Assembly (NCBI GenBank): GCA_021812985.1
Contig: JAKAMG010000024.1
Span: 1 to 57,917 of the forward strand
Length of the DNA stretch: 57,917 nucleotides
Origin: Bacteroidota bacterium
GTDB taxonomy: Bacteria > Bacteroidota > Ignavibacteria > Kryptoniales > JAKASW01
Direction of reading: 5' to 3'
Position numbers and translations under genes: made by a program. This document shows positions 1 through 57,917 of the stretch, one piece after another (positions within the stretch are counted from its first letter, which is position 1; every line of letters starts with the position of its first letter). The notes beneath the pieces are model-generated. The model did not search any database, had not been told where the DNA came from, and worked only from the letters and a program-made list of their open reading frames with translations.

Positions 1-146
1 GGGCAGGCCCATTCGCACTTTCTGCAGTCGGTGCAGATTTCATTCACTATCGAAATGCGGCTCTCCGTCAGATCAATGCAATTCTCAGGGCACACCCCGA
101 CACAGCAGCCGCACAGATCGCATTTGTCCTCGTGTATTTTTATCAC
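1..146 (-). CDS. 2[4Fe-4S] ferredoxin, 3' end cut by window edge
   Basis: Small iron-sulfur electron-transfer protein; only the first 48 codons are inside the window. Two complete CxxCxxCxxxCP clusters are readable: CDLCGCCVGVCP near residues 9-20 and CTDCRKCEWACP reaching the window edge. The start is GTG at 144-146, preceded by GAAGGAG with a 7-nt gap, which is a good ribosome site. It could be a free ferredoxin or the N-terminus of a larger ferredoxin-fused protein; the redox partner cannot be told because the downstream gene is outside the window. Confidence 0.75.
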   Translation of the reverse strand, partial: MIKIHEDKCDLCGCCVGVCPENCIDLTESRISIVNEICTDCRKCEWAC

Positions 147-299
147 AATTTTTCTCCTTCGCGCCTGGGGGTGCGGTAAACGATCCTCTCGGCGTACATA
201 AAAATCGATATCAAATGATGCGCGGGAAACCGCGATTATCCGACAATATAAGCAACGAGTCGGAACCTTGCGAAGATTTCAGCCCCCATCACTTTTCGG

Positions 300-2156
300 T
301 TATCTGAGTCCCTCGAAGTACTGCCCGAGCAATTCCTTGTCCCGATATGTCTCGCTGAGGACTCGTTTGCGTCCGACAAGTTCCTGGTATTGGTAGTCAA
401 GCTCGTCGGTCGGCAGCTTCTTCCGCTCTGCCTCGGCGGTCCGGGATATCAGTATCTTCAGCTTCTGCTCGATCTGTTCGAGTTCGAACGAGATCAGGAG
501 CTGCGATATCCATTTCAGATAGTCGGGAGTCTCGCTCCCTGGCCGGATTTCCTCCCACCAGATCTTGCTCCTCTGCGGAGCGGCGAGTGCCATTTCGGCG
601 AACAGTTTCCTTACCCTGTCCGAAGACAGCTCATCTACGACCGCGGACGGTTGGACTCCGGCTTTTCTCGCCTCTATCACTTTCTCGATAATCTCCCTGC
701 TCACCGGGTTTTGGATCTCGAGCCGCCCGACCTGTCCGGCAATGACATGGAATTGTGATTCGTCCACGTTGAGGAGAAGATTGATGAGGTCTTTGTCAGC
801 GACAGCGATCTGGGAGGACGAATTTGCCGTCGTGGAAGCGAGAGAAACTCCCGTTTCGCGCCTTGTTTGTCCGGATCTGCTCTTTTTGAGTTCCTGATAT
901 ATCGCCTCTTCCCGGAGACCATACTTGGCCGCAAGATCCTTGACGTAAAGATTTACCCTGATCTGGTCGCTTATCTTCGCGAGAGATTCAACTATTGATC
1001 TGATGATGGACGCCTGGTCGGAAGATGCGCCTTTCCGTCGAGACAGGAGAGAGGCCTTGAACTCGACGATGTTCATCGCGCCCGCGATGAGCCGCATGAA
1101 TTCCTCGCTGCCGTTTGACAAGACGAAGGTGTCAGGATCTTCCCCCGCCGGCAGTTCGACGATATACACGTTCATGCCATGTTCGAGAAGGATGTCTGCG
1201 CCCCGCATCGAGGCGGTCTGGCCAGCGGTATCAGCATCGTACACGAGGTAGACGTTCTGAGTGTACCTTGAGATGTATTGAATCTGATCGACGGTGAGGG
1301 CGGTACCGCTGGAAGCGACGACGTTTCGTATTCCCGATTGATGAAGAGCTATAAGGTCCGCGTACCCCTCAACTAGTATTGCGGCGTCTTTTTCTATCAT
1401 CGCGTCCTTCGCCTGATATATGCCGAAAAGGGTCCTCCCCTTAACGTACGCGGCGGTCTCGGGAGAATTAATGTACTTAGCCTTCTCGTCCGGCTTGAGC
1501 GTCCTTCCTCCGAACGCGATCACCGTACCGCTAGGGGAGAGAACTGGGAACATGACACGCGCCCTGAATCTGTCGTAGTACCCTGAACCGTCCTGTCGTT
1601 TAAGAATGAGACCTGACTTCTCAATCAGGCTCTCGCTGAGTCCTTTCTTCCTTAGATAGTTCAGAAGGCCGTCCCACCTGTCGGGTGCATATCCGATCAT
1701 GAATTGTTCGATAGATTCGTCGGTGAAGCTGCGTTTCTCTTTCAGATACGCGAGCGCGGGTGCGCCCTCACTCGAGCGAAGCAACTCCCTGTAATATCTT
1801 GCGGCTTTCTCGTTGACATCGAGAACCTCGTCTACTTCACTCTGCTTGCCGGATGAATAGGATGGAAGTGTGATGTTGGCGCGGGCCGCGAGCTGGCGAA
1901 GAGCTTCTCCGAACGATATCTTGTCGTGCTGGGTAAGGAAGGTAAACACGTTGCCGCCGGCGCCGCAGCCGAAGCAGTGGTATAATCCCTTCTCTCGGTT
2001 GACTGTGAACGAAGGCGTCTTCTCGGTGTGAAAAGGGCAGAGCCCCAGATAGTTTCTCCCGCGCTTCTGCAGTCTGACGTACTGCGAGATTATATCGACA
2101 ATGTCAGTCGCCTGCCTTACTTGTTCTACGACGCTTTCCGAATTAATTCTCGACAT
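300..2156 (-). CDS. dnaG: DNA primase DnaG
   Basis: Makes RNA primers for replication. With the ATG at 2154-2156 the protein has 618 residues, normal for DnaG. The N-terminal zinc finger is intact (C40, H43, C61, C64, within CPFHTEKTPSF and CFGCGAGG). The Toprim core shows EGYADL and, downstream, YDADTAG, followed by a helicase-binding-type C-terminus. A TTG in frame at 2222 would add 22 polar residues, but DnaG proteins normally begin just before the zinc finger, and a candidate promoter lies so close to that TTG that it would probably not be transcribed. The gene diverges from the DUF2064-like gene. The usual rpoD neighbour is not seen here. Confidence 0.95.
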   Translation of the reverse strand: MSRINSESVVEQVRQATDIVDIISQYVRLQKRGRNYLGLCPFHTEKTPSFTVNREKGLYHCFGCGAGGNVFTFLTQHDKISFGEALRQLAARANITLPSYSSGKQSEVDEVLDVNEKAARYYRELLRSSEGAPALAYLKEKRSFTDESIEQFMIGYAPDRWDGLLNYLRKKGLSESLIEKSGLILKRQDGSGYYDRFRARVMFPVLSPSGTVIAFGGRTLKPDEKAKYINSPETAAYVKGRTLFGIYQAKDAMIEKDAAILVEGYADLIALHQSGIRNVVASSGTALTVDQIQYISRYTQNVYLVYDADTAGQTASMRGADILLEHGMNVYIVELPAGEDPDTFVLSNGSEEFMRLIAGAMNIVEFKASLLSRRKGASSDQASIIRSIVESLAKISDQIRVNLYVKDLAAKYGLREEAIYQELKKSRSGQTRRETGVSLASTTANSSSQIAVADKDLINLLLNVDESQFHVIAGQVGRLEIQNPVSREIIEKVIEARKAGVQPSAVVDELSSDRVRKLFAEMALAAPQRSKIWWEEIRPGSETPDYLKWISQLLISFELEQIEQKLKILISRTAEAERKKLPTDELDYQYQELVGRKRVLSETYRDKELLGQYFEGLR

Positions 2157-2224
2157 GTCCTCGTTTCCGGAATTGTATGGCGGAGACTCGCGTTGTCTGT
2201 TTGAGTGTTCGTCTCGCGCCAAAA

Positions 2225-2253
2225 AACTTAATCAAGACTCCTAAGAGATTCAA
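2225..2253 (-). promoter_or_regulatory. candidate sigma-70 promoter for dnaG
   Basis: On the minus strand TTGAAT (2248-2253) and TAAGTT (2225-2230) are separated by exactly 17 bp. Transcription would begin near 2218, giving a 5' leader of about 60 nt before the ATG at 2156. Read by eye only. Confidence 0.35.
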
Positions 2254-2329
2254 TTTAATAGCGACGACTCTCGAATAGCCGTCGCGGGAAAATGGTTGCG
2301 CGATTTTCTTGAATATTATTCGCATGGGT

Positions 2330-2345
2330 TATAACTTTTCACAGC
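2330..2345 (+). promoter_or_regulatory. candidate -10 element directly before the DUF2064-like gene
   Basis: TATAAC at 2330-2335 stands only 10 nt before the ATG, and no Shine-Dalgarno sequence is present. A TTGAAT at 2309-2314 is a possible -35 but the spacing (15 bp) is short. The arrangement suggests a leaderless or nearly leaderless mRNA. Confidence 0.3.
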
Positions 2346-3041
2346 ATGACCGAGAAATCTCTGCTTGTAGTTTCGCGCACACCGCTCCCGAAGGAAGTGA
2401 AGACGAGCCTTGTGCCTCCGCTCAGCAATGAAGAAGCCGCGGAACTTCACGCTTCACTACTTTTCGATATAGTCGAGCGGGCCGCGCTTCATCTTCACGC
2501 CCAACCGTACATTTATTTCGACCCGGCCGATGCGCGCGCTGATTTCGAGCATGTTCTCCGCCACGCGAGCTTCGAATACAAGCTCAAGCCGGCGAGCGGA
2601 AACAAATTCTCGGACAAAATTGCGAATGCTGTGGACAACGTTTTCTCGGATGGAACCAGGAAGCTCGTCTATCTGGATGTCGACGCGGCGCTCGTGCCCA
2701 TGCATCTCCTGAGGCACGCTTTTGACATTCTCAGCCTCGATGACGACGTGGTTCTTCTCGGACCCGACACTTCCGACCAGCTATCGGTTGTCGGACTCAA
2801 GAAACCCCACGTACAGATTTTCGACGCGCTGAACGCGAAGGACCCGTTCAATGTCTCGATGAAGATATCATCTCCTCTTTCGGCGATGCTTTTCACGCTC
2901 GAGAGGATCCACTGCGTCCGCGACCTCAGCTCTCTTCGGCGGGTATTCAATTCTTTTGTCAGAAACGGCCAGTCGCTCGAGCATGCCCGCCGCACTTCCG
3001 ATTTTCTACTCGGCCTGAAGGAAAAATACGGCGAGATTTAA
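2346..3041 (+). CDS. DUF2064-like (TIGR04282-type) nucleotidyltransferase-fold protein
   Basis: A 231-residue cytoplasmic protein of the GT-A/nucleotidyltransferase fold. The N-terminus (LVVSRTPLPKEVKTSLVPPL) matches the family start, where the usual text is PxxGxVKTRLxPxL; here the conserved Arg after VKT is Ser. A region near residues 110-140 (YLDVDAALVP, LLGPDTSD) fits the middle of the fold. Family members are often found near surface-glycan or cofactor genes and have no firm activity. The stop codon overlaps the nadD ATG by one base (TAATG), so the two are probably translationally coupled. The changed motif may mean altered or lost activity. Confidence 0.65.
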   Translation: MTEKSLLVVSRTPLPKEVKTSLVPPLSNEEAAELHASLLFDIVERAALHLHAQPYIYFDPADARADFEHVLRHASFEYKLKPASGNKFSDKIANAVDNVFSDGTRKLVYLDVDAALVPMHLLRHAFDILSLDDDVVLLGPDTSDQLSVVGLKKPHVQIFDALNAKDPFNVSMKISSPLSAMLFTLERIHCVRDLSSLRRVFNSFVRNGQSLEHARRTSDFLLGLKEKYGEI

Positions 3042-3637
3042 TGCCGGAGATGTCCTGCCCGAAGCTGGGGATCTTTGGCGGCACATTTAACCCGCCTCAC
3101 ATGGCGCACCTCCTCGCTGCCGAGGGGGTACGCGACCATCTCAAGCTCGACAAAATCCTATTCGTCCCCGCTTCGATACCGCCTCACAAGACAAGGGAAG
3201 GAGTGATTCCCGCCAGGCACAGGCTGGAGATGGTACGGCTTGCGATCGAAGGCAACCCCGCGTTTGAGTTGTCGGATATCGAGCTCCGGAGAAAGGGAAC
3301 ATCTTACACGATCGATACAATTCTGGAGCTGAAGCAAGAACATCCCGACGCCAAGGTCCACTTTATACTCGGCATCGATCTCCTGATCGACTTCGACAAA
3401 TGGAAAGAGCCTGACAGGATACTGGCGGAATGTGATCTCGTGGCGATGAACAGGCCGGGCTTCGACTTGGCCGTGGTGGACAAGGAGCTTCTCGCCAGAA
3501 TTCAGCTGGTAAACGTTCCGAGCGTTGATATCTCCTCGACCAATATCCGTAGGCGCGTGAAGTCGGGGCGGTCAATAAGGTATCTTGTTCCAGCGAGTGT
3601 TGAAGGGTATATAGTCCGCAATTCGATTTATCTGTAA
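3041..3637 (+). CDS. nadD: nicotinate-nucleotide adenylyltransferase
   Basis: Adenylates nicotinate mononucleotide to deamido-NAD in NAD synthesis. The 198-residue protein has the family's N-terminal GIFGGTFNPPHMAH nucleotide-binding motif, the PPHK motif near residue 47 and the C-terminal SSTNIRRRV signature (S/TxxxxR). Length is normal. An internal Met at codon 4 is an alternative start, but the one-base overlap with the upstream stop favours the first ATG. It is the last gene before a promoter for the TPR protein. Confidence 0.93.
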   Translation: MPEMSCPKLGIFGGTFNPPHMAHLLAAEGVRDHLKLDKILFVPASIPPHKTREGVIPARHRLEMVRLAIEGNPAFELSDIELRRKGTSYTIDTILELKQEHPDAKVHFILGIDLLIDFDKWKEPDRILAECDLVAMNRPGFDLAVVDKELLARIQLVNVPSVDISSTNIRRRVKSGRSIRYLVPASVEGYIVRNSIYL

Positions 3638-3656
3638 GTGATTGGATAACAGCGGA

Positions 3657-3685
3657 TTGTAAATGCGGCGGGCGAAAATTATATT
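3657..3685 (+). promoter_or_regulatory. candidate sigma-70 promoter for the TPR gene
   Basis: TTGTAA (3657-3662), a 17-bp spacer, then TATATT (3680-3685). The ATG at 3726 follows after a leader of about 35 nt carrying GGAG at 3716-3719. Confidence 0.5.
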
Positions 3686-3725
3686 CATAAGAACGAGTTT
3701 ATCCAACTTTCAAATGGAGTAACAC

Positions 3726-5156
3726 ATGATGAAAAATTACAAATTTATAGCACCCCTGGTAGGGATGATAGCGGTCAGCTTCGCTTTCGTCGGATTCCAG
3801 TGTTCGTCCGCTGAGCTGACGAGCGCGAAAATGTACATTCAGAAGAATGAATGGGACAAGGCTGAGAGTGAACTTGAGAAGGACGTCGCGGGCGACTCGC
3901 TTGACGCCGAAGGATGGTACTATCTCGGAATTGTCAGGGGACAGAAGGGGAATTATCCCGGCTTGGTCGACGCGTTCGACCACACACACAAGATTTCGCC
4001 GGCTCACGACAAGGACATCGCCCAGGTTAAGCAGCATTTCTGGGTCATTGCATACAACGATGGAAGCAAGAACCTCGAAAGAGGAAGGGACACTGCGTCG
4101 TATTATGATTCCGCCGCTACAAGTTTCAGAGGAGCCGTCATCCTCGAACCGGACAGCCTGATCGGCTACAGAGGATTGGCCTACACTTACCTCAACAAGG
4201 GGGACGCGGACAGCGCGATTGCCCCGCTGATGGTCCTGTGGGATAAAGCGAAGGATCAGGACGCAGCCAAATTCCTCGGAGAGATTTACTTCGACAAAGG
4301 AAGAAAGCTGAGACAGGCTTTTCAAGACCAGAACGGTGACAAGATAAGAGCCGCGGAAGGTCTCGAGACTATCAAGCAGGGTATTTCGAAGTTTGATGCG
4401 ACGAATGCGATCGGTCAACCTGATGAGAAGACTACGAAGGAGCCGCCGAAGGTTAAGGCGAAGCGCGGAAAGAAAGCTCCGGAGGCGCCTGTCCAGGACA
4501 TCTGGGTGTACAAGAAGTATGGCGTGACGCTCGTTTTCGAAGATGATACGCTTCATTCGAAGCAGGTCGACTTCGTCTACAACCCGCAGATTGATTCATC
4601 GAAGTATGACTCTGCGATCGTGCAGTTCAAGAATGCTCTTAACATACTGAAGCCTGCCAGCAGGATGTACCCCGATGATTCCAATATCATGACAATCCTT
4701 ACCAACTGCTATGTTGATGCAGACATGACGCAGGAGGCCGCTGAAGCCTTCAAGGTGGGAGCTGAGAAGAATCCAGGCAACAAAGACTTCCAGTACAACT
4801 ACGGTGTCATCCTTCTCAAGTCAAATGATTATGCCGGCGCGATTTCTCAATTTGAGAAGGCGCTGAAGATTGACCCCGAATATCTGAATGCGCTTTACAA
4901 CATTGGAGCCTCTTATGTCAACTGGGGCGTCCAGATCCAGGCAAATGCTCCTCAGAACAGTGATCCGGATTCGCTGAGGAAAGCAGTCAGCGCGAAATTT
5001 AAGCTCGCGCTTCCGTATCTCGAGAAGTACTCCTCATACAAATCGGATGAGCCAAACATATGGGAGCTTCTTGGAAAGGTGTATGCCTTCCTGAACGAAC
5101 CACAAAAGGCGCAAGACGCCATCCAAAAGGCCGATGCGCTGAGACAGACACATTAA
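3726..5156 (+). CDS. secreted tetratricopeptide-repeat protein
   Basis: A 476-residue exported protein. Residues 1-25 form a hydrophobic signal segment ending at Cys26 (GFQC), a poor match to a lipobox, so lipidation is possible but not certain. TPR-like helices appear near residues 40-75 and 130-165 and clearly again near 325-395 (for example YNYGVILLKSNDYAGAI and YLNALYNIGASYVNWG). A basic, proline-rich linker rich in Lys (about residues 238-256) separates the two halves. GGAG sits 6 nt before the start. It is monocistronic between a promoter and a strong terminator. Probably a scaffold in the envelope; partner unknown. Confidence 0.8.
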   Translation: MMKNYKFIAPLVGMIAVSFAFVGFQCSSAELTSAKMYIQKNEWDKAESELEKDVAGDSLDAEGWYYLGIVRGQKGNYPGLVDAFDHTHKISPAHDKDIAQVKQHFWVIAYNDGSKNLERGRDTASYYDSAATSFRGAVILEPDSLIGYRGLAYTYLNKGDADSAIAPLMVLWDKAKDQDAAKFLGEIYFDKGRKLRQAFQDQNGDKIRAAEGLETIKQGISKFDATNAIGQPDEKTTKEPPKVKAKRGKKAPEAPVQDIWVYKKYGVTLVFEDDTLHSKQVDFVYNPQIDSSKYDSAIVQFKNALNILKPASRMYPDDSNIMTILTNCYVDADMTQEAAEAFKVGAEKNPGNKDFQYNYGVILLKSNDYAGAISQFEKALKIDPEYLNALYNIGASYVNWGVQIQANAPQNSDPDSLRKAVSAKFKLALPYLEKYSSYKSDEPNIWELLGKVYAFLNEPQKAQDAIQKADALRQTH

Positions 5157-5182
5157 GCCTAAGTAAGACAGCATCTCTGAAT

Positions 5183-5223
5183 GCCGCCATACATCCGTAA
5201 AAAGGTTGATGGCGGCTTTTTTT
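5183..5223 (+). terminator. rho-independent terminator after the TPR gene
   Basis: Perfect 8-bp stem GCCGCCAT/ATGGCGGC (5183-5190 with 5209-5216), 18-nt loop, followed by seven T. Confidence 0.85.
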
Positions 5224-5226
5224 GTG

Positions 5227-5254
5227 TTGATATGAAAGCCAATTGAGATATATT
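5227..5254 (+). promoter_or_regulatory. candidate promoter for the DUF3467 gene
   Basis: TTGATA (5227-5232), 16-bp spacer, TATATT (5249-5254). A second possible start region lies closer to the gene, with an inverted repeat GCCGG-TTT-CCGGC near 5310-5325. Which is used cannot be decided from sequence. Confidence 0.3.
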
Positions 5255-5351
5255 CTAATGTCAAGTCAAGCGTAGTGGTCAAATTGCATCCGGGGCATGC
5301 TTGAACGCCGGTTTCCGGCCACTTTTATACCCGGGCTTACAGGAGTCTAAA

Positions 5352-5669
5352 ATGTCCGACGAAAAGAACGTATCACAGCAAATAAGTATCGAGCTTGGCG
5401 ACAAAGAGGCAGAGGGGATTTACTCCAACCTTGCGATAATATCGCATTCGCCGGCTGAATTCATCATCGACTTCACCCGGCTTCTCCCCGGGGTGCCGAA
5501 GGCTAAAGTGCACGCCAGGATTATAATGACGCCGCAGCATGCAAAGATGCTTCTCGGTGCGCTCCGTGAGAACGTCGATAAGTACGAGAGGAATTTCGGC
5601 GAGATCAAGGTTTTCGCGGGGCCCATTCTCCCCAACACACCTTTCGGATTCCAACCGCCCGGAGCCTGA
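5352..5669 (+). CDS. DUF3467 family protein
   Basis: A 105-residue cytoplasmic protein. It has the family features: a short N-terminal beta segment (ISIELGDKEAEGIYSNL), the SPAEFIIDF core and a TPQHAKMLLGAL helix. The family is widespread in Bacteroidota and other phyla; its biochemical role is not established. ATG at 5352 is chosen because AGGAG (5341-5345) lies 6 nt upstream; a longer reading frame back to 5301 lacks a ribosome site. It stands alone between two untranslated gaps; the 194 bp after it show no clear terminator. Confidence 0.85.
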   Translation: MSDEKNVSQQISIELGDKEAEGIYSNLAIISHSPAEFIIDFTRLLPGVPKAKVHARIIMTPQHAKMLLGALRENVDKYERNFGEIKVFAGPILPNTPFGFQPPGA

Positions 5670-5863
5670 AAATCGTGACCGCCTTCCTGCTGGTCAGCAG
5701 CGAGCCCGTTGTTATTCATAAAACCTTTAAGAAATAAACCCCGCGTCGAACCGCTCGCGCAGCAAATGTGATTGGGAACAATTTTAATAGTCGATACGTT
5801 AGTTACCTTTATACGAGAGCGTTGAGCGAGCAATTAACCCCGCATAAAAAGAAGGAGCAGTGA

Positions 5864-7963
5864 ATGAAAAGAGGATTACTGTACGCCGTGATGGCGGCGT
5901 TCCTCCTTACTGTTGCCGGATGTTCAAAGTTCAAGGTCGGATCCTTTGTGATGCCTTCCTGGGATACGCAACTTTCGGCACCGATGTTTTATCACACGTA
6001 CTCTCTTTGGGACATGCTTTCCAAAGACTCGGTCAAGGTGTCAGGGACAGACACGACCTATCTGAATGCCGTGCCGCCGAGTTACACATTCACTCTGCTT
6101 CGGTCGCAGAACCTGAACGGCGTGCAAGTAGGCAATAATCTTAAGATAGCTTCGGTGCCTACAGTTACCGCGAGTCAGAGCCCATCCGACTTTGCCATCG
6201 AACAGCCGAATCCGGTCAACTACGCTCTCGTCGATGCCGCGCTGCCAGTCAACACGACGGGTACCGTTCCAGCGATACCTCAGCAGAACCCGACGCTGAG
6301 CCCGAACAAGCCATTCGGAAATTTTAAAAGCGTGACGCTCAGCTCGGGCACGATTACCGTTTCACTTCACAACGGCTATCCTGCTCCTGTGACTTTCAGC
6401 TCCACGGGGTTGACAATTAAGGACTCACTCGGAAACGTCGTGATGAGAATCCCCATCAGCCCAAATCCTCTTCCCGCGAATCAGACGACAGTTCTGCATG
6501 ACTCGCTCGCGGGTGTGGTCTTCCCAAACAATCCTAGAATTTCCTTCACTTACAGCTCAGCCGGAGCGTCAAGCGGGTTCTTTGGCTCAGACACGGTTGT
6601 CGCTGTTGCGTTTGACCTGACGAACCTCCACGTGTCATCGGCAGTCGCGGTGGTTCCTCCGCAGAAGCCTTTTACCATAAACAAGAGCATTGTGCTCACT
6701 GACGGGAACAAGGTTACGACGGCTGACATACAGTCGGGAACGCTGAGCCTTTCGATTACGAACCAATTCCAGGTTCCGGACACGATTGATCTAGTGTTGA
6801 AGAGCATAATCAGTCAGACGAATTCAAGCGACACTTTGAGGACGAGATTCGTTCTTCCGCCATCGACGAATAATTACCCGGTCACGCTCAATCTTGCCGG
6901 CTACAAGTTGAACATGGGGGATCAGTTCGGCAACCCGACCGATTCGCTCCTTTACAGGATTACGGCCACGATGCCTGGCTCGCGTGCTCTTCCTGATTCG
7001 TTCGTTACGGTGTCCACTTCTCAGTCCGTACAATCGTCCTTCACTCTGAGCAACCTTCAGCTTAGTTCATTCACCGGCCTGGTTCGCCTTCAGAATCCGA
7101 TCACACTTTCTACCGACACTCAGAATGTGAACCTCGGAGACTTCGGGAAAAAGTTTTCTGGCGCGATCGAGTTTGGTCCGAGTACCCAGCTTGCGCTCAA
7201 CATCAACAGCATAGGCTTCCCGTGCGAAGCTCATATCACTCTGATCCCGGCGAGCAGCGCAGATCTCTCGTCGCCGCCTGTGGACTCAGCGGTGGTTGAC
7301 ACGATCATATATCCTAACAAGACCAATCAGGTGATACTTGGGCCCAGCTTTGTGGCGGCGCTCAACAAGTTCGCCCAGGTCAAGAACACGATTCCGGACA
7401 GGTTCATCATAAGCGGTTATGTCGTCGTGAATCCAACGGCATACGCAACCACCGGGACAGTGAAGAGCACGGATGAAGTGACGGGTTCGGCAACCATATC
7501 GATGCCTTTCGATCTTGGAATTATAAACGCTATTTACGTCGACACGACTAAGACGGCGCTTATCTCCGACTCGAGCACGGCTGCAAAGATGGCCAACGTG
7601 GATACAGGAAGTGTCACGATGGAGATATGGAACGGCCTCCCGCTGCAGGTAACTTTGTTCGGACAGCTCATCGATACTACGACCCATGCGGTTATCATGA
7701 ACTTCCCGAGCGACAGCATCGTCATCCCGCCGGCCGACATCAATTCTGACGGGACTGTCAGGGACTCAGTGTTCAGCAGGAACACAATCGGCCTGGGCAA
7801 CGCGCAGGCGAGGAACCTTGGCAATGCGTACATGAGATTCAGTTTCAGGGTGGCTACGCCCTCCGGCTCCCAAACAGTTCCATTCACGAAGAACAACACG
7901 ATCTCCTTGAAGGTTTATGGTAATTTCAGCTTCAAGGTAGACAAGAACCTGACAGGGAAGTGA
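5864..7963 (+). CDS. large beta-rich lipoprotein, unrecognised
   Basis: A 699-residue lipoprotein: positive N-terminus, hydrophobic core and lipobox LTVAGC with Cys20. The mature protein is rich in Ser, Thr, Val, Asn and Pro with alternating beta-type sequence and several segments of the form 'gxLxLxITNxxxxPxxxDLxLxS', suggesting repeated Ig- or jelly-roll-like domains. GGAG lies 6 nt before the ATG. The following outer-membrane protein starts 11 nt after the stop, so the two are likely co-transcribed and may form a surface complex. I do not recognise a named family. Confidence 0.75.
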   Translation: MKRGLLYAVMAAFLLTVAGCSKFKVGSFVMPSWDTQLSAPMFYHTYSLWDMLSKDSVKVSGTDTTYLNAVPPSYTFTLLRSQNLNGVQVGNNLKIASVPTVTASQSPSDFAIEQPNPVNYALVDAALPVNTTGTVPAIPQQNPTLSPNKPFGNFKSVTLSSGTITVSLHNGYPAPVTFSSTGLTIKDSLGNVVMRIPISPNPLPANQTTVLHDSLAGVVFPNNPRISFTYSSAGASSGFFGSDTVVAVAFDLTNLHVSSAVAVVPPQKPFTINKSIVLTDGNKVTTADIQSGTLSLSITNQFQVPDTIDLVLKSIISQTNSSDTLRTRFVLPPSTNNYPVTLNLAGYKLNMGDQFGNPTDSLLYRITATMPGSRALPDSFVTVSTSQSVQSSFTLSNLQLSSFTGLVRLQNPITLSTDTQNVNLGDFGKKFSGAIEFGPSTQLALNINSIGFPCEAHITLIPASSADLSSPPVDSAVVDTIIYPNKTNQVILGPSFVAALNKFAQVKNTIPDRFIISGYVVVNPTAYATTGTVKSTDEVTGSATISMPFDLGIINAIYVDTTKTALISDSSTAAKMANVDTGSVTMEIWNGLPLQVTLFGQLIDTTTHAVIMNFPSDSIVIPPADINSDGTVRDSVFSRNTIGLGNAQARNLGNAYMRFSFRVATPSGSQTVPFTKNNTISLKVYGNFSFKVDKNLTGK

Positions 7964-7974
7964 GGAGAGACGCC

Positions 7975-9438
7975 ATGAAAAAAACAATCGCACTTACGGT
8001 CATTCTTCTCCTCCCTTTCATGACGCTCCGCGCGCAGCAGATAGCGAGCGCGAGGCTGACGTCACTCGGAGGTCTCTCGACGGCTGTTTCAGCCGACGTC
8101 GACGCGATAGGCACGAACCCGGCAAATCTAATGTCCCTTTCAAGGGGAACGGTCGTCCTCGAGTTCGCCCCCATCAACGTAAACGCGGGGACGGATTTCC
8201 TGAGCCTCGACCTTTATAACACTTACTTCACAGGTACGGGGCAATTTGATAATTCCGGCAACGCCATCGGTACCACTCTGACCCAGACAGATAAGCAGGC
8301 CATTCTCAACGCTTTTCCGGGGGGAGTCGGACAAGTATTTACCGATGTCAACCTTAGAGGCCTCGGTCTTTCAATCAGGACGCTTGATTTCGCTCTCGGC
8401 TTTTCAGTCGATGACAGGATCGGCGTCCGGGCAGACATACCCAATTCGTTTGTGGGGTTTGTCCTCGACGGTAATCCTCCCGGCTCCACATTCTCCTGGA
8501 ACAACATCAGCAGCGAATCGTGGTGGTACAGGACTTACAATGCCGATTTTGCCATGAGGCTACCTGATCTGGTCTTCATACCTAAGGACATTGCGAAGGA
8601 CATTGAAGTCGGGGTCGGGTTGAAGTACGCTACGGGGCTCGGTTATGCCACGATGCATACTGTCAACAGCTCATTGCAGACCGATTCCACCAATTACACC
8701 TTCAACGTGAACATGGGTTTCGATGGCACGAGAGCAGGGCTCATGAGCAATGCGATATCGAAGGCTATGAAGAGCAACGTTGGCGATACGAGCGTAAATT
8801 TCAATCCGCTATCACCCGCCGGGTCAGGTCTTGGAATTGATCTCGGCATATCTGCCAGGCTTGTCGATTTCGTGAAGGTAGGGGTCAGCCTTACCGATGT
8901 CGGTTCAATCTCGTGGTCTAAGAACGTCATCACTACGGCAGGAGACACTTCATTCGCCTTCGCAGGTTTCTCACCCAAGCAATCGGGCGTGCCAAACGCG
9001 AAGAGTAATGTCGACAGTCTGAACGACGCTTTCAAGAACTTCTTCAAAAACAGGGATTCGCTCGCCTCAAACTTCAGCACGCCACTTCCGACGCGCTTCA
9101 ACATCGGAGCGGCGGTAAATGTTGATGAGATTGTGCCTGAAATACCCGGACGTCTTCTCATCGCGGTAGATTATCATCAGGGCCTGAACAACTCGCTCGG
9201 GAATTCAACGAAGCCTGAATTTGTGGTTGGAACTGAGTGGAAGCCGATAGATCTGTTCCCGATAAGAACCGGATTTGCTTTCGGGGGAGCCTACGGATAC
9301 AGATGGTCGCTCGGTATAGGAATCGACACTCCCGTCTGGGACATCGATTTGGGTGTTGGTACTTTCAATGCCGCAGTCAGCCCGACGAGCGCGAAGTATC
9401 TCTCCTTTACGCTTAGCCTCCTGAAGTTCAGATTCTAG
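7975..9438 (+). CDS. outer-membrane beta-barrel (DUF5723/PorV-like)
   Basis: A 487-residue outer-membrane protein with signal peptide MKKTIALTVILLLPF..RAQ. After the signal it carries the motif common to FadL/PorV-like barrels of this group (SLGGLSTAVSADVDAIGTNPANL), many alternating beta strands, and a C-terminal stretch ending in Phe (LLKFRF). ATG at 7975 is chosen for AGGAGA 6 nt upstream; a GTG at 7960 is in frame but sits inside the upstream stop region. Probable partner of the preceding lipoprotein. The exact family label is an inference. Confidence 0.75.
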   Translation: MKKTIALTVILLLPFMTLRAQQIASARLTSLGGLSTAVSADVDAIGTNPANLMSLSRGTVVLEFAPINVNAGTDFLSLDLYNTYFTGTGQFDNSGNAIGTTLTQTDKQAILNAFPGGVGQVFTDVNLRGLGLSIRTLDFALGFSVDDRIGVRADIPNSFVGFVLDGNPPGSTFSWNNISSESWWYRTYNADFAMRLPDLVFIPKDIAKDIEVGVGLKYATGLGYATMHTVNSSLQTDSTNYTFNVNMGFDGTRAGLMSNAISKAMKSNVGDTSVNFNPLSPAGSGLGIDLGISARLVDFVKVGVSLTDVGSISWSKNVITTAGDTSFAFAGFSPKQSGVPNAKSNVDSLNDAFKNFFKNRDSLASNFSTPLPTRFNIGAAVNVDEIVPEIPGRLLIAVDYHQGLNNSLGNSTKPEFVVGTEWKPIDLFPIRTGFAFGGAYGYRWSLGIGIDTPVWDIDLGVGTFNAAVSPTSAKYLSFTLSLLKFRF

Positions 9439-9465
9439 GGCCGAAGAGAAAGAGATCCTATTCTG

Positions 9466-9497
9466 ACGCATCCCGACATCGTCGGGATGCGTTTTTT
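9466..9497 (+). terminator. rho-independent terminator
   Basis: Perfect 12-bp stem ACGCATCCCGAC/GTCGGGATGCGT with a 3-nt loop (ATC), followed by a run of T. Ends the lipoprotein/barrel operon. Confidence 0.92.
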
Positions 9498-9509
9498 GTT
9501 TTGGGACAC

Positions 9510-9538
9510 TTGCTTAGGCGTTGCGCGGTGACTATAAT
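9510..9538 (+). promoter_or_regulatory. sigma-70 promoter for the hybrid kinase gene
   Basis: TTGCTT (9510-9515), 17-bp spacer, perfect TATAAT (9533-9538). It lies just after a terminator and 22 bp before the ATG, so the leader would be about 16 nt. Confidence 0.6.
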
Positions 9539-9560
9539 ACTTGCGGCGATACGCTGATTG

Positions 9561-12500
9561 ATGATTATTGCTGCAGACATACTAGACTTTCTCTTCCTCT
9601 TCCTCCCCATCGCCTCGCTGACCGATTTCGCGTTCAAGATAGGTCTTGCATACGGTAGGTCGAAGGGAGGCCCGTTCCTGTTTGTGGGGGCGGCGTTGCT
9701 CACGTTCTCTTATCTCTTCAAGATTTACTTCGACATTGTATTTGGCAACGTCGATGCGTTCTGGCTCTTCCTCCTGACCCTGGGTGCCACAGTCGGCCTC
9801 TTCCTTGCCCTTGTCGGAACAAACCAGATTCATAGTTTCCTCCTCTCGACCCAGCCAGATCAACGGCGGGAGGTGACAAAGGCCACGAGAGTGATCGAGT
9901 TTGTCGCAGTGATTTTTCTCATCGTGCTCGTCCCTTATTTCCTCGGTTATGACAGGCCAATATACTGGAAACTTGGCGCGGCATTTTATATCGTCAGGCA
10001 GGCCACGCTTTTCGGGATAGTGGTGATAGCAGGGGAGTTCTTCAGGCTGTTTGGGAAGCCACAAGTGAAGTGGAAGACACGCCTCCTTCGCGTTATCGCA
10101 ATTTATTATCTCGCGGAACCAGTCATTTGGCTGGCAGCTGCCGGCGTCGGCGGTGCCGCGGCTCTCAACCCTGGTGTTAGGCTGGCGGTGAATTCTTTCG
10201 GCGCCCTGATCTCAGTCGGAGTGGGTATCCTCGTGTTCAGGCTTGCCAACCGATACGTTCCCTCTATCCTCCGACAGGTAAAGACTACATACATAGATAC
10301 ACTGAGGGTCAGAGTACTTCGCGACCTGTATTTGATCGGTGCCGGACTGACTATTTTCGTCTTTATAATACTCCTTGCTGCAGAGTCGCTCTACGGTGAC
10401 CTTAGAATATCCACCTTGGAAAGCTACGCCGAATCGAGGGTGGCGATCGGCAATCTTGCCGTGGCCAAAGTGCGCAGCGAACTTCAGGACGTGGTGCTTC
10501 GACTGCAGAGGTCGGAAGATGTCGTGGACTCCAGATCCGTCTTCTGGAATCTGAAGAACTCGAGAGATTACGTCGAAGCAGATGGCGACGCGGACAGCAA
10601 GAAGGAAATAGGAATATATTTCGGTCCTGATCAGGCAGGGACAGATACGCTGATCTCGCAAGTGCTTGACCGTGGTTCAGAGCTTGAGGCGGATAATGAC
10701 GTCGAAATTGCCACTGTCTCCCGAGGTCTCGATTTAAAATATCTTATCATAGTCAGGGCCCGCAATCGGTACAGGAACAATACTTTCGCGTTCGCTCTCA
10801 TTGATGTGCGGAAATTGATCTCGAAGAGCATATCTGATTTGGGTGGATACGGTGCTCATCTTCGACTAATATCGCCGGGTCTCAAAATAATATTCTCTTC
10901 CAAGCATGATGAAATCGGCGGTAATTTCAGCGACGCCGTGCTGAGAGAGAACGAGATTGACGGTAGCGAGCTTGCGAGGGGACTCAGCTCGTTGTCGAAG
11001 TCTAACTTTGAAGGTTACAGGATCCTGAAAGGGCAGACCCGCTCCGGTATGGGCGAATACTATCTTCTTATCGCGACACCTCTTGAAGTTCAGGGATACA
11101 AAGGGGTGTTTGCCTCCATTCAACCAGAGGAGAGAGTCTCAAGGCTATTCAGGCCGACGAACTCTCTTCTTATACTTGCAGCGCTCCTCGTTGCAGGGCT
11201 TTTCGGCGGAGGCCTGGTCGTGATCTCGGTAGCTTTCAAATGGTCCATGAAGCTCGAGAAGGAGGTGCAGAACAAGGTAGTCGAACTCAGGAGCTCCGAA
11301 GACAAATACAGACGTATCGTTGAGAACCCGTATGTCGGAAGCTTCATAATGATGGACAATCGCCTTATCTTTGCCAACTCCAGATTGGCGGAAATCCTGG
11401 AGACCAGCGTCGACCGGCTTTCAGGGAGCGACTTGTCGGTCTTCATGGACGGAAAAGACCATGGCATCATCCTCAACGCGTTTACATCCATTCTCAAAGG
11501 CGAGAAGAACGGCGACAGGTGGGAGGTCGATGCGATAACCGCAACGGGGAGGCACCTTACCCTCTCGGGCTATTCAAGCCCGATACATATAGGGAACAAA
11601 GTAGGTGTTCAATCGGTCGTTGTGGACAGCACGAGTGAATTCAGAGAGAAGGAGAAGCTGGAGCAGTTTGAGCGCCTTGAATCGATGGCGACGCTTGCCG
11701 CGGGGATCGCGCACGACTTCAACAACATACTTCAGGTTGTCCTCGGCTCTTCACAGCTCCTTCAGCGCGGACTAGCCGACTCGGGGCTAAAGAAGTACGC
11801 CGACAACATCACGAACGTAGCGCTTCGAGGGAGCGATCTCTCCAAGCGCCTCCTTACTTTCAGCAGGCAAAAGGGCCTTGAACAGCGGCGTGTCTTTGAC
11901 ATCAACTCGATAATAGTCGAGTCCCTCCCACTCTTTGAAGAAACTTTCCCGCGGACGATAAAGATCGAGACGGAGCTCAATCCGTCGCCAATATACGTGG
12001 ACGGCGACCAGAGCCAGATACAGCAGGTTATTTTCAACCTCTCCGTCAACGCGAGAGACGCGATGCCGCATGGTGGCACGCTTTTGATTAAAACCGAGGT
12101 CCGTGAGGTGTCGCCAATGGAGGCCGATGTCTACCAGACCGCGCCCGGGCCTTACGCCTTCATCATGATAAGAGATAATGGTGAGGGGATTCCGCCTGAG
12201 CTTATGAACAAAGTCTTCGAGCCTTTCTTTACGACCAAGCCTCCGGGCAAAGGAACTGGTCTCGGACTTAGCGTGGTCTACGGCATCGTGAGATCGCACA
12301 ATGGGTTTTTGAAAGTCTACAGCGAAGTCAGGAAAGGGACTGTCTTCAGTATCTACCTCCCCTCGACCGTTGCCGCCGCTCCGCAGGCGACGGAAGCCGT
12401 GCCGACCAGAGGAGCGGAGGCTATTCCGACATACGGAAGCAGGATACTCTTCGTGGACGACGAGGCCGGCATCAGGGAGGCGGCAGAGTTTCTCCTCGAA

Positions 12501-12812
12501 CAGGCGGGATATCGGGTTACGACAGCCAGTAACGGCATTACTGCCATAGAGATCTACAGGAAGGAATGGGAGAAGATCAGTCTGGTCGTACTGGATCTCA
12601 ACATGCCTGAACTATCGGGAAGGGAGGTCCTTGAAAACCTCACGATCATCAACCCCGACGTGCGAGTGCTCATTTCGACCGGTTACATAACGCCGGATGA
12701 ACGAGCAGGACTCAAAGGGATTGTCGAGGTGATAGAGAAGCCGTTCGACTTCGACCAGCTTGTTCAGAAGGTGAGGGGGGCTTTGCAGAATTCTCCTCGC
12801 GTCGGCGGCTGA
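9561..12812 (+). CDS. membrane hybrid sensor histidine kinase with receiver domain
   Basis: A 1083-residue signalling protein. Six to eight hydrophobic segments fill residues 5-230, then another membrane span near 258-275, an extracytoplasmic sensor of about 255 residues, a span near 535-560, a PAS domain (about 580-690), HisKA with phospho-acceptor His718 in [11 protein letters not shown], HATPase (N-box [31 protein letters not shown]) and a C-terminal receiver (FVDDE, phospho-acceptor Asp1012 in VVLDLNMPE, Lys in EKPF). ATG at 9561 is used; a TTG one codon earlier is possible. No separate response regulator is adjacent, so the output partner is unknown. The N-terminal multi-span part looks like a MASE-type sensor but I cannot assign it. 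Confidence 0.9.
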
Positions 12813-12909
12813 ACCACCGTCGGCGAAACGCCTCCGGATTTTAAGTCCGATACCTTTAATCTATTCCGGAATTTCCATTTTCTTGGGATCCTTGATTATA
12901 TTTTAGCAT

Positions 12910-15543
12910 ATGACGGAAGAAGTAGGTTATGCGATAGACAGGCTCAATTTGCGACGCGAGAGCGCAAAGAACCTGCATAAGTCTGGAGCTAGCGGCTCCG
13001 AAGTCTCTCTCTCCCTTACCGCCGCTATTGATGAGGCCATAAGGAGCGCATTCGAAGCGGCAGATGACCCTGATGGACTGGCCGCGATAGCAGTCGGCGG
13101 GTACGGCCGCGCAGAACTCTGTCCCCACTCGGATATCGATATCCTGTTCATAGTAGGTGGCGGTGTGCAAGCCAGCTTTTACGCTCAGCGTATCATGCAT
13201 TTTCTTTGGGACATGGGACTAAATATTGGCCACTCCGTGCGAAACGTGGGGCAGGTGCTCAAGACATACCGGGACGACCATGACAGCTGGGCTGCTACTC
13301 TCGAATACAGGTATGTCGCGGGGAGCAGGCCGTTGGCATCAAAGCTCGAAACTGCCGTCAAGGAATTCGTCTCCAAGAACGATGATAATGGTTTCGTGAA
13401 GTCCACCCTTGATGGGATAAGAGTAAGGCACAACAAGTACGGTCGATCGACTTCGCTTCTCGAGCCCAACCTCAAGAAAAGCGCGGGCGGTCTCCGCGAT
13501 CTTCACGCGCTTCTCTGGATGTACCGCGCAGTCTATCCAGACTTCCTACCGGAAGTCAGTCCAACTCTCGAGCAGCTCGCTATACTCGATTTTCTCGACA
13601 GGCTTCTCCAAAAGGGGCTGATCAACGAATTGCAGTATAATCACACGCGTGACGCGTTCGAGTTCGTGCTGAGGACAAGACAGAGCCTGCATTACCAGTC
13701 TTCGAACTTAAATGACCTCCTGGATTTTGAGATACAGAAGAAGGTTGCCGTAGACATGGGCTATGAGAGCCAGGACTACGCGAAAGGGGTTGAGGGTTTC
13801 ATGCGCGACTACTTCAGGCACGCGCGCAAAATATTCAGGCTCAACCAGGTTATATCAGACAAGATGCGGGGAGCTCTCAGACCGAAAAGGGATCGTCCTG
13901 ACTCGATCAATCTTGACGAGGACTACGCGCTGGACGGCGACAAGATTGCCTTCAGGAGGGAGACAGGAAGGGACGCAATCAGGCTCTTCAAGGCCTTTAA
14001 GCACAAGGCGGCGACCGGTCTACATTTTGACGAGAACGTGCACGAGACGCTGGCCAGAGAGCTCGACGTCTTCAGCGAGCCTGATTTCAGAGCCTCGAAA
14101 GAGGCGGCGGAGATTTTCAGGTTTGTACTGCTATGTGAGAGGAACGTGGCATTCACTCTCAAGTCCATGAACGAGCTCGGCGTGCTCGGCAGATACCTGC
14201 CGGAATTCGGAAAGCTTATCGGCTTCTTCCAGCACAACGTCTATCACTACTATACCGCCGATGAACATACGCTTGAAGCAATCGAGAACCTCGAGAGCGT
14301 CGGCGAGCAGGAGGAATTCCTCGGGGAGCTCCTGAAGAGCGTGGAGCGCCGCGATGCGCTCTACCTCGGTGTGATGTTCCACGACATAGCGAAACCCGTT
14401 TCCATTGGGAAACATGAAATCATCGGGGTGGATGTCGCAGATAAGGCGCTGAGAAGAATAGGATATGACGATCTCATTGAGGACGTGGGGTTTCTCGTAC
14501 GGAACCACCTGAAGATGGAACAGATCGCTTTCCGCAGAAACATAGGCGACCCTGGCACGGTCTACGAGTTTACTCGTCTGTTCGCGAACGCGGAACAGCT
14601 CAAGATGCTCTACCTTCTTACGTTTGCGGACCTCAGCGCCGTGAACCCGACGGTATGGACTAAGTGGAAGGCGCAGCTCCTTCATGAGCTATACAGGAAA
14701 TCGTATCAAATTATAGCGGAATCGCTGGACCGCAATGCGGTCGAGTCTTTGCAGGAAAAACAGAGGCGGTCCAGGGAAAAGGCGATTGTAGACCAAATGC
14801 CCGCCACGATGTCCGAGACTGTCAGGCGGCATTTCGACGGAATCAAGAACGACCTCTATGCCATCGTGTTCGATGACAAGGAGATACGCGGCCACATTGA
14901 GGCGATAGAGGCGGGTTTCGGGACTGCGCACGTCAGTTTCAGACAGAGCGACGAAAACACGGATGTAACGATAATCGCCCGCGATGCGCACTACCAGCTG
15001 TCGAAATTCTGCTCTTCGCTCAGCTCAAACGACGCCAACATCGTCGACGCAAACATCTTCACACGAGACGATGGCATAATCATTGACCGCTTCAAGGTGT
15101 TCGACAACATAACGAAGAAGAACCTCACAGAGAGCCAGATGACGAGGATTGAATCGGATCTCCGCGCAATACTGGATGGAGAGAGCGACCCGGAGAAACT
15201 TTTCGAGCGCCACAGGATGAAGTGGCTGAGGAAGCTTAAGAACGAAGTCAACCCGAATATCAAGGTTGCTGTGCAGGCATCTGAGACTCCTGATTTTACT
15301 CTAATCGAAGTCTTCGCTCCGGACTCGCTTGGCTTCCTCTACAAGGTTACCTCCGCAATTTCATCAGCGGGACTGAGCATACATTTTGCAAAGATCGCAA
15401 CCCGTGTCGATGGGATCGTCGACACTTTCTACATCCTACGGAACGACGGCACTAAACCGGACCAGCAGGAGCTTGACAGGCTTAAGGAGAGCATCCTCGC
15501 GATCATCAACGAGTCTGTAAACTCCGAACTGATCTTCAAGTGA
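12910..15543 (+). CDS. glnD: [protein-PII] uridylyltransferase/uridylyl-removing enzyme
   Basis: Nitrogen-status sensor that uridylylates PII proteins and removes the tag. 877 residues, near the usual 850-900. Domains in order: nucleotidyltransferase with GGYGRAEL (63-70) and metal Asp75/Asp77 (HSDIDILF), a central helical region, an HD phosphohydrolase domain (HTLEAIENL, HDIAKP), and two C-terminal ACT domains. No PII or glnA gene is in the window. There is no Shine-Dalgarno sequence; TATATT (12897-12902) is only 7 nt before the ATG, suggesting a leaderless transcript. The stop overlaps murI. Confidence 0.92.
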   Translation: MTEEVGYAIDRLNLRRESAKNLHKSGASGSEVSLSLTAAIDEAIRSAFEAADDPDGLAAIAVGGYGRAELCPHSDIDILFIVGGGVQASFYAQRIMHFLWDMGLNIGHSVRNVGQVLKTYRDDHDSWAATLEYRYVAGSRPLASKLETAVKEFVSKNDDNGFVKSTLDGIRVRHNKYGRSTSLLEPNLKKSAGGLRDLHALLWMYRAVYPDFLPEVSPTLEQLAILDFLDRLLQKGLINELQYNHTRDAFEFVLRTRQSLHYQSSNLNDLLDFEIQKKVAVDMGYESQDYAKGVEGFMRDYFRHARKIFRLNQVISDKMRGALRPKRDRPDSINLDEDYALDGDKIAFRRETGRDAIRLFKAFKHKAATGLHFDENVHETLARELDVFSEPDFRASKEAAEIFRFVLLCERNVAFTLKSMNELGVLGRYLPEFGKLIGFFQHNVYHYYTADEHTLEAIENLESVGEQEEFLGELLKSVERRDALYLGVMFHDIAKPVSIGKHEIIGVDVADKALRRIGYDDLIEDVGFLVRNHLKMEQIAFRRNIGDPGTVYEFTRLFANAEQLKMLYLLTFADLSAVNPTVWTKWKAQLLHELYRKSYQIIAESLDRNAVESLQEKQRRSREKAIVDQMPATMSETVRRHFDGIKNDLYAIVFDDKEIRGHIEAIEAGFGTAHVSFRQSDENTDVTIIARDAHYQLSKFCSSLSSNDANIVDANIFTRDDGIIIDRFKVFDNITKKNLTESQMTRIESDLRAILDGESDPEKLFERHRMKWLRKLKNEVNPNIKVAVQASETPDFTLIEVFAPDSLGFLYKVTSAISSAGLSIHFAKIATRVDGIVDTFYILRNDGTKPDQQELDRLKESILAIINESVNSELIFK

Positions 15544-16361
15544 TTTCACCGGCAAATCCAATTGGTGTTTTTGATTCTGGTATCGGCGGGCTGACGGTTG
15601 TCAGGCAACTGATGGCCCTCCTCCCCAACGAGAACATCGTGTATTTTGGAGATACAGCGAGGGTTCCGTACGGAAACAAGTCGGCTGAAGTCATACGGGA
15701 ATACGCCGTTCAAGATACACGTTTCCTCCTGTCGAAAGGGGTCAAGCTGATAGTGGTCGCCTGCAACACGGCTTCGGCGCTTGCTATGGATGTAGTCATG
15801 GCGCATTCGACTGTCCCGAGTGTCGGGGTCATAGAGCCGACGGCACGAGAGGCCGCGAGCCGCGCCGGGGCAAGAGGAATTGGAGTGATCGGTACTCTCT
15901 CCACCATAAACTCTTCCGCCTATTCAACCGCGCTTCACGACATCGCACCAGGAGCCAGGATATTGAGTCAGGCATGCCCATTGTTCGTGCCGCTGGCGGA
16001 GGAGGGAATGTTTGAGCATAAGGCGACCGACCTTATCGCGAAGGAATACTTGTCGGGATTTTCCGGAAAGGTCGATGTCATGATTCTCGGTTGCACGCAT
16101 TATCCGCTCCTTCGGGATGTCATCTCTCGCGCGCTCGGCGGCGGGGTGGAGCTTGTCGACGCAGGTGAGGCAACGGCGAAATCGGCACGTGACCTTCTAA
16201 AGTCTGCAAACATGCTGAACCAGCAGGGGGCGAGGCCAAGGTACGAATTCTATGTCAGCGACTTTCCTCAGAAGTTCAACGAGATAGCGGAGCGATTCCT
16301 CGGTCGTAAGCTGGAGTTTGTGCGAAAGGTTCAGATATACTCCGACGGCGACATAAGATAG
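15540..16361 (+). CDS. murI: glutamate racemase
   Basis: Makes D-glutamate for peptidoglycan. 273 residues with the family signatures VFDSGIGGLTVV at the N-terminus, VACNTASA with the first catalytic Cys, and LGCTHYPLL with the second. The start is GTG at 15540, which overlaps the glnD stop by 4 nt (GTGA), so translation is probably coupled. Linking a glutamate-using wall enzyme to glnD is an unusual neighbourhood, perhaps just convenience. It converges with the GNAT gene across 34 bp with no visible terminator. Confidence 0.94.
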   Translation: MISPANPIGVFDSGIGGLTVVRQLMALLPNENIVYFGDTARVPYGNKSAEVIREYAVQDTRFLLSKGVKLIVVACNTASALAMDVVMAHSTVPSVGVIEPTAREAASRAGARGIGVIGTLSTINSSAYSTALHDIAPGARILSQACPLFVPLAEEGMFEHKATDLIAKEYLSGFSGKVDVMILGCTHYPLLRDVISRALGGGVELVDAGEATAKSARDLLKSANMLNQQGARPRYEFYVSDFPQKFNEIAERFLGRKLEFVRKVQIYSDGDIR

Positions 16362-16395
16362 CAGTCGTATAACGTGGAACAGTACGAGAAAGACG

Positions 16396-16878
16396 CTAGC
16401 TTTGCCTTGCCGATAGATCCAACTCGAGGAATAAGGCGTTGGGCAGAGGATTAACGCGATACTTCCCGATCTCGGTAAATCCGAGCGATCTGTAGAGTCT
16501 TATCGCCGCAGTCATCGTGCTGACCGTGTCCAGCCGCATCTTCGTGTACCCCAGACGTATGGCGTCTCCTATGATTCTCTCTGCCAGTGCCTTCCCAATC
16601 CCGCGCCCTCTTAATTCAGGCCTTACGTAGAGGCGTTTCATCTCGCATGTGACAACGTCGATCCTTCTCAAGGCGACGCACCCCGCCGGTCCATCCGCTT
16701 CGCGCGCCATTAAAATTCTTCCATTAGGCCGGGAATACTCTCCAGGGAGATTGACGAGCTCCTCTTTGAAGTTCTGGAAATCAAGCTCGAAGCCCAGTGA
16801 ACTCGCATACTCCCGGAATAACACCCCTATTGCCTCCAGCGACGCCGTGTCGTGATCGCTGATGGATTCAATTTCCAT
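16396..16878 (-). CDS. GNAT family N-acetyltransferase
   Basis: A 160-residue single-domain acetyltransferase. The acetyl-CoA loop RGRGIGKALAE and the preceding beta4 strand MKRLYVRPE are clear, as is the C-terminal LYRSLGF motif. The substrate cannot be inferred. It is the last gene of the minus-strand arginine cluster, 18 nt after pcrA, and probably part of that transcript. Confidence 0.85.
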   Translation of the reverse strand: MEIESISDHDTASLEAIGVLFREYASSLGFELDFQNFKEELVNLPGEYSRPNGRILMAREADGPAGCVALRRIDVVTCEMKRLYVRPELRGRGIGKALAERIIGDAIRLGYTKMRLDTVSTMTAAIRLYRSLGFTEIGKYRVNPLPNALFLELDLSARQS

Positions 16879-16896
16879 GACGAAATGAGTTTGCTC

Positions 16897-19149
16897 TTAG
16901 CGGACTACCCGGAGGTTAGCGTACCGAAGCATCAACTGCTTCTTCTGGTTCGCACCGAAGAGGACGACGACTTTCTCAGTATCCCCTTTCCCGGACATTT
17001 CGATAACCTTTCCCTCGCCGAAGAACTGGTGTTCCACGATGGTGCCGACTTTGATGCGGGGGGTGTTGGGGCGCTCCTTCTCGATGGGTGCCGGGGATGT
17101 GAAGGGGTTGTCGCGGCTGGCGCTGATCGCGGTATCGAGTGACGGACGGAGAGATTCCGAAGGGGAAGAAGTCTCCCAGATGGAGCGCTGGGCTGATACC
17201 CTGGCGCCGTGCTCCTGATCCAGCAGATCAGACTGTATCTCAGCGAGGAATCGGGAAGGGGCCTGAAAGGAGAGCTTGCCGAATCTGAAACGCTGCCGTG
17301 CGTGCGAGAGGTAGACCTTCTTCTCGGCTCTTGTGATGGCCACGTAGAACAAGCGACGTTCCTCCTCCAGCTCATCTTCCTCTTTCGAACTCAAAGGAAA
17401 CAGGCCCTCCTCCATACCGCTTACAAACACCACAGGGAATTCAAGACCCTTGGCGGCATGAATTGTCATAAGCGTAACTGAATTCCGCTTTGTGTCCCAT
17501 CTGTCAACGTCAGCTACGAGCGACACCTCTGCAAGGAAATCCTGGAGAGTTCCGTCGGGATTCTCTGTTTGAAACTCAGCTATGCCGGCCAGAAATTCCT
17601 GTATGTTCTCCATCCTGTTCAGCGACTCGGCCGTGTTCTCTTCCTTGAGAGATGTAACCAAGCGGAGCTCGTCCGTGAGGGATCGCGTAAACTCGCCCAC
17701 GGAGAGTTCGTCCTTCAACCGCTGGTATTTCTTTATCAGGTTCGCGAACTGTCTGAGCTGACTCTTTTGTCTAGGCTGGATATCACCGATCTCGTCGACT
17801 CGCGCCGCGGCCTCGAGGAGGGGAATCTGATTCGCCGCCGCGAAGTTTCTAACGTAGTCGACGGTTACATCACCCAGGCCTCGTGCGGGGAAGTTCACGA
17901 TTCTCGTAAACGACGCGTCGTCCTGCGGATTGACTATCAACTTCAGATAAGCGAGTAGGTCCTTGATCTCCTTGCGTTTGTAAAATGCCACCCCTCCGAC
18001 GATTACGTAAGGTATCCCGCCGCGGTTGAACGCCTCTTCGAGGGCGCGCGACTGGTAGTTCGTCCTGAAAAGTACCACGAAGTCCTTCAGCTGGAGCTTG
18101 TCCTTTATACTCTCATTCCTGATCTTCTGAACAATCTTATAACCTTCGTCCCGGTCGCTCTCACATTCGATGACTGAGAGACTTTCTCCTTCGTGGTTTT
18201 CAGTCCACAAGACCTTGTCAAGTTTCCGCCGGTTGTGTACGATCACGGAATTTGCCGCCTTGAGTATCTTGCCGGTGGATCGATAATTCTGCTCGAGCCT
18301 GAAGACCTTTGCTTCGGGATAATCGCTCTGGAAATCGAAGATGTTTTGCACATCCGCCCCGCGCCAGGAGTAAATGCTCTGAGCGTCGTCACCAACGACG
18401 CAGATGTTCCGGTGCCGTTCGGCAAGGAGTTTGAGTAACATGTACTGCGCCCGGTTGGTATCCTGATACTCGTCAACGAGTATGAACTTGAACTTGTTCT
18501 GATATTTCTCCAGCGTTCCCCGGTCGCGATTGAACAGGACGATGGGCTTGATGAGGAGGTCGTCGAAGTCCATGGCATTGTTGTTCTTCATCCGTTCCTC
18601 ATAGACCCCGTAGGTCTCCGCTGTCACCTGTTCGAGTCTGCTCTTGGCGAGCTGCTGAGCCTGGGAAGGGAGGACTAGCCCGTTTTTCAGTTTGCTGATT
18701 TGCCATCTTATGCCGGCCGGCGGGAAGACCTCCTCGGATAAATTGTGTTCCCGGAGAATCTGCTTTATTTGCTTCAGCGAGTCTTCTTCGTCATATATCG
18801 TGAAGTTGGAAGTGTATCCTATCTTCTCGGCCTCCATCCTCAGTATCTTGCCGAAAAGGGAATGGAACGTCCCGATCCAGTTCCCCGGTCGCCTCGCTCC
18901 TCCGCCTTCTGAATCCGTCCCAAGAAGTTTTTCGGTACGGGCCCTCATTTCGTTAGCGGCTTTGTTCGTGAAGGTCAGGCAGAGGATGTTGTGGAAGGGG
19001 ACACCTATTGAGACAAGGTAAGCGACGCGGTAGGTAAGGACTTTAGTCTTGCCGCTGCCGGCGCCCGCGAGGACAAGTTCTGGTCCTTCGACTGATTTAA
19101 CTGCTGAGAGTTGAGCCTGATTCAGATCTCTAAGAAAGTCGGTATTCAT
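16897..19149 (-). CDS. pcrA: UvrD/PcrA-type ATP-dependent DNA helicase
   Basis: Superfamily 1A 3'-5' helicase for repair and replication restart. 750 residues. Motifs visible: Q-motif region LNQAQLSAV, Walker A LAGAGSGKT (27-35), TFTNKAANEM, Walker B VDEYQDTN, QNYRST, TIHAAKGLEFPVVF, and VAITRAEKK. The C-terminal 50 residues form the Tudor-like domain (VGTIVEHQFFGEGKV) that binds RNA polymerase in PcrA. The ATG overlaps the argH stop (ATGA). Co-transcription with arginine genes is not the common arrangement. Confidence 0.93.
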   Translation of the reverse strand: MNTDFLRDLNQAQLSAVKSVEGPELVLAGAGSGKTKVLTYRVAYLVSIGVPFHNILCLTFTNKAANEMRARTEKLLGTDSEGGGARRPGNWIGTFHSLFGKILRMEAEKIGYTSNFTIYDEEDSLKQIKQILREHNLSEEVFPPAGIRWQISKLKNGLVLPSQAQQLAKSRLEQVTAETYGVYEERMKNNNAMDFDDLLIKPIVLFNRDRGTLEKYQNKFKFILVDEYQDTNRAQYMLLKLLAERHRNICVVGDDAQSIYSWRGADVQNIFDFQSDYPEAKVFRLEQNYRSTGKILKAANSVIVHNRRKLDKVLWTENHEGESLSVIECESDRDEGYKIVQKIRNESIKDKLQLKDFVVLFRTNYQSRALEEAFNRGGIPYVIVGGVAFYKRKEIKDLLAYLKLIVNPQDDASFTRIVNFPARGLGDVTVDYVRNFAAANQIPLLEAAARVDEIGDIQPRQKSQLRQFANLIKKYQRLKDELSVGEFTRSLTDELRLVTSLKEENTAESLNRMENIQEFLAGIAEFQTENPDGTLQDFLAEVSLVADVDRWDTKRNSVTLMTIHAAKGLEFPVVFVSGMEEGLFPLSSKEEDELEEERRLFYVAITRAEKKVYLSHARQRFRFGKLSFQAPSRFLAEIQSDLLDQEHGARVSAQRSIWETSSPSESLRPSLDTAISASRDNPFTSPAPIEKERPNTPRIKVGTIVEHQFFGEGKVIEMSGKGDTEKVVVLFGANQKKQLMLRYANLRVVR

Positions 19150-20537
19150 CGGCGGTGATGCTTCGTTGTTGCCAGCATCTTTCCCGCAAGGGCTATCTGT
19201 TCGCGCACCCGCTTGAGACTCGTTCCGCCGTAGACATCGTGCCGCTCCACCGAAAGTTCCGGATCAAATATCTTATAGTAGCCGTCGTCGAACAGCGTTG
19301 AAATACTATTGAGCTCGTTTCTAGTGAAATCTCTCAGCCTCCTTCCATTCTCGCTTCCTGAAAGTACGAGCCGCCCGACTATCTTATGCGCCTCCCGGAA
19401 CGGAACTCCCCTCTCGACGAGGTAATCGGCGACGTCTGTCGCGTAAATCGAGTCGTCTGTGTTCCTCATGAGATTCTGCCTGCGTATCTTCAGCGTGGAT
19501 ATGACCCCCGTGAACACCCTGATTGAAGAAAAGAGTGTGTCCACAGAATCAAAGAGAGGCTCCTTGTCCTCTTGCAGGTCCTTGGCGTAAGTCAGCGGGA
19601 GCCCTTTCTGGAGTATCAGCAGCGAGTTTAGGTTCGCGATCGTTCTGGAGACCTTACCCCTGATCAGCTCCAGCGAGTCGGGGTTCTTCTTCTGCGGCAT
19701 CATGCTGCTGCCGGTCGAGTAGGCGTCGTCGAGTTCGACAAACGCGAATTCCGTGGAGCTCCACATTATCAGATCCTCGGCGAACCTGCTGAGGTGTATC
19801 AGCGTCTGGGAAGCGGCGTACATGAAGTCTGCCATGAAGTCCCTGTCGCTTACCGCGGCAATGCTGTTTGGTGTAAGCGCGGCGAAGTCCAGTTCGCGCC
19901 TGAGCAGCTCCCTGTCGAGCTTGATGGTAGAGCCGGCGACGGCTCCCGATCCGAGAGGGAGTACCCCTATCCTCGGCGTAAGGTCCTCGAACCGGACCCG
20001 GTCGTTCTGGAGCATGAAGAACAGCGACATAAAATAGTGGCCGAGCCTGACGAGCTGTGCCTGCTGGAGGTGGGTATACGAGGGGAGGATGTCGCCCGTC
20101 GTTTTCGCGGCCAGCTCTCGGACGCTGGACTGGAGTTCGCGGATTAAGTCCACTGCCATCGAGTTTGCGGTTCTGAGAAAGAGCCTCTCGTCAGTTGCGA
20201 CCTGTTCGTTCCTGCTCCTGCCGGTGTGAATCTTCTTCCCCGTATCGCCGATCTTTTCGACGAGCCTCCGCTCTATGGCGGTGTGTATATCTTCGTCTTC
20301 CGGCTTGAACCTGAACCTGTTGTCGGCAAACTCTTTACTGATTTCGCGGAGCGCTTTCGCGACCTTCGCCTGCTCGGACTTCGTGAACACGCCGGCCTTG
20401 GCAAGTGCCGCCGAATATGCGGTGCTTGCTTCTATCTCTTCACTCCAGAGCCGTTTGTCGAAAGGAAGTGAGTCGTTGAATTCTCCCATAAGTCGGGAGA
20501 CACCTTTGGTGAATCTTCCACCCCAGAGTTTTGGCAT
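19146..20537 (-). CDS. argH: argininosuccinate lyase
   Basis: Cleaves argininosuccinate to arginine and fumarate, the last step of arginine synthesis. 463 residues, typical length. N-terminal KLWGGRF, the central THLQQAQ and the fumarase-superfamily signature GSSMMPQKKNP are all present. It follows the aminotransferase gene by 8 nt and overlaps pcrA by 4 nt. Confidence 0.96.
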   Translation of the reverse strand: MPKLWGGRFTKGVSRLMGEFNDSLPFDKRLWSEEIEASTAYSAALAKAGVFTKSEQAKVAKALREISKEFADNRFRFKPEDEDIHTAIERRLVEKIGDTGKKIHTGRSRNEQVATDERLFLRTANSMAVDLIRELQSSVRELAAKTTGDILPSYTHLQQAQLVRLGHYFMSLFFMLQNDRVRFEDLTPRIGVLPLGSGAVAGSTIKLDRELLRRELDFAALTPNSIAAVSDRDFMADFMYAASQTLIHLSRFAEDLIMWSSTEFAFVELDDAYSTGSSMMPQKKNPDSLELIRGKVSRTIANLNSLLILQKGLPLTYAKDLQEDKEPLFDSVDTLFSSIRVFTGVISTLKIRRQNLMRNTDDSIYATDVADYLVERGVPFREAHKIVGRLVLSGSENGRRLRDFTRNELNSISTLFDDGYYKIFDPELSVERHDVYGGTSLKRVREQIALAGKMLATTKHHRR

Positions 20538-20545
20538 TTGACAAA

Positions 20546-21511
20546 TTACCTAAGCGGAGTTAATAGTTTCTTGTTGGTTTTAATGTCTCTTTCGAAGAGA
20601 TCGTGGAAAGCCCGCCAGACTTTTCCTGGCTTGCCGTTACCGATCATCCTTCCGTCGTACTGCACGACGGGAGCCGCGAAAAACGAAGTGCTGAAGAAGA
20701 TAATCTCCGCGGCGTTATAAGCTTCGCTGATGGCGATGTTCTCAATCTTGACATCGGAGATGATCTTTTTCTTCCTTAGATCGGCTGCCATCTCCAGCGC
20801 GCGGGTGAGCGTGGTCCCACGCAGTATTTTATCGGCAGGTGGGACTCGCAAGACTCCGTCTCTGCCGACTATCGCCACATTCTTATTCGAACCCTCTGTG
20901 ATATTCCCTGATGCGTCCACGGCGATGGCAGAATCCGCCCCGCTTCCTCTGACCGCAAGTTCCATCATCGCGTTCGAGAGGTAGTCGACAGATTTTACTT
21001 GAGGAGTGACAGGTGGCCGCATCGGAGTAGGGCTCGTGGCGGCGACCATGCCGCTCTTGAAATATCGCTCGGGTGCCGGGGAAAATTTCCCGATCAGGAC
21101 GTAGAGGTTCGGCGCGACGGCCTCATGCGGGTAGACACTCATGCTGCCGTGCCCTCTGGAAATGAAAAACCTCGCTATGAAATTCTTCCTTCCTGACTCC
21201 AGGCCGAGCTTTATCAGGAGGCGCTTGAGGTGATCCTCTGTGTAAGGAGGGATGATTCCTATCGCCTTTGCCGAGAAGAAGAATCTCTCGATGTGCTGGT
21301 CAAGGAGATAGTACTTTCCGTCGAAGCATACAGCGTTGTCAAAAACGCCATCGCCTCGATGGACGATGTGGTCGTCGATCGGGACTGACATGAGAAGGCG
21401 GTCACGTGTGTAACCGCCCAGATATGTCGAGTAGTATAGGAAGAATGTGTCCTGATCCGCGAGCCTTGTCCGCGCGTCAGCGGAGTCTATCTCACGAAAC
21501 TCCAGACTCAT
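20546..21511 (-). CDS. class IV PLP-dependent aminotransferase
   Basis: 321 residues of fold type IV (branched-chain aminotransferase, D-amino-acid aminotransferase or aminodeoxychorismate lyase group). Visible: Arg52 in the phosphate-side segment HRGDGVFD, the PLP Lys173 ([11 protein letters not shown]) and Glu205 in [12 protein letters not shown]. Which member it is cannot be fixed from sequence by eye. It overlaps the argG stop by 4 nt and lies directly before argH, so it is locked into the arginine operon, although no known step of arginine synthesis between argG and argH needs a transaminase of this class. A link to amino-acid nitrogen balance is a guess. Confidence 0.85.
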
Positions 21512-22722
21512 TCTTTCGGTTTCCCGTGGACTTCAGAAGCTACCTTCATGGACAAGCCGAAGAGATCTATGAAGCCCTCGGCCTTCTTCTGGTCGTAGAC
21601 TTCGTCCTGCGAGAAGGTCGCAAGGTCTTCGCGGTAGAGTGAATACGGGCTCTTCACGCCGGCGGGGGTTACGCTTCCCTTGTAGAGTTTCAGCCGGACC
21701 GTGCCAGTTAAGTGATTCTGAGTGGATTCCATGAATGCGTCCAGTGCCTCTCTCAAAGGTGTGTACCACTGTCCGTTGTAGACCAGCTCCGCGTAACGCT
21801 GAGAAACCGAGTCCTTGTAGTGGAGCGTATCTTTGTCGAGTATGATGTGCTCGAGCTCGCTGTGAGCGGCGTATAGGATGGTCCCACCCGGAGTTTCGTA
21901 CACTCCTCTCGATTTCATGCCGACGAGGCGGTTTTCGACGAGATCGACGCGCCCTATTGCGTTGGCGGCCCCGATCTTGTTCAACTTCTCAAGCAGCGCC
22001 ACCGGCTCATACTTTTTCCCGTCGACCGCGACAGGAACGCCCGCCTTGAACTCCACCTCTACGTATGTAGGGCGGTTTGGCGCCTTTTCGGGGGATACGG
22101 TGCGGACAAACATGTCGGGCTCTGGCTCGTTCCACGGACTTTCAAGCTCGCCCCCCTCATGGGAGAGGTGCCAAATGTTTCCGTCGCGGCTGTAAATCTT
22201 CTTCAATGTCGCCCTTATCGGCACTTTGTGCTCTTCTGCGTATCGGATAGCGTCCTCACGCGAGCGGATGTCCCACTCGCGCCAGGGGGCGATAACCTTC
22301 AGGTGAGGCGCGAAGACCTTATAGGTGAGCTCAAATCTCACCTGGTCGTTCCCTTTTCCCGTGCATCCGTGGGCCAGGGCATCTGCCCCCTCTTTCAGTG
22401 CTATCTTGGCCTGGTACTTTGCTATCAAGGGCCTTGCAATGGAGGTTCCGAGCAGATACTTCCTCTCATATATAGCATTAGCCTTTATCATTTTGTAAAG
22501 GAAACCCTGGACAAATTCCTTTCTCAAGTCGAGGAGGTAAAACTTGTCCGCACCTGTCTTCTTCGCCTTTTTATCGAGTCCTTTAAGTTCGTCGTCGCCC
22601 TGGCCGACGTTTGCGGCGTATGCGATGACCTGGCAACCGTAAGTATCTTTAAGGTATGGGATAATGATAGAGGTATCCAATCCGCCTGAATAGGCGAGAA
22701 CCACTTTTTTCACTTTAGACAA
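21508..22722 (-). CDS. argG: argininosuccinate synthase
   Basis: Joins citrulline and aspartate with ATP. 404 residues. The PP-loop AYSGGLDTS near the N-terminus and [13 protein letters not shown] are diagnostic. The start is TTG at 22720-22722: AGGAG lies 8 nt upstream, and no ATG is available in this frame before the PP-loop. First gene of the minus-strand cluster; its promoter must lie in the region divergent from the coiled-coil lipoprotein, but no convincing hexamer pair or ArgR box is visible to me. Confidence 0.96.
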
Positions 22723-22819
22723 TTCATAAACTCCTGTTTTGGAACTGAAATTTACTAAATGGAGGGGTGAATTAGAATCGGTTATGAAAAAATTTTAAGA
22801 CAATTTTAATGTTAAATGC

Positions 22820-22848
22820 TTGACAAAAACGCTTGATTCAGTTAAACT
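22820..22848 (+). promoter_or_regulatory. sigma-70 promoter for the coiled-coil lipoprotein
   Basis: Perfect TTGACA (22820-22825), 17-bp spacer, TAAACT (22843-22848). The start codon at 22882 follows with a near-perfect AAAGGAGG ribosome site. Likely a strongly expressed transcript. Confidence 0.7.
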
Positions 22849-22881
22849 TACAACGATGATAATACGCAAAGGAGGTAAAAG

Positions 22882-23160
22882 ATGAGAAAAATTTCGGGTG
22901 GAATCCTGAGTCTCATTGTTGCGTCCGTTTTGCTTGCTGGGTGTACGAAATATGCTGATCAGAACCAAATGCAGCAGCTTTCAGATTTGAAGAAAGAGAT
23001 TGCTACGCTCCAACAGCAGATCCAGGCTGCTGAACAGCAGAAGTCGGGTTTGCAGAAGCAGGTCGCGGACAAGAAAGAACAGATCAAGAAATTACAGAGT
23101 GATGAGCAGCTCCTGCAGCAGAGGTTGCAGGCGCAGCAAGACACTCAAAAGTCAAACTAA
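22882..23160 (+). CDS. small coiled-coil lipoprotein, Lpp-like in shape
   Basis: 92 residues: signal peptide with lipobox LLAGC (Cys21), then a continuous helical heptad region rich in Gln, Lys and Leu to the end. This is the shape of Braun-type lipoproteins, but the C-terminus (KSN) lacks the terminal Lys used for peptidoglycan attachment, and no homology to Lpp is claimed. Strong promoter and ribosome site. The LysM protein follows by 11 nt, which could supply peptidoglycan binding. Confidence 0.85.
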   Translation: MRKISGGILSLIVASVLLAGCTKYADQNQMQQLSDLKKEIATLQQQIQAAEQQKSGLQKQVADKKEQIKKLQSDEQLLQQRLQAQQDTQKSN

Positions 23161-23171
23161 AGGAGCCATAG

Positions 23172-23936
23172 ATGAAACGACTTTCCGTTTTGGCCGTAGT
23201 CGCGATGGTTTTCGCGATTTCCTCTGTGGCTTCGGCACAAGAGGAAATGAAGCTCGACGACTGGCAGGCGCAAATGACGTCGTTGACTGCCCAGCGCGAT
23301 TCGTTGAAGAATGTGCTAAGCGGGCTTAATACCGATATCGCCAATTTGAAAAATGAATTGGCCAGCCTCGACCAGCAGTACCAGTCGGAGATGCAGAAGT
23401 ACATGGGAATGCTGGGTACGACGCAGGAGGCCATGAAGGCGTACGGGCTCACACTCCAGAACCTGACCGGACAGATAGACAACTACATGAAGATGTCTGA
23501 CCAGGATCTCTGCGCACACCGCGCCGATGTGGAGGCCCTTGGCGCACAGATCGATTCGGTAAAAGCGAATCGCTTGGCGCTTGCGGCGGAATTCTCTGAC
23601 CAGGTCCAGAATTTGGTCAATGATTATGCCCAGTTAAAGTCTCGTCTAGCGAACTGTGCCAGTGCAAATACTTATACGGTTGGTACATGGGCGCGCAACA
23701 GAGACTGCCTGTGGAACATTTCCAAGAAGAAGACGATTTACAACGATCCTTGGAAGTGGCCCAAGATCTATGTCGCAAACCGCGATAAGATCAAGAATCC
23801 GGATTTGATTTACCCGAAGGAAGTGCTGACGATACCGGAGAACGCCCCCCTGTCAAAGCAGGAGAAGGCGGCCGCGCGTGCCTACTATGCAAAGAAGGCT
23901 CGCATGTCTAATGCGTCGGCTCAACCCTCGAAGTAG
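23172..23936 (+). CDS. periplasmic coiled-coil protein with C-terminal LysM-like domain
   Basis: 254 residues. Signal peptide ending at ASA (about residue 22), a long coiled coil (residues 30-165), then a LysM-like domain beginning YTVGTW and ending PKEVLTIP, which should bind peptidoglycan. The LysM repeat is longer than usual, with a basic insert containing KKKTIYNDPWKWPKIY. Four Cys in the mature part could form disulfides. Co-transcribed with the small lipoprotein; together they may bridge outer membrane and wall. Confidence 0.85.
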   Translation: MKRLSVLAVVAMVFAISSVASAQEEMKLDDWQAQMTSLTAQRDSLKNVLSGLNTDIANLKNELASLDQQYQSEMQKYMGMLGTTQEAMKAYGLTLQNLTGQIDNYMKMSDQDLCAHRADVEALGAQIDSVKANRLALAAEFSDQVQNLVNDYAQLKSRLANCASANTYTVGTWARNRDCLWNISKKKTIYNDPWKWPKIYVANRDKIKNPDLIYPKEVLTIPENAPLSKQEKAAARAYYAKKARMSNASAQPSK

Positions 23937-23971
23937 TACGTATTAAAACGAAAATCTCGTTTGGTTTTAAT

Positions 23972-24017
23972 AACGCTCCTGTCAAATTTCCCACATGGCA
24001 GGAGCGTTTTGTTTTTT
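23972..24017 (+). terminator. rho-independent terminator after the LysM gene
   Basis: Perfect 10-bp stem AACGCTCCTG/CAGGAGCGTT (23972-23981 with 23999-24008), 17-nt loop, then TTGTTTTTT. An additional AT-rich inverted repeat (ATTAAAAC/GTTTTAAT) lies immediately upstream. Confidence 0.9.
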
Positions 24018-24044
24018 CAATAACCGTTCAGGCTCTAACTCCGA

Positions 24045-25019
24045 ATGGACATAGTTGAAAAACGGATAAGGATCACGGGGGTCGATCCCCTTTCTCTCCT
24101 CGGTATCAACGATTCTAACCTGCAGATAATATCAGACCGCTTTGACGCCAATATTGTCGTGCGGGGTGATAGCATCAGCATAAAAGGGGAGGAGAAGGAA
24201 ACTCAAAGAGTCGAGAAGGTCTTCAAGGAATTGATCTACGTCCTTGATAAGACAGGCGTCCTTAACAATGATGACGTGGTTACTGTCGTGGAGCTCGTCT
24301 CGGGAGAGGGTGAAAACGGAAAGGCTGTAGGGGACGACTCAAGGGACATTGTCGTGCTTTCAGCCAGAAACGATCTTATAAAGCCCAAGACCCCCGGACA
24401 GCGACAGTTTGTAAGGGCAGTTCAGAAGAACGATGTCGTCTTTGCAGTCGGGCCCGCCGGAACTGGAAAGACCTATCTTGCAGTAGCCATGGCGGTCTCG
24501 GCCTTGAGGAACAGGGAGGTCCAGAAGATTGTACTCACCCGCCCCGCCGTCGAAGCGGGCGAAAGTCTCGGCTTCTTGCCTGGCGACTTGAAGGAGAAGG
24601 TGATCCCGTATCTGCGGCCGTTGTATGACGCGCTCGACGACATGCTTCCTCAGGACAAACTCAAATTGTACATGGAGAAGAATGTCATTGAGATAGCGCC
24701 CCTCGCTTACATGAGGGGGAGGACTCTCAGTAACGCGTTCGTCATACTCGACGAGGCTCAGAACGCATCTGCCATGCAGATGAAGATGTTCCTGACCAGG
24801 CTGGGGCTGAATTCGAAAGCTATCATCACCGGCGACATAACACAGATCGACCTTCCGCAGAAGAGTCTAAGCGGCCTCGTGGAAATTCAAAAAGTCCTGA
24901 AGAGCGTCGAAGGCATAACTTTCGTTTATCTCGAGAAGGCCGACGTAGTGAGGCATAGGCTGGTCAAAGATATCATAGACGCGTACGAAAAATACAACAG
25001 CTGGGAAGGGAAGGATTGA
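24045..25019 (+). CDS. phoH: PhoH family ATPase
   Basis: 324 residues. N-terminal KH-like region with no strong motif, then the PhoH NTPase: Walker A GPAGTGKT (136-143), TRPAVEAGESLGFLPGD, Walker B VILDEAQNA, and ITGDITQIDLP. PhoH-like proteins bind RNA and are often near the 16S-processing nuclease gene ybeY; that gene is not seen here. Start ATG at 24045 follows the terminator by about 28 nt. Confidence 0.93.
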   Translation: MDIVEKRIRITGVDPLSLLGINDSNLQIISDRFDANIVVRGDSISIKGEEKETQRVEKVFKELIYVLDKTGVLNNDDVVTVVELVSGEGENGKAVGDDSRDIVVLSARNDLIKPKTPGQRQFVRAVQKNDVVFAVGPAGTGKTYLAVAMAVSALRNREVQKIVLTRPAVEAGESLGFLPGDLKEKVIPYLRPLYDALDDMLPQDKLKLYMEKNVIEIAPLAYMRGRTLSNAFVILDEAQNASAMQMKMFLTRLGLNSKAIITGDITQIDLPQKSLSGLVEIQKVLKSVEGITFVYLEKADVVRHRLVKDIIDAYEKYNSWEGKD

Positions 25020-25052
25020 TCCGATCGACTTTTATTTCGGTATTAGTCCCAA

Positions 25053-25226
25053 GGGGGAGCCAGTCGTGCGGCGTAACCCGTATCGCCAGGCAAGCCTGCT
25101 GATGGCTCTACCCGAGACGTGTTTGTCCCGTTCGCCGCGCCCCGAACGTCGGCTCGCCATGGTGGCATCGGACTCGGGTTATCTCTCTAAGGTCAGGCGT
25201 ACGGGGCACATCGGCTGAACCAGCCG
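25053..25226 (+). ncRNA. candidate structured RNA or leader, unassigned
   Basis: A non-coding gap of 232 bp between phoH and the deacetylase/hydrolase gene is filled with self-complementary segments: GAGCCA/TGGCTC (25057-25062 with 25103-25108) enclosing GGCG/CGCC and CAGG/CCTG as a three-way junction; ACCCGAG/CTCGGGT (25110-25116 with 25173-25179) enclosing GTTCG/CGAAC and GCCA/TGGC; and CGGCTG-AAC-CAGCCG (25212-25226). The two large arms compete for CCC at 25111-25113, allowing switching. No convincing ORF or named riboswitch class is recognised. Strand is assumed from the downstream operon; base pairing by eye cannot separate an RNA from a structured DNA element. Confidence 0.4.
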
Positions 25227-25251
25227 TCATTAATCCAATGAAGAAAATCCT

Positions 25252-28200
25252 ATGATAAGAAGAATTGCATTCGCGTTGCTCACCCTATTGGGTGGTGAAG
25301 TCATGGCCGGGAACAGAGTATTGATAGTGTACGAAGGAAAGGATGTGCGCGGCAACCCCGCGAAGGGAGACGCCCTCCAGCTCTTTCAACTCCTCGGGCA
25401 CTTCGACCTACAAAAGAAGGTGGTCGCGGCAAACGATTACAAGTCCGGTGAATGCAACGGATACGATTATGTTTTCTTCGACGGCTTCACCAGCAACTGC
25501 CAGCCGCCGGACAGGTTTCTGGATGACGCATACAATTTCAAGGGAACGCTGGTCTGGCTCAACACCGGAATAATTGCGCTGAATGCCAGACACAACCTTC
25601 AGGAAAAATATGGCTTCGTGCCCGTCGCATACGACTCCACCCGGGGCTTTGACGCGGTAGTCCCCACCGACAAGGATTTCCGCTTCACGAAGGGCGACGA
25701 CTACCTGACGATCATGAACATAACCGATAGGTCTGAGGTGCATGTACTCGCTAACGCGTACGCTCCGCAGCATGTCGTCTCCCCTTATGCCATCCAGACG
25801 GCCAACCTCTACCTCTTCGGTGATTCGCCGTTCTCTTACATCGGCCCGACAGACAGGTACATCTTCTTCGCCGAGAAGCTGCACGAGATACTGAACCAGG
25901 AGCATCCCGAGTTCCACTCAGCTATGATCCGCATAGAAGATGTCGACCCGACCGAGGATCCGAACAGCATCAGGAAAATTACTGACCTCCTTTACGGGGA
26001 ACATATACCTTTTCTTATCGCTGTCGTCCCGTTTTACGTCGACCCGGCAAACAACGTGAGGATATCCCTGTCGGACAAGCCTGACATGGTGGACGCCCTC
26101 AGATACGCCGAGGAGCACGGTGCGACAATAGTTATGCATGGTGTCACGCACCAATATCACGGCGTCACCGACAACGATTACGAGTTCTGGGATAGCGCGT
26201 TGAACAAGCCTATAGCAAACGACAACGCGGCTTACGTCGAGCAGAAGCTCGAGACCGGTGTGGAAGAGCTGATGCGAAACGGAGTATATCCGCTTGCCTG
26301 GGAGACACCTCACTACGGCGCCTCAGAGATCGATTACGCCGCAATCGCCAAGGTCTTCTCCACTGCGGTCGAGGAAAGAATTGTGATGGATGACCTCGAC
26401 TACAGTCAGGATTTTCCTTACGTGATTCAGAAGGATATGTACGGTGAAAAAATTATCCCCGAGAACGTTGGATATGTTCCGCTCGGGACCCCGGAGGAAG
26501 AAGAGAAGGCGGTTCGGGACATTATAGCTGCGGCGAAGGCAAACCTGTACGTCCGCGACGGCTATGCGACGGCTTTCTTCCATCCATTCATGCCGATACA
26601 TCTCCTGAAAGAGATCGTCGATGGCATAAGTGATCTCGGCTATACTTTCGTGAGTCTGAGGGACAGCAGCAACATAGTCCGTCTTCCCGACAGGGTTATA
26701 ATATCAGGGAAGGAATCTTTTAAGATTTCCATAGAAGATCAGTATCTAAAGGAGGTCTACCTGAACGAAAAGGGGGAAAGGGACAAGCGAGACGTCTCGT
26801 CCGATCGGATTACCGGAGTAATCTCGCGTAATATTGATTTGAAACCGGGCTGGATATACGCGGCAGAGCCGGTCGAGTATAAGGAAAAAGAGCTGACTTT
26901 TTTTGACAGGGTGGTGATTGCGCTGGAGAATTTGTGGAAGCGGATATTCCCGGAGAAGAAAAAGGTGACCCCCGCATCGGCGGGTATTCTTTGGGACTCC
27001 ACCGCAACCGGTGGTGCGAAGCTGGACGAGGAAAGCTTCGCGTCCGCGCTCAATAGCGTCGGGATTCCGACGGACACACTTGCCCCGGGCAATCTCAGCA
27101 GCCTTAGCTCATACAACTTGATCATTGTGCCTTACGGCGTGGCGGACAGCCTTCCCGACTCGTTATATGAAGTCCTCGAGAAATTCGTAACGGGAGGAGG
27201 GAAGCTTATCACCGATTCAAAGAACCCCCTCGCAGTCGACATGGGAGTGAAATTTAGTCAGAACGTCATGCGCCTCGAGAAGGTTAGGGACAGGCTCTTC
27301 CCCGAGGAGCTAATGAGTTGGGGGACTTTTGAGACCGTGCACAGGATAGACGTGCAGGAGAAAGACAGGATAATCTGTACAAACGATCTGAACGACGCGC
27401 CAGTTGCGATAGCGCGCGCTTACGGTAAGGGGAAGTTTATCGTGCTGAGCGCCCGATTCGATCCGGTCACGAGCGGAGGCTATTCAAGGTTTCCGTATCT
27501 CATAGAGTGGATCAAGAACTACCTCGAGCTCTATCCCGCACTGAGGCGCGATGCTCTCGAGATGTACTTCGATCCAGGACTCCGCAGGAATATAAGCATA
27601 GAGACCCTCGTGAAGGAATGGGCGAACAGGGGCATAAGGTCGATTCATGTCGCAGGCTGGCATGAGTATCCAAAATTCACGTACGACTATGACAGGCTCA
27701 TCAGGCTCTGTCACGCGTATGGAATAACCGTCTACGTCTGGTTGGAGCCTCCGCAAGTGAGCAAGAAATTTTATGACGATCACCCTCAATGGCACGAGAA
27801 GAACTATAAGGGTGAGGACGTCCGACCGGATTGGCGATATCCTGTTGCCCTTACAGATACTGCTTGTATGCGTGCTGTCTCCGATTGGACATATAACTTC
27901 CTCACTTCGCACGATTGGGACGGCGTGAACATCGGAGAGTTGAGTTTCGGAGGCGATGGCGCCCCGGCCGATCCAAGCACCCTGACACCGTTCGATCAGA
28001 GCGCCAGGATGCTCTTCAAGAGAAAATTCGGATTTGATCCGGTTCAGCTTTTTCAGCAGAGTTCCCCTCATTATTACAAGACTTCACCGCAGGATTGGCA
28101 CAACTTCGTAGACTTCCGGGTCTCTCTTATAACAGGATTTACTTCGCGGTTCCTCAGTATCGCGGAAGACGCCTTCCGGAACAAGCCGGGTGCCCGCGTC

Positions 28201-29178
28201 ATACTGACAGTCTATGACGAAAAGACCTTCCCTTCTCTGAGGTCCTCCATAGGCGTCGATATGGATCAGATACTCCAGCTGAGACAGAAGTATAACTTTG
28301 TCCTGGACGTTGAGGACCCCGCGATAAACTGGAACTCCGATCCGCGCAGGTACATCGCGATGGGAAACACCTACCGCCAGCTCCTTGGCCCGGACTCCTC
28401 CGATTTTATGTTGGATCTGAACATACTTGATTTCAGGCAGCATAAATATAATGGGGTTTTCCCGACTACCACCCCAACCGGTTTGGAGAGTTACCTGTTG
28501 GTTAACTCAGCGGCGCAGTCTGCTCCACGGACAGTTATATACTCCGAAGCCACCGCGTATCCTCAAGATATAGCTGAATTTGCCTACGCCTCGGCTCCTC
28601 AGGCTGATCTTGAACTTAACGGCAACGGCTACAGTGTGAACGCTCCCTACGCCACATCCCTGAGGCTGAGCGACGACGTGGGCGAACTCTCCATTGACGG
28701 GAAGACGGCCTATCCATACCGGCCGGGGACTTTCCTGATACCGGCGGGGACACACTCAATCAAAATTATTAAGACCAACGTCGACCCATTTGAAAGCGGC
28801 TTAATGCAGTCGCATATCGAGGCCGCGTCTTGCAACATACTCGGCGAGCGGACTTTTGAACGCGGCGTCGAGTTTACCTACAGTTCTGCCGGAAGATGCG
28901 CTGTCTCCTTCGGAAAGATTCCGTACGAGGTCCTTGTCGACGACCACGAATATAATTTCACTGTGGCGAGGGAGGAACAGCACTACGGAATCATCCTTCC
29001 CCCCGGACAGCATAAAGTGCTCGTTGTACTCGAGAGCACGGTTTCGTACGGCATAGACCTGACAAGCCTCTGGTCGTCGGCGTTAATCGCCATATTCGGC
29101 TCCATTGCGGGAGGGATCCTCCTGGTCCTCTACTTCATACTCAAGGTCAGAAGAAAAAGGGCGGTAGCACATGTTTGA
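25252..29178 (+). CDS. membrane-anchored DUF2334 deacetylase plus glycoside-hydrolase-like protein
   Basis: 1308 residues, probably the periplasmic modifying enzyme of an exopolysaccharide system. Order: signal peptide (1-20), a Rossmann-like N-terminal domain (20-200), a DUF2334 polysaccharide-deacetylase domain (about 220-475) with RIEDVDP (227-233), HGVTHQYH (296-303), ETPHYG (351-356) and FFHPFM (442-447), a ThuA/glutamine-amidotransferase-like domain (577-750), a TIM-barrel hydrolase-like domain (about 765-1075, with DWDGVNIGE at 888-896), a beta-rich region, and one C-terminal membrane span (1273-1297) followed by basic residues. The combination of deacetylase and hydrolase recalls PgaB of the PNAG system by layout, not by evident homology. 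It overlaps the glycosyltransferase gene by 8 nt. Substrate unknown. Confidence 0.8.
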   Translation: MIRRIAFALLTLLGGEVMAGNRVLIVYEGKDVRGNPAKGDALQLFQLLGHFDLQKKVVAANDYKSGECNGYDYVFFDGFTSNCQPPDRFLDDAYNFKGTLVWLNTGIIALNARHNLQEKYGFVPVAYDSTRGFDAVVPTDKDFRFTKGDDYLTIMNITDRSEVHVLANAYAPQHVVSPYAIQTANLYLFGDSPFSYIGPTDRYIFFAEKLHEILNQEHPEFHSAMIRIEDVDPTEDPNSIRKITDLLYGEHIPFLIAVVPFYVDPANNVRISLSDKPDMVDALRYAEEHGATIVMHGVTHQYHGVTDNDYEFWDSALNKPIANDNAAYVEQKLETGVEELMRNGVYPLAWETPHYGASEIDYAAIAKVFSTAVEERIVMDDLDYSQDFPYVIQKDMYGEKIIPENVGYVPLGTPEEEEKAVRDIIAAAKANLYVRDGYATAFFHPFMPIHLLKEIVDGISDLGYTFVSLRDSSNIVRLPDRVIISGKESFKISIEDQYLKEVYLNEKGERDKRDVSSDRITGVISRNIDLKPGWIYAAEPVEYKEKELTFFDRVVIALENLWKRIFPEKKKVTPASAGILWDSTATGGAKLDEESFASALNSVGIPTDTLAPGNLSSLSSYNLIIVPYGVADSLPDSLYEVLEKFVTGGGKLITDSKNPLAVDMGVKFSQNVMRLEKVRDRLFPEELMSWGTFETVHRIDVQEKDRIICTNDLNDAPVAIARAYGKGKFIVLSARFDPVTSGGYSRFPYLIEWIKNYLELYPALRRDALEMYFDPGLRRNISIETLVKEWANRGIRSIHVAGWHEYPKFTYDYDRLIRLCHAYGITVYVWLEPPQVSKKFYDDHPQWHEKNYKGEDVRPDWRYPVALTDTACMRAVSDWTYNFLTSHDWDGVNIGELSFGGDGAPADPSTLTPFDQSARMLFKRKFGFDPVQLFQQSSPHYYKTSPQDWHNFVDFRVSLITGFTSRFLSIAEDAFRNKPGARVILTVYDEKTFPSLRSSIGVDMDQILQLRQKYNFVLDVEDPAINWNSDPRRYIAMGNTYRQLLGPDSSDFMLDLNILDFRQHKYNGVFPTTTPTGLESYLLVNSAAQSAPRTVIYSEATAYPQDIAEFAYASAPQADLELNGNGYSVNAPYATSLRLSDDVGELSIDGKTAYPYRPGTFLIPAGTHSIKIIKTNVDPFESGLMQSHIEAASCNILGERTFERGVEFTYSSAGRCAVSFGKIPYEVLVDDHEYNFTVAREEQHYGIILPPGQHKVLVVLESTVSYGIDLTSLWSSALIAIFGSIAGGILLVLYFILKVRRKRAVAHV

Positions 29179-30460
29179 TTTCTTCACAACCCTCCTCGGG
29201 GCGCTCTTCGTCCTGTCCGTCATCTTCATTTGGTTTATGATCGCGTACCAGCTTGTCCTTACAACGGCGGGATTCGTCCATAACTGGAATTCGGCAAAAG
29301 AGAAGAAGGCGATCGATAACCTCACGCATTTTGAAAATCCTCGCGTCTGCGTCCTCATTCCCGCGCACAACGAGGAAAAGGTTATCAGGCGAACTCTGGA
29401 AGCGATGCTGAAGTTCGATTACCCGAAGGAAAAACTCGAGATACTCGTCATCAACGACGGCTCGTCGGACAGGACCGGCGAGATAGTGGAAGAGATTTCA
29501 AGGGGGGACAAAAGGGTCCGATGTTACAACGTGCCGAAGGGCGAGGGGGGGAAGGGGAAATCTAGAGCCCTGAACCTAGGACTTAGACAGACCGATGCCG
29601 AGGTGATTGCTGTCTACGACGCGGACAACCAGCCTCTCCCCGACGCGCTGAAGTATCTTGTCGCTGAGCTTCTTCTCCATCCCGACCTCGGGGCGGTTCT
29701 AGGAAACTTCCGAACCATCAACAAGGACCGGACCTGGCTGACGAGGTTCGTGAGCATAGAAACGCTCAGCTTTCAGGCTATACTTCAGGCGGGCAGGTGG
29801 GCCTTGTTCAAGGTCTCGACTCTGCCTGGTACGAACTTCGTAATCTGGAAACATCTCCTCGACGACCTTAAAGGCTGGGACGAAGACGCGATCACTGAGG
29901 ATTCTGAGCTGAGCATCAGAGTCTACATGAAGGGGTACAAGATAAAATACATCCCGTTCGCCGTTACGCTCGAACAGGAACCCGAGACGCTGTCAGTGTG
30001 GACCAAGCAAAGGACGAGATGGGTCCGGGGAAATAACTACGTCGTGACTAAGTTCGTCCGCGAGATACCGCAGTTCCAAAATAAGTTCCTTGCCTTCGAG
30101 GTGCTTTATCTCCTGTCGCTCTACTATATCTTCCTTTTCGCGATAGGAGTAAGCGACCTAATTTTTATACTAAGCATAACCCATGTCGTTGCGATCCCTC
30201 TCCCCGGTCCTTACACTACCGTATGGGGTCTCGCAGTAGTCCTTTTTATACTGGAGATTATTCTCGTCCTCTCTTACGAAGGGCAGGACACATTCAAAAA
30301 TCTCCTTCTCGTCTTCCTAATGTACTTCACATACTGCCAGTTCTGGATATATGTCGTCGGAAGGGGAATCTATCTCGATTACATAAAGCGCGAGAAGCGC
30401 ACCTGGGCCAAGACAGTGAGGTTTGAAGTTGATGACACAATTTGGAAGAGGCTCAAATGA
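29171..30460 (+). CDS. processive family 2 glycosyltransferase (polysaccharide synthase)
   Basis: 429 residues. N-terminal membrane span (6-32), cytoplasmic GT-A domain with VLIPAHNEEKV, Asp96 in NDGSSD, DAD at 150-152, TED at 242-244 and the QxxRW motif (QRTRW, 280-284), then about four C-terminal spans. This pattern is that of processive synthases such as PgaC, NodC, hyaluronan or cellulose synthases; it lacks a PilZ domain, so no built-in c-di-GMP control is visible. The sugar is not predictable. The start overlaps the upstream gene by 8 nt and the stop overlaps the next start (ATGA), so the three products are probably made in fixed ratio. Confidence 0.9.
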   Translation: MFDFFTTLLGALFVLSVIFIWFMIAYQLVLTTAGFVHNWNSAKEKKAIDNLTHFENPRVCVLIPAHNEEKVIRRTLEAMLKFDYPKEKLEILVINDGSSDRTGEIVEEISRGDKRVRCYNVPKGEGGKGKSRALNLGLRQTDAEVIAVYDADNQPLPDALKYLVAELLLHPDLGAVLGNFRTINKDRTWLTRFVSIETLSFQAILQAGRWALFKVSTLPGTNFVIWKHLLDDLKGWDEDAITEDSELSIRVYMKGYKIKYIPFAVTLEQEPETLSVWTKQRTRWVRGNNYVVTKFVREIPQFQNKFLAFEVLYLLSLYYIFLFAIGVSDLIFILSITHVVAIPLPGPYTTVWGLAVVLFILEIILVLSYEGQDTFKNLLLVFLMYFTYCQFWIYVVGRGIYLDYIKREKRTWAKTVRFEVDDTIWKRLK

Positions 30461-31716
30461 AAAGAGTCATATTTGCTCTTATTTTTCTGGCGTCATCGAC
30501 TTCGTTTGCCCAGTTCACTTCCTCGATTCAGGCAGGTTACACTCATGACTCCAATGTGTTCGGAAATTTCGCGGAGGTGCCGGACAACTACCTTTCCATG
30601 AACCTCAGTCTCGAAAACTATATCGGCTGGGACTACTCAGCCTTCGATCTCTCATACAATGGAGGACTTTCGAGCTACAACGAATATCCTGCTCAGGACA
30701 GCTGGAACCACCTCCTGGAGGCAAATTACAGGATACAGCTCAGCAGGATTGCGGATGACGACGACACTTCGGAAACAACTTCCATGTCGGAGACAATGCC
30801 GGCCGATTCGCTGGAGACTTTCCTGACACTTTACGGAACCCTCAACAGGGCATTGCCCCATTCCGGCGACTTTTTGGCCTACGCCAATTACAATGCCGTT
30901 GGAACAGCAAGTTTTCGCTTCACTGCCGCTCAAGCTCTGATTACTCATCTCTATTATACGGTAAACTACACCGGATATGACGAGCTGACCTCTCTTTCCA
31001 ATATTGAAAACTTAGGGAGGGTCGTTGTCGGCATATTGCCCTCAAATGATGTCTACATTTATTTGGACGGATCGGTGGGCACGAAGAGATATTATGGTGT
31101 AGACACCGTGAGTACTGCGGTCAAGAATCTGATCAACATGCACTCGAAAGGGGTGCTGAAGGGAAAGGGAAGAGGGGGGAGCCAGTCTTCGCAAGGAGTC
31201 AGGAGCTACGTCCTGGATTCACCTTCCGCGTCCCAGGCCACCTACGGAGCGGGTGTGAATTACTCGGCGGGTCAGTGGGGCGCTGATGCGAGTCTCCTCT
31301 TCAGGAAGAATCTTTCAGGCACGGCGAGGTATATCAATGCCGTCGCCAAATTTGCCGGCGGTCAGTCACAGGTGTATGACGACCCATATTCCTACCACGG
31401 GACACAGTTCAACATTGGAGCTAGCAGGGACTCTCTTGTTGCAGGGATCAATGTCTCCGCCGGATTCATGCTTGCGACAAAAGACTACAGCAGACCGGCG
31501 TTAGACACTAGCGAGACTGTCGTTCTCGCCAAACAGAGGAGAGACAACTATTCCGATTTGTCGCTGGCACTTTCGCGAAGCTTTTCATCTGGAGGTTTTC
31601 CGGCGGGGTATACGATCGGGCTGAACTACGATCATGTCGTGAATTCGTCGAACGACGAGTTCTACAATTTTACTGACGACGTCGTTTCCCTTTTTATAAC
31701 TGTGAATCTGTTCTGA
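30457..31716 (+). CDS. outer-membrane beta-barrel of the exopolysaccharide locus
   Basis: 419 residues with signal peptide MKRVIFALIFLASSTSFAQ and alternating beta strands throughout (for example SIQAGYTHDSNVFGNF), ending VSLFITVNLF with a terminal Phe, as in barrels inserted by BamA. The ATG at 30457 overlaps the synthase stop by 4 nt and has AGAGG 5 nt upstream; an in-frame TTG at 30442 is less likely. No TPR or AlgE/PgaA similarity is apparent. By position it is the candidate export pore or surface anchor for the polymer. Confidence 0.75.
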   Translation: MKRVIFALIFLASSTSFAQFTSSIQAGYTHDSNVFGNFAEVPDNYLSMNLSLENYIGWDYSAFDLSYNGGLSSYNEYPAQDSWNHLLEANYRIQLSRIADDDDTSETTSMSETMPADSLETFLTLYGTLNRALPHSGDFLAYANYNAVGTASFRFTAAQALITHLYYTVNYTGYDELTSLSNIENLGRVVVGILPSNDVYIYLDGSVGTKRYYGVDTVSTAVKNLINMHSKGVLKGKGRGGSQSSQGVRSYVLDSPSASQATYGAGVNYSAGQWGADASLLFRKNLSGTARYINAVAKFAGGQSQVYDDPYSYHGTQFNIGASRDSLVAGINVSAGFMLATKDYSRPALDTSETVVLAKQRRDNYSDLSLALSRSFSSGGFPAGYTIGLNYDHVVNSSNDEFYNFTDDVVSLFITVNLF

Positions 31717-31748
31717 TACCGGCGGGACAGTGGAGGCCTCCCGGTATC
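31715..31748. terminator. bidirectional terminator between the polysaccharide and peroxide operons
   Basis: Perfect 8-bp inverted repeat GATACCGG/CCGGTATC (31715-31722 with 31741-31748), overlapping the stop codon of the barrel gene and lying 7 bp from the end of the perR gene. No T-run on either side, so it may be weak. Confidence 0.55.
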
Positions 31749-31755
31749 AGCGTGC

Positions 31756-32148
31756 TCATTGCTTCGTCTGGCATCCGGGGCAGACGCCGTAAAAATCCAT
31801 CCTGACGTCATGGACGATGTACCCTCTCGGGAGTTTGAAGTCCGGGGAGGTTACGCGTGTCTCATCTATGTCGAATATTCCCTTGCAGGTGCGGCATATG
31901 AAGTGGAAGTGTTCGTCCTTGTTGGCGTCGAAGCGGAGCTGTCCGTCGCACAAAACCTCGTTTATCTCTCCGGACTCAGCCAGCAGGTTAAGGTTTCTGT
32001 ACACCGTTGCGAGGCTTATGTTGGGGATTTCCTTCCGCACTTCGTGGAAGACCCAGTCCGCTGTCGGGTGGGACTTAGTGCCTCTAACGACATCGAGGAC
32101 CTTGTCCCGCTGCCTGCTCTTCTTTCTCTGGTGTGTGTCGTTCAACAT
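31756..32148 (-). CDS. perR: PerR-type Fur family peroxide regulator
   Basis: 130 residues. Winged helix (HPTADWVF, SLATVYRNLNLL) and dimer domain. All five regulatory metal ligands known from Bacillus PerR align: H27, D74 (RFD), H80, H82 and D93; the last is Asp rather than the Glu typical of Fur, which favours PerR. Two CxxC pairs (C85/C88 and C123/C126) form the structural zinc site. ATG at 32148 with AGAGG 9 nt upstream is preferred to a TTG at 32157. Last gene of the operon, so probably autoregulated through the operator in front of the rubrerythrin gene. Confidence 0.85.
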   Translation of the reverse strand: MLNDTHQRKKSRQRDKVLDVVRGTKSHPTADWVFHEVRKEIPNISLATVYRNLNLLAESGEINEVLCDGQLRFDANKDEHFHFICRTCKGIFDIDETRVTSPDFKLPRGYIVHDVRMDFYGVCPGCQTKQ

Positions 32149-32177
32149 GTTTGTCAACCTCTATTTGAAAACGTTTC

Positions 32178-32783
32178 TCAGGCCCAAACGTTCACCGACT
32201 TTCCCTCCGTCATATCGGAATAAAGTGCCTTCCTCATCGCTGGTGGAAGGACGGCTTCGGCCTTGTAATTCCTGTGCCTGATGACCACCTGTATCCCCAC
32301 CGACTGGTCGGCCATTGCTTCTGTCTGCTCGGGGGTTAGTTTGAACCTTACATATTGGACCGCACTTATCCTGTCGTCGGTCGCGTGGCCTTCTTCGAAG
32401 ACGGCAGGTATCATGTTTTCGCCGATCTTCAGGAAAACCGAATCCTTGTTCATACCGACGAGCGAGTCCAGGACAGGCTTGATCCTCGATTGCTCGTTGA
32501 CCTCTACGAATAGAGTGGCGCTCAGCTCGTTGTCCCTCGGTATGAGCTCGTTGTAGGTGTCCACCTCCGATTTGATCTTCGCGTCTTCGACGATCCTCTC
32601 AACCCGCATCATCTCTTCTATCTGGAAGGTGACGGTATGCCTGTTCTCGAAAGTGAGCGTCACGTGGTCTCCAACTGCCAGCCTTCGCGTTTTCTTCATG
32701 TCTATGACCCTGCTCCGGAAATCAAGCCTGATCTTTTCGTAGTCGATTATGTTCTTAATCTCGCTAAACTCAATCGGTTTCAA
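32178..32783 (-). CDS. DUF3501 family protein
   Basis: 201 residues, soluble, acidic, without Cys-based metal sites. The N-terminus (FSEIKNIIDYEKIR) and the MRVERIVED motif fit DUF3501, whose function is unknown. The start is TTG at 32783 with AGGAG 10 nt upstream; no in-frame ATG is near. It sits between dps and perR in a peroxide-defence operon, which is the main clue to its role. From memory, such proteins are often found beside rubrerythrin and CCG-domain iron-sulfur proteins; I cannot verify the frequency here. Confidence 0.8.
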   Translation of the reverse strand: MKPIEFSEIKNIIDYEKIRLDFRSRVIDMKKTRRLAVGDHVTLTFENRHTVTFQIEEMMRVERIVEDAKIKSEVDTYNELIPRDNELSATLFVEVNEQSRIKPVLDSLVGMNKDSVFLKIGENMIPAVFEEGHATDDRISAVQYVRFKLTPEQTEAMADQSVGIQVVIRHRNYKAEAVLPPAMRKALYSDMTEGKSVNVWA

Positions 32784-32822
32784 TTTGTTTCAGCTCCTGC
32801 AATTACTTTTCGCCGTCGAGGT

Positions 32823-32852
32823 GTCCGGCGCATCTCCATGACTGCGCCGGAC
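32823..32852. other. strong intraoperonic hairpin between dps and the DUF3501 gene
   Basis: Perfect 10-bp stem GTCCGGCGCA/TGCGCCGGAC with a 10-nt loop; GAGG/CCTC extends it with a small bulge. No T-run follows on the minus strand, so an mRNA-stability or partial-termination element is more likely than a full terminator. Confidence 0.5.
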
Positions 32853-32867
32853 CTCAGCGGCTTCTGT

Positions 32868-33347
32868 TCACTTCTCTGTGATGAACGCCCTGATGAACCA
32901 GGCGGTCTTCTCGTGTTTTTCCATCAATCCGGTCAGAAAGTCGTTCGTCCCGACGTCATGGTACTTCTCGGCGACTTTAACGAGGTCTTCCCTGAGGGAA
33001 CGTATAATCGACTCGTGATCGGAAAGGAGCTCTCTGAGCATCCCATCTTCGTTCGGGTTCTTGCCCGGTGTTTCCTTGAGCCGCGCGCTCTTCGCGTATT
33101 CCGCGAAAGTTCCGAAGGCGTATCCGCCCAGCGAGCGTGCTCTCTCGGCCACGTCGTCTATGATGTCGTCGAGCTCTTCATAGAGTGACTCGAAGAATTT
33201 GTGAAGATCGTGGAAGCGGGGACCGGTGACGTTCCAATGGAACTTCCTCGTCTTCGTGTAGAGCAGGAATTCGTCCGAAAGTAACCTGTTAAGTATGTCG
33301 ACTACCGCTTCACGGTCGTCGTTCTTCAATCCGATGTTGGGTTTCAT
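32868..33347 (-). CDS. dps: Dps family ferritin-like DNA-binding protein
   Basis: 159 residues. The shared-subunit ferroxidase ligands fit by spacing: H37 and H49 (KFHWNVTGPRFHDLHK) and D64/E68 (DIIDDVAERA). Dps dodecamers oxidise iron with peroxide and store it, limiting Fenton damage. The N-terminal tail is short and only mildly basic, so DNA binding is uncertain. Third gene of the peroxide operon, 17 nt after the iron-sulfur gene. Confidence 0.92.
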   Translation of the reverse strand: MKPNIGLKNDDREAVVDILNRLLSDEFLLYTKTRKFHWNVTGPRFHDLHKFFESLYEELDDIIDDVAERARSLGGYAFGTFAEYAKSARLKETPGKNPNEDGMLRELLSDHESIIRSLREDLVKVAEKYHDVGTNDFLTGLMEKHEKTAWFIRAFITEK

Positions 33348-33364
33348 ATGGTTTATCCTTTCTT

Positions 33365-34675
33365 TTAAATCCCGGGATCTTTTTCAAGGCCGTAGGCATC
33401 TCGCAGTATCTGTATCGGATGGCGAGGCTTCCTCCCTGATCCCTTTTCAATTTGCAGCTGTGCGAGGGGGCAATCACTTGCAGCCGCGGTGTTTTCGCCG
33501 AATTTCTCGAACAGCGGCTTGCCAACCTCGAGCGAAAGCTTGAAGTATTCCTTCTTCAGGCTCCACGTGCCGTCATGGCCCGAGCATTTCGCCACTACAT
33601 CCACCTTTGTGTCAGGTATCAGTTCCATGACATCGCGTGACTTGAAGCCGATGTTCTGAGCCTTCAAATGGCAGGGGAGATGGTACGTGACCTCCCCCTG
33701 TGAATTCTTGAAATCCGTCGACAGCTTCCCTTCCTTGTTCAGCTTCGCAAGGTACTCCATCAGATCGTAAGTGTGTGCGGCAACGAGCTTCGCGTCAGGG
33801 TCATCTGAGAGCATCGGGTATTCCTGCTTCATGAGATAGCTGCAGCTCGGCCCCGGCGAGACGACGTCATAACCCTTCTTAACATAATCCGCGAGCTGAC
33901 GGAGGTTGTAGGCCGCGTGTTTTTTTGCGTTGTCTATGTCTCCGCCGTCGAGATATGGCATGCCACAGCATTTCTGCGGTGGAACCTCTATTTGGACGCC
34001 GTTCTTTTCGAGGACCTGTATGGCGGCCTTTCCCGTATCTACATCGTTGTAATTCACGGAGCAAGTATGGAAGAAGACTACTTTCGGCCGCTCTTCTCCG
34101 GCCGTTCTGTCCGTTGCTGAGTCTTTCGCCGGGCTTTCTGCCTTTGAGCTCTTATGCTTCTGATACCAGGCTCTGAATGTCTGGCTAGTATATTTGGGGA
34201 GGTTTCTCTCCCTGTGAATCCCCACCGTCTTTTCCATCACGGTGCGGAGCGGCTTGTTCTCTAGCGTCCAGTTTACGATCGGGGCGACCTTTGTGGAAAC
34301 CGTGCCGAGGAGGTCGGTGTGGCTCAGCATCTTGTCGCGGAGCGGTATGCCGTTCTTCTTTGCCTCGATCGCCTTTCCCCTCAGCATGTGACGGGGAAAA
34401 TCAAGCATGAAATGGTGAGGGGGAGTGTAAGGGCATTTCGGATAGCATAACTTGCAGTCGTAGCAAAGGTCGACCACCTTCTTCGTGTCTGAGTCGCCCA
34501 GCTTGTCGAGATCGCCATCCAGTTCATCGATGCGTTTGAAGAGCACATCGAAAGAGGGACACAAGTTGAAGCAGAGCCTGCACCCGTTACAAATGTCGAA
34601 AATGCGCGCGGTCTCTTTAGCGTAGGATTCCGCGTCATAAAAATCTTTCGCGTTGAAGTCAAAAGCATTCGCCAT
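33365..34675 (-). CDS. iron-sulfur oxidoreductase with two CCG domains (GlpC/HdrB-like)
   Basis: 436 residues. Two [4Fe-4S] motifs at the N-terminus (CNGCRLCFNLCP near 29-40 and CYDCKLCYPKCP near 71-82) and two cysteine-rich CCG domains in the C-terminal half (CCGMPYLDGG; CHLKAQN with CSGHDGTW). This is the layout of GlpC and the LldE/HdrB group, which pass electrons through special clusters. Placed directly after a rubrerythrin that lacks its own rubredoxin domain, it may be its electron donor; that is inference. GAGG lies 7 nt before the ATG. Confidence 0.88.
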   Translation of the reverse strand: MANAFDFNAKDFYDAESYAKETARIFDICNGCRLCFNLCPSFDVLFKRIDELDGDLDKLGDSDTKKVVDLCYDCKLCYPKCPYTPPHHFMLDFPRHMLRGKAIEAKKNGIPLRDKMLSHTDLLGTVSTKVAPIVNWTLENKPLRTVMEKTVGIHRERNLPKYTSQTFRAWYQKHKSSKAESPAKDSATDRTAGEERPKVVFFHTCSVNYNDVDTGKAAIQVLEKNGVQIEVPPQKCCGMPYLDGGDIDNAKKHAAYNLRQLADYVKKGYDVVSPGPSCSYLMKQEYPMLSDDPDAKLVAAHTYDLMEYLAKLNKEGKLSTDFKNSQGEVTYHLPCHLKAQNIGFKSRDVMELIPDTKVDVVAKCSGHDGTWSLKKEYFKLSLEVGKPLFEKFGENTAAASDCPLAQLQIEKGSGRKPRHPIQILRDAYGLEKDPGI

Positions 34676-34727
34676 TATATAGCCTCTTGAGTCTGCGGTT
34701 TGTCAGCCGATTAAAAAGTTCAGGATG

Positions 34728-34771
34728 GACCGGCCCGTGGAGCCGGTCAAATAGTCGACCGACTACCACGG
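34728..34771. other. overlapping, mutually exclusive hairpins between rubrerythrin and iron-sulfur genes
   Basis: Two structures share bases. Hairpin A: GACCGGC/GCCGGTC (34728-34734 with 34742-34748). Hairpin B: CCGTGG/CCACGG (34735-34740 with 34766-34771) enclosing CGGTC/GACCG (34744-34748 with 34757-34761). They cannot form together. On the minus strand A comes second and is followed after about 10 nt by a five-T run. This could be an attenuator that sets the ratio of rubrerythrin to downstream proteins. Confidence 0.4.
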
Positions 34772-34782
34772 AGGCTGTCCAT

Positions 34783-35208
34783 TTACTTCCCCAGTGTGTC
34801 GAGAGCCTTCTGGAACCTGCCGGCATGCGATTTTTCCGCGCGTGCCAGTGTCTCAAACCACGTCGCTATCTCCTCAAAGCCTTCTTCCCTCGCGGTCTTC
34901 GCGAAACCGGGGTACATCTCAGTGTATTCGTAAGTCTCTCCGGTGACAGCAGACTGGAGGTTGAGCTTCGTGTCGCCAACTGGGACGTTGGTGACGGGGT
35001 CGCCGACTTCCTTCAGAAAGTCGAAGTGTCCAAACGCGTGACCGGTCTCGCCCTCTGCCGTGTCACGGAAGACGCCTGCGACATCGGGGTACCCTTCGAT
35101 GTCAGCATGACGAGCGAAATAAAGATAGCGGCGGTTTGCCTGTGACTCACCCGCGAATCCTTCCTTCAGATTCTCGTAGGTCTTCGATCCCTTCAGTGAT
35201 TTTGCCAT
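34783..35208 (-). CDS. rubrerythrin-type diiron protein without rubredoxin domain
   Basis: 141 residues, a four-helix ferritin-like bundle. Diiron ligands visible: E21 (GES), E52/E54 with H57 (EGETGH), E91 and E97 ([11 protein letters not shown]) and E125 with H128 (AEKSH). Rubrerythrins reduce peroxide to water; the classical form has a C-terminal rubredoxin of about 40 residues that is absent here. ATG at 35208 has AGGAGG 8 nt upstream; a longer frame to 35298 would read through the promoter. First gene of the peroxide operon. Confidence 0.9.
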
Positions 35209-35237
35209 TGTACTTTCCTCCTTGTTAGTTATAATAA

Positions 35238-35252
35238 TAGGAATCATTCCTA
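35238..35252. promoter_or_regulatory. 7-1-7 inverted repeat, candidate PerR/Fur-type operator
   Basis: Perfect palindrome TAGGAAT-C-ATTCCTA, the 7-1-7 geometry of Fur and Per boxes, in an AT-rich setting. It overlaps the last base of the -10 element and the expected start of the rubrerythrin operon, where a repressor would block RNA polymerase. The sequence differs from the Bacillus Per box (TTATAAT-n-ATTATAA), keeping the AAT/ATT core. Confidence 0.6.
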
Positions 35253-35280
35253 AGATAATTTCCTCCTTCGCCAATGTCAA
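35252..35280 (-). promoter_or_regulatory. sigma-70 promoter of the peroxide operon
   Basis: On the minus strand TTGACA (35275-35280), 17-bp spacer, TATCTT (35252-35257). The palindromic operator begins at the -10 element. The leader to the ATG at 35208 is about 40 nt. Confidence 0.65.
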
Positions 35281-35306
35281 GTGAAAAAAGTTGAGCAACT
35301 CACGAA

Positions 35307-35411
35307 ACAGGCAAGTTGGGCGATGCGGCGAATGGACTGTGAGATGGGTACCCGGTTACGAGCTGATACGGCGAATAGTCCGCGGAGAGCAACTGACCGG
35401 CAATTGCCTGT
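35307..35411. other. repeat-containing intergenic region upstream of queC
   Basis: ACAGGCAA (35307-35314) is fully complementary to TTGCCTGT (35404-35411), and GGACT/AGTCC (35334-35338 with 35377-35381) pair inside. CGGCGAAT occurs twice (35326, 35369) and GAGCAACT twice (35293, 35387). It does not match the preQ1-I consensus. The right arm coincides with a possible -35 element, so it may be upstream DNA and not part of the queC mRNA. Confidence 0.25.
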
Positions 35412-35432
35412 CAATACACCGCTCCTTAATTT
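35404..35432 (+). promoter_or_regulatory. candidate promoter for queC
   Basis: TTGCCT (35404-35409), 17-bp spacer, TAATTT (35427-35432), leaving a leader of about 28 nt before the ATG at 35467. Confidence 0.35.
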
Positions 35433-35466
35433 TTGAGTAGACAATCAGAAGATAATCAGAGGCGAG

Positions 35467-36123
35467 ATGGAAAAGGCGATAGTATCTTTATCCGGTGGTT
35501 TGGATTCTGCCACGCTGCTCTACTGGGCAGTTAACCGCTACGAGGTGACGGCGATTACCTTTGACTACGGTTCCAAGCATAACACGAAGGAACTGGCTGC
35601 CGCTGAGAAGCTGGCAAAATTGACCCGCGTTCCCCACATGTTGATTCGCCTTCCTTTCGTGAACGATTTGTTCAAGTCTTCATTGCTGAAGAGCGGCGGT
35701 GAAATCCCGGAAGGGCACTACGAGGACGCATCGATGAGAAGCACAGTTGTCCCGTTTCGAAATGGGATCATGCTTTCCATAGCTGCGGGTGTTGCGGAAT
35801 CATCAGACGCCTCGACTGTTCTCTACGCCGCGCATGCAGGCGACCACGCCATATATCCGGACTGCCGTCCTGAATTCCTGAAAGCAATGTCTGATGCCGC
35901 GAAGAGCGGCACGTACAACGGTGTCGGGATAGCCGACCCGTTTGTAGACCTCAGCAAGAAGGACATCGTATTGCTCGGGAGAGAACTCGGCGTCCCATTT
36001 GATATTACCTATTCATGCTATAAGGGAGGTGACCTCCACTGCGGAAAGTGCGGGACTTGCGTAGAGCGGAAGGAGGCCTTCTCGGCGGCAGGATTAACGG
36101 ACCCGACCAGCTATAGCATCTGA
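35467..36123 (+). CDS. queC: 7-cyano-7-deazaguanine synthase
   Basis: Converts carboxy-deazaguanine to preQ0 for queuosine (or DNA deazaguanine). 218 residues. PP-loop SLSGGLDSAT at the N-terminus, substrate segment MRSTVVPFRN, and the zinc site C184, C192, C195, C198 (CYKGGDLHCGKCGTC). The other queuosine genes (queD, queE, queF) are not in the window. Confidence 0.94.
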   Translation: MEKAIVSLSGGLDSATLLYWAVNRYEVTAITFDYGSKHNTKELAAAEKLAKLTRVPHMLIRLPFVNDLFKSSLLKSGGEIPEGHYEDASMRSTVVPFRNGIMLSIAAGVAESSDASTVLYAAHAGDHAIYPDCRPEFLKAMSDAAKSGTYNGVGIADPFVDLSKKDIVLLGRELGVPFDITYSCYKGGDLHCGKCGTCVERKEAFSAAGLTDPTSYSI

Positions 36124-36194
36124 CTTGCCCACACCGGGGAAGAGGAGTTGAACGATCGGAGCGGAGAAGGCATATTTTGTCGAGGAGTGGTCGC

Positions 36195-37136
36195 ATGCGC
36201 AAGACCTTTCGATTTGTCCTTCTCATTCTGCTCGCGATAATCCTGATCCTAATTCTTTGCGGCGTGTATCTAGCGCGTCGTGATTACACAGGTTATTTCT
36301 TCCGGGCCCGGGGTAGTCTCGTCGAGTCTCAGGTCAGGCGATTTGGCGTAGACAGCGTGTTCGAGAGAGAATGGCTCTCACTGAGGAACAATGCGGGTAT
36401 TTCCGTGGATTGCGGATTGCTCGTCCCTGCCAAAGCAAGTGAGCCACGAAGGTATCCCGTTATCGTCCTCCTCGGCGGGAAAACAACTGGAAAGCATGCC
36501 GTAGATTACGCGCTCGACATCAGGGACGTGATCATCGCGGCGCCGGACTATCCCTATACGCCGCGTGACTCTTACACTTTCCTGAGTTTTCTATCGGATG
36601 TTCCCCAAATGCGTAAAGCCGCGCTGAACATGGTCCCGACTGTGATGCTCCTGATCGACTACCTGCGCAGACGTCCCGATGTCGATACGAACAGGGTTGT
36701 CCTAATCGGCTACAGCTTCGGAGCCCCTTTTGCTACGTGCGTATCCGCGATCGACAAACGCGTATCAGTTTGTGCGGTCGTCTTCGGAGGGGGTAACCTG
36801 TGCGGGCTCATACGACACAATGTTCGTCGATATCAGGGTAAGGTGGTGGGGGAGCTTGTTGGAATGCTCGGCGGTCTCCTCCTCAGTCCACTCGAACCGC
36901 TGAGATACGTGGGCAGGATTTCTCCAGTCCCTCTTATCATGATCAATGGAAGGGAGGATGAGCAGGTCCCTCCGGTTTATGCGAATCTTCTATACGAAGA
37001 GGCGAGAGAGCCCAAACGGATAGTTTGGCTCGAAGCCCGACACGTGAACCCAAGAAATGTCGAGCTTACGCGCAAGATCATCGCAGTTCTGAAGGGAGAA
37101 CTCGTCAGGATGAACATACTCAGCCGGGAAGACTGA
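36195..37136 (+). CDS. membrane-anchored alpha/beta hydrolase
   Basis: 313 residues. One N-terminal membrane span (about 6-26) and an alpha/beta hydrolase domain outside. The triad is readable: Ser174 in GYSFGAP, Asp255 (NGREDEQVPP) and His283 (EARHV). Dienelactone-hydrolase/acetyl-esterase-like in shape; the substrate is unknown. ATG at 36195 has GAGGAG 8 nt upstream; a TTG at 36177 is rejected. Between queC and metH with 71-nt and 96-nt gaps, so not clearly in an operon. Confidence 0.82.
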   Translation: MRKTFRFVLLILLAIILILILCGVYLARRDYTGYFFRARGSLVESQVRRFGVDSVFEREWLSLRNNAGISVDCGLLVPAKASEPRRYPVIVLLGGKTTGKHAVDYALDIRDVIIAAPDYPYTPRDSYTFLSFLSDVPQMRKAALNMVPTVMLLIDYLRRRPDVDTNRVVLIGYSFGAPFATCVSAIDKRVSVCAVVFGGGNLCGLIRHNVRRYQGKVVGELVGMLGGLLLSPLEPLRYVGRISPVPLIMINGREDEQVPPVYANLLYEEAREPKRIVWLEARHVNPRNVELTRKIIAVLKGELVRMNILSRED

Positions 37137-37185
37137 GGCTCTTTCCCGTCTGAAAGCTCACGGAAGTCTTTGTTTCTCAATATGT

Positions 37186-37214
37186 TTGAATTTCCCCGCC
37201 ACCAAAGCTAAATT
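37186..37214 (+). promoter_or_regulatory. candidate sigma-70 promoter for the metH pair
   Basis: TTGAAT (37186-37191), 17-bp spacer, TAAATT (37209-37214); ATG at 37233, so a leader of about 12 nt without a clear Shine-Dalgarno sequence. No cobalamin or SAM riboswitch fits in the 96-bp gap. Confidence 0.45.
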
Positions 37215-37232
37215 GGTTAAAAACAGAGTGTA

Positions 37233-39062
37233 ATGACAGGTAAGGAACTTCTTGAAATTCTGGAGCGCAGGATTCTTGTGTTTGACGGCGCTACCGGAAC
37301 GAGTCTGCAGACGCAGAATCTTTCGCCGGATGACTTCGGCGGCGAGAGTCTTGTCGGATGCAATGAGTACCTAAACATTTCCAGACCGCAAGCGCCGGAG
37401 AAGGTGCACCGCGGATTCCTGGATGTGGGGGTGGATGTAATTGAGACTAATTCATTCGGCGGAGCATCGATAGTCCTGGCTGAGTACGGGCTTGCCGATA
37501 AATCTTACGAAATAAATAGGCGGTCCGCTGAGATAGCGAGGAAGGCCGCCGACGAGTATTCGACGCCGGAGCGGCGGCGATTCGTGGCAGGCTCAATCGG
37601 TCCGACGACAAAACTCCCCTCTCTCGGCCACATCGAGTTCGATGACATGAGGGAGTCTTATAAGATTCAGGTGAAGGGGCTGGTTGACGGCGGCGTCGAT
37701 CTGCTGATAATAGAGACCTGCCAGGACCTCCTCCAGACCAAGGCCGCGCTTGCCGCGATCCATGAGTTTTTTGAAGAAACGGGTAAAGAAGTGGCGGTCA
37801 TCGTTTCCATCACCATCGAGACGATGGGAACCATGCTTATGGGGACGGAAATATCGGCCGCTTTGACGACCATCGAACCATACGATATAGTTACGGTCTT
37901 CGGCATGAACTGCGCCACCGGTCCCAAGGAGATGGAGGAGAACGTAAGGTATCTCTGCGAGAATTCTCCGAAGCCCGTATTCGTGATGCCGAATGCCGGG
38001 CTGCCTGAAAACATCGGAGGACAGGCTTGCTACCATCTTACTCCTGACGAGATCGAGTTTTGGATGAACCGGTTTGTAACTGAGTTCGGCGTGAGCATAA
38101 TCGGCGGTTGCTGCGGAACAACGCCTGAGCACATATCGAGGCTCGTCAAGGTAGCCTCGAATGTTAAGCCGAAACGGAGAGAGGTATCGTACATCCCCTC
38201 AGTCTCATCGATATATTCAAGCGTCGCTCTACATCTTGACCCGCCGCCCGTAATCGTCGGAGAAAGATGCAACGCCAACGGCTCTAAGAAATTCAAGGAG
38301 CTCCTTCTCGTTGAAGACTATGACGGGATGGTTCAGTTGGCAAAGGAGCAAATGAAAGAAGGGGCCCACATACTCGATCTCTGCGTGGCATACGTAGGTC
38401 GGGACGAAGTCCGGGACATGCGCGAAGTCATGAAAAGGTTCAATACGCAGGTAGCCCTCCCGCTGATGATAGATTCCACCGAGTTTCAGGTCATCGAGGA
38501 GGCACTCAAGCGTTACGCCGGCAAAGCGATCATCAATTCCATCAATCTTGAAGACGGCGAGGAGCGCATGAAAAGGATCCTCCCGCTCTGCAAGAAATAC
38601 GGGGCGGCCGTAATCGCGCTGACGATAGACGAATCCGGCATGGCAAAAACGCGCGAGAAGAAATTTGAGGTGGCCAGGCGCATTCGCGATCTTGCGGTGA
38701 ACAAGTACGGCATGCGCGAGGAGGACCTGATATTTGACACGCTGACCTTTACGCTTGGTTCCGGAGACGAAGAGTTTCGAAAGGCAGGCATTGAGACTAT
38801 AGAGGCGATAAAACTGATCAAAAATGCTTTCCCACGTGCGTACTCCCTCCTGGGAGTCTCAAACGCCTCGTTCGGATTAAACGTCCATGCCCGTCATGTC
38901 CTGAACTCAGTCTTTCTTTATTACGCGATTGAGTCAGGGCTCGACCTTGCCATCGTTAACTCACAGAAGATCATGCCACTCTATAAGATCGACGAGAGGG
39001 GGCGCGAAATATCCCGGCAGTTGATATTCGATGAGAGAAAGTTTGAGGTGGCGGAAAACTGA
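37233..39062 (+). CDS. methionine synthase, homocysteine and methyl-folate domains
   Basis: 609 residues equal to the N-terminal half of MetH. Homocysteine-binding TIM barrel (1-310) with zinc ligands C227 (GMNCATGP) and C293/C294 (GGCCGTTPEH), then the pterin-binding barrel (about 330-605; VIVGERCNANGSKKF, PLMIDSTEF, INSINLEDG). The frame stops cleanly and the cobalamin half starts as a separate gene overlapping by one base (TGATG). Both halves keep all key residues, so this is a real split, not decay. Could be named metH N-terminal subunit. Confidence 0.92.
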   Translation: MTGKELLEILERRILVFDGATGTSLQTQNLSPDDFGGESLVGCNEYLNISRPQAPEKVHRGFLDVGVDVIETNSFGGASIVLAEYGLADKSYEINRRSAEIARKAADEYSTPERRRFVAGSIGPTTKLPSLGHIEFDDMRESYKIQVKGLVDGGVDLLIIETCQDLLQTKAALAAIHEFFEETGKEVAVIVSITIETMGTMLMGTEISAALTTIEPYDIVTVFGMNCATGPKEMEENVRYLCENSPKPVFVMPNAGLPENIGGQACYHLTPDEIEFWMNRFVTEFGVSIIGGCCGTTPEHISRLVKVASNVKPKRREVSYIPSVSSIYSSVALHLDPPPVIVGERCNANGSKKFKELLLVEDYDGMVQLAKEQMKEGAHILDLCVAYVGRDEVRDMREVMKRFNTQVALPLMIDSTEFQVIEEALKRYAGKAIINSINLEDGEERMKRILPLCKKYGAAVIALTIDESGMAKTREKKFEVARRIRDLAVNKYGMREEDLIFDTLTFTLGSGDEEFRKAGIETIEAIKLIKNAFPRAYSLLGVSNASFGLNVHARHVLNSVFLYYAIESGLDLAIVNSQKIMPLYKIDERGREISRQLIFDERKFEVAEN

Positions 39063-40807
39063 TGGGAGAGATGAAGTGTGTCTATGATCCTCTAGTTGAA
39101 CTGATGAACTACTACGCCGACGCGAAGGCCGGCGCGAAGAAGAGCGATGCGTCCGATACGCTTACTCTGGAGGAGAAACTGAAGCGTCGCATCGTCGATG
39201 GCGATAAGATTGGCATCGACGGCGATCTAAAGAAGGCTATGGAAACGTACACCCCTCTCCAGATTATCAATGATATACTACTGGACGGGATGCGCGTGGT
39301 CGGAGAGCTGTTCGGAAGCGGACAAATGCAGCTTCCGTTCGTCCTGCAGTCGGCGGAGACTATGAAGGTTGCCGTCAAATACCTCGAGCCCTTCATGGAG
39401 AGGGTCGAAGGGACTCAGAAGGGGACGATCGTTCTCGCCACGGTCAAGGGGGATGTTCACGACATCGGAAAGAACCTCGTCGACATAATTCTGACGAACA
39501 ACGGCTACAGAGTAGTCAATCTCGGAATTAAAGTACCGATCGAAAGTATTATCGAGGCGGCTAAGAGCAATTCGGCGGACGCGATTGGGATGAGCGGATT
39601 ACTTGTCAAATCTACCGTCGTGATGAAGGAAAACCTCGAGCAGATGGAACAGCGCGGCCTTAAGATCCCGGTTGTGCTGGGTGGAGCGGCGCTAACGAGA
39701 AGGTATGTCGAAAACGATCTCAGGAAGGCTTACGACGGCTACGTTTCCTACGCTAACGATGCTTTCGACGGCCTCAGGTTTATGGAGGATGTGAAGGCGG
39801 GAAGGGTGGACGTCGCACAGATTAATGGCATGACTACTTCCTCGTCTGCCCTCAACAAGACCCTGGAGCTGAACAGAAGAGAGGGAAGCGATCTGAAGAC
39901 GGCCGCGGAAGCGGCTCTTCCCAGGAGGAGCAAGGTGAGGTCCGACGTCGAAGTCCCACGGCCTCCCTTCTTCGGAAGCGCGGTGGTCAGCAACATAAAG
40001 GTTGAAAAGATCTGGGAATTCCTGAACGAAGTCGCCCTGGTGCGCGGGCAATGGCAATTTTCGCGGAAGGGAAAGACTGACGAGGAATACAAGAAGATAC
40101 TTGAATCGGAGGTCTATCCTGCCCTCGATGAACAGAAGCTGAAGGTGAAGAGGGAGAGGCTCTTCGAGCCTAAGGTGGTTTACGGATATTTCCCCTGCCA
40201 GTCGTCAGGCAATGATCTCATCATCTACCGTCCTGCTGCCGACGAAGAATTGTTTGGCAAATGGAACAGCGTGCGGCCCGGTGATGTGAAGAGCGGCGAC
40301 GTCAGGGAATGGCTGAGGTACACGTTCCCTCGCCAGAGCGACGACCGGTTCCTTTGCATCTCAGACTATTTCAGGCCGGTTGACTCAGGCGAGTTTGACG
40401 TCATCTCGATACAGGCCGTGACCATAGGAACGAGGGCGAGCGAGTACACGAAGAACCTTTTCGAATCTGGAGGTTACCAGGACTATCTCTACTTGCATGG
40501 GCTGAGCGTTGAAAGTGCCGAGGCGCTGGCAGAGTACTGGCACAAGATCGTGAGGACTGAGTTGGGGATTGACGGTGCAGACGCGGCCGATAGAAAGAGA
40601 CTGTTCTCCCAGGGCTACCAGGGATCGCGCTACTCGTTCGGCTATCCCGCGTGTCCGAGTCTTGAAGACCAGGCGAAGCTGTTCGAACTCCTGAAGCCGG
40701 AGAGGATCGGCATGACTCTGACGGAGGAATTTCAGCTTGTGCCGGAGCAGAGCACGACGGCGATAGTGGTCCACCATCCTGAAGCGAAGTATTTCAACAT
40801 CAAGTAG
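39062..40807 (+). CDS. metH: methionine synthase, cobalamin-binding and reactivation domains
   Basis: 581 residues equal to the C-terminal half of MetH. Helical cap (about 40-115), B12-binding domain with lower-axial His133 in GDVHDIGKN, then the SAM-dependent reactivation domain (about 305-581) with FLCISDYF, the RYSFGYPACPSLEDQ motif for SAM and LVPEQST. With the preceding gene the total is 1190 residues, close to a full MetH. The active enzyme should be a complex of the two proteins. Confidence in function high; the exact split point is unusual. Confidence 0.92.
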   Translation: MGEMKCVYDPLVELMNYYADAKAGAKKSDASDTLTLEEKLKRRIVDGDKIGIDGDLKKAMETYTPLQIINDILLDGMRVVGELFGSGQMQLPFVLQSAETMKVAVKYLEPFMERVEGTQKGTIVLATVKGDVHDIGKNLVDIILTNNGYRVVNLGIKVPIESIIEAAKSNSADAIGMSGLLVKSTVVMKENLEQMEQRGLKIPVVLGGAALTRRYVENDLRKAYDGYVSYANDAFDGLRFMEDVKAGRVDVAQINGMTTSSSALNKTLELNRREGSDLKTAAEAALPRRSKVRSDVEVPRPPFFGSAVVSNIKVEKIWEFLNEVALVRGQWQFSRKGKTDEEYKKILESEVYPALDEQKLKVKRERLFEPKVVYGYFPCQSSGNDLIIYRPAADEELFGKWNSVRPGDVKSGDVREWLRYTFPRQSDDRFLCISDYFRPVDSGEFDVISIQAVTIGTRASEYTKNLFESGGYQDYLYLHGLSVESAEALAEYWHKIVRTELGIDGADAADRKRLFSQGYQGSRYSFGYPACPSLEDQAKLFELLKPERIGMTLTEEFQLVPEQSTTAIVVHHPEAKYFNIK

Positions 40808-40809
40808 CC

Positions 40810-42525
40810 ATGCTAAAGAGCCTCTCGATAAAAAACTATGCCCTGATCGACGAGCTCGAGTTGGAGTTCGGCACAGGCCTCAACATTATTACCGGAGAGA
40901 CCGGCGCCGGAAAGTCGATCATAATTGACGCGCTTAGCCTGATACTAGGAGAGCGCGCCACATCGGACGAGGTCCGGAGCGGTGCCGAGAAGTCTGTTGT
41001 CGAGGGAATCTTTACGATCTCAGGGAACAAAAAGGTGAAAAAGCTTCTGGACGCCCTCCAGATCGAGAGCGACGATGAAATCATCGTCAGGAGGGAAGTC
41101 AGTCAGAAGGGACAGAGCAGGGCGTTCGTCAACGATACTCCCCTGCCGGTGACTCAGCTTAAGGAACTCGGCGACTTTCTCGTTGATCTTCACGGCCAGC
41201 ATGAGCACCAGTCTCTCCTCCGTCCCGAGACTCACATAGATTTGCTCGACGACTTCGGCGGACTTGACACCCTCGTCAGAAATTTCAAATCAGTCTATGG
41301 TGAACTCAGCGGCCAGATTTCCGAATTGAAGGAGATTAAGTCAAGGCGGGACGCCCTCACGGAGAAACGAGAGCTGTACGCATTCCAAATAAAGGAAATT
41401 GACTCGGTCGATCCGCAGCCTGGGGAGATAGACCGGCTCGAAGCTGAGCTGAAGATACTTGAAAACTCGGAGAAGCTTTTCGAAGTTACCACGAAGCTTT
41501 ACGAGATCCTTTACGACAGCGAGAACTCTATCCACGATCAGCTGGTGGTGGTCAGAAACCAGATCGAGGACCTTTCGAGAATCGATAGATCCTTCGAACC
41601 CCTCAGGGAAGAGAGCGAGGGAGCGAAGGCGATAGTGGACGAGATTACCAGGTTCGTTCAAAGCTACAGCAGCAGAATCGACTTCAACCCTGAAAGGCTC
41701 GAACAAATCAGAGAGCGACTCGGGGTCCTATCGATGTTCAGGAAGAAGTATGGAGGTTCGCTCGAAGCCGCTATAGAGTACCGGACAAAGATTGGCAGAG
41801 AATTCGAACTCGCGGAGAATTTCGACGCTACCATACACAAGATCTCTGAAACCGTGGAGTCGACAAGGGTTAAGCTATCCGAAATTGCCGAGAGGCTCTC
41901 CTCGAAGCGGAGGGAAGTAGCCGAGCGGATATCAAGAAGCATAGTCGGAGTCCTCGCGGAGATTGGAATAGAAAACGCGAAATTCGAAATTCAGATCAAG
42001 AACAGGCTGTCCGAGGCAGGTGGAGCTGAGCTCAAGCCGCTGGTGAAACTCGGCCAGGAATTCTACGAAACCACCGATAAGGGGTTTGATTTCGTCGAGT
42101 TCTTCATCTCGACAAATGTCGGAGAAGAGCCGCGCCCGCTTGCCAGGGTCGCGTCCGGAGGCGAGATTTCCAGGATCATGCTGGCGCTCAAAACGATACT
42201 CGCAAAGAGCGACCGACTTCCTCTCCTTGTCTTCGATGAGATCGATACTGGAATTAGTGGAAGGGTAGGGGCAAAAGTCGGAAGAAGCCTCAGAAACCTT
42301 TCCGGCTTCCACCAGATAATTGCGATCACGCATCTTCCCCAGATTGCCGGCATGGCGGACGCGCACTACCGCGTCGAAAAGATGGTCAAAGGGAAGAGGG
42401 CGGTCACTCAGGTTGTCCGCCTATCGGAAGACGAACGGGTACTTGAAGTCGCGAGGCTTCTCAGCGGGGACGACGTGACGCAGTCGGGCATTTCAGGCGC
42501 CAAAGAACTAATCGGACTCAAATGA
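40810..42525 (+). CDS. recN: DNA repair protein RecN
   Basis: SMC-like ATPase for double-strand break repair. 571 residues. Walker A GETGAGKS near residues 29-36, long coiled coil in the middle, ABC signature VASGGEISRIMLAL and Walker B LLVFDEIDTGISG. It starts 2 nt after the metH stop and its own stop overlaps the cysS start (ATGA). Confidence 0.95.
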   Translation: MLKSLSIKNYALIDELELEFGTGLNIITGETGAGKSIIIDALSLILGERATSDEVRSGAEKSVVEGIFTISGNKKVKKLLDALQIESDDEIIVRREVSQKGQSRAFVNDTPLPVTQLKELGDFLVDLHGQHEHQSLLRPETHIDLLDDFGGLDTLVRNFKSVYGELSGQISELKEIKSRRDALTEKRELYAFQIKEIDSVDPQPGEIDRLEAELKILENSEKLFEVTTKLYEILYDSENSIHDQLVVVRNQIEDLSRIDRSFEPLREESEGAKAIVDEITRFVQSYSSRIDFNPERLEQIRERLGVLSMFRKKYGGSLEAAIEYRTKIGREFELAENFDATIHKISETVESTRVKLSEIAERLSSKRREVAERISRSIVGVLAEIGIENAKFEIQIKNRLSEAGGAELKPLVKLGQEFYETTDKGFDFVEFFISTNVGEEPRPLARVASGGEISRIMLALKTILAKSDRLPLLVFDEIDTGISGRVGAKVGRSLRNLSGFHQIIAITHLPQIAGMADAHYRVEKMVKGKRAVTQVVRLSEDERVLEVARLLSGDDVTQSGISGAKELIGLK

Positions 42526-43997
42526 AAACAGACATATTTCTTTACAACTCACTCACACGGCAAAAAGAAAAATTTGTACCGATGTCCGAAGGGAAGGTCG
42601 GCATATATGTTTGCGGTCCGACGGTATATAACCACTCTCACATCGGGCACGGCAAGAGCTACGTGTCATTCGACGCCATAGTTAGGTTCTTCAGGTTTGT
42701 CGGCTACAAAGTCTTCTACGTCCAGAACATCACTGATGTCGGGCACCTCACGGACAACGCCGACGAGGGGGATGACAAGATCGAGAAGGAGGCCAGGAAG
42801 GATCGCGTCGATCCGATGGAAATCGTCGAGACATTCATGCGAAGCTACTTTGAGGACATGGATCGTCTGGGCGTCGTGAGACCCGACATATCTCCGCGCG
42901 CCACCGGGCATATCGTGGAACAGATCGAGCTCGCGAAGGCGCTGGTCACCGCCGGCTACGCCTATGAGGCGGGAGGCAATGTGTACTTCGACGTAGCGAA
43001 GTTCCCGGAATACGGAAGGTTGTCGGGGAAGAAAGTGGATGACCTGATTGCGGGCGCGCGGATAGATGTCCGCAGCGAGAAGCACAACCCCGCTGATTTC
43101 GCAATTTGGAAGAAGGCCGAAGCAGGGCACATCATGAGGTGGCCCTCCCCCTGGGGCGACGGGTTCCCCGGCTGGCACCTCGAATGTTCAGCGATGAGCA
43201 TGAAATACCTTGGGCAGACGTTCGATATTCACGGCGGCGGCCTGGACAATCAGTTCCCGCATCACGAGTGTGAAATCGCGCAGAGCGAGGCCGCAACAGG
43301 GAAGCCTTTTGTCAGGTACTGGCTCCACAATAACATGGTCACGGTGAACGGAACCAAGATGAGCAAGTCGCTCGGAAACTTCGTGACGCTGAAGGATGCG
43401 TTTGCCAGATTTGATCCGACCACGATTCGGTTCTTCATTCTTCAGAGCCACTACAGGAGTCCGCTGGATTATTCTAATGGGGCAGTCGAAGGGGCTGGCA
43501 AAGGGCTGGAGCGCCTGAAGAACGTCATCCGTCAGCTGAAGGAGCTTGGGGCTGATCCAATGGCGGAGACAGACTTTGACCGGTTGCCTGAAGAGCCCGT
43601 GAACCTCCGCAGGTATTACAGTGAGTGGCTTGGCGCCATGGCTGATGATTTCAACACGCCAGCTGCTATCGCGGTGTTGTTTGAGATGCTTAAGGACGTG
43701 AATACGCTCATCGGTTCCGGCGCACCGATGCCGGCCGGTGGCGCGACTTTGCTGTACGGCTTCATTCGGACGCTTGCAGGTGATGTGCTCGGTATCATAC
43801 CATCTGAAGCCGGAGGCGGCGCAGGGCGAAAAGACATTGAGATGGACCTTGTAAATTTGTTGATTAAGATGCGCGCGGATGCTCGCAAGGGGAGAGACTT
43901 CAAGTTGGCGGATTCTATCCGTACTGAGCTGCAAAACATCGGCGTGATTCTGGAGGACAAGAAGGATGGAACGACAACTTATAAGGTGGAAAAATGA
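42522..43997 (+). CDS. cysS: cysteinyl-tRNA synthetase
   Basis: Charges tRNA-Cys. 491 residues. N-terminal YVCGPTVYNHSHIGHGKSY containing the zinc Cys and the HIGH motif, GWHLECSAMS and HHECEIAQSE with the other zinc ligands, and KMSKSLGN. Length normal. Overlaps recN and the glycosylasparaginase gene by 4 nt each, so recN-cysS-asparaginase form one coupled unit. Confidence 0.96.
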   Translation: MKTDIFLYNSLTRQKEKFVPMSEGKVGIYVCGPTVYNHSHIGHGKSYVSFDAIVRFFRFVGYKVFYVQNITDVGHLTDNADEGDDKIEKEARKDRVDPMEIVETFMRSYFEDMDRLGVVRPDISPRATGHIVEQIELAKALVTAGYAYEAGGNVYFDVAKFPEYGRLSGKKVDDLIAGARIDVRSEKHNPADFAIWKKAEAGHIMRWPSPWGDGFPGWHLECSAMSMKYLGQTFDIHGGGLDNQFPHHECEIAQSEAATGKPFVRYWLHNNMVTVNGTKMSKSLGNFVTLKDAFARFDPTTIRFFILQSHYRSPLDYSNGAVEGAGKGLERLKNVIRQLKELGADPMAETDFDRLPEEPVNLRRYYSEWLGAMADDFNTPAAIAVLFEMLKDVNTLIGSGAPMPAGGATLLYGFIRTLAGDVLGIIPSEAGGGAGRKDIEMDLVNLLIKMRADARKGRDFKLADSIRTELQNIGVILEDKKDGTTTYKVEK

Positions 43998-45010
43998 AAA
44001 GGCGTGACTTCATCAAGAAAAGCGCGGTGGTCGGTGTGGGCACCTACGCCGCTTCGAAGATTGGAATGCCGGCATCTGTCCCGCCAGCCGGAGGGAAGAG
44101 CTCGGCCCCGGTTGTGATATCGACGTGGAACTTTGGTATTGGCGCGAACGAAGTAGCATGGAAGCTCCTCAACGAGGGAGCCAGCCCGGTAGACGCAGTC
44201 GAGCAGGGGATATGGGTCGTCGAGAACGATCCGACAATAACAAGCATAGGTTATGGCGGTCTCCCCGACGAGACTATGAAGGTCACGCTCGATGCCGCCA
44301 TAATGGATTGGCGAATGAATTGCGGCTCAGTCGGCTGCATAGAGAAGATAAAGAACCCGGTCAGCGTCGCGCGCAAGGTGATGGAGCGGACAAACCACGT
44401 CATGCTTTCAGGAAAAGGCGCGTACGAATTCGCCGTCGCTCACGGTTTCAAGCCCATTGATCTACTTACGGATCAATCGAGGGAAATCTGGCTGAACTGG
44501 AAAGAGAATATGAGCAGCACCGACAACTGGGTCGGACCGCACGACATGGATGACCTGATGGACAACCATGACACGATCGGTCTCCTGGCGATCGACAAGA
44601 AGGGGAGGCTTAGCGGAGGGACTTCGACGTCAGGCATGGCATGGAAGATTCACGGCAGGGTAGGCGACTCGCCGATAATCGGCGCCGGATTATACGTCGA
44701 CGGGAAAGTCGGCGCGGCGTCGTCCACCGGTGTGGGCGAAGCAAACATGAGAATCGTGGGGAGTTTTCTAGTCGTCGAAAGCATGAAAAACGGTCAGACG
44801 CCTCAGGAAGCATGCGAAACAGCAATCAGAAGGGCCATCGAAGTCCATTCGAAGCAGATAAAAGCTGATAAGACATTCCAACTTGCGTATATTGCATTAA
44901 ACAAGCGCGGTGAGGTGGGCGGGGCCGCGATCAGAAAGGGCTTCCAGTATGCCGTCTACAAGGACGGTGTGAACAAGCTTGTTGACGCCAAATTTCTCTA
45001 CGCCCAATGA
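43994..45010 (+). CDS. Tat-exported N4-(beta-N-acetylglucosaminyl)-asparaginase-like Ntn hydrolase
   Basis: 338 residues. Twin-arginine signal RRDFIKKS at the very N-terminus. Ntn-hydrolase fold of the glycosylasparaginase/isoaspartyl peptidase family: the self-cleavage site HDTIG gives nucleophile Thr194, followed by GGTSTSG and GDSPIIGAGLYVD for substrate binding. Likely removes glycans from Asn or cleaves isoaspartyl peptides in the periplasm. The Tat route suggests folding, and perhaps autocleavage, before export. Start overlaps cysS. An amidohydrolase-like gene follows by 14 nt. Confidence 0.9.
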   Translation: MKRRDFIKKSAVVGVGTYAASKIGMPASVPPAGGKSSAPVVISTWNFGIGANEVAWKLLNEGASPVDAVEQGIWVVENDPTITSIGYGGLPDETMKVTLDAAIMDWRMNCGSVGCIEKIKNPVSVARKVMERTNHVMLSGKGAYEFAVAHGFKPIDLLTDQSREIWLNWKENMSSTDNWVGPHDMDDLMDNHDTIGLLAIDKKGRLSGGTSTSGMAWKIHGRVGDSPIIGAGLYVDGKVGAASSTGVGEANMRIVGSFLVVESMKNGQTPQEACETAIRRAIEVHSKQIKADKTFQLAYIALNKRGEVGGAAIRKGFQYAVYKDGVNKLVDAKFLYAQ

Positions 45011-45024
45011 GATAAGGAGGAGCG

Positions 45025-46419
45025 ATGAGTGCGACCAAGATCTTGACCGGAGCTTACGGGTTCGCATGCGATGAGGAGCGTCGGACGGGATATTTCGACA
45101 TCGCCGTCCGTTCCAACCTCGTCGTAGAAATAGCGCCCGGGTCGGGCGCTATGAGAGCGAAATATCCCGAGGCCGAGGTCGTAGATCTCTCAGGCAAGAT
45201 CATCCTTCCTACTTTCTTTAACTCACACTTCCATCCCGAATCCCTGATATGCAGATCACTGGAGCCCCGTTCTCCGGTTTCCCAATGGAGGACGGAAGGG
45301 CTCCTCAATCTTGAGGCCGCGCTCGATGCCCAGGACGAGGACTTCTACGAGAAGATGTACCATCTTACCTTCTTCAGCGCGCTGCAGTGCGGCGTGGGAG
45401 GTATGGCTTTTTCGGTCGTGGGGGACGAAACGGGCGCTAGGGGAATGTACTCGGCAGTGAAACTGACCGGCATCGACGCGGTCGCTTTCGCCGAGAGCGA
45501 TCAGCAAATCACTTTCCTTAAAAGGATTGTAGACAGGCATTTGAAGGCCGGCCTTTTCGTCCCTTACCAGAAGGACCTTACCCTTTTCGGCCTGAGTGCG
45601 GTCGCGCGCAACAATTCCGACTCGCCCGGTTGGATCATGACGCATGCCGACGAGGACGCGGAGGACATGGAGATTACAAAATCCAACTTCAATTCCGGTA
45701 TCGTCCAGCTCCTCAAGAAGAGCAAGCTCCTCAATGCCTCCACGATACTGGTCGGGTTGAACGGCACTCCGGCGGCCTCGCTCAAGGCGGCGAAGAACAA
45801 TGGCGTGAAGGTCGTCCTTATCCCGGATACCCTCACCGCGGCGACCTTCAAATCGATACGGAATTTCTTTGGAGACTTCGCGATAGGTTCTAACTGGGAG
45901 ACTCCGGGTCTTTTCATACAGATGAAAAAACTTCTGGAGCTCGGCTGTGATCCGTTTCGCGCGCTCGAGAGCGCGACACGCTCCGGGGCGGCGCTGTTCA
46001 ACATGGGCTCGCGGCTTGGGAGCCTCGAGGCAGGAAAGTTGGCCAGCTTTGCCGTCGTGGACGCGAGAAAGCTTTCGGCCAGACCTTTGGAAAGGATGTC
46101 CCCAGAGGATTCGGCCAGGGCTTTTATCGAAGACTACAACGACTCCGATATCTCGGACGTGATGCTGGACGGAGAGTTCGTTTACAGAGATAAAAAAATA
46201 TTGCTTTACGAGGATACTGAACTCCTTAAGGAAGGGCGGGAGCTGGCCGGGATAGTTGGAAAGTACGTGAAGGCCTACCCGCCTCTGGAAGAGGAGAAGG
46301 TCACGCAAATGAAGGCGCCCCAGACCAGGCCGGATGGCTTGAACGAGCCAGAGCCTGAGACAAAAAAAGTGGAACTGCCGAAGAACATCCGTAAAGTATT
46401 TGGTGAAGATGAATTCTAA
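45025..46419 (+). CDS. amidohydrolase-superfamily protein, probably degenerate
   Basis: 464 residues, cytoplasmic, close to the SsnA/TrzN-type deaminases in layout. The HxH metal pair is kept (H68, H70 in NSHFHPE) and H207 (THADED) is present, but the position where the family has the next metal His reads Gly (ILVGLNG, G244) and the catalytic Asp reads Asn (GSNWETP, N290). A C-terminal extension of about 50 residues is Pro/Glu/Lys-rich. So it may be a pseudoenzyme or have a shifted active site. AAGGAGG lies 5 nt before the ATG. Neighbours: Tat asparaginase upstream, barrel downstream (12 nt). Confidence 0.78.
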   Translation: MSATKILTGAYGFACDEERRTGYFDIAVRSNLVVEIAPGSGAMRAKYPEAEVVDLSGKIILPTFFNSHFHPESLICRSLEPRSPVSQWRTEGLLNLEAALDAQDEDFYEKMYHLTFFSALQCGVGGMAFSVVGDETGARGMYSAVKLTGIDAVAFAESDQQITFLKRIVDRHLKAGLFVPYQKDLTLFGLSAVARNNSDSPGWIMTHADEDAEDMEITKSNFNSGIVQLLKKSKLLNASTILVGLNGTPAASLKAAKNNGVKVVLIPDTLTAATFKSIRNFFGDFAIGSNWETPGLFIQMKKLLELGCDPFRALESATRSGAALFNMGSRLGSLEAGKLASFAVVDARKLSARPLERMSPEDSARAFIEDYNDSDISDVMLDGEFVYRDKKILLYEDTELLKEGRELAGIVGKYVKAYPPLEEEKVTQMKAPQTRPDGLNEPEPETKKVELPKNIRKVFGEDEF

Positions 46420-46431
46420 AAGGAGATCGTA

Positions 46432-47205
46432 ATGAAGTTTAGGACTTTTGTGCTTGTACTTCTAACGTCATCCGCTGCTTTCGCCGGAAACTTGAACGGA
46501 AGTGCGGGAAGTGATGCCGGCGTTGAATCCCGGTATCTTATCGACATGCCGACGGCAGGCATTCTCCACAACGGAATGATCGGGATGAACGTCAATTTCT
46601 ATGAGGCCAGCGGAGTCCTGATGTCTCTTGAAGCCGGCGCCTTCAACCGACTGACATTCGGGCTGAGTTACGGCGGGACAAACGTGATCGGCTCCGGTCC
46701 TGTAGAGTGGAACAAGTTTCCAGGCGTGAACATCCGCTTCCGTCTTCTCGACGAGACGGCCGGGTTCCCCGCTATAACTCTCGGCTACGATTCGCAGGGG
46801 AAGGATGCTTACGTCTCCAGGTATGATCGTTACTCTTATAAGTCTCCCGGCTTCTTTGCGGCCGGCTCCAAGTATTTCTCAATGCTCGGCTATCTCGGAA
46901 TTCATGGCGGCGTGAACTATTCTCTCGAAAACGGGGACGGCAACAAAAACCTCAATTTCTATGTGGGCGTCGATAAGACAATAGGGAGTGATATATCTTT
47001 GGTTGCTGAGTACAATTTCGGCATGAACGACAACCTCGCCGATTCGACGAGTCTGGCAAAACCGGGACCGGGCTATCTGAATGCCGGAGTCAAGTGGAGC
47101 GTAGGCAACGGATTTACTGTCGAATTTGACTACAAGAACATACTTGACCTCAAGAAGACGGGGAGCCTTAGGTCCATAAGGATAGAATACGTGCAATCGA
47201 TGTAA
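46432..47205 (+). CDS. outer-membrane beta-barrel, YjbH-like in places
   Basis: 257 residues with signal peptide ending AFA. The mature protein is a small barrel rich in Gly and aromatic residues with sequences such as PAITLGYDSQGKDAY and FFAAGSKYF, which recall YjbH-domain proteins linked to exopolysaccharide. That resemblance is weak. AAGGAG is 6 nt before the ATG. Probably co-transcribed with the amidohydrolase-like gene. Confidence 0.7.
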   Translation: MKFRTFVLVLLTSSAAFAGNLNGSAGSDAGVESRYLIDMPTAGILHNGMIGMNVNFYEASGVLMSLEAGAFNRLTFGLSYGGTNVIGSGPVEWNKFPGVNIRFRLLDETAGFPAITLGYDSQGKDAYVSRYDRYSYKSPGFFAAGSKYFSMLGYLGIHGGVNYSLENGDGNKNLNFYVGVDKTIGSDISLVAEYNFGMNDNLADSTSLAKPGPGYLNAGVKWSVGNGFTVEFDYKNILDLKKTGSLRSIRIEYVQSM

Positions 47206-47317
47206 CCGCGTCGGCCGCTTCAGCGTCTATGAAAGTGGCCTTAAAAATTGTTAATGCTCGCTGAGAACCTTGTTTTGAACTGTTTTGTTGTGGAAATTGA
47301 AGCGAGGAAATGAGAAG

Positions 47318-47611
47318 ATGATTGCGGTTGTCACATCGGCTCTATTGATGTTCGGATCTGGCAAGGGGGATACTCTGAGTACAGTCGGGCTCGCGGGCGA
47401 ATTTCAAAGATTTTACTACCCACCAGCGATCATCCTAACACAGCCAGCCGGGACTGCGATGCCCGGCGACATTGTACCGCTCATATTTCCGGGATACTAT
47501 TATAAAGGCGATGGCAGGGAAAGGTTCGGCAAAGGTCACGATGAAGGTGGAAGAAAGGACGCCTCAGGTGAGATTAAGCGTTCAAAGGAAGACCGGCGTC
47601 AAAAAAAATGA
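47318..47611 (+). CDS. possible small exported protein
   Basis: A 97-residue frame with a short hydrophobic start (MIAVVTSALLMF), an aromatic/proline stretch (FYYPPAIILTQP) and a strongly charged C-terminus. GAGG is 10 nt upstream. It ends 10 nt before the tyrosine-rich lipoprotein. No family recognised; codon use is plausible but the frame could be spurious. Confidence 0.4.
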   Translation: MIAVVTSALLMFGSGKGDTLSTVGLAGEFQRFYYPPAIILTQPAGTAMPGDIVPLIFPGYYYKGDGRERFGKGHDEGGRKDASGEIKRSKEDRRQKK

Positions 47612-47621
47612 GGTGAGTGTC

Positions 47622-48917
47622 ATGAAGACTAAATTAGCTGTTTCGGCATTGGCTCTCGTGGTTTCGTTGAGCGTGGCCGGCTGTTATACCGAGTTTGCCA
47701 CCACGGGAGGCAACTATGGCGGTTATGGCAGCTCCTACGGCTCGGGGTACTACACGAGCGCTGATTCCGGGTACGCATACGACACAACCTCAGCGCCCGT
47801 CGTGAACAATTACATCAGCAACTACTACGGCACGGACTACAGCTACCCCTACTACGGCGGGAGCCTATATTACCAAAACATGTTTGTACCGGATATGGGA
47901 TGGTGGAACACCGATAGCTGGATGTTTGGAATCGGCATCGGGGGATGGTACGGCAGCTATCCCTACTACGGTGGCTATGCCTACGGCGGTTATTCAATGT
48001 GGCCTTACGGTTATAGCCCGTACTACAATTACTATTCACCGTACAGTTACTACGGCAGCCCGCTTTACTCTTCATACTATCCTTACTATACGCCGTGGTG
48101 GCCTTACTCCTATTATTCCAACTCATCCGGTTTGAGCGCAAGGACGAGGAACAGCGGAGACACGCGTTACGGCAGAGAAGGTTACGGCGGAGGAGGTGTC
48201 GCCCCTCAGCAGGCCGTCGGTACGACTGAGACCGGAAGAGCTTACGGCACGACTGGCGGCGCTTCGAGCGGCCAGGCAACCCCGTCCGTTAGGACCCGCG
48301 CAGGTGATACAGGAAATCCCGGTACAGTGGGTGCTGGAAACGCCGTCGATCAGTCGAGGGTCAGAGTGCGCGGGTCTGAAAGCAGCGCTCCGCCTCAGCA
48401 GTCGTCATACCCGACCCCCAATTCTCAGCCCTCCAATCCACAGCCGAGAGTGAGGGAGCGCGCGCCGAGCTCGCCGCCCCCGCAGCAGAATCCGAATCAG
48501 CAGCCTCAGTCCAATCCTGAACCACGCGTACGCGAGAGTGCACCGAGCTACAATCCGCCTCCACAGCAGAATCCGGCTCCGAGTTACAATCCTCCGCCAC
48601 AGCAGAGTCCAGCTCCGAGCAGTCCGCCTCCGCAGCAGGCCCCTGCTCCGAGAGTGAGGCACGGCAGCGTATCATACGAGGGCGTTTATCAAAGATATGC
48701 CGTTGCCCGCGCTTACGAGTCTATGAGGGAGAGAACAGGGTTCGCGAGGCCTGCGGTTTCAGGCCAAAACTATGGAATGCCGGGATATCAGGAGAGCGCG
48801 CCGAGATATGAATTTCGTGGCGCGCCCTCGTTCGCGAGATCTGAGGAAAGAGTGGCAACACCGGCCGTGAACGAGAGTGGTTCACGTCAGTCGAGCGGAG
48901 GCAGGACCCGTCACTGA
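47622..48917 (+). CDS. tyrosine-rich lipoprotein with Pro/Gln repeats
   Basis: 431 residues. Signal peptide with lipobox SVAGC (Cys21), then about 150 residues dominated by Tyr, Gly, Ser, Trp and Pro (YYGGSLYYQN, YNYYSPYSYYG), a Gly/Ala/Thr linker, a Pro/Gln repeat region (APSYNPPPQQ units) and a basic tail. Low-complexity aromatic sequence of this type tends to self-associate. ATG at 47622 with GAGGTG 6 nt upstream is preferred; the frame stays open farther upstream but would remove the signal peptide. Function unknown; perhaps a surface matrix or adhesive protein. Confidence 0.78.
   Translation: MKTKLAVSALALVVSLSVAGCYTEFATTGGNYGGYGSSYGSGYYTSADSGYAYDTTSAPVVNNYISNYYGTDYSYPYYGGSLYYQNMFVPDMGWWNTDSWMFGIGIGGWYGSYPYYGGYAYGGYSMWPYGYSPYYNYYSPYSYYGSPLYSSYYPYYTPWWPYSYYSNSSGLSARTRNSGDTRYGREGYGGGGVAPQQAVGTTETGRAYGTTGGASSGQATPSVRTRAGDTGNPGTVGAGNAVDQSRVRVRGSESSAPPQQSSYPTPNSQPSNPQPRVRERAPSSPPPQQNPNQQPQSNPEPRVRESAPSYNPPPQQNPAPSYNPPPQQSPAPSSPPPQQAPAPRVRHGSVSYEGVYQRYAVARAYESMRERTGFARPAVSGQNYGMPGYQESAPRYEFRGAPSFARSEERVATPAVNESGSRQSSGGRTRH
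48541..48660 (+). repeat. imperfect tandem repeats within the tyrosine-rich lipoprotein gene
   Basis: Three imperfect units of about 33-36 bp encode APSYNPPPQQNP, APSYNPPPQQSP and APSSPPPQQAP; shorter related pieces (RVRExAPS) precede them. Such repeats can change in number by slippage. Confidence 0.7.
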
Positions 48918-49018
48918 TACTGCTTCCGGGTGTTCATCTAGTGGGGCGGCCCCCGCGCGGCACTTTGATTTCTTATTTTTGCCCCGACTGTGTTGTTACT
49001 TAATTGAACGGTAAGAGT

Positions 49019-50512
49019 ATGAATCGCAGAATTCTCTATTCAATATCCCTTCTTCTCCTATTCACAATTAGCGCGTACGCGCAATATCCCGAGGATGCGC
49101 TGCGGCTCGGCGAGAGCAGCTACGGCATGAGCGCGCGCTCCGTATCTATGGGAAATGCGATGACAGGCCTGGCGCAGGGCTACGACGCGGTCCTCTATAA
49201 CCCTGCCGGTCTTGCACAGTCTCGCCAATCGGAATTCTCTTTCGGCCTGAATTTTCTGGGGAACAACAACGATGCGTCGTATCTCGGGAGCAGCAATTCG
49301 CTCTCAAGGTCACAGACCGACATAACGAACGTCGGCATTGTTTATCCCTTCCCGACGCTGAAGGGGAGCTTTGTCGTCGCGTTCGGATACAACAGAGGCG
49401 CGGATTTCAATTCGGCACTTTCCGTCAAGGGGACAAACAGGAACAGCTCTATCATACCTTCCCTGTATTATCCAGGCGACACGCTCGCGGACATTTCTTA
49501 CATGGTTTTCCTTGAGGACGCGAGTCAGAATCCGCTCGTGACCAAGGACGTCTACCAGAGTGGTCAGACATTCAGGTCAGGCGGCCTGAACAATTGGCTG
49601 GCATCGGCGGCAATCGACGTCGCACAGGATTTTTCGCTGGGGTTAACGCTCAATCTTATTAGCGGTTCCTATCAGTACAACAGGACGTTTACGGAGAGCG
49701 CGATATCCGGAGGCGTCTACGGTGATCCGACATTCAGCCAGTTTGTCCTCAGCGACCAGGATAACCAGGACATAACAGGCTGGAACGCGAAGTTTGGTTT
49801 CCTATATCGGATGAGAGACGAGAGCGGGAACGTGATCGCGAGAGTCGGAGCCGCTATAAACTTCCCGTCATACATGACCATCACTGACAATTATTCGTCG
49901 CAGGGCACTGCCACGTTTACTGCTGGAGGTAATCCTGCGCCTTATTCCACTTCGAACGGCTACGGCGAATCGGAGTCAGGTTATCCTGGGCCGGCGCTCC
50001 AGTACGATGTCACTACTCCTTTCAAGTTCTCGGTCGGTGTATCGGGCGGTTCACAGCGAATACTTACATCGGCGGACATCGAGTACACTGACTGGACGCA
50101 GCTAGATTTCAGTAATTCCAATCTTCCTGCATCTGTGATCAGCAATTTGAACTCCCAAGTAAAACAATCGTTTACGTCCACGACCAACTTTAGAGCGGGG
50201 TTGGAGATTGCGCTGGCAAATCCGAACTACTCGCTGACTGTCCCGTACGTCAGGGTTGGTGGAAGCTATCTCCCGTCACCGTATGCCAACGATAAAGCTG
50301 CCCAGGCGCAGAAGTTCCTCAGCGGCGGCCTCGGCTTCCGCATCCAAAACAGCATAGTCGTCGACCTCGCTTACCAGTACGGGTGGTGGGAGACAAGCAG
50401 TCTGGTCTATCCGGGGACGACCATAAACAATGTGAGCTATATCGGACAGAGCACGAGCAATGAGAAGGTCACGAACACGAACTTTCTATTCTCGTTCAAA
50501 TATGATTTCTGA
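49019..50512 (+). CDS. OmpP1/FadL/TodX family outer-membrane transporter
   Basis: 497 residues. Signal peptide ending AYA; after it the family N-terminus SARSVSMGNAMTGLAQGYDAVLYNPAGLAQ, with the NPAGL motif. Many beta strands and C-terminal KYDF. FadL-type barrels carry hydrophobic molecules such as fatty acids or aromatics inward. ATG at 49019 is chosen; a TTG at 49004 is in frame. No convincing ribosome site for either. Followed by a smaller barrel gene after 8 nt. Confidence 0.82.
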   Translation: MNRRILYSISLLLLFTISAYAQYPEDALRLGESSYGMSARSVSMGNAMTGLAQGYDAVLYNPAGLAQSRQSEFSFGLNFLGNNNDASYLGSSNSLSRSQTDITNVGIVYPFPTLKGSFVVAFGYNRGADFNSALSVKGTNRNSSIIPSLYYPGDTLADISYMVFLEDASQNPLVTKDVYQSGQTFRSGGLNNWLASAAIDVAQDFSLGLTLNLISGSYQYNRTFTESAISGGVYGDPTFSQFVLSDQDNQDITGWNAKFGFLYRMRDESGNVIARVGAAINFPSYMTITDNYSSQGTATFTAGGNPAPYSTSNGYGESESGYPGPALQYDVTTPFKFSVGVSGGSQRILTSADIEYTDWTQLDFSNSNLPASVISNLNSQVKQSFTSTTNFRAGLEIALANPNYSLTVPYVRVGGSYLPSPYANDKAAQAQKFLSGGLGFRIQNSIVVDLAYQYGWWETSSLVYPGTTINNVSYIGQSTSNEKVTNTNFLFSFKYDF

Positions 50513-50520
50513 GGTGCGCT

Positions 50521-51213
50521 ATGCTGAGTAGGAACAGGTTAGCACTCGGGGCCTTAATCTTTGTCGTCTCGGTCGCGGCACAGGCCCAGACTCTCGGAAG
50601 CGGGTTTCGTCCCGGAAGTATCGATTATATCCCCGCGCAATTTCAGCCGCGAAGCGGAGCGGTATCTTTCGGAAATGATATGTCCGCCCTCGGCGCGAGG
50701 CAGGGAGCGATAGCGGCGCCCGAATACTCTCCTTTCCTCATGAACGCCACGTCGCTCGGCGCCGGGATGGAGGGAACCGTGCCCCTTCGCAACAACATCT
50801 TCGTCAGAATCTCAATCATAAGCCTGTTCAACCCTTCGCTGGCGTCGTATCAGACAGGTTCACAAGGCATGCTGATGCCCGTTCAGCTCGGCGCAAGGCT
50901 TCCGATATACTCAGCGGAGCTCGGAACGTTGGGGTATTCACTGTACGGCGAGGGATCCGCTGGGCTTTTGTTCGGATGGGCCTTCCCAACTAACGGCTCT
51001 TTTATGAGCTACTCGCTTCCCAATTCCAGGTTCACCTCCGGCGCCTCGGCGTACGCGGGAATCGGAAATACTCTCCGCGTTGACAGGTACGTCGGTCTAT
51101 ACCTTAATGGCGGTTTGGGTTACTTCGACCTTTTCTCGTCGACGTTCATGCCTCAGACCAGATATCTAGTCCCCTCATTATCCGTCGGATTCCTCTTTAA
51201 CTTCGTCCAGTAG
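50521..51213 (+). CDS. small outer-membrane beta-barrel, unrecognised
   Basis: 230 residues with signal peptide ending AQAQ, alternating beta strands, and GFLFNFVQ at the end. GAGG is about 7 nt before the ATG. It probably forms an operon with the FadL-like gene. No family recognised. Confidence 0.68.
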   Translation: MLSRNRLALGALIFVVSVAAQAQTLGSGFRPGSIDYIPAQFQPRSGAVSFGNDMSALGARQGAIAAPEYSPFLMNATSLGAGMEGTVPLRNNIFVRISIISLFNPSLASYQTGSQGMLMPVQLGARLPIYSAELGTLGYSLYGEGSAGLLFGWAFPTNGSFMSYSLPNSRFTSGASAYAGIGNTLRVDRYVGLYLNGGLGYFDLFSSTFMPQTRYLVPSLSVGFLFNFVQ

Positions 51214-51244
51214 AGGGGTACTCTCGCACAGCTGACACTTTCTA

Positions 51245-51274
51245 TTGTTACATTGGCACCCCCTTCGCTAAATT
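51245..51274 (+). promoter_or_regulatory. candidate promoter giving a leaderless penicillin-acylase-like mRNA
   Basis: TTGTTA (51245-51250), 18-bp spacer, TAAATT (51269-51274). Transcription would start about seven bases later, at the GTG at 51281. No Shine-Dalgarno sequence. Confidence 0.4.
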
Positions 51275-51280
51275 GTGCGA

Positions 51281-53695
51281 GTGAATAGATTCAAGTTTTT
51301 CGCTGCCGTCTTCTCTCTGACGATACTGGTCATACTCGTGAGCGTCATACTCTTGCTCCGAAAGATAGGGACCTCGTCGCTGCCGCAGGAAGACGGGACG
51401 TCTGCGGTGCCCGGGCTTGGGGTGGAGGTAAAGATTTCGCGCGACAGCCTCGGCGTTCCCTACATACAGGCGGAGTCGGATTCCGACGCTTATTTTGCGC
51501 TCGGCTATGTCCATGCGCAGGACCGGCTCTTCCAGATGGAAATGTACCGGCGGCTTGGAGAAGGAAGACTCAGCGAAATATTCGGAAGCAAGACTGTCCC
51601 CATTGATGAGCTTTTCCGAACTCTGCGCTTCCGCGAGATGGCAGACTCCATCTATGACAACTCATCCCCGCTGAGCAAGAACATTCTCCGCTGGTATTCG
51701 AACGGCATCAACGCATACATTTCGACCGCGAAAGTTCTTCCGGCTGAATTCGCGATGCTGCAGTTCTCTCCTTCCCCCTGGAAACCGCAGGACAGCTACA
51801 TCGTGGCGCGCCTTATGGCGTGGGAGCTCAATATCTCATGGTGGACGAAGCCTGTATTCGGCGAATTGTACGACCGTCTCGGAGCCGACAAGGCTTCAAT
51901 ATTGATTCCGCTGTTCGGTGATTCGAGGGGATCATCTGCTCCGAAGGGAAGAGGGCGGGGCGCCGCGGCGCTGAACGGCTTCATTGAAGCGAACTCTAAG
52001 GCTCTGGCTTTTCTTGAAGGAGCGCGGTCGCCTGACTGCTTCGGGAGCAACAACTGGACGATTGCCCCCGCGAGGTCCAGCACGGGGTCGGCTATACTCT
52101 GCAACGACCCTCATCTGGCCTTCAGTGAACCCGCGAAGTGGTATCTCGTGTCGATATCTTCTCCATCGCTCCATGTCATTGGCGTGTCGCTTCCGGGCGC
52201 ACCCGGCGTAGTTATCGGAAGAAACAGAAACGTCGCATGGGGTATGACGAACGTTATGGCCGACGATGCTGATTTCTATATCATGAAGCCGGACTCCGGC
52301 AATCCCGACAGATACTGGTACAACAACAAGTCCGTCCCTTTTACATCGACCCTCGATACGATAGAAGTCAAAGGCGAGTCGCCAACCATCTTTTCAGCGC
52401 GCACCTCCATACCAGGCCCGATAGTGAGCGGCGTGATGGCCGACTCGTATCAGATGAGCTCGACCCACTCGAGCGTCGGGAATTCTGACCAGGTGGTGGC
52501 GATGAAGTGGTCGGCTTACTCGCCGAGCGATGAGGTGAGGGCAATATACCTGATGAACACCTCTAAGGATTTTAGCGAGTTCGTGGGTGCGCTGAAATAT
52601 TTCGGCGCTCCAGCCCAGAACTTTGTCTATGCGGATACCAAGGGAAACATCGGTTACAAAGCGGCAGGGAATATACCCCTTCGAAATTACCCTCTCCCAT
52701 TCCTTCCGCAGTCAGGTACATCTTCTAAAGCCGTCTGGCAGGGGTTTATACCGTTCGAGTCTCTCCCGGAAAGTTTCAACCCGCAGGATGGATTCATAGC
52801 GACGGCGAACAACCGTACCGCTCCGGAGAATTATCCATATTATCTCACTAATCTCTACGAACCATCTTCAAGGATAGACAGAATTAAGTCCTTCCTTTCC
52901 CAGCATGACACGATGAGCGTCGAACTTTGCAGAGAGCTGCAGCTCGATTACTATTCTGATTTCATGGTTAATTTGAACGGGAAGGTGCTCGCTGCCTGCG
53001 ACAGCGAGATATACTCGCCGAAGGAGCTCGTTTACCTGCGCAATTTCAACGGCATAATTGATGCCAAGAGCACGGCCGCGTCGATCCTCAACCTGACGTT
53101 CGTCGAGATGGTCAAGAGAACCTTTGAACCCCTGATGGGAGAGTCCCTTTACAAGAAATACATCCTCATCAGCAATGTGCCAACGAGGGTTCTTGAAGGA
53201 ATCCTGAGTGACCCCGCCAAACTCGGTGAACTGTACGGCGTTGCCAATGGCGACAGCCTCCTGAACCTGCAGCTAACGGCCAGCCTGGACGCGTCGCTCA
53301 GAAAATTGAGGACAGAATTTGGGAGCCGGCCGATCAATTGGATGTGGGGAAAGATCCACACTCTGGAGCTCAAGCATCCGCTCAGCTCGAACAGAATTAT
53401 CAGGGACGTTTATGACCTGGGGCCATTTCCAAGAGGAGGCACGAACACGACAGTTAACAACGGGGAGTTCTCGCTCGATGATCCGTACCAGATGCTCATC
53501 GGGCCGTCTATGAGAATGATTGTGGACATGAGCAAGGATGGGTTGTATTTCTCACTTCCCGGCGGCGAATGCGGCCAGCTCCTCAGCAATCACTACTCTG
53601 ACTTCCTGAAGGATTATCTCGACGGAAGGGTGAGCTATTTCCCTCTTTCCGCATCAGGGAGAACGCACCAACTTAGTCTCGTACCGGCTCATTGA
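51281..53695 (+). CDS. penicillin acylase family Ntn hydrolase, membrane-anchored
   Basis: About 804 residues. One N-terminal membrane anchor (about residues 5-28), then the alpha region and the maturation site G-SNNW (Gly257/Ser258 when counted from GTG 51275), where Ser becomes the nucleophile of the beta chain. GYVHAQDRLFQMEM and the late PRGGTNTTVNNG segment fit the family. Natural substrates in such bacteria are often acyl-homoserine lactones or other amides; nothing here decides. GTG 51275 and 51281 are both possible starts; the candidate promoter favours 51281. The stop overlaps the sirtuin start by one base. Confidence 0.88.
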   Translation: MNRFKFFAAVFSLTILVILVSVILLLRKIGTSSLPQEDGTSAVPGLGVEVKISRDSLGVPYIQAESDSDAYFALGYVHAQDRLFQMEMYRRLGEGRLSEIFGSKTVPIDELFRTLRFREMADSIYDNSSPLSKNILRWYSNGINAYISTAKVLPAEFAMLQFSPSPWKPQDSYIVARLMAWELNISWWTKPVFGELYDRLGADKASILIPLFGDSRGSSAPKGRGRGAAALNGFIEANSKALAFLEGARSPDCFGSNNWTIAPARSSTGSAILCNDPHLAFSEPAKWYLVSISSPSLHVIGVSLPGAPGVVIGRNRNVAWGMTNVMADDADFYIMKPDSGNPDRYWYNNKSVPFTSTLDTIEVKGESPTIFSARTSIPGPIVSGVMADSYQMSSTHSSVGNSDQVVAMKWSAYSPSDEVRAIYLMNTSKDFSEFVGALKYFGAPAQNFVYADTKGNIGYKAAGNIPLRNYPLPFLPQSGTSSKAVWQGFIPFESLPESFNPQDGFIATANNRTAPENYPYYLTNLYEPSSRIDRIKSFLSQHDTMSVELCRELQLDYYSDFMVNLNGKVLAACDSEIYSPKELVYLRNFNGIIDAKSTAASILNLTFVEMVKRTFEPLMGESLYKKYILISNVPTRVLEGILSDPAKLGELYGVANGDSLLNLQLTASLDASLRKLRTEFGSRPINWMWGKIHTLELKHPLSSNRIIRDVYDLGPFPRGGTNTTVNNGEFSLDDPYQMLIGPSMRMIVDMSKDGLYFSLPGGECGQLLSNHYSDFLKDYLDGRVSYFPLSASGRTHQLSLVPAH

Positions 53696-54450
53696 TGCTC
53701 CCTGAAGGATTGCAGAGAACTCTCGCGAGGGCGCGGAAGGCGGTCGCCTTTACGGGGGCGGGTATCTCCGCCGAGAGCGGGATACCGACTTTCAGAGGAG
53801 ACGATGGATTATGGAGCAAGCTGCGACCTGAGGAGTTGGCGAATTTCGATGCGTTTCTCAGGAATCCCCAGCTTGTCTCCGAATGGTACGCCCACCGCAG
53901 ACATGTGACGAGGGAGTCCAGGCCAAATCCCGCGCATGATGCGCTCGTGGAGATGGAAGATCTCTTCGACAAGTTTATCATTGTTACGCAGAACATAGAT
54001 AACCTCCACAGACGCGCGGGATCAAAAAATATCGCCGAGCTCCACGGGAACATTGAAAGGAACTATTGCCTGGGATGCGGAGCGAGATACGATGGTGAAG
54101 AGTTCGAAGACAACCCCACCTTTACCTGTCCGAAGTGTGGCGGGCTGATCCGGCCTGACATTGTCTGGTTCGGGGAAATGCTTCCTACTGAGGAGTGGGA
54201 GAAGGCGGAGGCGGCCGCAGAGGAGGCAGATGTAATGTTTGTCGTCGGTACGTCCGCCGTCGTATATCCCGCGGCTGAACTTCCGATGACAGTCAACAGA
54301 CAGGGAGGGAAGGTCGTGGAGATAAACATCGAGGAAACTCCGCTGACCAGGATCGCTGATTATTCGCTGCGCGGCCAGGCATCGGTCTTTCTAGTGGAAA
54401 TTGTTGAAAAACTTAAGGAGCTACGTAAAGTTGGCAAGTATACAGAATAG
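53695..54450 (+). CDS. cobB: Sir2-family NAD-dependent deacylase, class III
   Basis: 251 residues. GAGISAESGIPTFRG (NAD), TQNIDNLH, catalytic His117 (ELHG), and the zinc Cys pairs C125/C128 and C145/C148. Y65 and R68 (YAHR) are the Tyr-x-x-Arg pair that lets SIRT5-type enzymes remove succinyl and malonyl groups. Overlaps penicillin acylase by one base and pyruvate kinase by 20 nt; a metabolic deacylase coupled to pyruvate kinase suggests control of central metabolism, which is inference. Confidence 0.93.
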   Translation: MLPEGLQRTLARARKAVAFTGAGISAESGIPTFRGDDGLWSKLRPEELANFDAFLRNPQLVSEWYAHRRHVTRESRPNPAHDALVEMEDLFDKFIIVTQNIDNLHRRAGSKNIAELHGNIERNYCLGCGARYDGEEFEDNPTFTCPKCGGLIRPDIVWFGEMLPTEEWEKAEAAAEEADVMFVVGTSAVVYPAAELPMTVNRQGGKVVEINIEETPLTRIADYSLRGQASVFLVEIVEKLKELRKVGKYTE

Positions 54451-55855
54451 AAGAACTAAGATAGTTTGCACGCTCGGGCCGGCATCAGACACCGAACAGA
54501 AGATTAGGAACCTCGTGGAGGCTGGGGCCGATGTCTTCAGGCTAAACTTTTCGCACGGCACACATGAAGAACACGCCATGCAGATCGGGATTATCAGGAA
54601 GCTGGAGAAAACCTCAGGAAAGAGGTTTGCCATCATACAGGATCTGCAGGGTCCAAAGATAAGGGTTGGCCAGATAAATGGCGTGATGGATCTTAGAAAC
54701 GGTGAAGCCGTTACGCTCACCATCGATGATGTAATCGGTGAGGCGGGGGTGATCCCGGTTACGTACGAAGGAATAGTCGACGACGTGAAAATCGGGGACC
54801 GGATACTTATGGACGATGGTCTTCTTGAACTCAAAGCCAGCTCAGTATCCGGAAATAGCATAAAGTGCGAGGTCGTGAACGGTGGACCACTCACATCTCA
54901 CAAAGGTATCAATCTTCCGGGCGTCAATGTGAGCATTCCTTCGCTTACGGAAAAAGATTTGGATGACCTGAAATTCGGCGTGAAGAACGGCGTCGATTTC
55001 ATCGCCCTCTCCTTCGTGAGGCATTCGTCTGACGTCAAGGAACTGAGGACACTTCTCTCGGAACTCGGCGGGCATCAGGGAATCATTGCCAAGATAGAAA
55101 AGCCTGAGGCCGTGCATGAGATCGATTCCATCATAGAGGCTAGCGATGCCATCATGGTGGCACGCGGCGATCTCGGCGTAGAGGTCCCGATTGAAGAGGT
55201 GCCGATCCTCCAGAAGTCAATAATTCACAAGTGCAATGAGTACGGCAAACCTGTCATTACCGCGACGCAAATGCTCGACTCAATGATACGTGAGCCGCGT
55301 CCGACAAGGGCAGAGGCCACAGATGTCGCGAACGCGGTTTTCGATGGGACGGACGCGGTCATGCTGAGCGGCGAAACATCAGCAGGCAGTTTTCCCGTTG
55401 AGGCGGTCAGGACGATGGTGTCGATTGTCAGAATGGCTGAATCCCAGCTCGGCATCGTAGAGCGGAAGTTGAATTACAAGACCGTCCGGGATGATTTCAC
55501 CGATGCTATCGCGGAGGCGGCCTGCCAGCTTGCCGGACTCGTCGACGCATCCTTCATAATTCCTATAACCAACACCGGTACGACGGCGAGAGCGCTCTCC
55601 AAATACAGGCCGCCGGTCCCGGTCTACGCCATAACAGAAAGCGTGGAGGTTGTGAGAAAACTCCTTCTCATATGGGGAGTCTTCCCGATCGAAGTCGGGG
55701 CGCTTTCCGACACTGATGCCATGCTGACTCAAGTAAGTTCGATTCTGAAATCTTCCTCGCTTGCCTCGCAAGGTGACACATACGTTCTCACGGCAGGTAC
55801 GCCGCTTCTCGAGAGAGGCACGACGAATACGCTAAGGATCGAGCGCATCCGCTGA
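54431..55855 (+). CDS. pyk: pyruvate kinase
   Basis: Last step of glycolysis. 474 residues. RRTKIVCTLGPAS at the N-terminus, LNFSHG, the active-site IAKIEKPEAV, MVARGDLGVE and MLSGETSAGSFPVEAV, then the C-terminal domain. Start TTG at 54431 is preferred because AAGGAG (54415-54420) lies 10 nt upstream and the protein then begins at the usual place; a TTG at 54401 is in frame. The start lies within the sirtuin gene. Confidence 0.95.
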   Translation: MASIQNRRTKIVCTLGPASDTEQKIRNLVEAGADVFRLNFSHGTHEEHAMQIGIIRKLEKTSGKRFAIIQDLQGPKIRVGQINGVMDLRNGEAVTLTIDDVIGEAGVIPVTYEGIVDDVKIGDRILMDDGLLELKASSVSGNSIKCEVVNGGPLTSHKGINLPGVNVSIPSLTEKDLDDLKFGVKNGVDFIALSFVRHSSDVKELRTLLSELGGHQGIIAKIEKPEAVHEIDSIIEASDAIMVARGDLGVEVPIEEVPILQKSIIHKCNEYGKPVITATQMLDSMIREPRPTRAEATDVANAVFDGTDAVMLSGETSAGSFPVEAVRTMVSIVRMAESQLGIVERKLNYKTVRDDFTDAIAEAACQLAGLVDASFIIPITNTGTTARALSKYRPPVPVYAITESVEVVRKLLLIWGVFPIEVGALSDTDAMLTQVSSILKSSSLASQGDTYVLTAGTPLLERGTTNTLRIERIR

Positions 55856-55874
55856 AAGAGTGGCTGTACCGCCC

Positions 55875-55914
55875 TCGAGGCCTGGAGCCGATCTCTGCGG
55901 AGTCGAGTCGGCTC
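55875..55914. terminator. probable convergent terminator
   Basis: Perfect 7-bp inverted repeat GAGCCGA/TCGGCTC (55875-55881 with 55908-55914) in the 59-bp gap between convergent pyk and the heme-barrel gene. No T-run, so confidence is moderate. Confidence 0.45.
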
Positions 55915-57009
55915 TCAGAAAAAGATGTGTGATTGTACCAGTGCCTCGAACGGCTGTGGTGCACCCGCCGCGCTCGTGGTGTTGAATCTGATTTGAGGTA
56001 TCAGGTCGAGATGCGGTATCGGGTATATGTCCGCTCCGAAGACATACCTCAGGTATTCGGGACCGCCGGCATAGGTCTTAAAATAGTCGAGCCTTGCAAC
56101 GGCTTGGAGTCCGTTGATTATTCCGTATGAGGCTTCCACGAGGGCCGCGTTTGAAGTGGAGCCCGGAGGGATGTCAGGATTCGGGAGTGACATTGCCCAA
56201 TCGAATTCCGCGAGGATCGAGATTCGTTTGTCGAGACCGAGTCCTCCCTGAAATCCGTACATCTCCACGCCGCTCGACAGGTAGGCCGATCCTCCAAGCA
56301 TGTAGTTCAGGTCCCCCCGCGAAAGGTATTCAACCCTCCCGATGAAGGCCTTATTTGAATTGAAGTTGATTTGGCTGTAGCCGTCGCCGTTGGTGGCCGC
56401 AGCGGTGGCGAGGAAGTTTCCGAATTTCGAGCCGATCTCCACTCCGAGGTCCCTGTAATCGGGGGCGAAGATGAGCCCTACCTGCGGAATGCCGCGGAGA
56501 TAGCCGAAGTTCCCTCCGCGCGTGTAGGCGGTATGGTCGTCGAGCCTGATACCGTATGAAGGAGCGAACGCACCAGCCTTGACGTATGAGTCTCCGTTAT
56601 TGAAGTTGTACATCCCGTAGACTTCATAAGCGGAGTTGACGAAGTCGTATTTGACAAGAAGCCGGGTCGAGGAATAGAGATGGAGGGAGGAGTAGATAGA
56701 TCCTTCCATGGACTGAAAAGTGGTGTTTGACTTTGCTGGCGCGTTTCCGTCGTACAGATACTGGAACCTGACGTCGCCGCCGATGAGTATGTCCTCGCCG
56801 AGCTGAGGATTAAAGTCGTGCCCGTGTGCCGGGACCATGCTCAGGTGGTCATCCGTGAAATCGGAGCTGCCGTAGCTGTTTCTCAGTTCGCCGCCTGTCG
56901 GGTTGACGTGACAGTTTATGCATGACATGCCGGTCAAGATTGAGAACCTCGGGAGAGCGAAGGCCGCGTCTGCCGCCAGGAAGAAGAACGTGATAATTGT
57001 TTTCGTCAT
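55915..57009 (-). CDS. outer-membrane beta-barrel with one N-terminal heme-binding motif
   Basis: 364 residues. Signal peptide ending AFA, immediately followed by a single CxxCH heme c site (C30, C33, H34; GMSCINCHVNPTGG), then a beta-barrel of about 300 residues ending SHIFF. A heme at the periplasmic mouth of a barrel suggests electron passage across the outer membrane, similar in idea to porin-cytochrome systems; no homology to MtrB is claimed. ATG at 57009 with GAGGAGG 7 nt upstream is preferred over the ATG at 57024. Confidence 0.82.
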   Translation of the reverse strand: MTKTIITFFFLAADAAFALPRFSILTGMSCINCHVNPTGGELRNSYGSSDFTDDHLSMVPAHGHDFNPQLGEDILIGGDVRFQYLYDGNAPAKSNTTFQSMEGSIYSSLHLYSSTRLLVKYDFVNSAYEVYGMYNFNNGDSYVKAGAFAPSYGIRLDDHTAYTRGGNFGYLRGIPQVGLIFAPDYRDLGVEIGSKFGNFLATAAATNGDGYSQINFNSNKAFIGRVEYLSRGDLNYMLGGSAYLSSGVEMYGFQGGLGLDKRISILAEFDWAMSLPNPDIPPGSTSNAALVEASYGIINGLQAVARLDYFKTYAGGPEYLRYVFGADIYPIPHLDLIPQIRFNTTSAAGAPQPFEALVQSHIFF

Positions 57010-57026
57010 TGTCAACCTCCTCATAG

Positions 57027-57059
57027 ATTAAAAAAGCCGGGACAACTATGCCCGGCTTT
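57027..57059 (-). terminator. rho-independent terminator after the two-heme cytochrome gene
   Basis: Perfect 9-bp stem AAAGCCGGG/CCCGGCTTT (57033-57041 with 57051-57059), 9-nt loop, T-rich tail on the minus strand. It lies between the cytochrome and the heme-barrel genes, so the barrel is either read by readthrough or has its own promoter. Confidence 0.85.
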
Positions 57060-57091
57060 CTGTAATAATTCCGAAATCGACGAAGAGAACC

Positions 57092-57490
57092 TCAGCCCTT
57101 TGGAAATCCTCCCTTGGGCTCGTTGATTGGCTTCTTGTGCCCCTGGTGGCAGGTGTAGCACGTCGGCTGTTCTGCGTTCGGAAACGAGAAGTAATCCTGC
57201 CTCACCTGCAGCAGCATCTTGATCATGTTGCGCGCGATCCGCTTCGGAGGCTTCTGGTCGCTCGCGAAGTCGTCGGTGTTGTGGCAATAGTCGCAGTCGA
57301 CGCCAAGGCTCGTCTTGATCATGTGCATCCAGCCTTTGAGCTCCTCCTTCGATTTCAGGAAGGTGAGCACCTGAAGGTTCTTTGCGAACTTTGGTTTCTG
57401 CTGTTCCTTCGCGAAGACATTGTCGTGGATCAGAAGACTGCTGAGTCCGACCGCCACCAGCATGGGAATAACCAACCAACTTTTCTTCAC
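57092..57490 (-). CDS. two-heme cytochrome c, similar to reaction-centre cytochrome subunit domains
   Basis: 132 residues. N-terminal signal segment ending VFA, then two heme sites: C66-C69-H70 (CDYCH) and C111-C114-H115 (CYTCH), with Met residues spaced upstream as possible axial ligands (M55/M57, M89/M92). The pattern 'SLGVDCDYCH...ARNMIKM...TCYTCHQG' matches the small cytochrome c proteins often labelled photosynthetic reaction-centre cytochrome subunit. No photosynthesis genes are near. Start is GTG at 57490 with GGAG 8 nt upstream; the longer frame upstream runs antisense to nothing real but through the previous gene. Confidence 0.85.
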   Translation of the reverse strand: MKKSWLVIPMLVAVGLSSLLIHDNVFAKEQQKPKFAKNLQVLTFLKSKEELKGWMHMIKTSLGVDCDYCHNTDDFASDQKPPKRIARNMIKMLLQVRQDYFSFPNAEQPTCYTCHQGHKKPINEPKGGFPKG

Positions 57491-57546
57491 AATTGTATCT
57501 CCATTTCTAAGCCCTAACAGGCAACCGGGGCGCAAAGGTTCCTGTC

Positions 57547-57917
57547 TTAGAATGAGAAGTTGAATGTCACGCGCGGTTCGATACGCTTCTGGACTGCGTA
57601 CTTCCCGTCTTGAGGGATGAACGTCCAGTAGTAGTTGAAACCAACGGTCATGAACGGATATGGCTTGTAGCCGAAGAACGCATAAAGGAGCGAGCGCTGA
57701 TCGAGCTGGAACGCATCTTTGAATGTCTGAATGCCGTATCTGTCGTACCCGGCACTGAACGCTATCATTGGAACCACGTTCGGGAATCTGGTCTCGAGGT
57801 GGAGGAGCCCGCCGTTCGGGTCGTGGTCTATGCCTCTGTACCCTCCTATGATCTGGAAATTCTGAAGGATTGCCACGGTAATCTGGCCGTACCATCCGTT
57901 GCCGCCCTTGGCGTTCT
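57547..57917 (-). CDS. outer-membrane beta-barrel, N-terminus outside window
   Basis: C-terminal 123 residues of a barrel, continuing beyond the window. Alternating strands (GYKPYPFMTVGFNYYW) and a terminal VTFNFSF ending in Phe. It is upstream of the cytochrome c gene on the same strand (56-nt gap), so likely part of the same redox cluster. Confidence 0.65.
   Translation of the reverse strand, partial: NAKGGNGWYGQITVAILQNFQIIGGYRGIDHDPNGGLLHLETRFPNVVPMIAFSAGYDRYGIQTFKDAFQLDQRSLLYAFFGYKPYPFMTVGFNYYWTFIPQDGKYAVQKRIEPRVTFNFSF

Follow-up and report, generated by a model that had tools for sequence, protein, structure and literature searches.

A three-gene locus in a 3.5 Mb, 99% complete genome of a Bacteroidota lineage encodes a variant of the known synthase-dependent exopolysaccharide systems, new in that intact PssB-like deacetylase motifs are fused to a PgaB-like hydrolase fold in a single polypeptide. 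The system is Pga-like in layout and Pss-like in its synthase, and belongs to neither group as defined. An exopolysaccharide function is very likely from what is known of the protein families involved, and a diderm Pss-type system, probably polymerizing ManNAc, is on balance the best explanation of the locus.

Locus Organization

The window, i.e., the whole stretch of 57,917 nucleotides that was analyzed, contains three genes that make up the locus:

25252..29178, plus strand: putative membrane-anchored polymer-modifying enzyme of 1308 aa, PssB/PgaB-like fusion (52 of the 245 class genomes encode homologues)
29171..30460, plus strand: processive GT2 synthase, PssC-like, 429 aa (motifs and Pfam)
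30457..31716, plus strand: outer-membrane beta-barrel-like protein, 419 aa, with a signal peptide and without TPR; facultative third gene

The open reading frames and overlaps are as originally predicted: the gene for the 1308-aa protein overlaps the GT2 gene by 8 nt, and the barrel gene overlaps the GT2 stop codon in an ATGA when read from ATG 30457. This start, which yields a 419-aa protein with a signal peptide, is preferred over the TTG at 30442 of the mechanical open reading frame, and the relatives also begin at the ATG site. Across genera, identity is 40–82% for the 1308-aa protein, about 58–90% for the GT2 and 17–64% for the barrel; this conservation of the frames makes the three-gene observation more than chance. 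The locus is a real, conserved and probably functional system. Upstream, positions 25020–25251 are intergenic, downstream of phoH; phoH and a 254-aa gene were excluded as parts of the system because they adjoin the pair of large-protein and synthase genes only inside the genus. Elsewhere in the window, two adjacent genes (47472–48917 and 49004–50512) encode proteins of 481 and 502 aa with zero Pfam matches at 1e-5.

Architecture of the 1308-Residue Protein

The large protein was modeled as two halves, using alignments of 40 and 38 relatives, with a mean pLDDT of 90 for each half. Its predicted features, all on the plus strand, are:

25252..25308, plus strand: signal peptide, residues 1–19, MIRRIAFALLTLLGGEVMA (inspection of the sequence)
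25309..25866, plus strand: N-terminal amidotransferase/GH42-like alpha-beta module, about residues 20–205 (model, pLDDT 90)
25921..26625, plus strand: DUF2334 deacetylase domain, residues 224–458 (PF10096, E 3e-50; CE4 fold; conservation)
26980..27486, plus strand: second amidotransferase/GH42-like module, about residues 577–745 (PF08532; model; PDB profile match)
27547..28590, plus strand: TIM-barrel hydrolase-like domain, residues 766–1113 (VIA; conservation)
28591..29037, plus strand: C-terminal beta domain, about residues 1114–1262 (secondary structure of the model)
29065..29151, plus strand: single C-terminal membrane span, residues 1272–1300 (hydropathy)

The DUF2334 domain is modeled with a CE4-type fold (Z 19.1, rmsd 2.4 over 211 residues to 3rxz; CE4 matches in general at Z 16–19). 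Six CE4-type motif residues are invariant in all 47 homologues, namely D230 (in RIED), H296 and H300 (in HGxTHQY), E351 and H354 (in WETPHY), and H444; D230, H296, H300 and H444 supply the Asp and two His of the metal triad and the catalytic His that CE4 enzymes require. Fold and motifs make it likely that this domain acts as a deacetylase. A literature search on DUF2334 in exopolysaccharide work found nothing, and a Rubrivivax paper returned by keyword was set aside, as the cluster described there is unrelated. NDST1, the top Foldseek match for the N-terminal half, was likewise rejected as a specific relative (TM 0.35, rmsd 10.5), and single-sequence PDB matches of the full protein were discarded as noise.

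Two modules flanking the deacetylase resemble amidotransferases, where the original prediction had a single such domain; its DUF2334 domain, TIM barrel and C-terminal span were all recovered. By structure comparison of the model, the N-terminal module matches a GH42 domain and glutaminases with Z of about 14–15. The second, with a PF08532 match in 35 of 38 homologues, resembles the GH42 middle domain and has a PDB profile match to GH42 beta-galactosidase. Since no cysteine is invariant in the alignment of homologues, both modules are unlikely to be working amidotransferases, and the N-terminal one is probably not catalytic.

In VIA comparisons, the TIM barrel scores highest against the C-terminal hydrolase domain of PgaB from E. 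coli (Z 25.5 over 315 residues, rmsd 3.8) and its counterpart in Bordetella PgaB, or BpsB (Z 24.6), with GH42 folds tying with PgaB at Z 24.6; a Foldseek search with the C-terminal half places the PelA structure second. An hhalign profile comparison of the TIM-barrel protein with PgaB found no sequence homology. The modeled barrel has its fold in common with PgaB, and a shared chemistry is plausible, with homology unsupported by sequence profiles. Five acidic residues of the TIM barrel are invariant among 47 homologues. By strand count in the model, E896 is positioned where strand 4 ends, and D989, D1022, D1055 and E1099 are positioned where other strands end. In GH-A enzymes, the acid/base sits at the end of strand 4. 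We consider hydrolase activity somewhat probable for this modeled domain. In Bordetella PgaB, D474 is critical and corresponds in alignment to the catalytic aspartate of DspB (PMC5933820).

A conserved (S)YGIDLTSLWSS motif precedes the C-terminal span, and a basic tail comes after it. Few regions of the protein are as well conserved as this span, with T1271, S1275, I1279 and F1282 invariant in 47/47. Such strong conservation suggests a membrane protein partner, for which the synthase is the obvious candidate. The hydrolase half of the large protein also exists alone: five genomes (G281, G327, G245, G285 and G319; loci L118–L122) encode secreted stand-alone proteins of about 730–780 aa, 30% identical to residues 573–1265, with no synthase linkage.

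The GT2 Synthase

The second gene has a GT2 Pfam match (E 7.6e-32), about 4–5 membrane spans, and the motifs D96, D150xD152, TED244 and QRTRW284. Of the characterized enzymes compared, Listeria PssC is the nearest, at 44% identity over 414 aa (355 bits), followed by E. coli PgaC (28%, 114 bits) and BcsA (27%, 86 bits); BLAST of the window GT2 against E. coli NfrB gave no match. These comparisons rest on pairwise identities, as branches in the GT2 tree are long and open. The best NCBIfam model is PgaC_IcaA, whose 170.7 bits fall far under the cut-off of 422.3, and the NodC and cellulose synthase models also match.

A Conserved Pair with a Facultative Outer-Membrane Partner

We surveyed 245 genomes of the class, scoring the synthase at E < 1e-60. 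The large protein is present in 52 genomes and the synthase in 50, every one of them inside those 52 (Fisher p 3e-50, before allowing for phylogeny). In 50/50 genomes their genes lie side by side in the same orientation; the gap between them rarely exceeds about 200 nt, and in one case it reaches 910 nt. Among 395 sampled genomes of the phylum, the fused architecture occurs 14 times, always within the same class. In three loci of one family (L094–L096), genes for a conserved polytopic membrane protein and a DPM-like GT2, both assigned by eye, come next after the pair, and in two of these (L094 and L095) a PMT/ArnT-like gene, also identified by eye, lies nearby on the opposite strand; such neighbors possibly add side sugars.

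The barrel gene behaves differently from the pair. Its product has only a marginal SlipAM match in Pfam, no TPR families were found in it or its 14 relatives, and a sequence search in the PDB returned no matches. A profile built from 15 pair-linked barrels scored over 200 bits, a strong match, in 27 genomes, i.e., 27 of the 52 with the pair and none of the 193 without it (Fisher p 7e-22, before allowing for phylogeny), with about ten of the 27 outside the training set. The gene is usually directly 3' of the synthase, but in several genomes it lies upstream or on the other strand, and it is missing from 25 of the 52. Within the genus of the window, four of 12 pair-positive genomes have an intact adjacent barrel and a fifth has only part of the gene, at the end of a contig, while the gene is decayed in two and absent in five. 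The barrel is therefore a specific yet optional partner, and the core of the system is the pair plus a facultative outer-membrane component. Of the conserved synteny of three genes that had been anticipated, the deacetylase–synthase linkage stood and the barrel as a fixed third member did not; a conserved trio of coupled genes is ruled out by its absence or decay in many relatives. In two species (L027 and L028), decayed barrel remnants directly follow the GT2 gene, with deacetylase and synthase intact, a pattern that reads as ongoing loss of the outer-membrane partner.

Because about half of the pair-positive genomes lack the barrel, its role in export is uncertain, and the odds that the predicted barrel is the polymer exit are only slightly better than even. 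The pair might instead make a glycan that stays in the periplasm or attached to the cell surface without export through the linked barrel, the latter being an accessory outer-membrane protein with another role. The intact pair in the 7/12 genus members with an absent or decayed barrel, and the displaced barrel genes of several genomes, are in keeping with this. We regard it as rather unlikely, given that barrel orthologues were found only with the pair (27/27) and that their start codons usually overlap, or nearly overlap, the preceding gene.

Comparison with Characterized Systems

In Listeria, the Pss cluster (pssA–E) has the order DUF2334–GT2–BcsB–GGDEF, and its pssB–pssC order matches that of the window, where a DUF2334 gene directly precedes a GT2 synthase 44% identical to PssC. 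Unlike the window system, Pss includes the BcsB-like PssD and the c-di-GMP receptor PssE. No BcsB (PF03170) match was found in 13 genomes of the genus, whereas the Listeria neighbor scores 136 bits; similarly, a degenerate-GGDEF c-di-GMP receptor is absent from the neighborhood, the sole GGDEF in the genome being on another contig. The window protein further differs from PssB by its fusion to amidotransferase-like, TIM-barrel and anchor domains, and the locus by the addition of an outer-membrane barrel.

Listeria PssB is itself a weak, motif-depleted DUF2334 match. The HxxxH motif and the C-terminal histidine are missing from PssB (L130:4473–5969) and its likely Enterococcus counterpart (L131:4418–5998), but are kept in the window protein and in the DUF2334 proteins of Comamonadaceae, Burkholderia and Streptomyces. 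By this contrast, Listeria PssB and its Enterococcus counterpart may have lost deacetylase activity, and the four motif-bearing groups probably do deacetylate.

The likeness to Pga lies in layout. Both systems have a processive GT2, an outer-membrane barrel, and a periplasmic protein in which a deacetylase of CE4 fold precedes a TIM barrel. The parallel drawn originally is supported by the CE4 fold and by PgaB hydrolase domains as top structural matches, although the resemblance to the GH153-like barrel of PgaB is one of fold, in which GH42 scores equally. The differences foreseen in deacetylase family, C-terminal span anchor (PgaB is lipoprotein-anchored) and barrel without TPR (PgaA has TPR) also hold. 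In addition, the synthase is only 28% identical to PgaC, the operon has no PgaD, and the window protein carries two extra amidotransferase-like modules. The lack of a PilZ domain, also listed as a difference, is not one, as PgaC is not known to have one either.

A PNAG/Pga-type system, with a poly-beta-1,6-GlcNAc product, the fusion as a divergent PgaB and the barrel as a reduced PgaA, would explain the shared functional layout, the rank of PgaC_IcaA as best NCBIfam model, and PgaB as nearest match to the TIM barrel. We judge it quite improbable: the synthase is much nearer PssC and far below the PgaC_IcaA cut-off, the deacetylase is DUF2334 and not of the PgaB type, PgaD and TPR are missing, and the wecB linkage described below would go unexplained.

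The NGR system (NfrA/NfrB/WecB), the phage N4 glycan receptor, is like the window system a diderm system with a postulated ManNAc polymer (PMC8669472), and a DUF2334 gene accompanies an NfrB-like synthase on a Comamonadaceae plasmid; however, its synthase is unrelated beyond the GT2 fold, it is c-di-GMP-activated, and its NfrA-like protein bears TPR repeats. Pel resembles the window system in that PelA joins hydrolase and deacetylase in one polypeptide, but the locus has no PelF or PelG and its deacetylase is of another family.

No full match to a characterized Pel or PNAG system was found (no PelF/PelG; PgaC_IcaA at 170.7 against 422.3). The system stands outside Pga because the PgaC equivalog score, TPR and PgaD are missing, and outside Pss because BcsB and the c-di-GMP receptor are. 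The statement that no named system has these parts overlooked Listeria pssB–pssC, although the fusion architecture itself occurs in no characterized system examined.

Identity of the Polymer

WecB is a UDP-GlcNAc 2-epimerase that makes UDP-ManNAc. Directly upstream of the pair, 8 of 48 loci, spread over four families, have a wecB gene, and the encoded protein is a true family member (478 bits against a cut-off of 210). Beyond the phylum, the order wecB–GT2–DUF2334 also occurs in Streptomyces, and a PssC-like GT2 lies near wecB in Acinetobacter. The window genome has two wecB genes, and nearly all genomes of the class carry the gene (223 of 245), although one pair-positive genome (G345) has no match at E 1e-40. 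A high-scoring WecB type occurs in 44/52 pair-positive versus 30/193 pair-negative genomes, by a bit-score split set after seeing the data and with phylogeny not controlled.

On a Comamonadaceae plasmid (L127:4806–13752, CP099603.1), wecB stands with an NfrB-like glycosyltransferase 39.5% identical to E. coli NfrB, a small gene, DUF2334, TPR/NfrA_C and DUF4434 genes. From its gene content, this cluster resembles an NGR-type system for a ManNAc glycan, equipped with a deacetylase of its own.

Listeria produces a polymer of beta-1,4-linked ManNAc (PMC6307706), for which PssC and PssE are required (PMC4125290). ManNAc is also the postulated basis of the NGR polymer that NfrB makes in E. coli, owing to the need of that polymer for WecB (PMC8669472). 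A ManNAc-based polymer is moderately likely here as well; the donor sugar is not fixed by 44% synthase identity. The same machinery could make another hexosamine polymer, either one resembling chitin or chitosan or a mixed glycan whose side sugars are lipid-linked, the wecB linkage then reflecting neighboring surface-glycan genes. Processive GT2 motifs are common to different donors, the NodC and cellulose synthase models match the GT2, and DPM-like and PMT-like genes adjoin the pair in L094–L096. Yet the nearest characterized synthase is PssC and wecB is directly adjacent in four families, so that we deem this alternative unlikely.

Proposed Mechanism

For the favored ManNAc system, we infer donor sugar, enzyme activities, complex formation and export as follows. 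(i) Polymerization: a UDP-N-acetylhexosamine, most likely UDP-ManNAc from WecB encoded elsewhere in the genome, would be polymerized by the GT2 synthase, which would also extrude the chain across the inner membrane. (ii) Modification: the 1308-aa protein, held beside the synthase through its C-terminal span, would act on the chain in the periplasm, where the DUF2334 domain would remove some N-acetyl groups to give a cationic polymer and the PgaB-like TIM barrel would trim or bind it. (iii) Exit: the product would leave through the outer-membrane barrel where one is present; in barrel-less genomes, it would have to take another route or stay periplasmic or surface-bound.

Biological Significance

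In several phyla, these observations tie DUF2334 to a specific step, the removal of N-acetyl groups from a probable ManNAc polymer, and make its role testable on single proteins. They also show that diderm bacteria have a Pss-type synthase like the one characterized in Listeria, but with a different partner in the periplasm, in a system that joins Pss and PNAG features. More tentatively, and with the balance somewhat against it, DUF2334 may be a poly-ManNAc de-N-acetylase family, with the single "deacetylate and cut" subunit of this clade, a PssB-type deacetylase joined to a PgaB-like hydrolase, replacing BcsB in the secretion of a ManNAc polymer to form a cationic polymannosamine matrix. If true, polymannosamine would be an additional type of cationic matrix beside PNAG and Pel.
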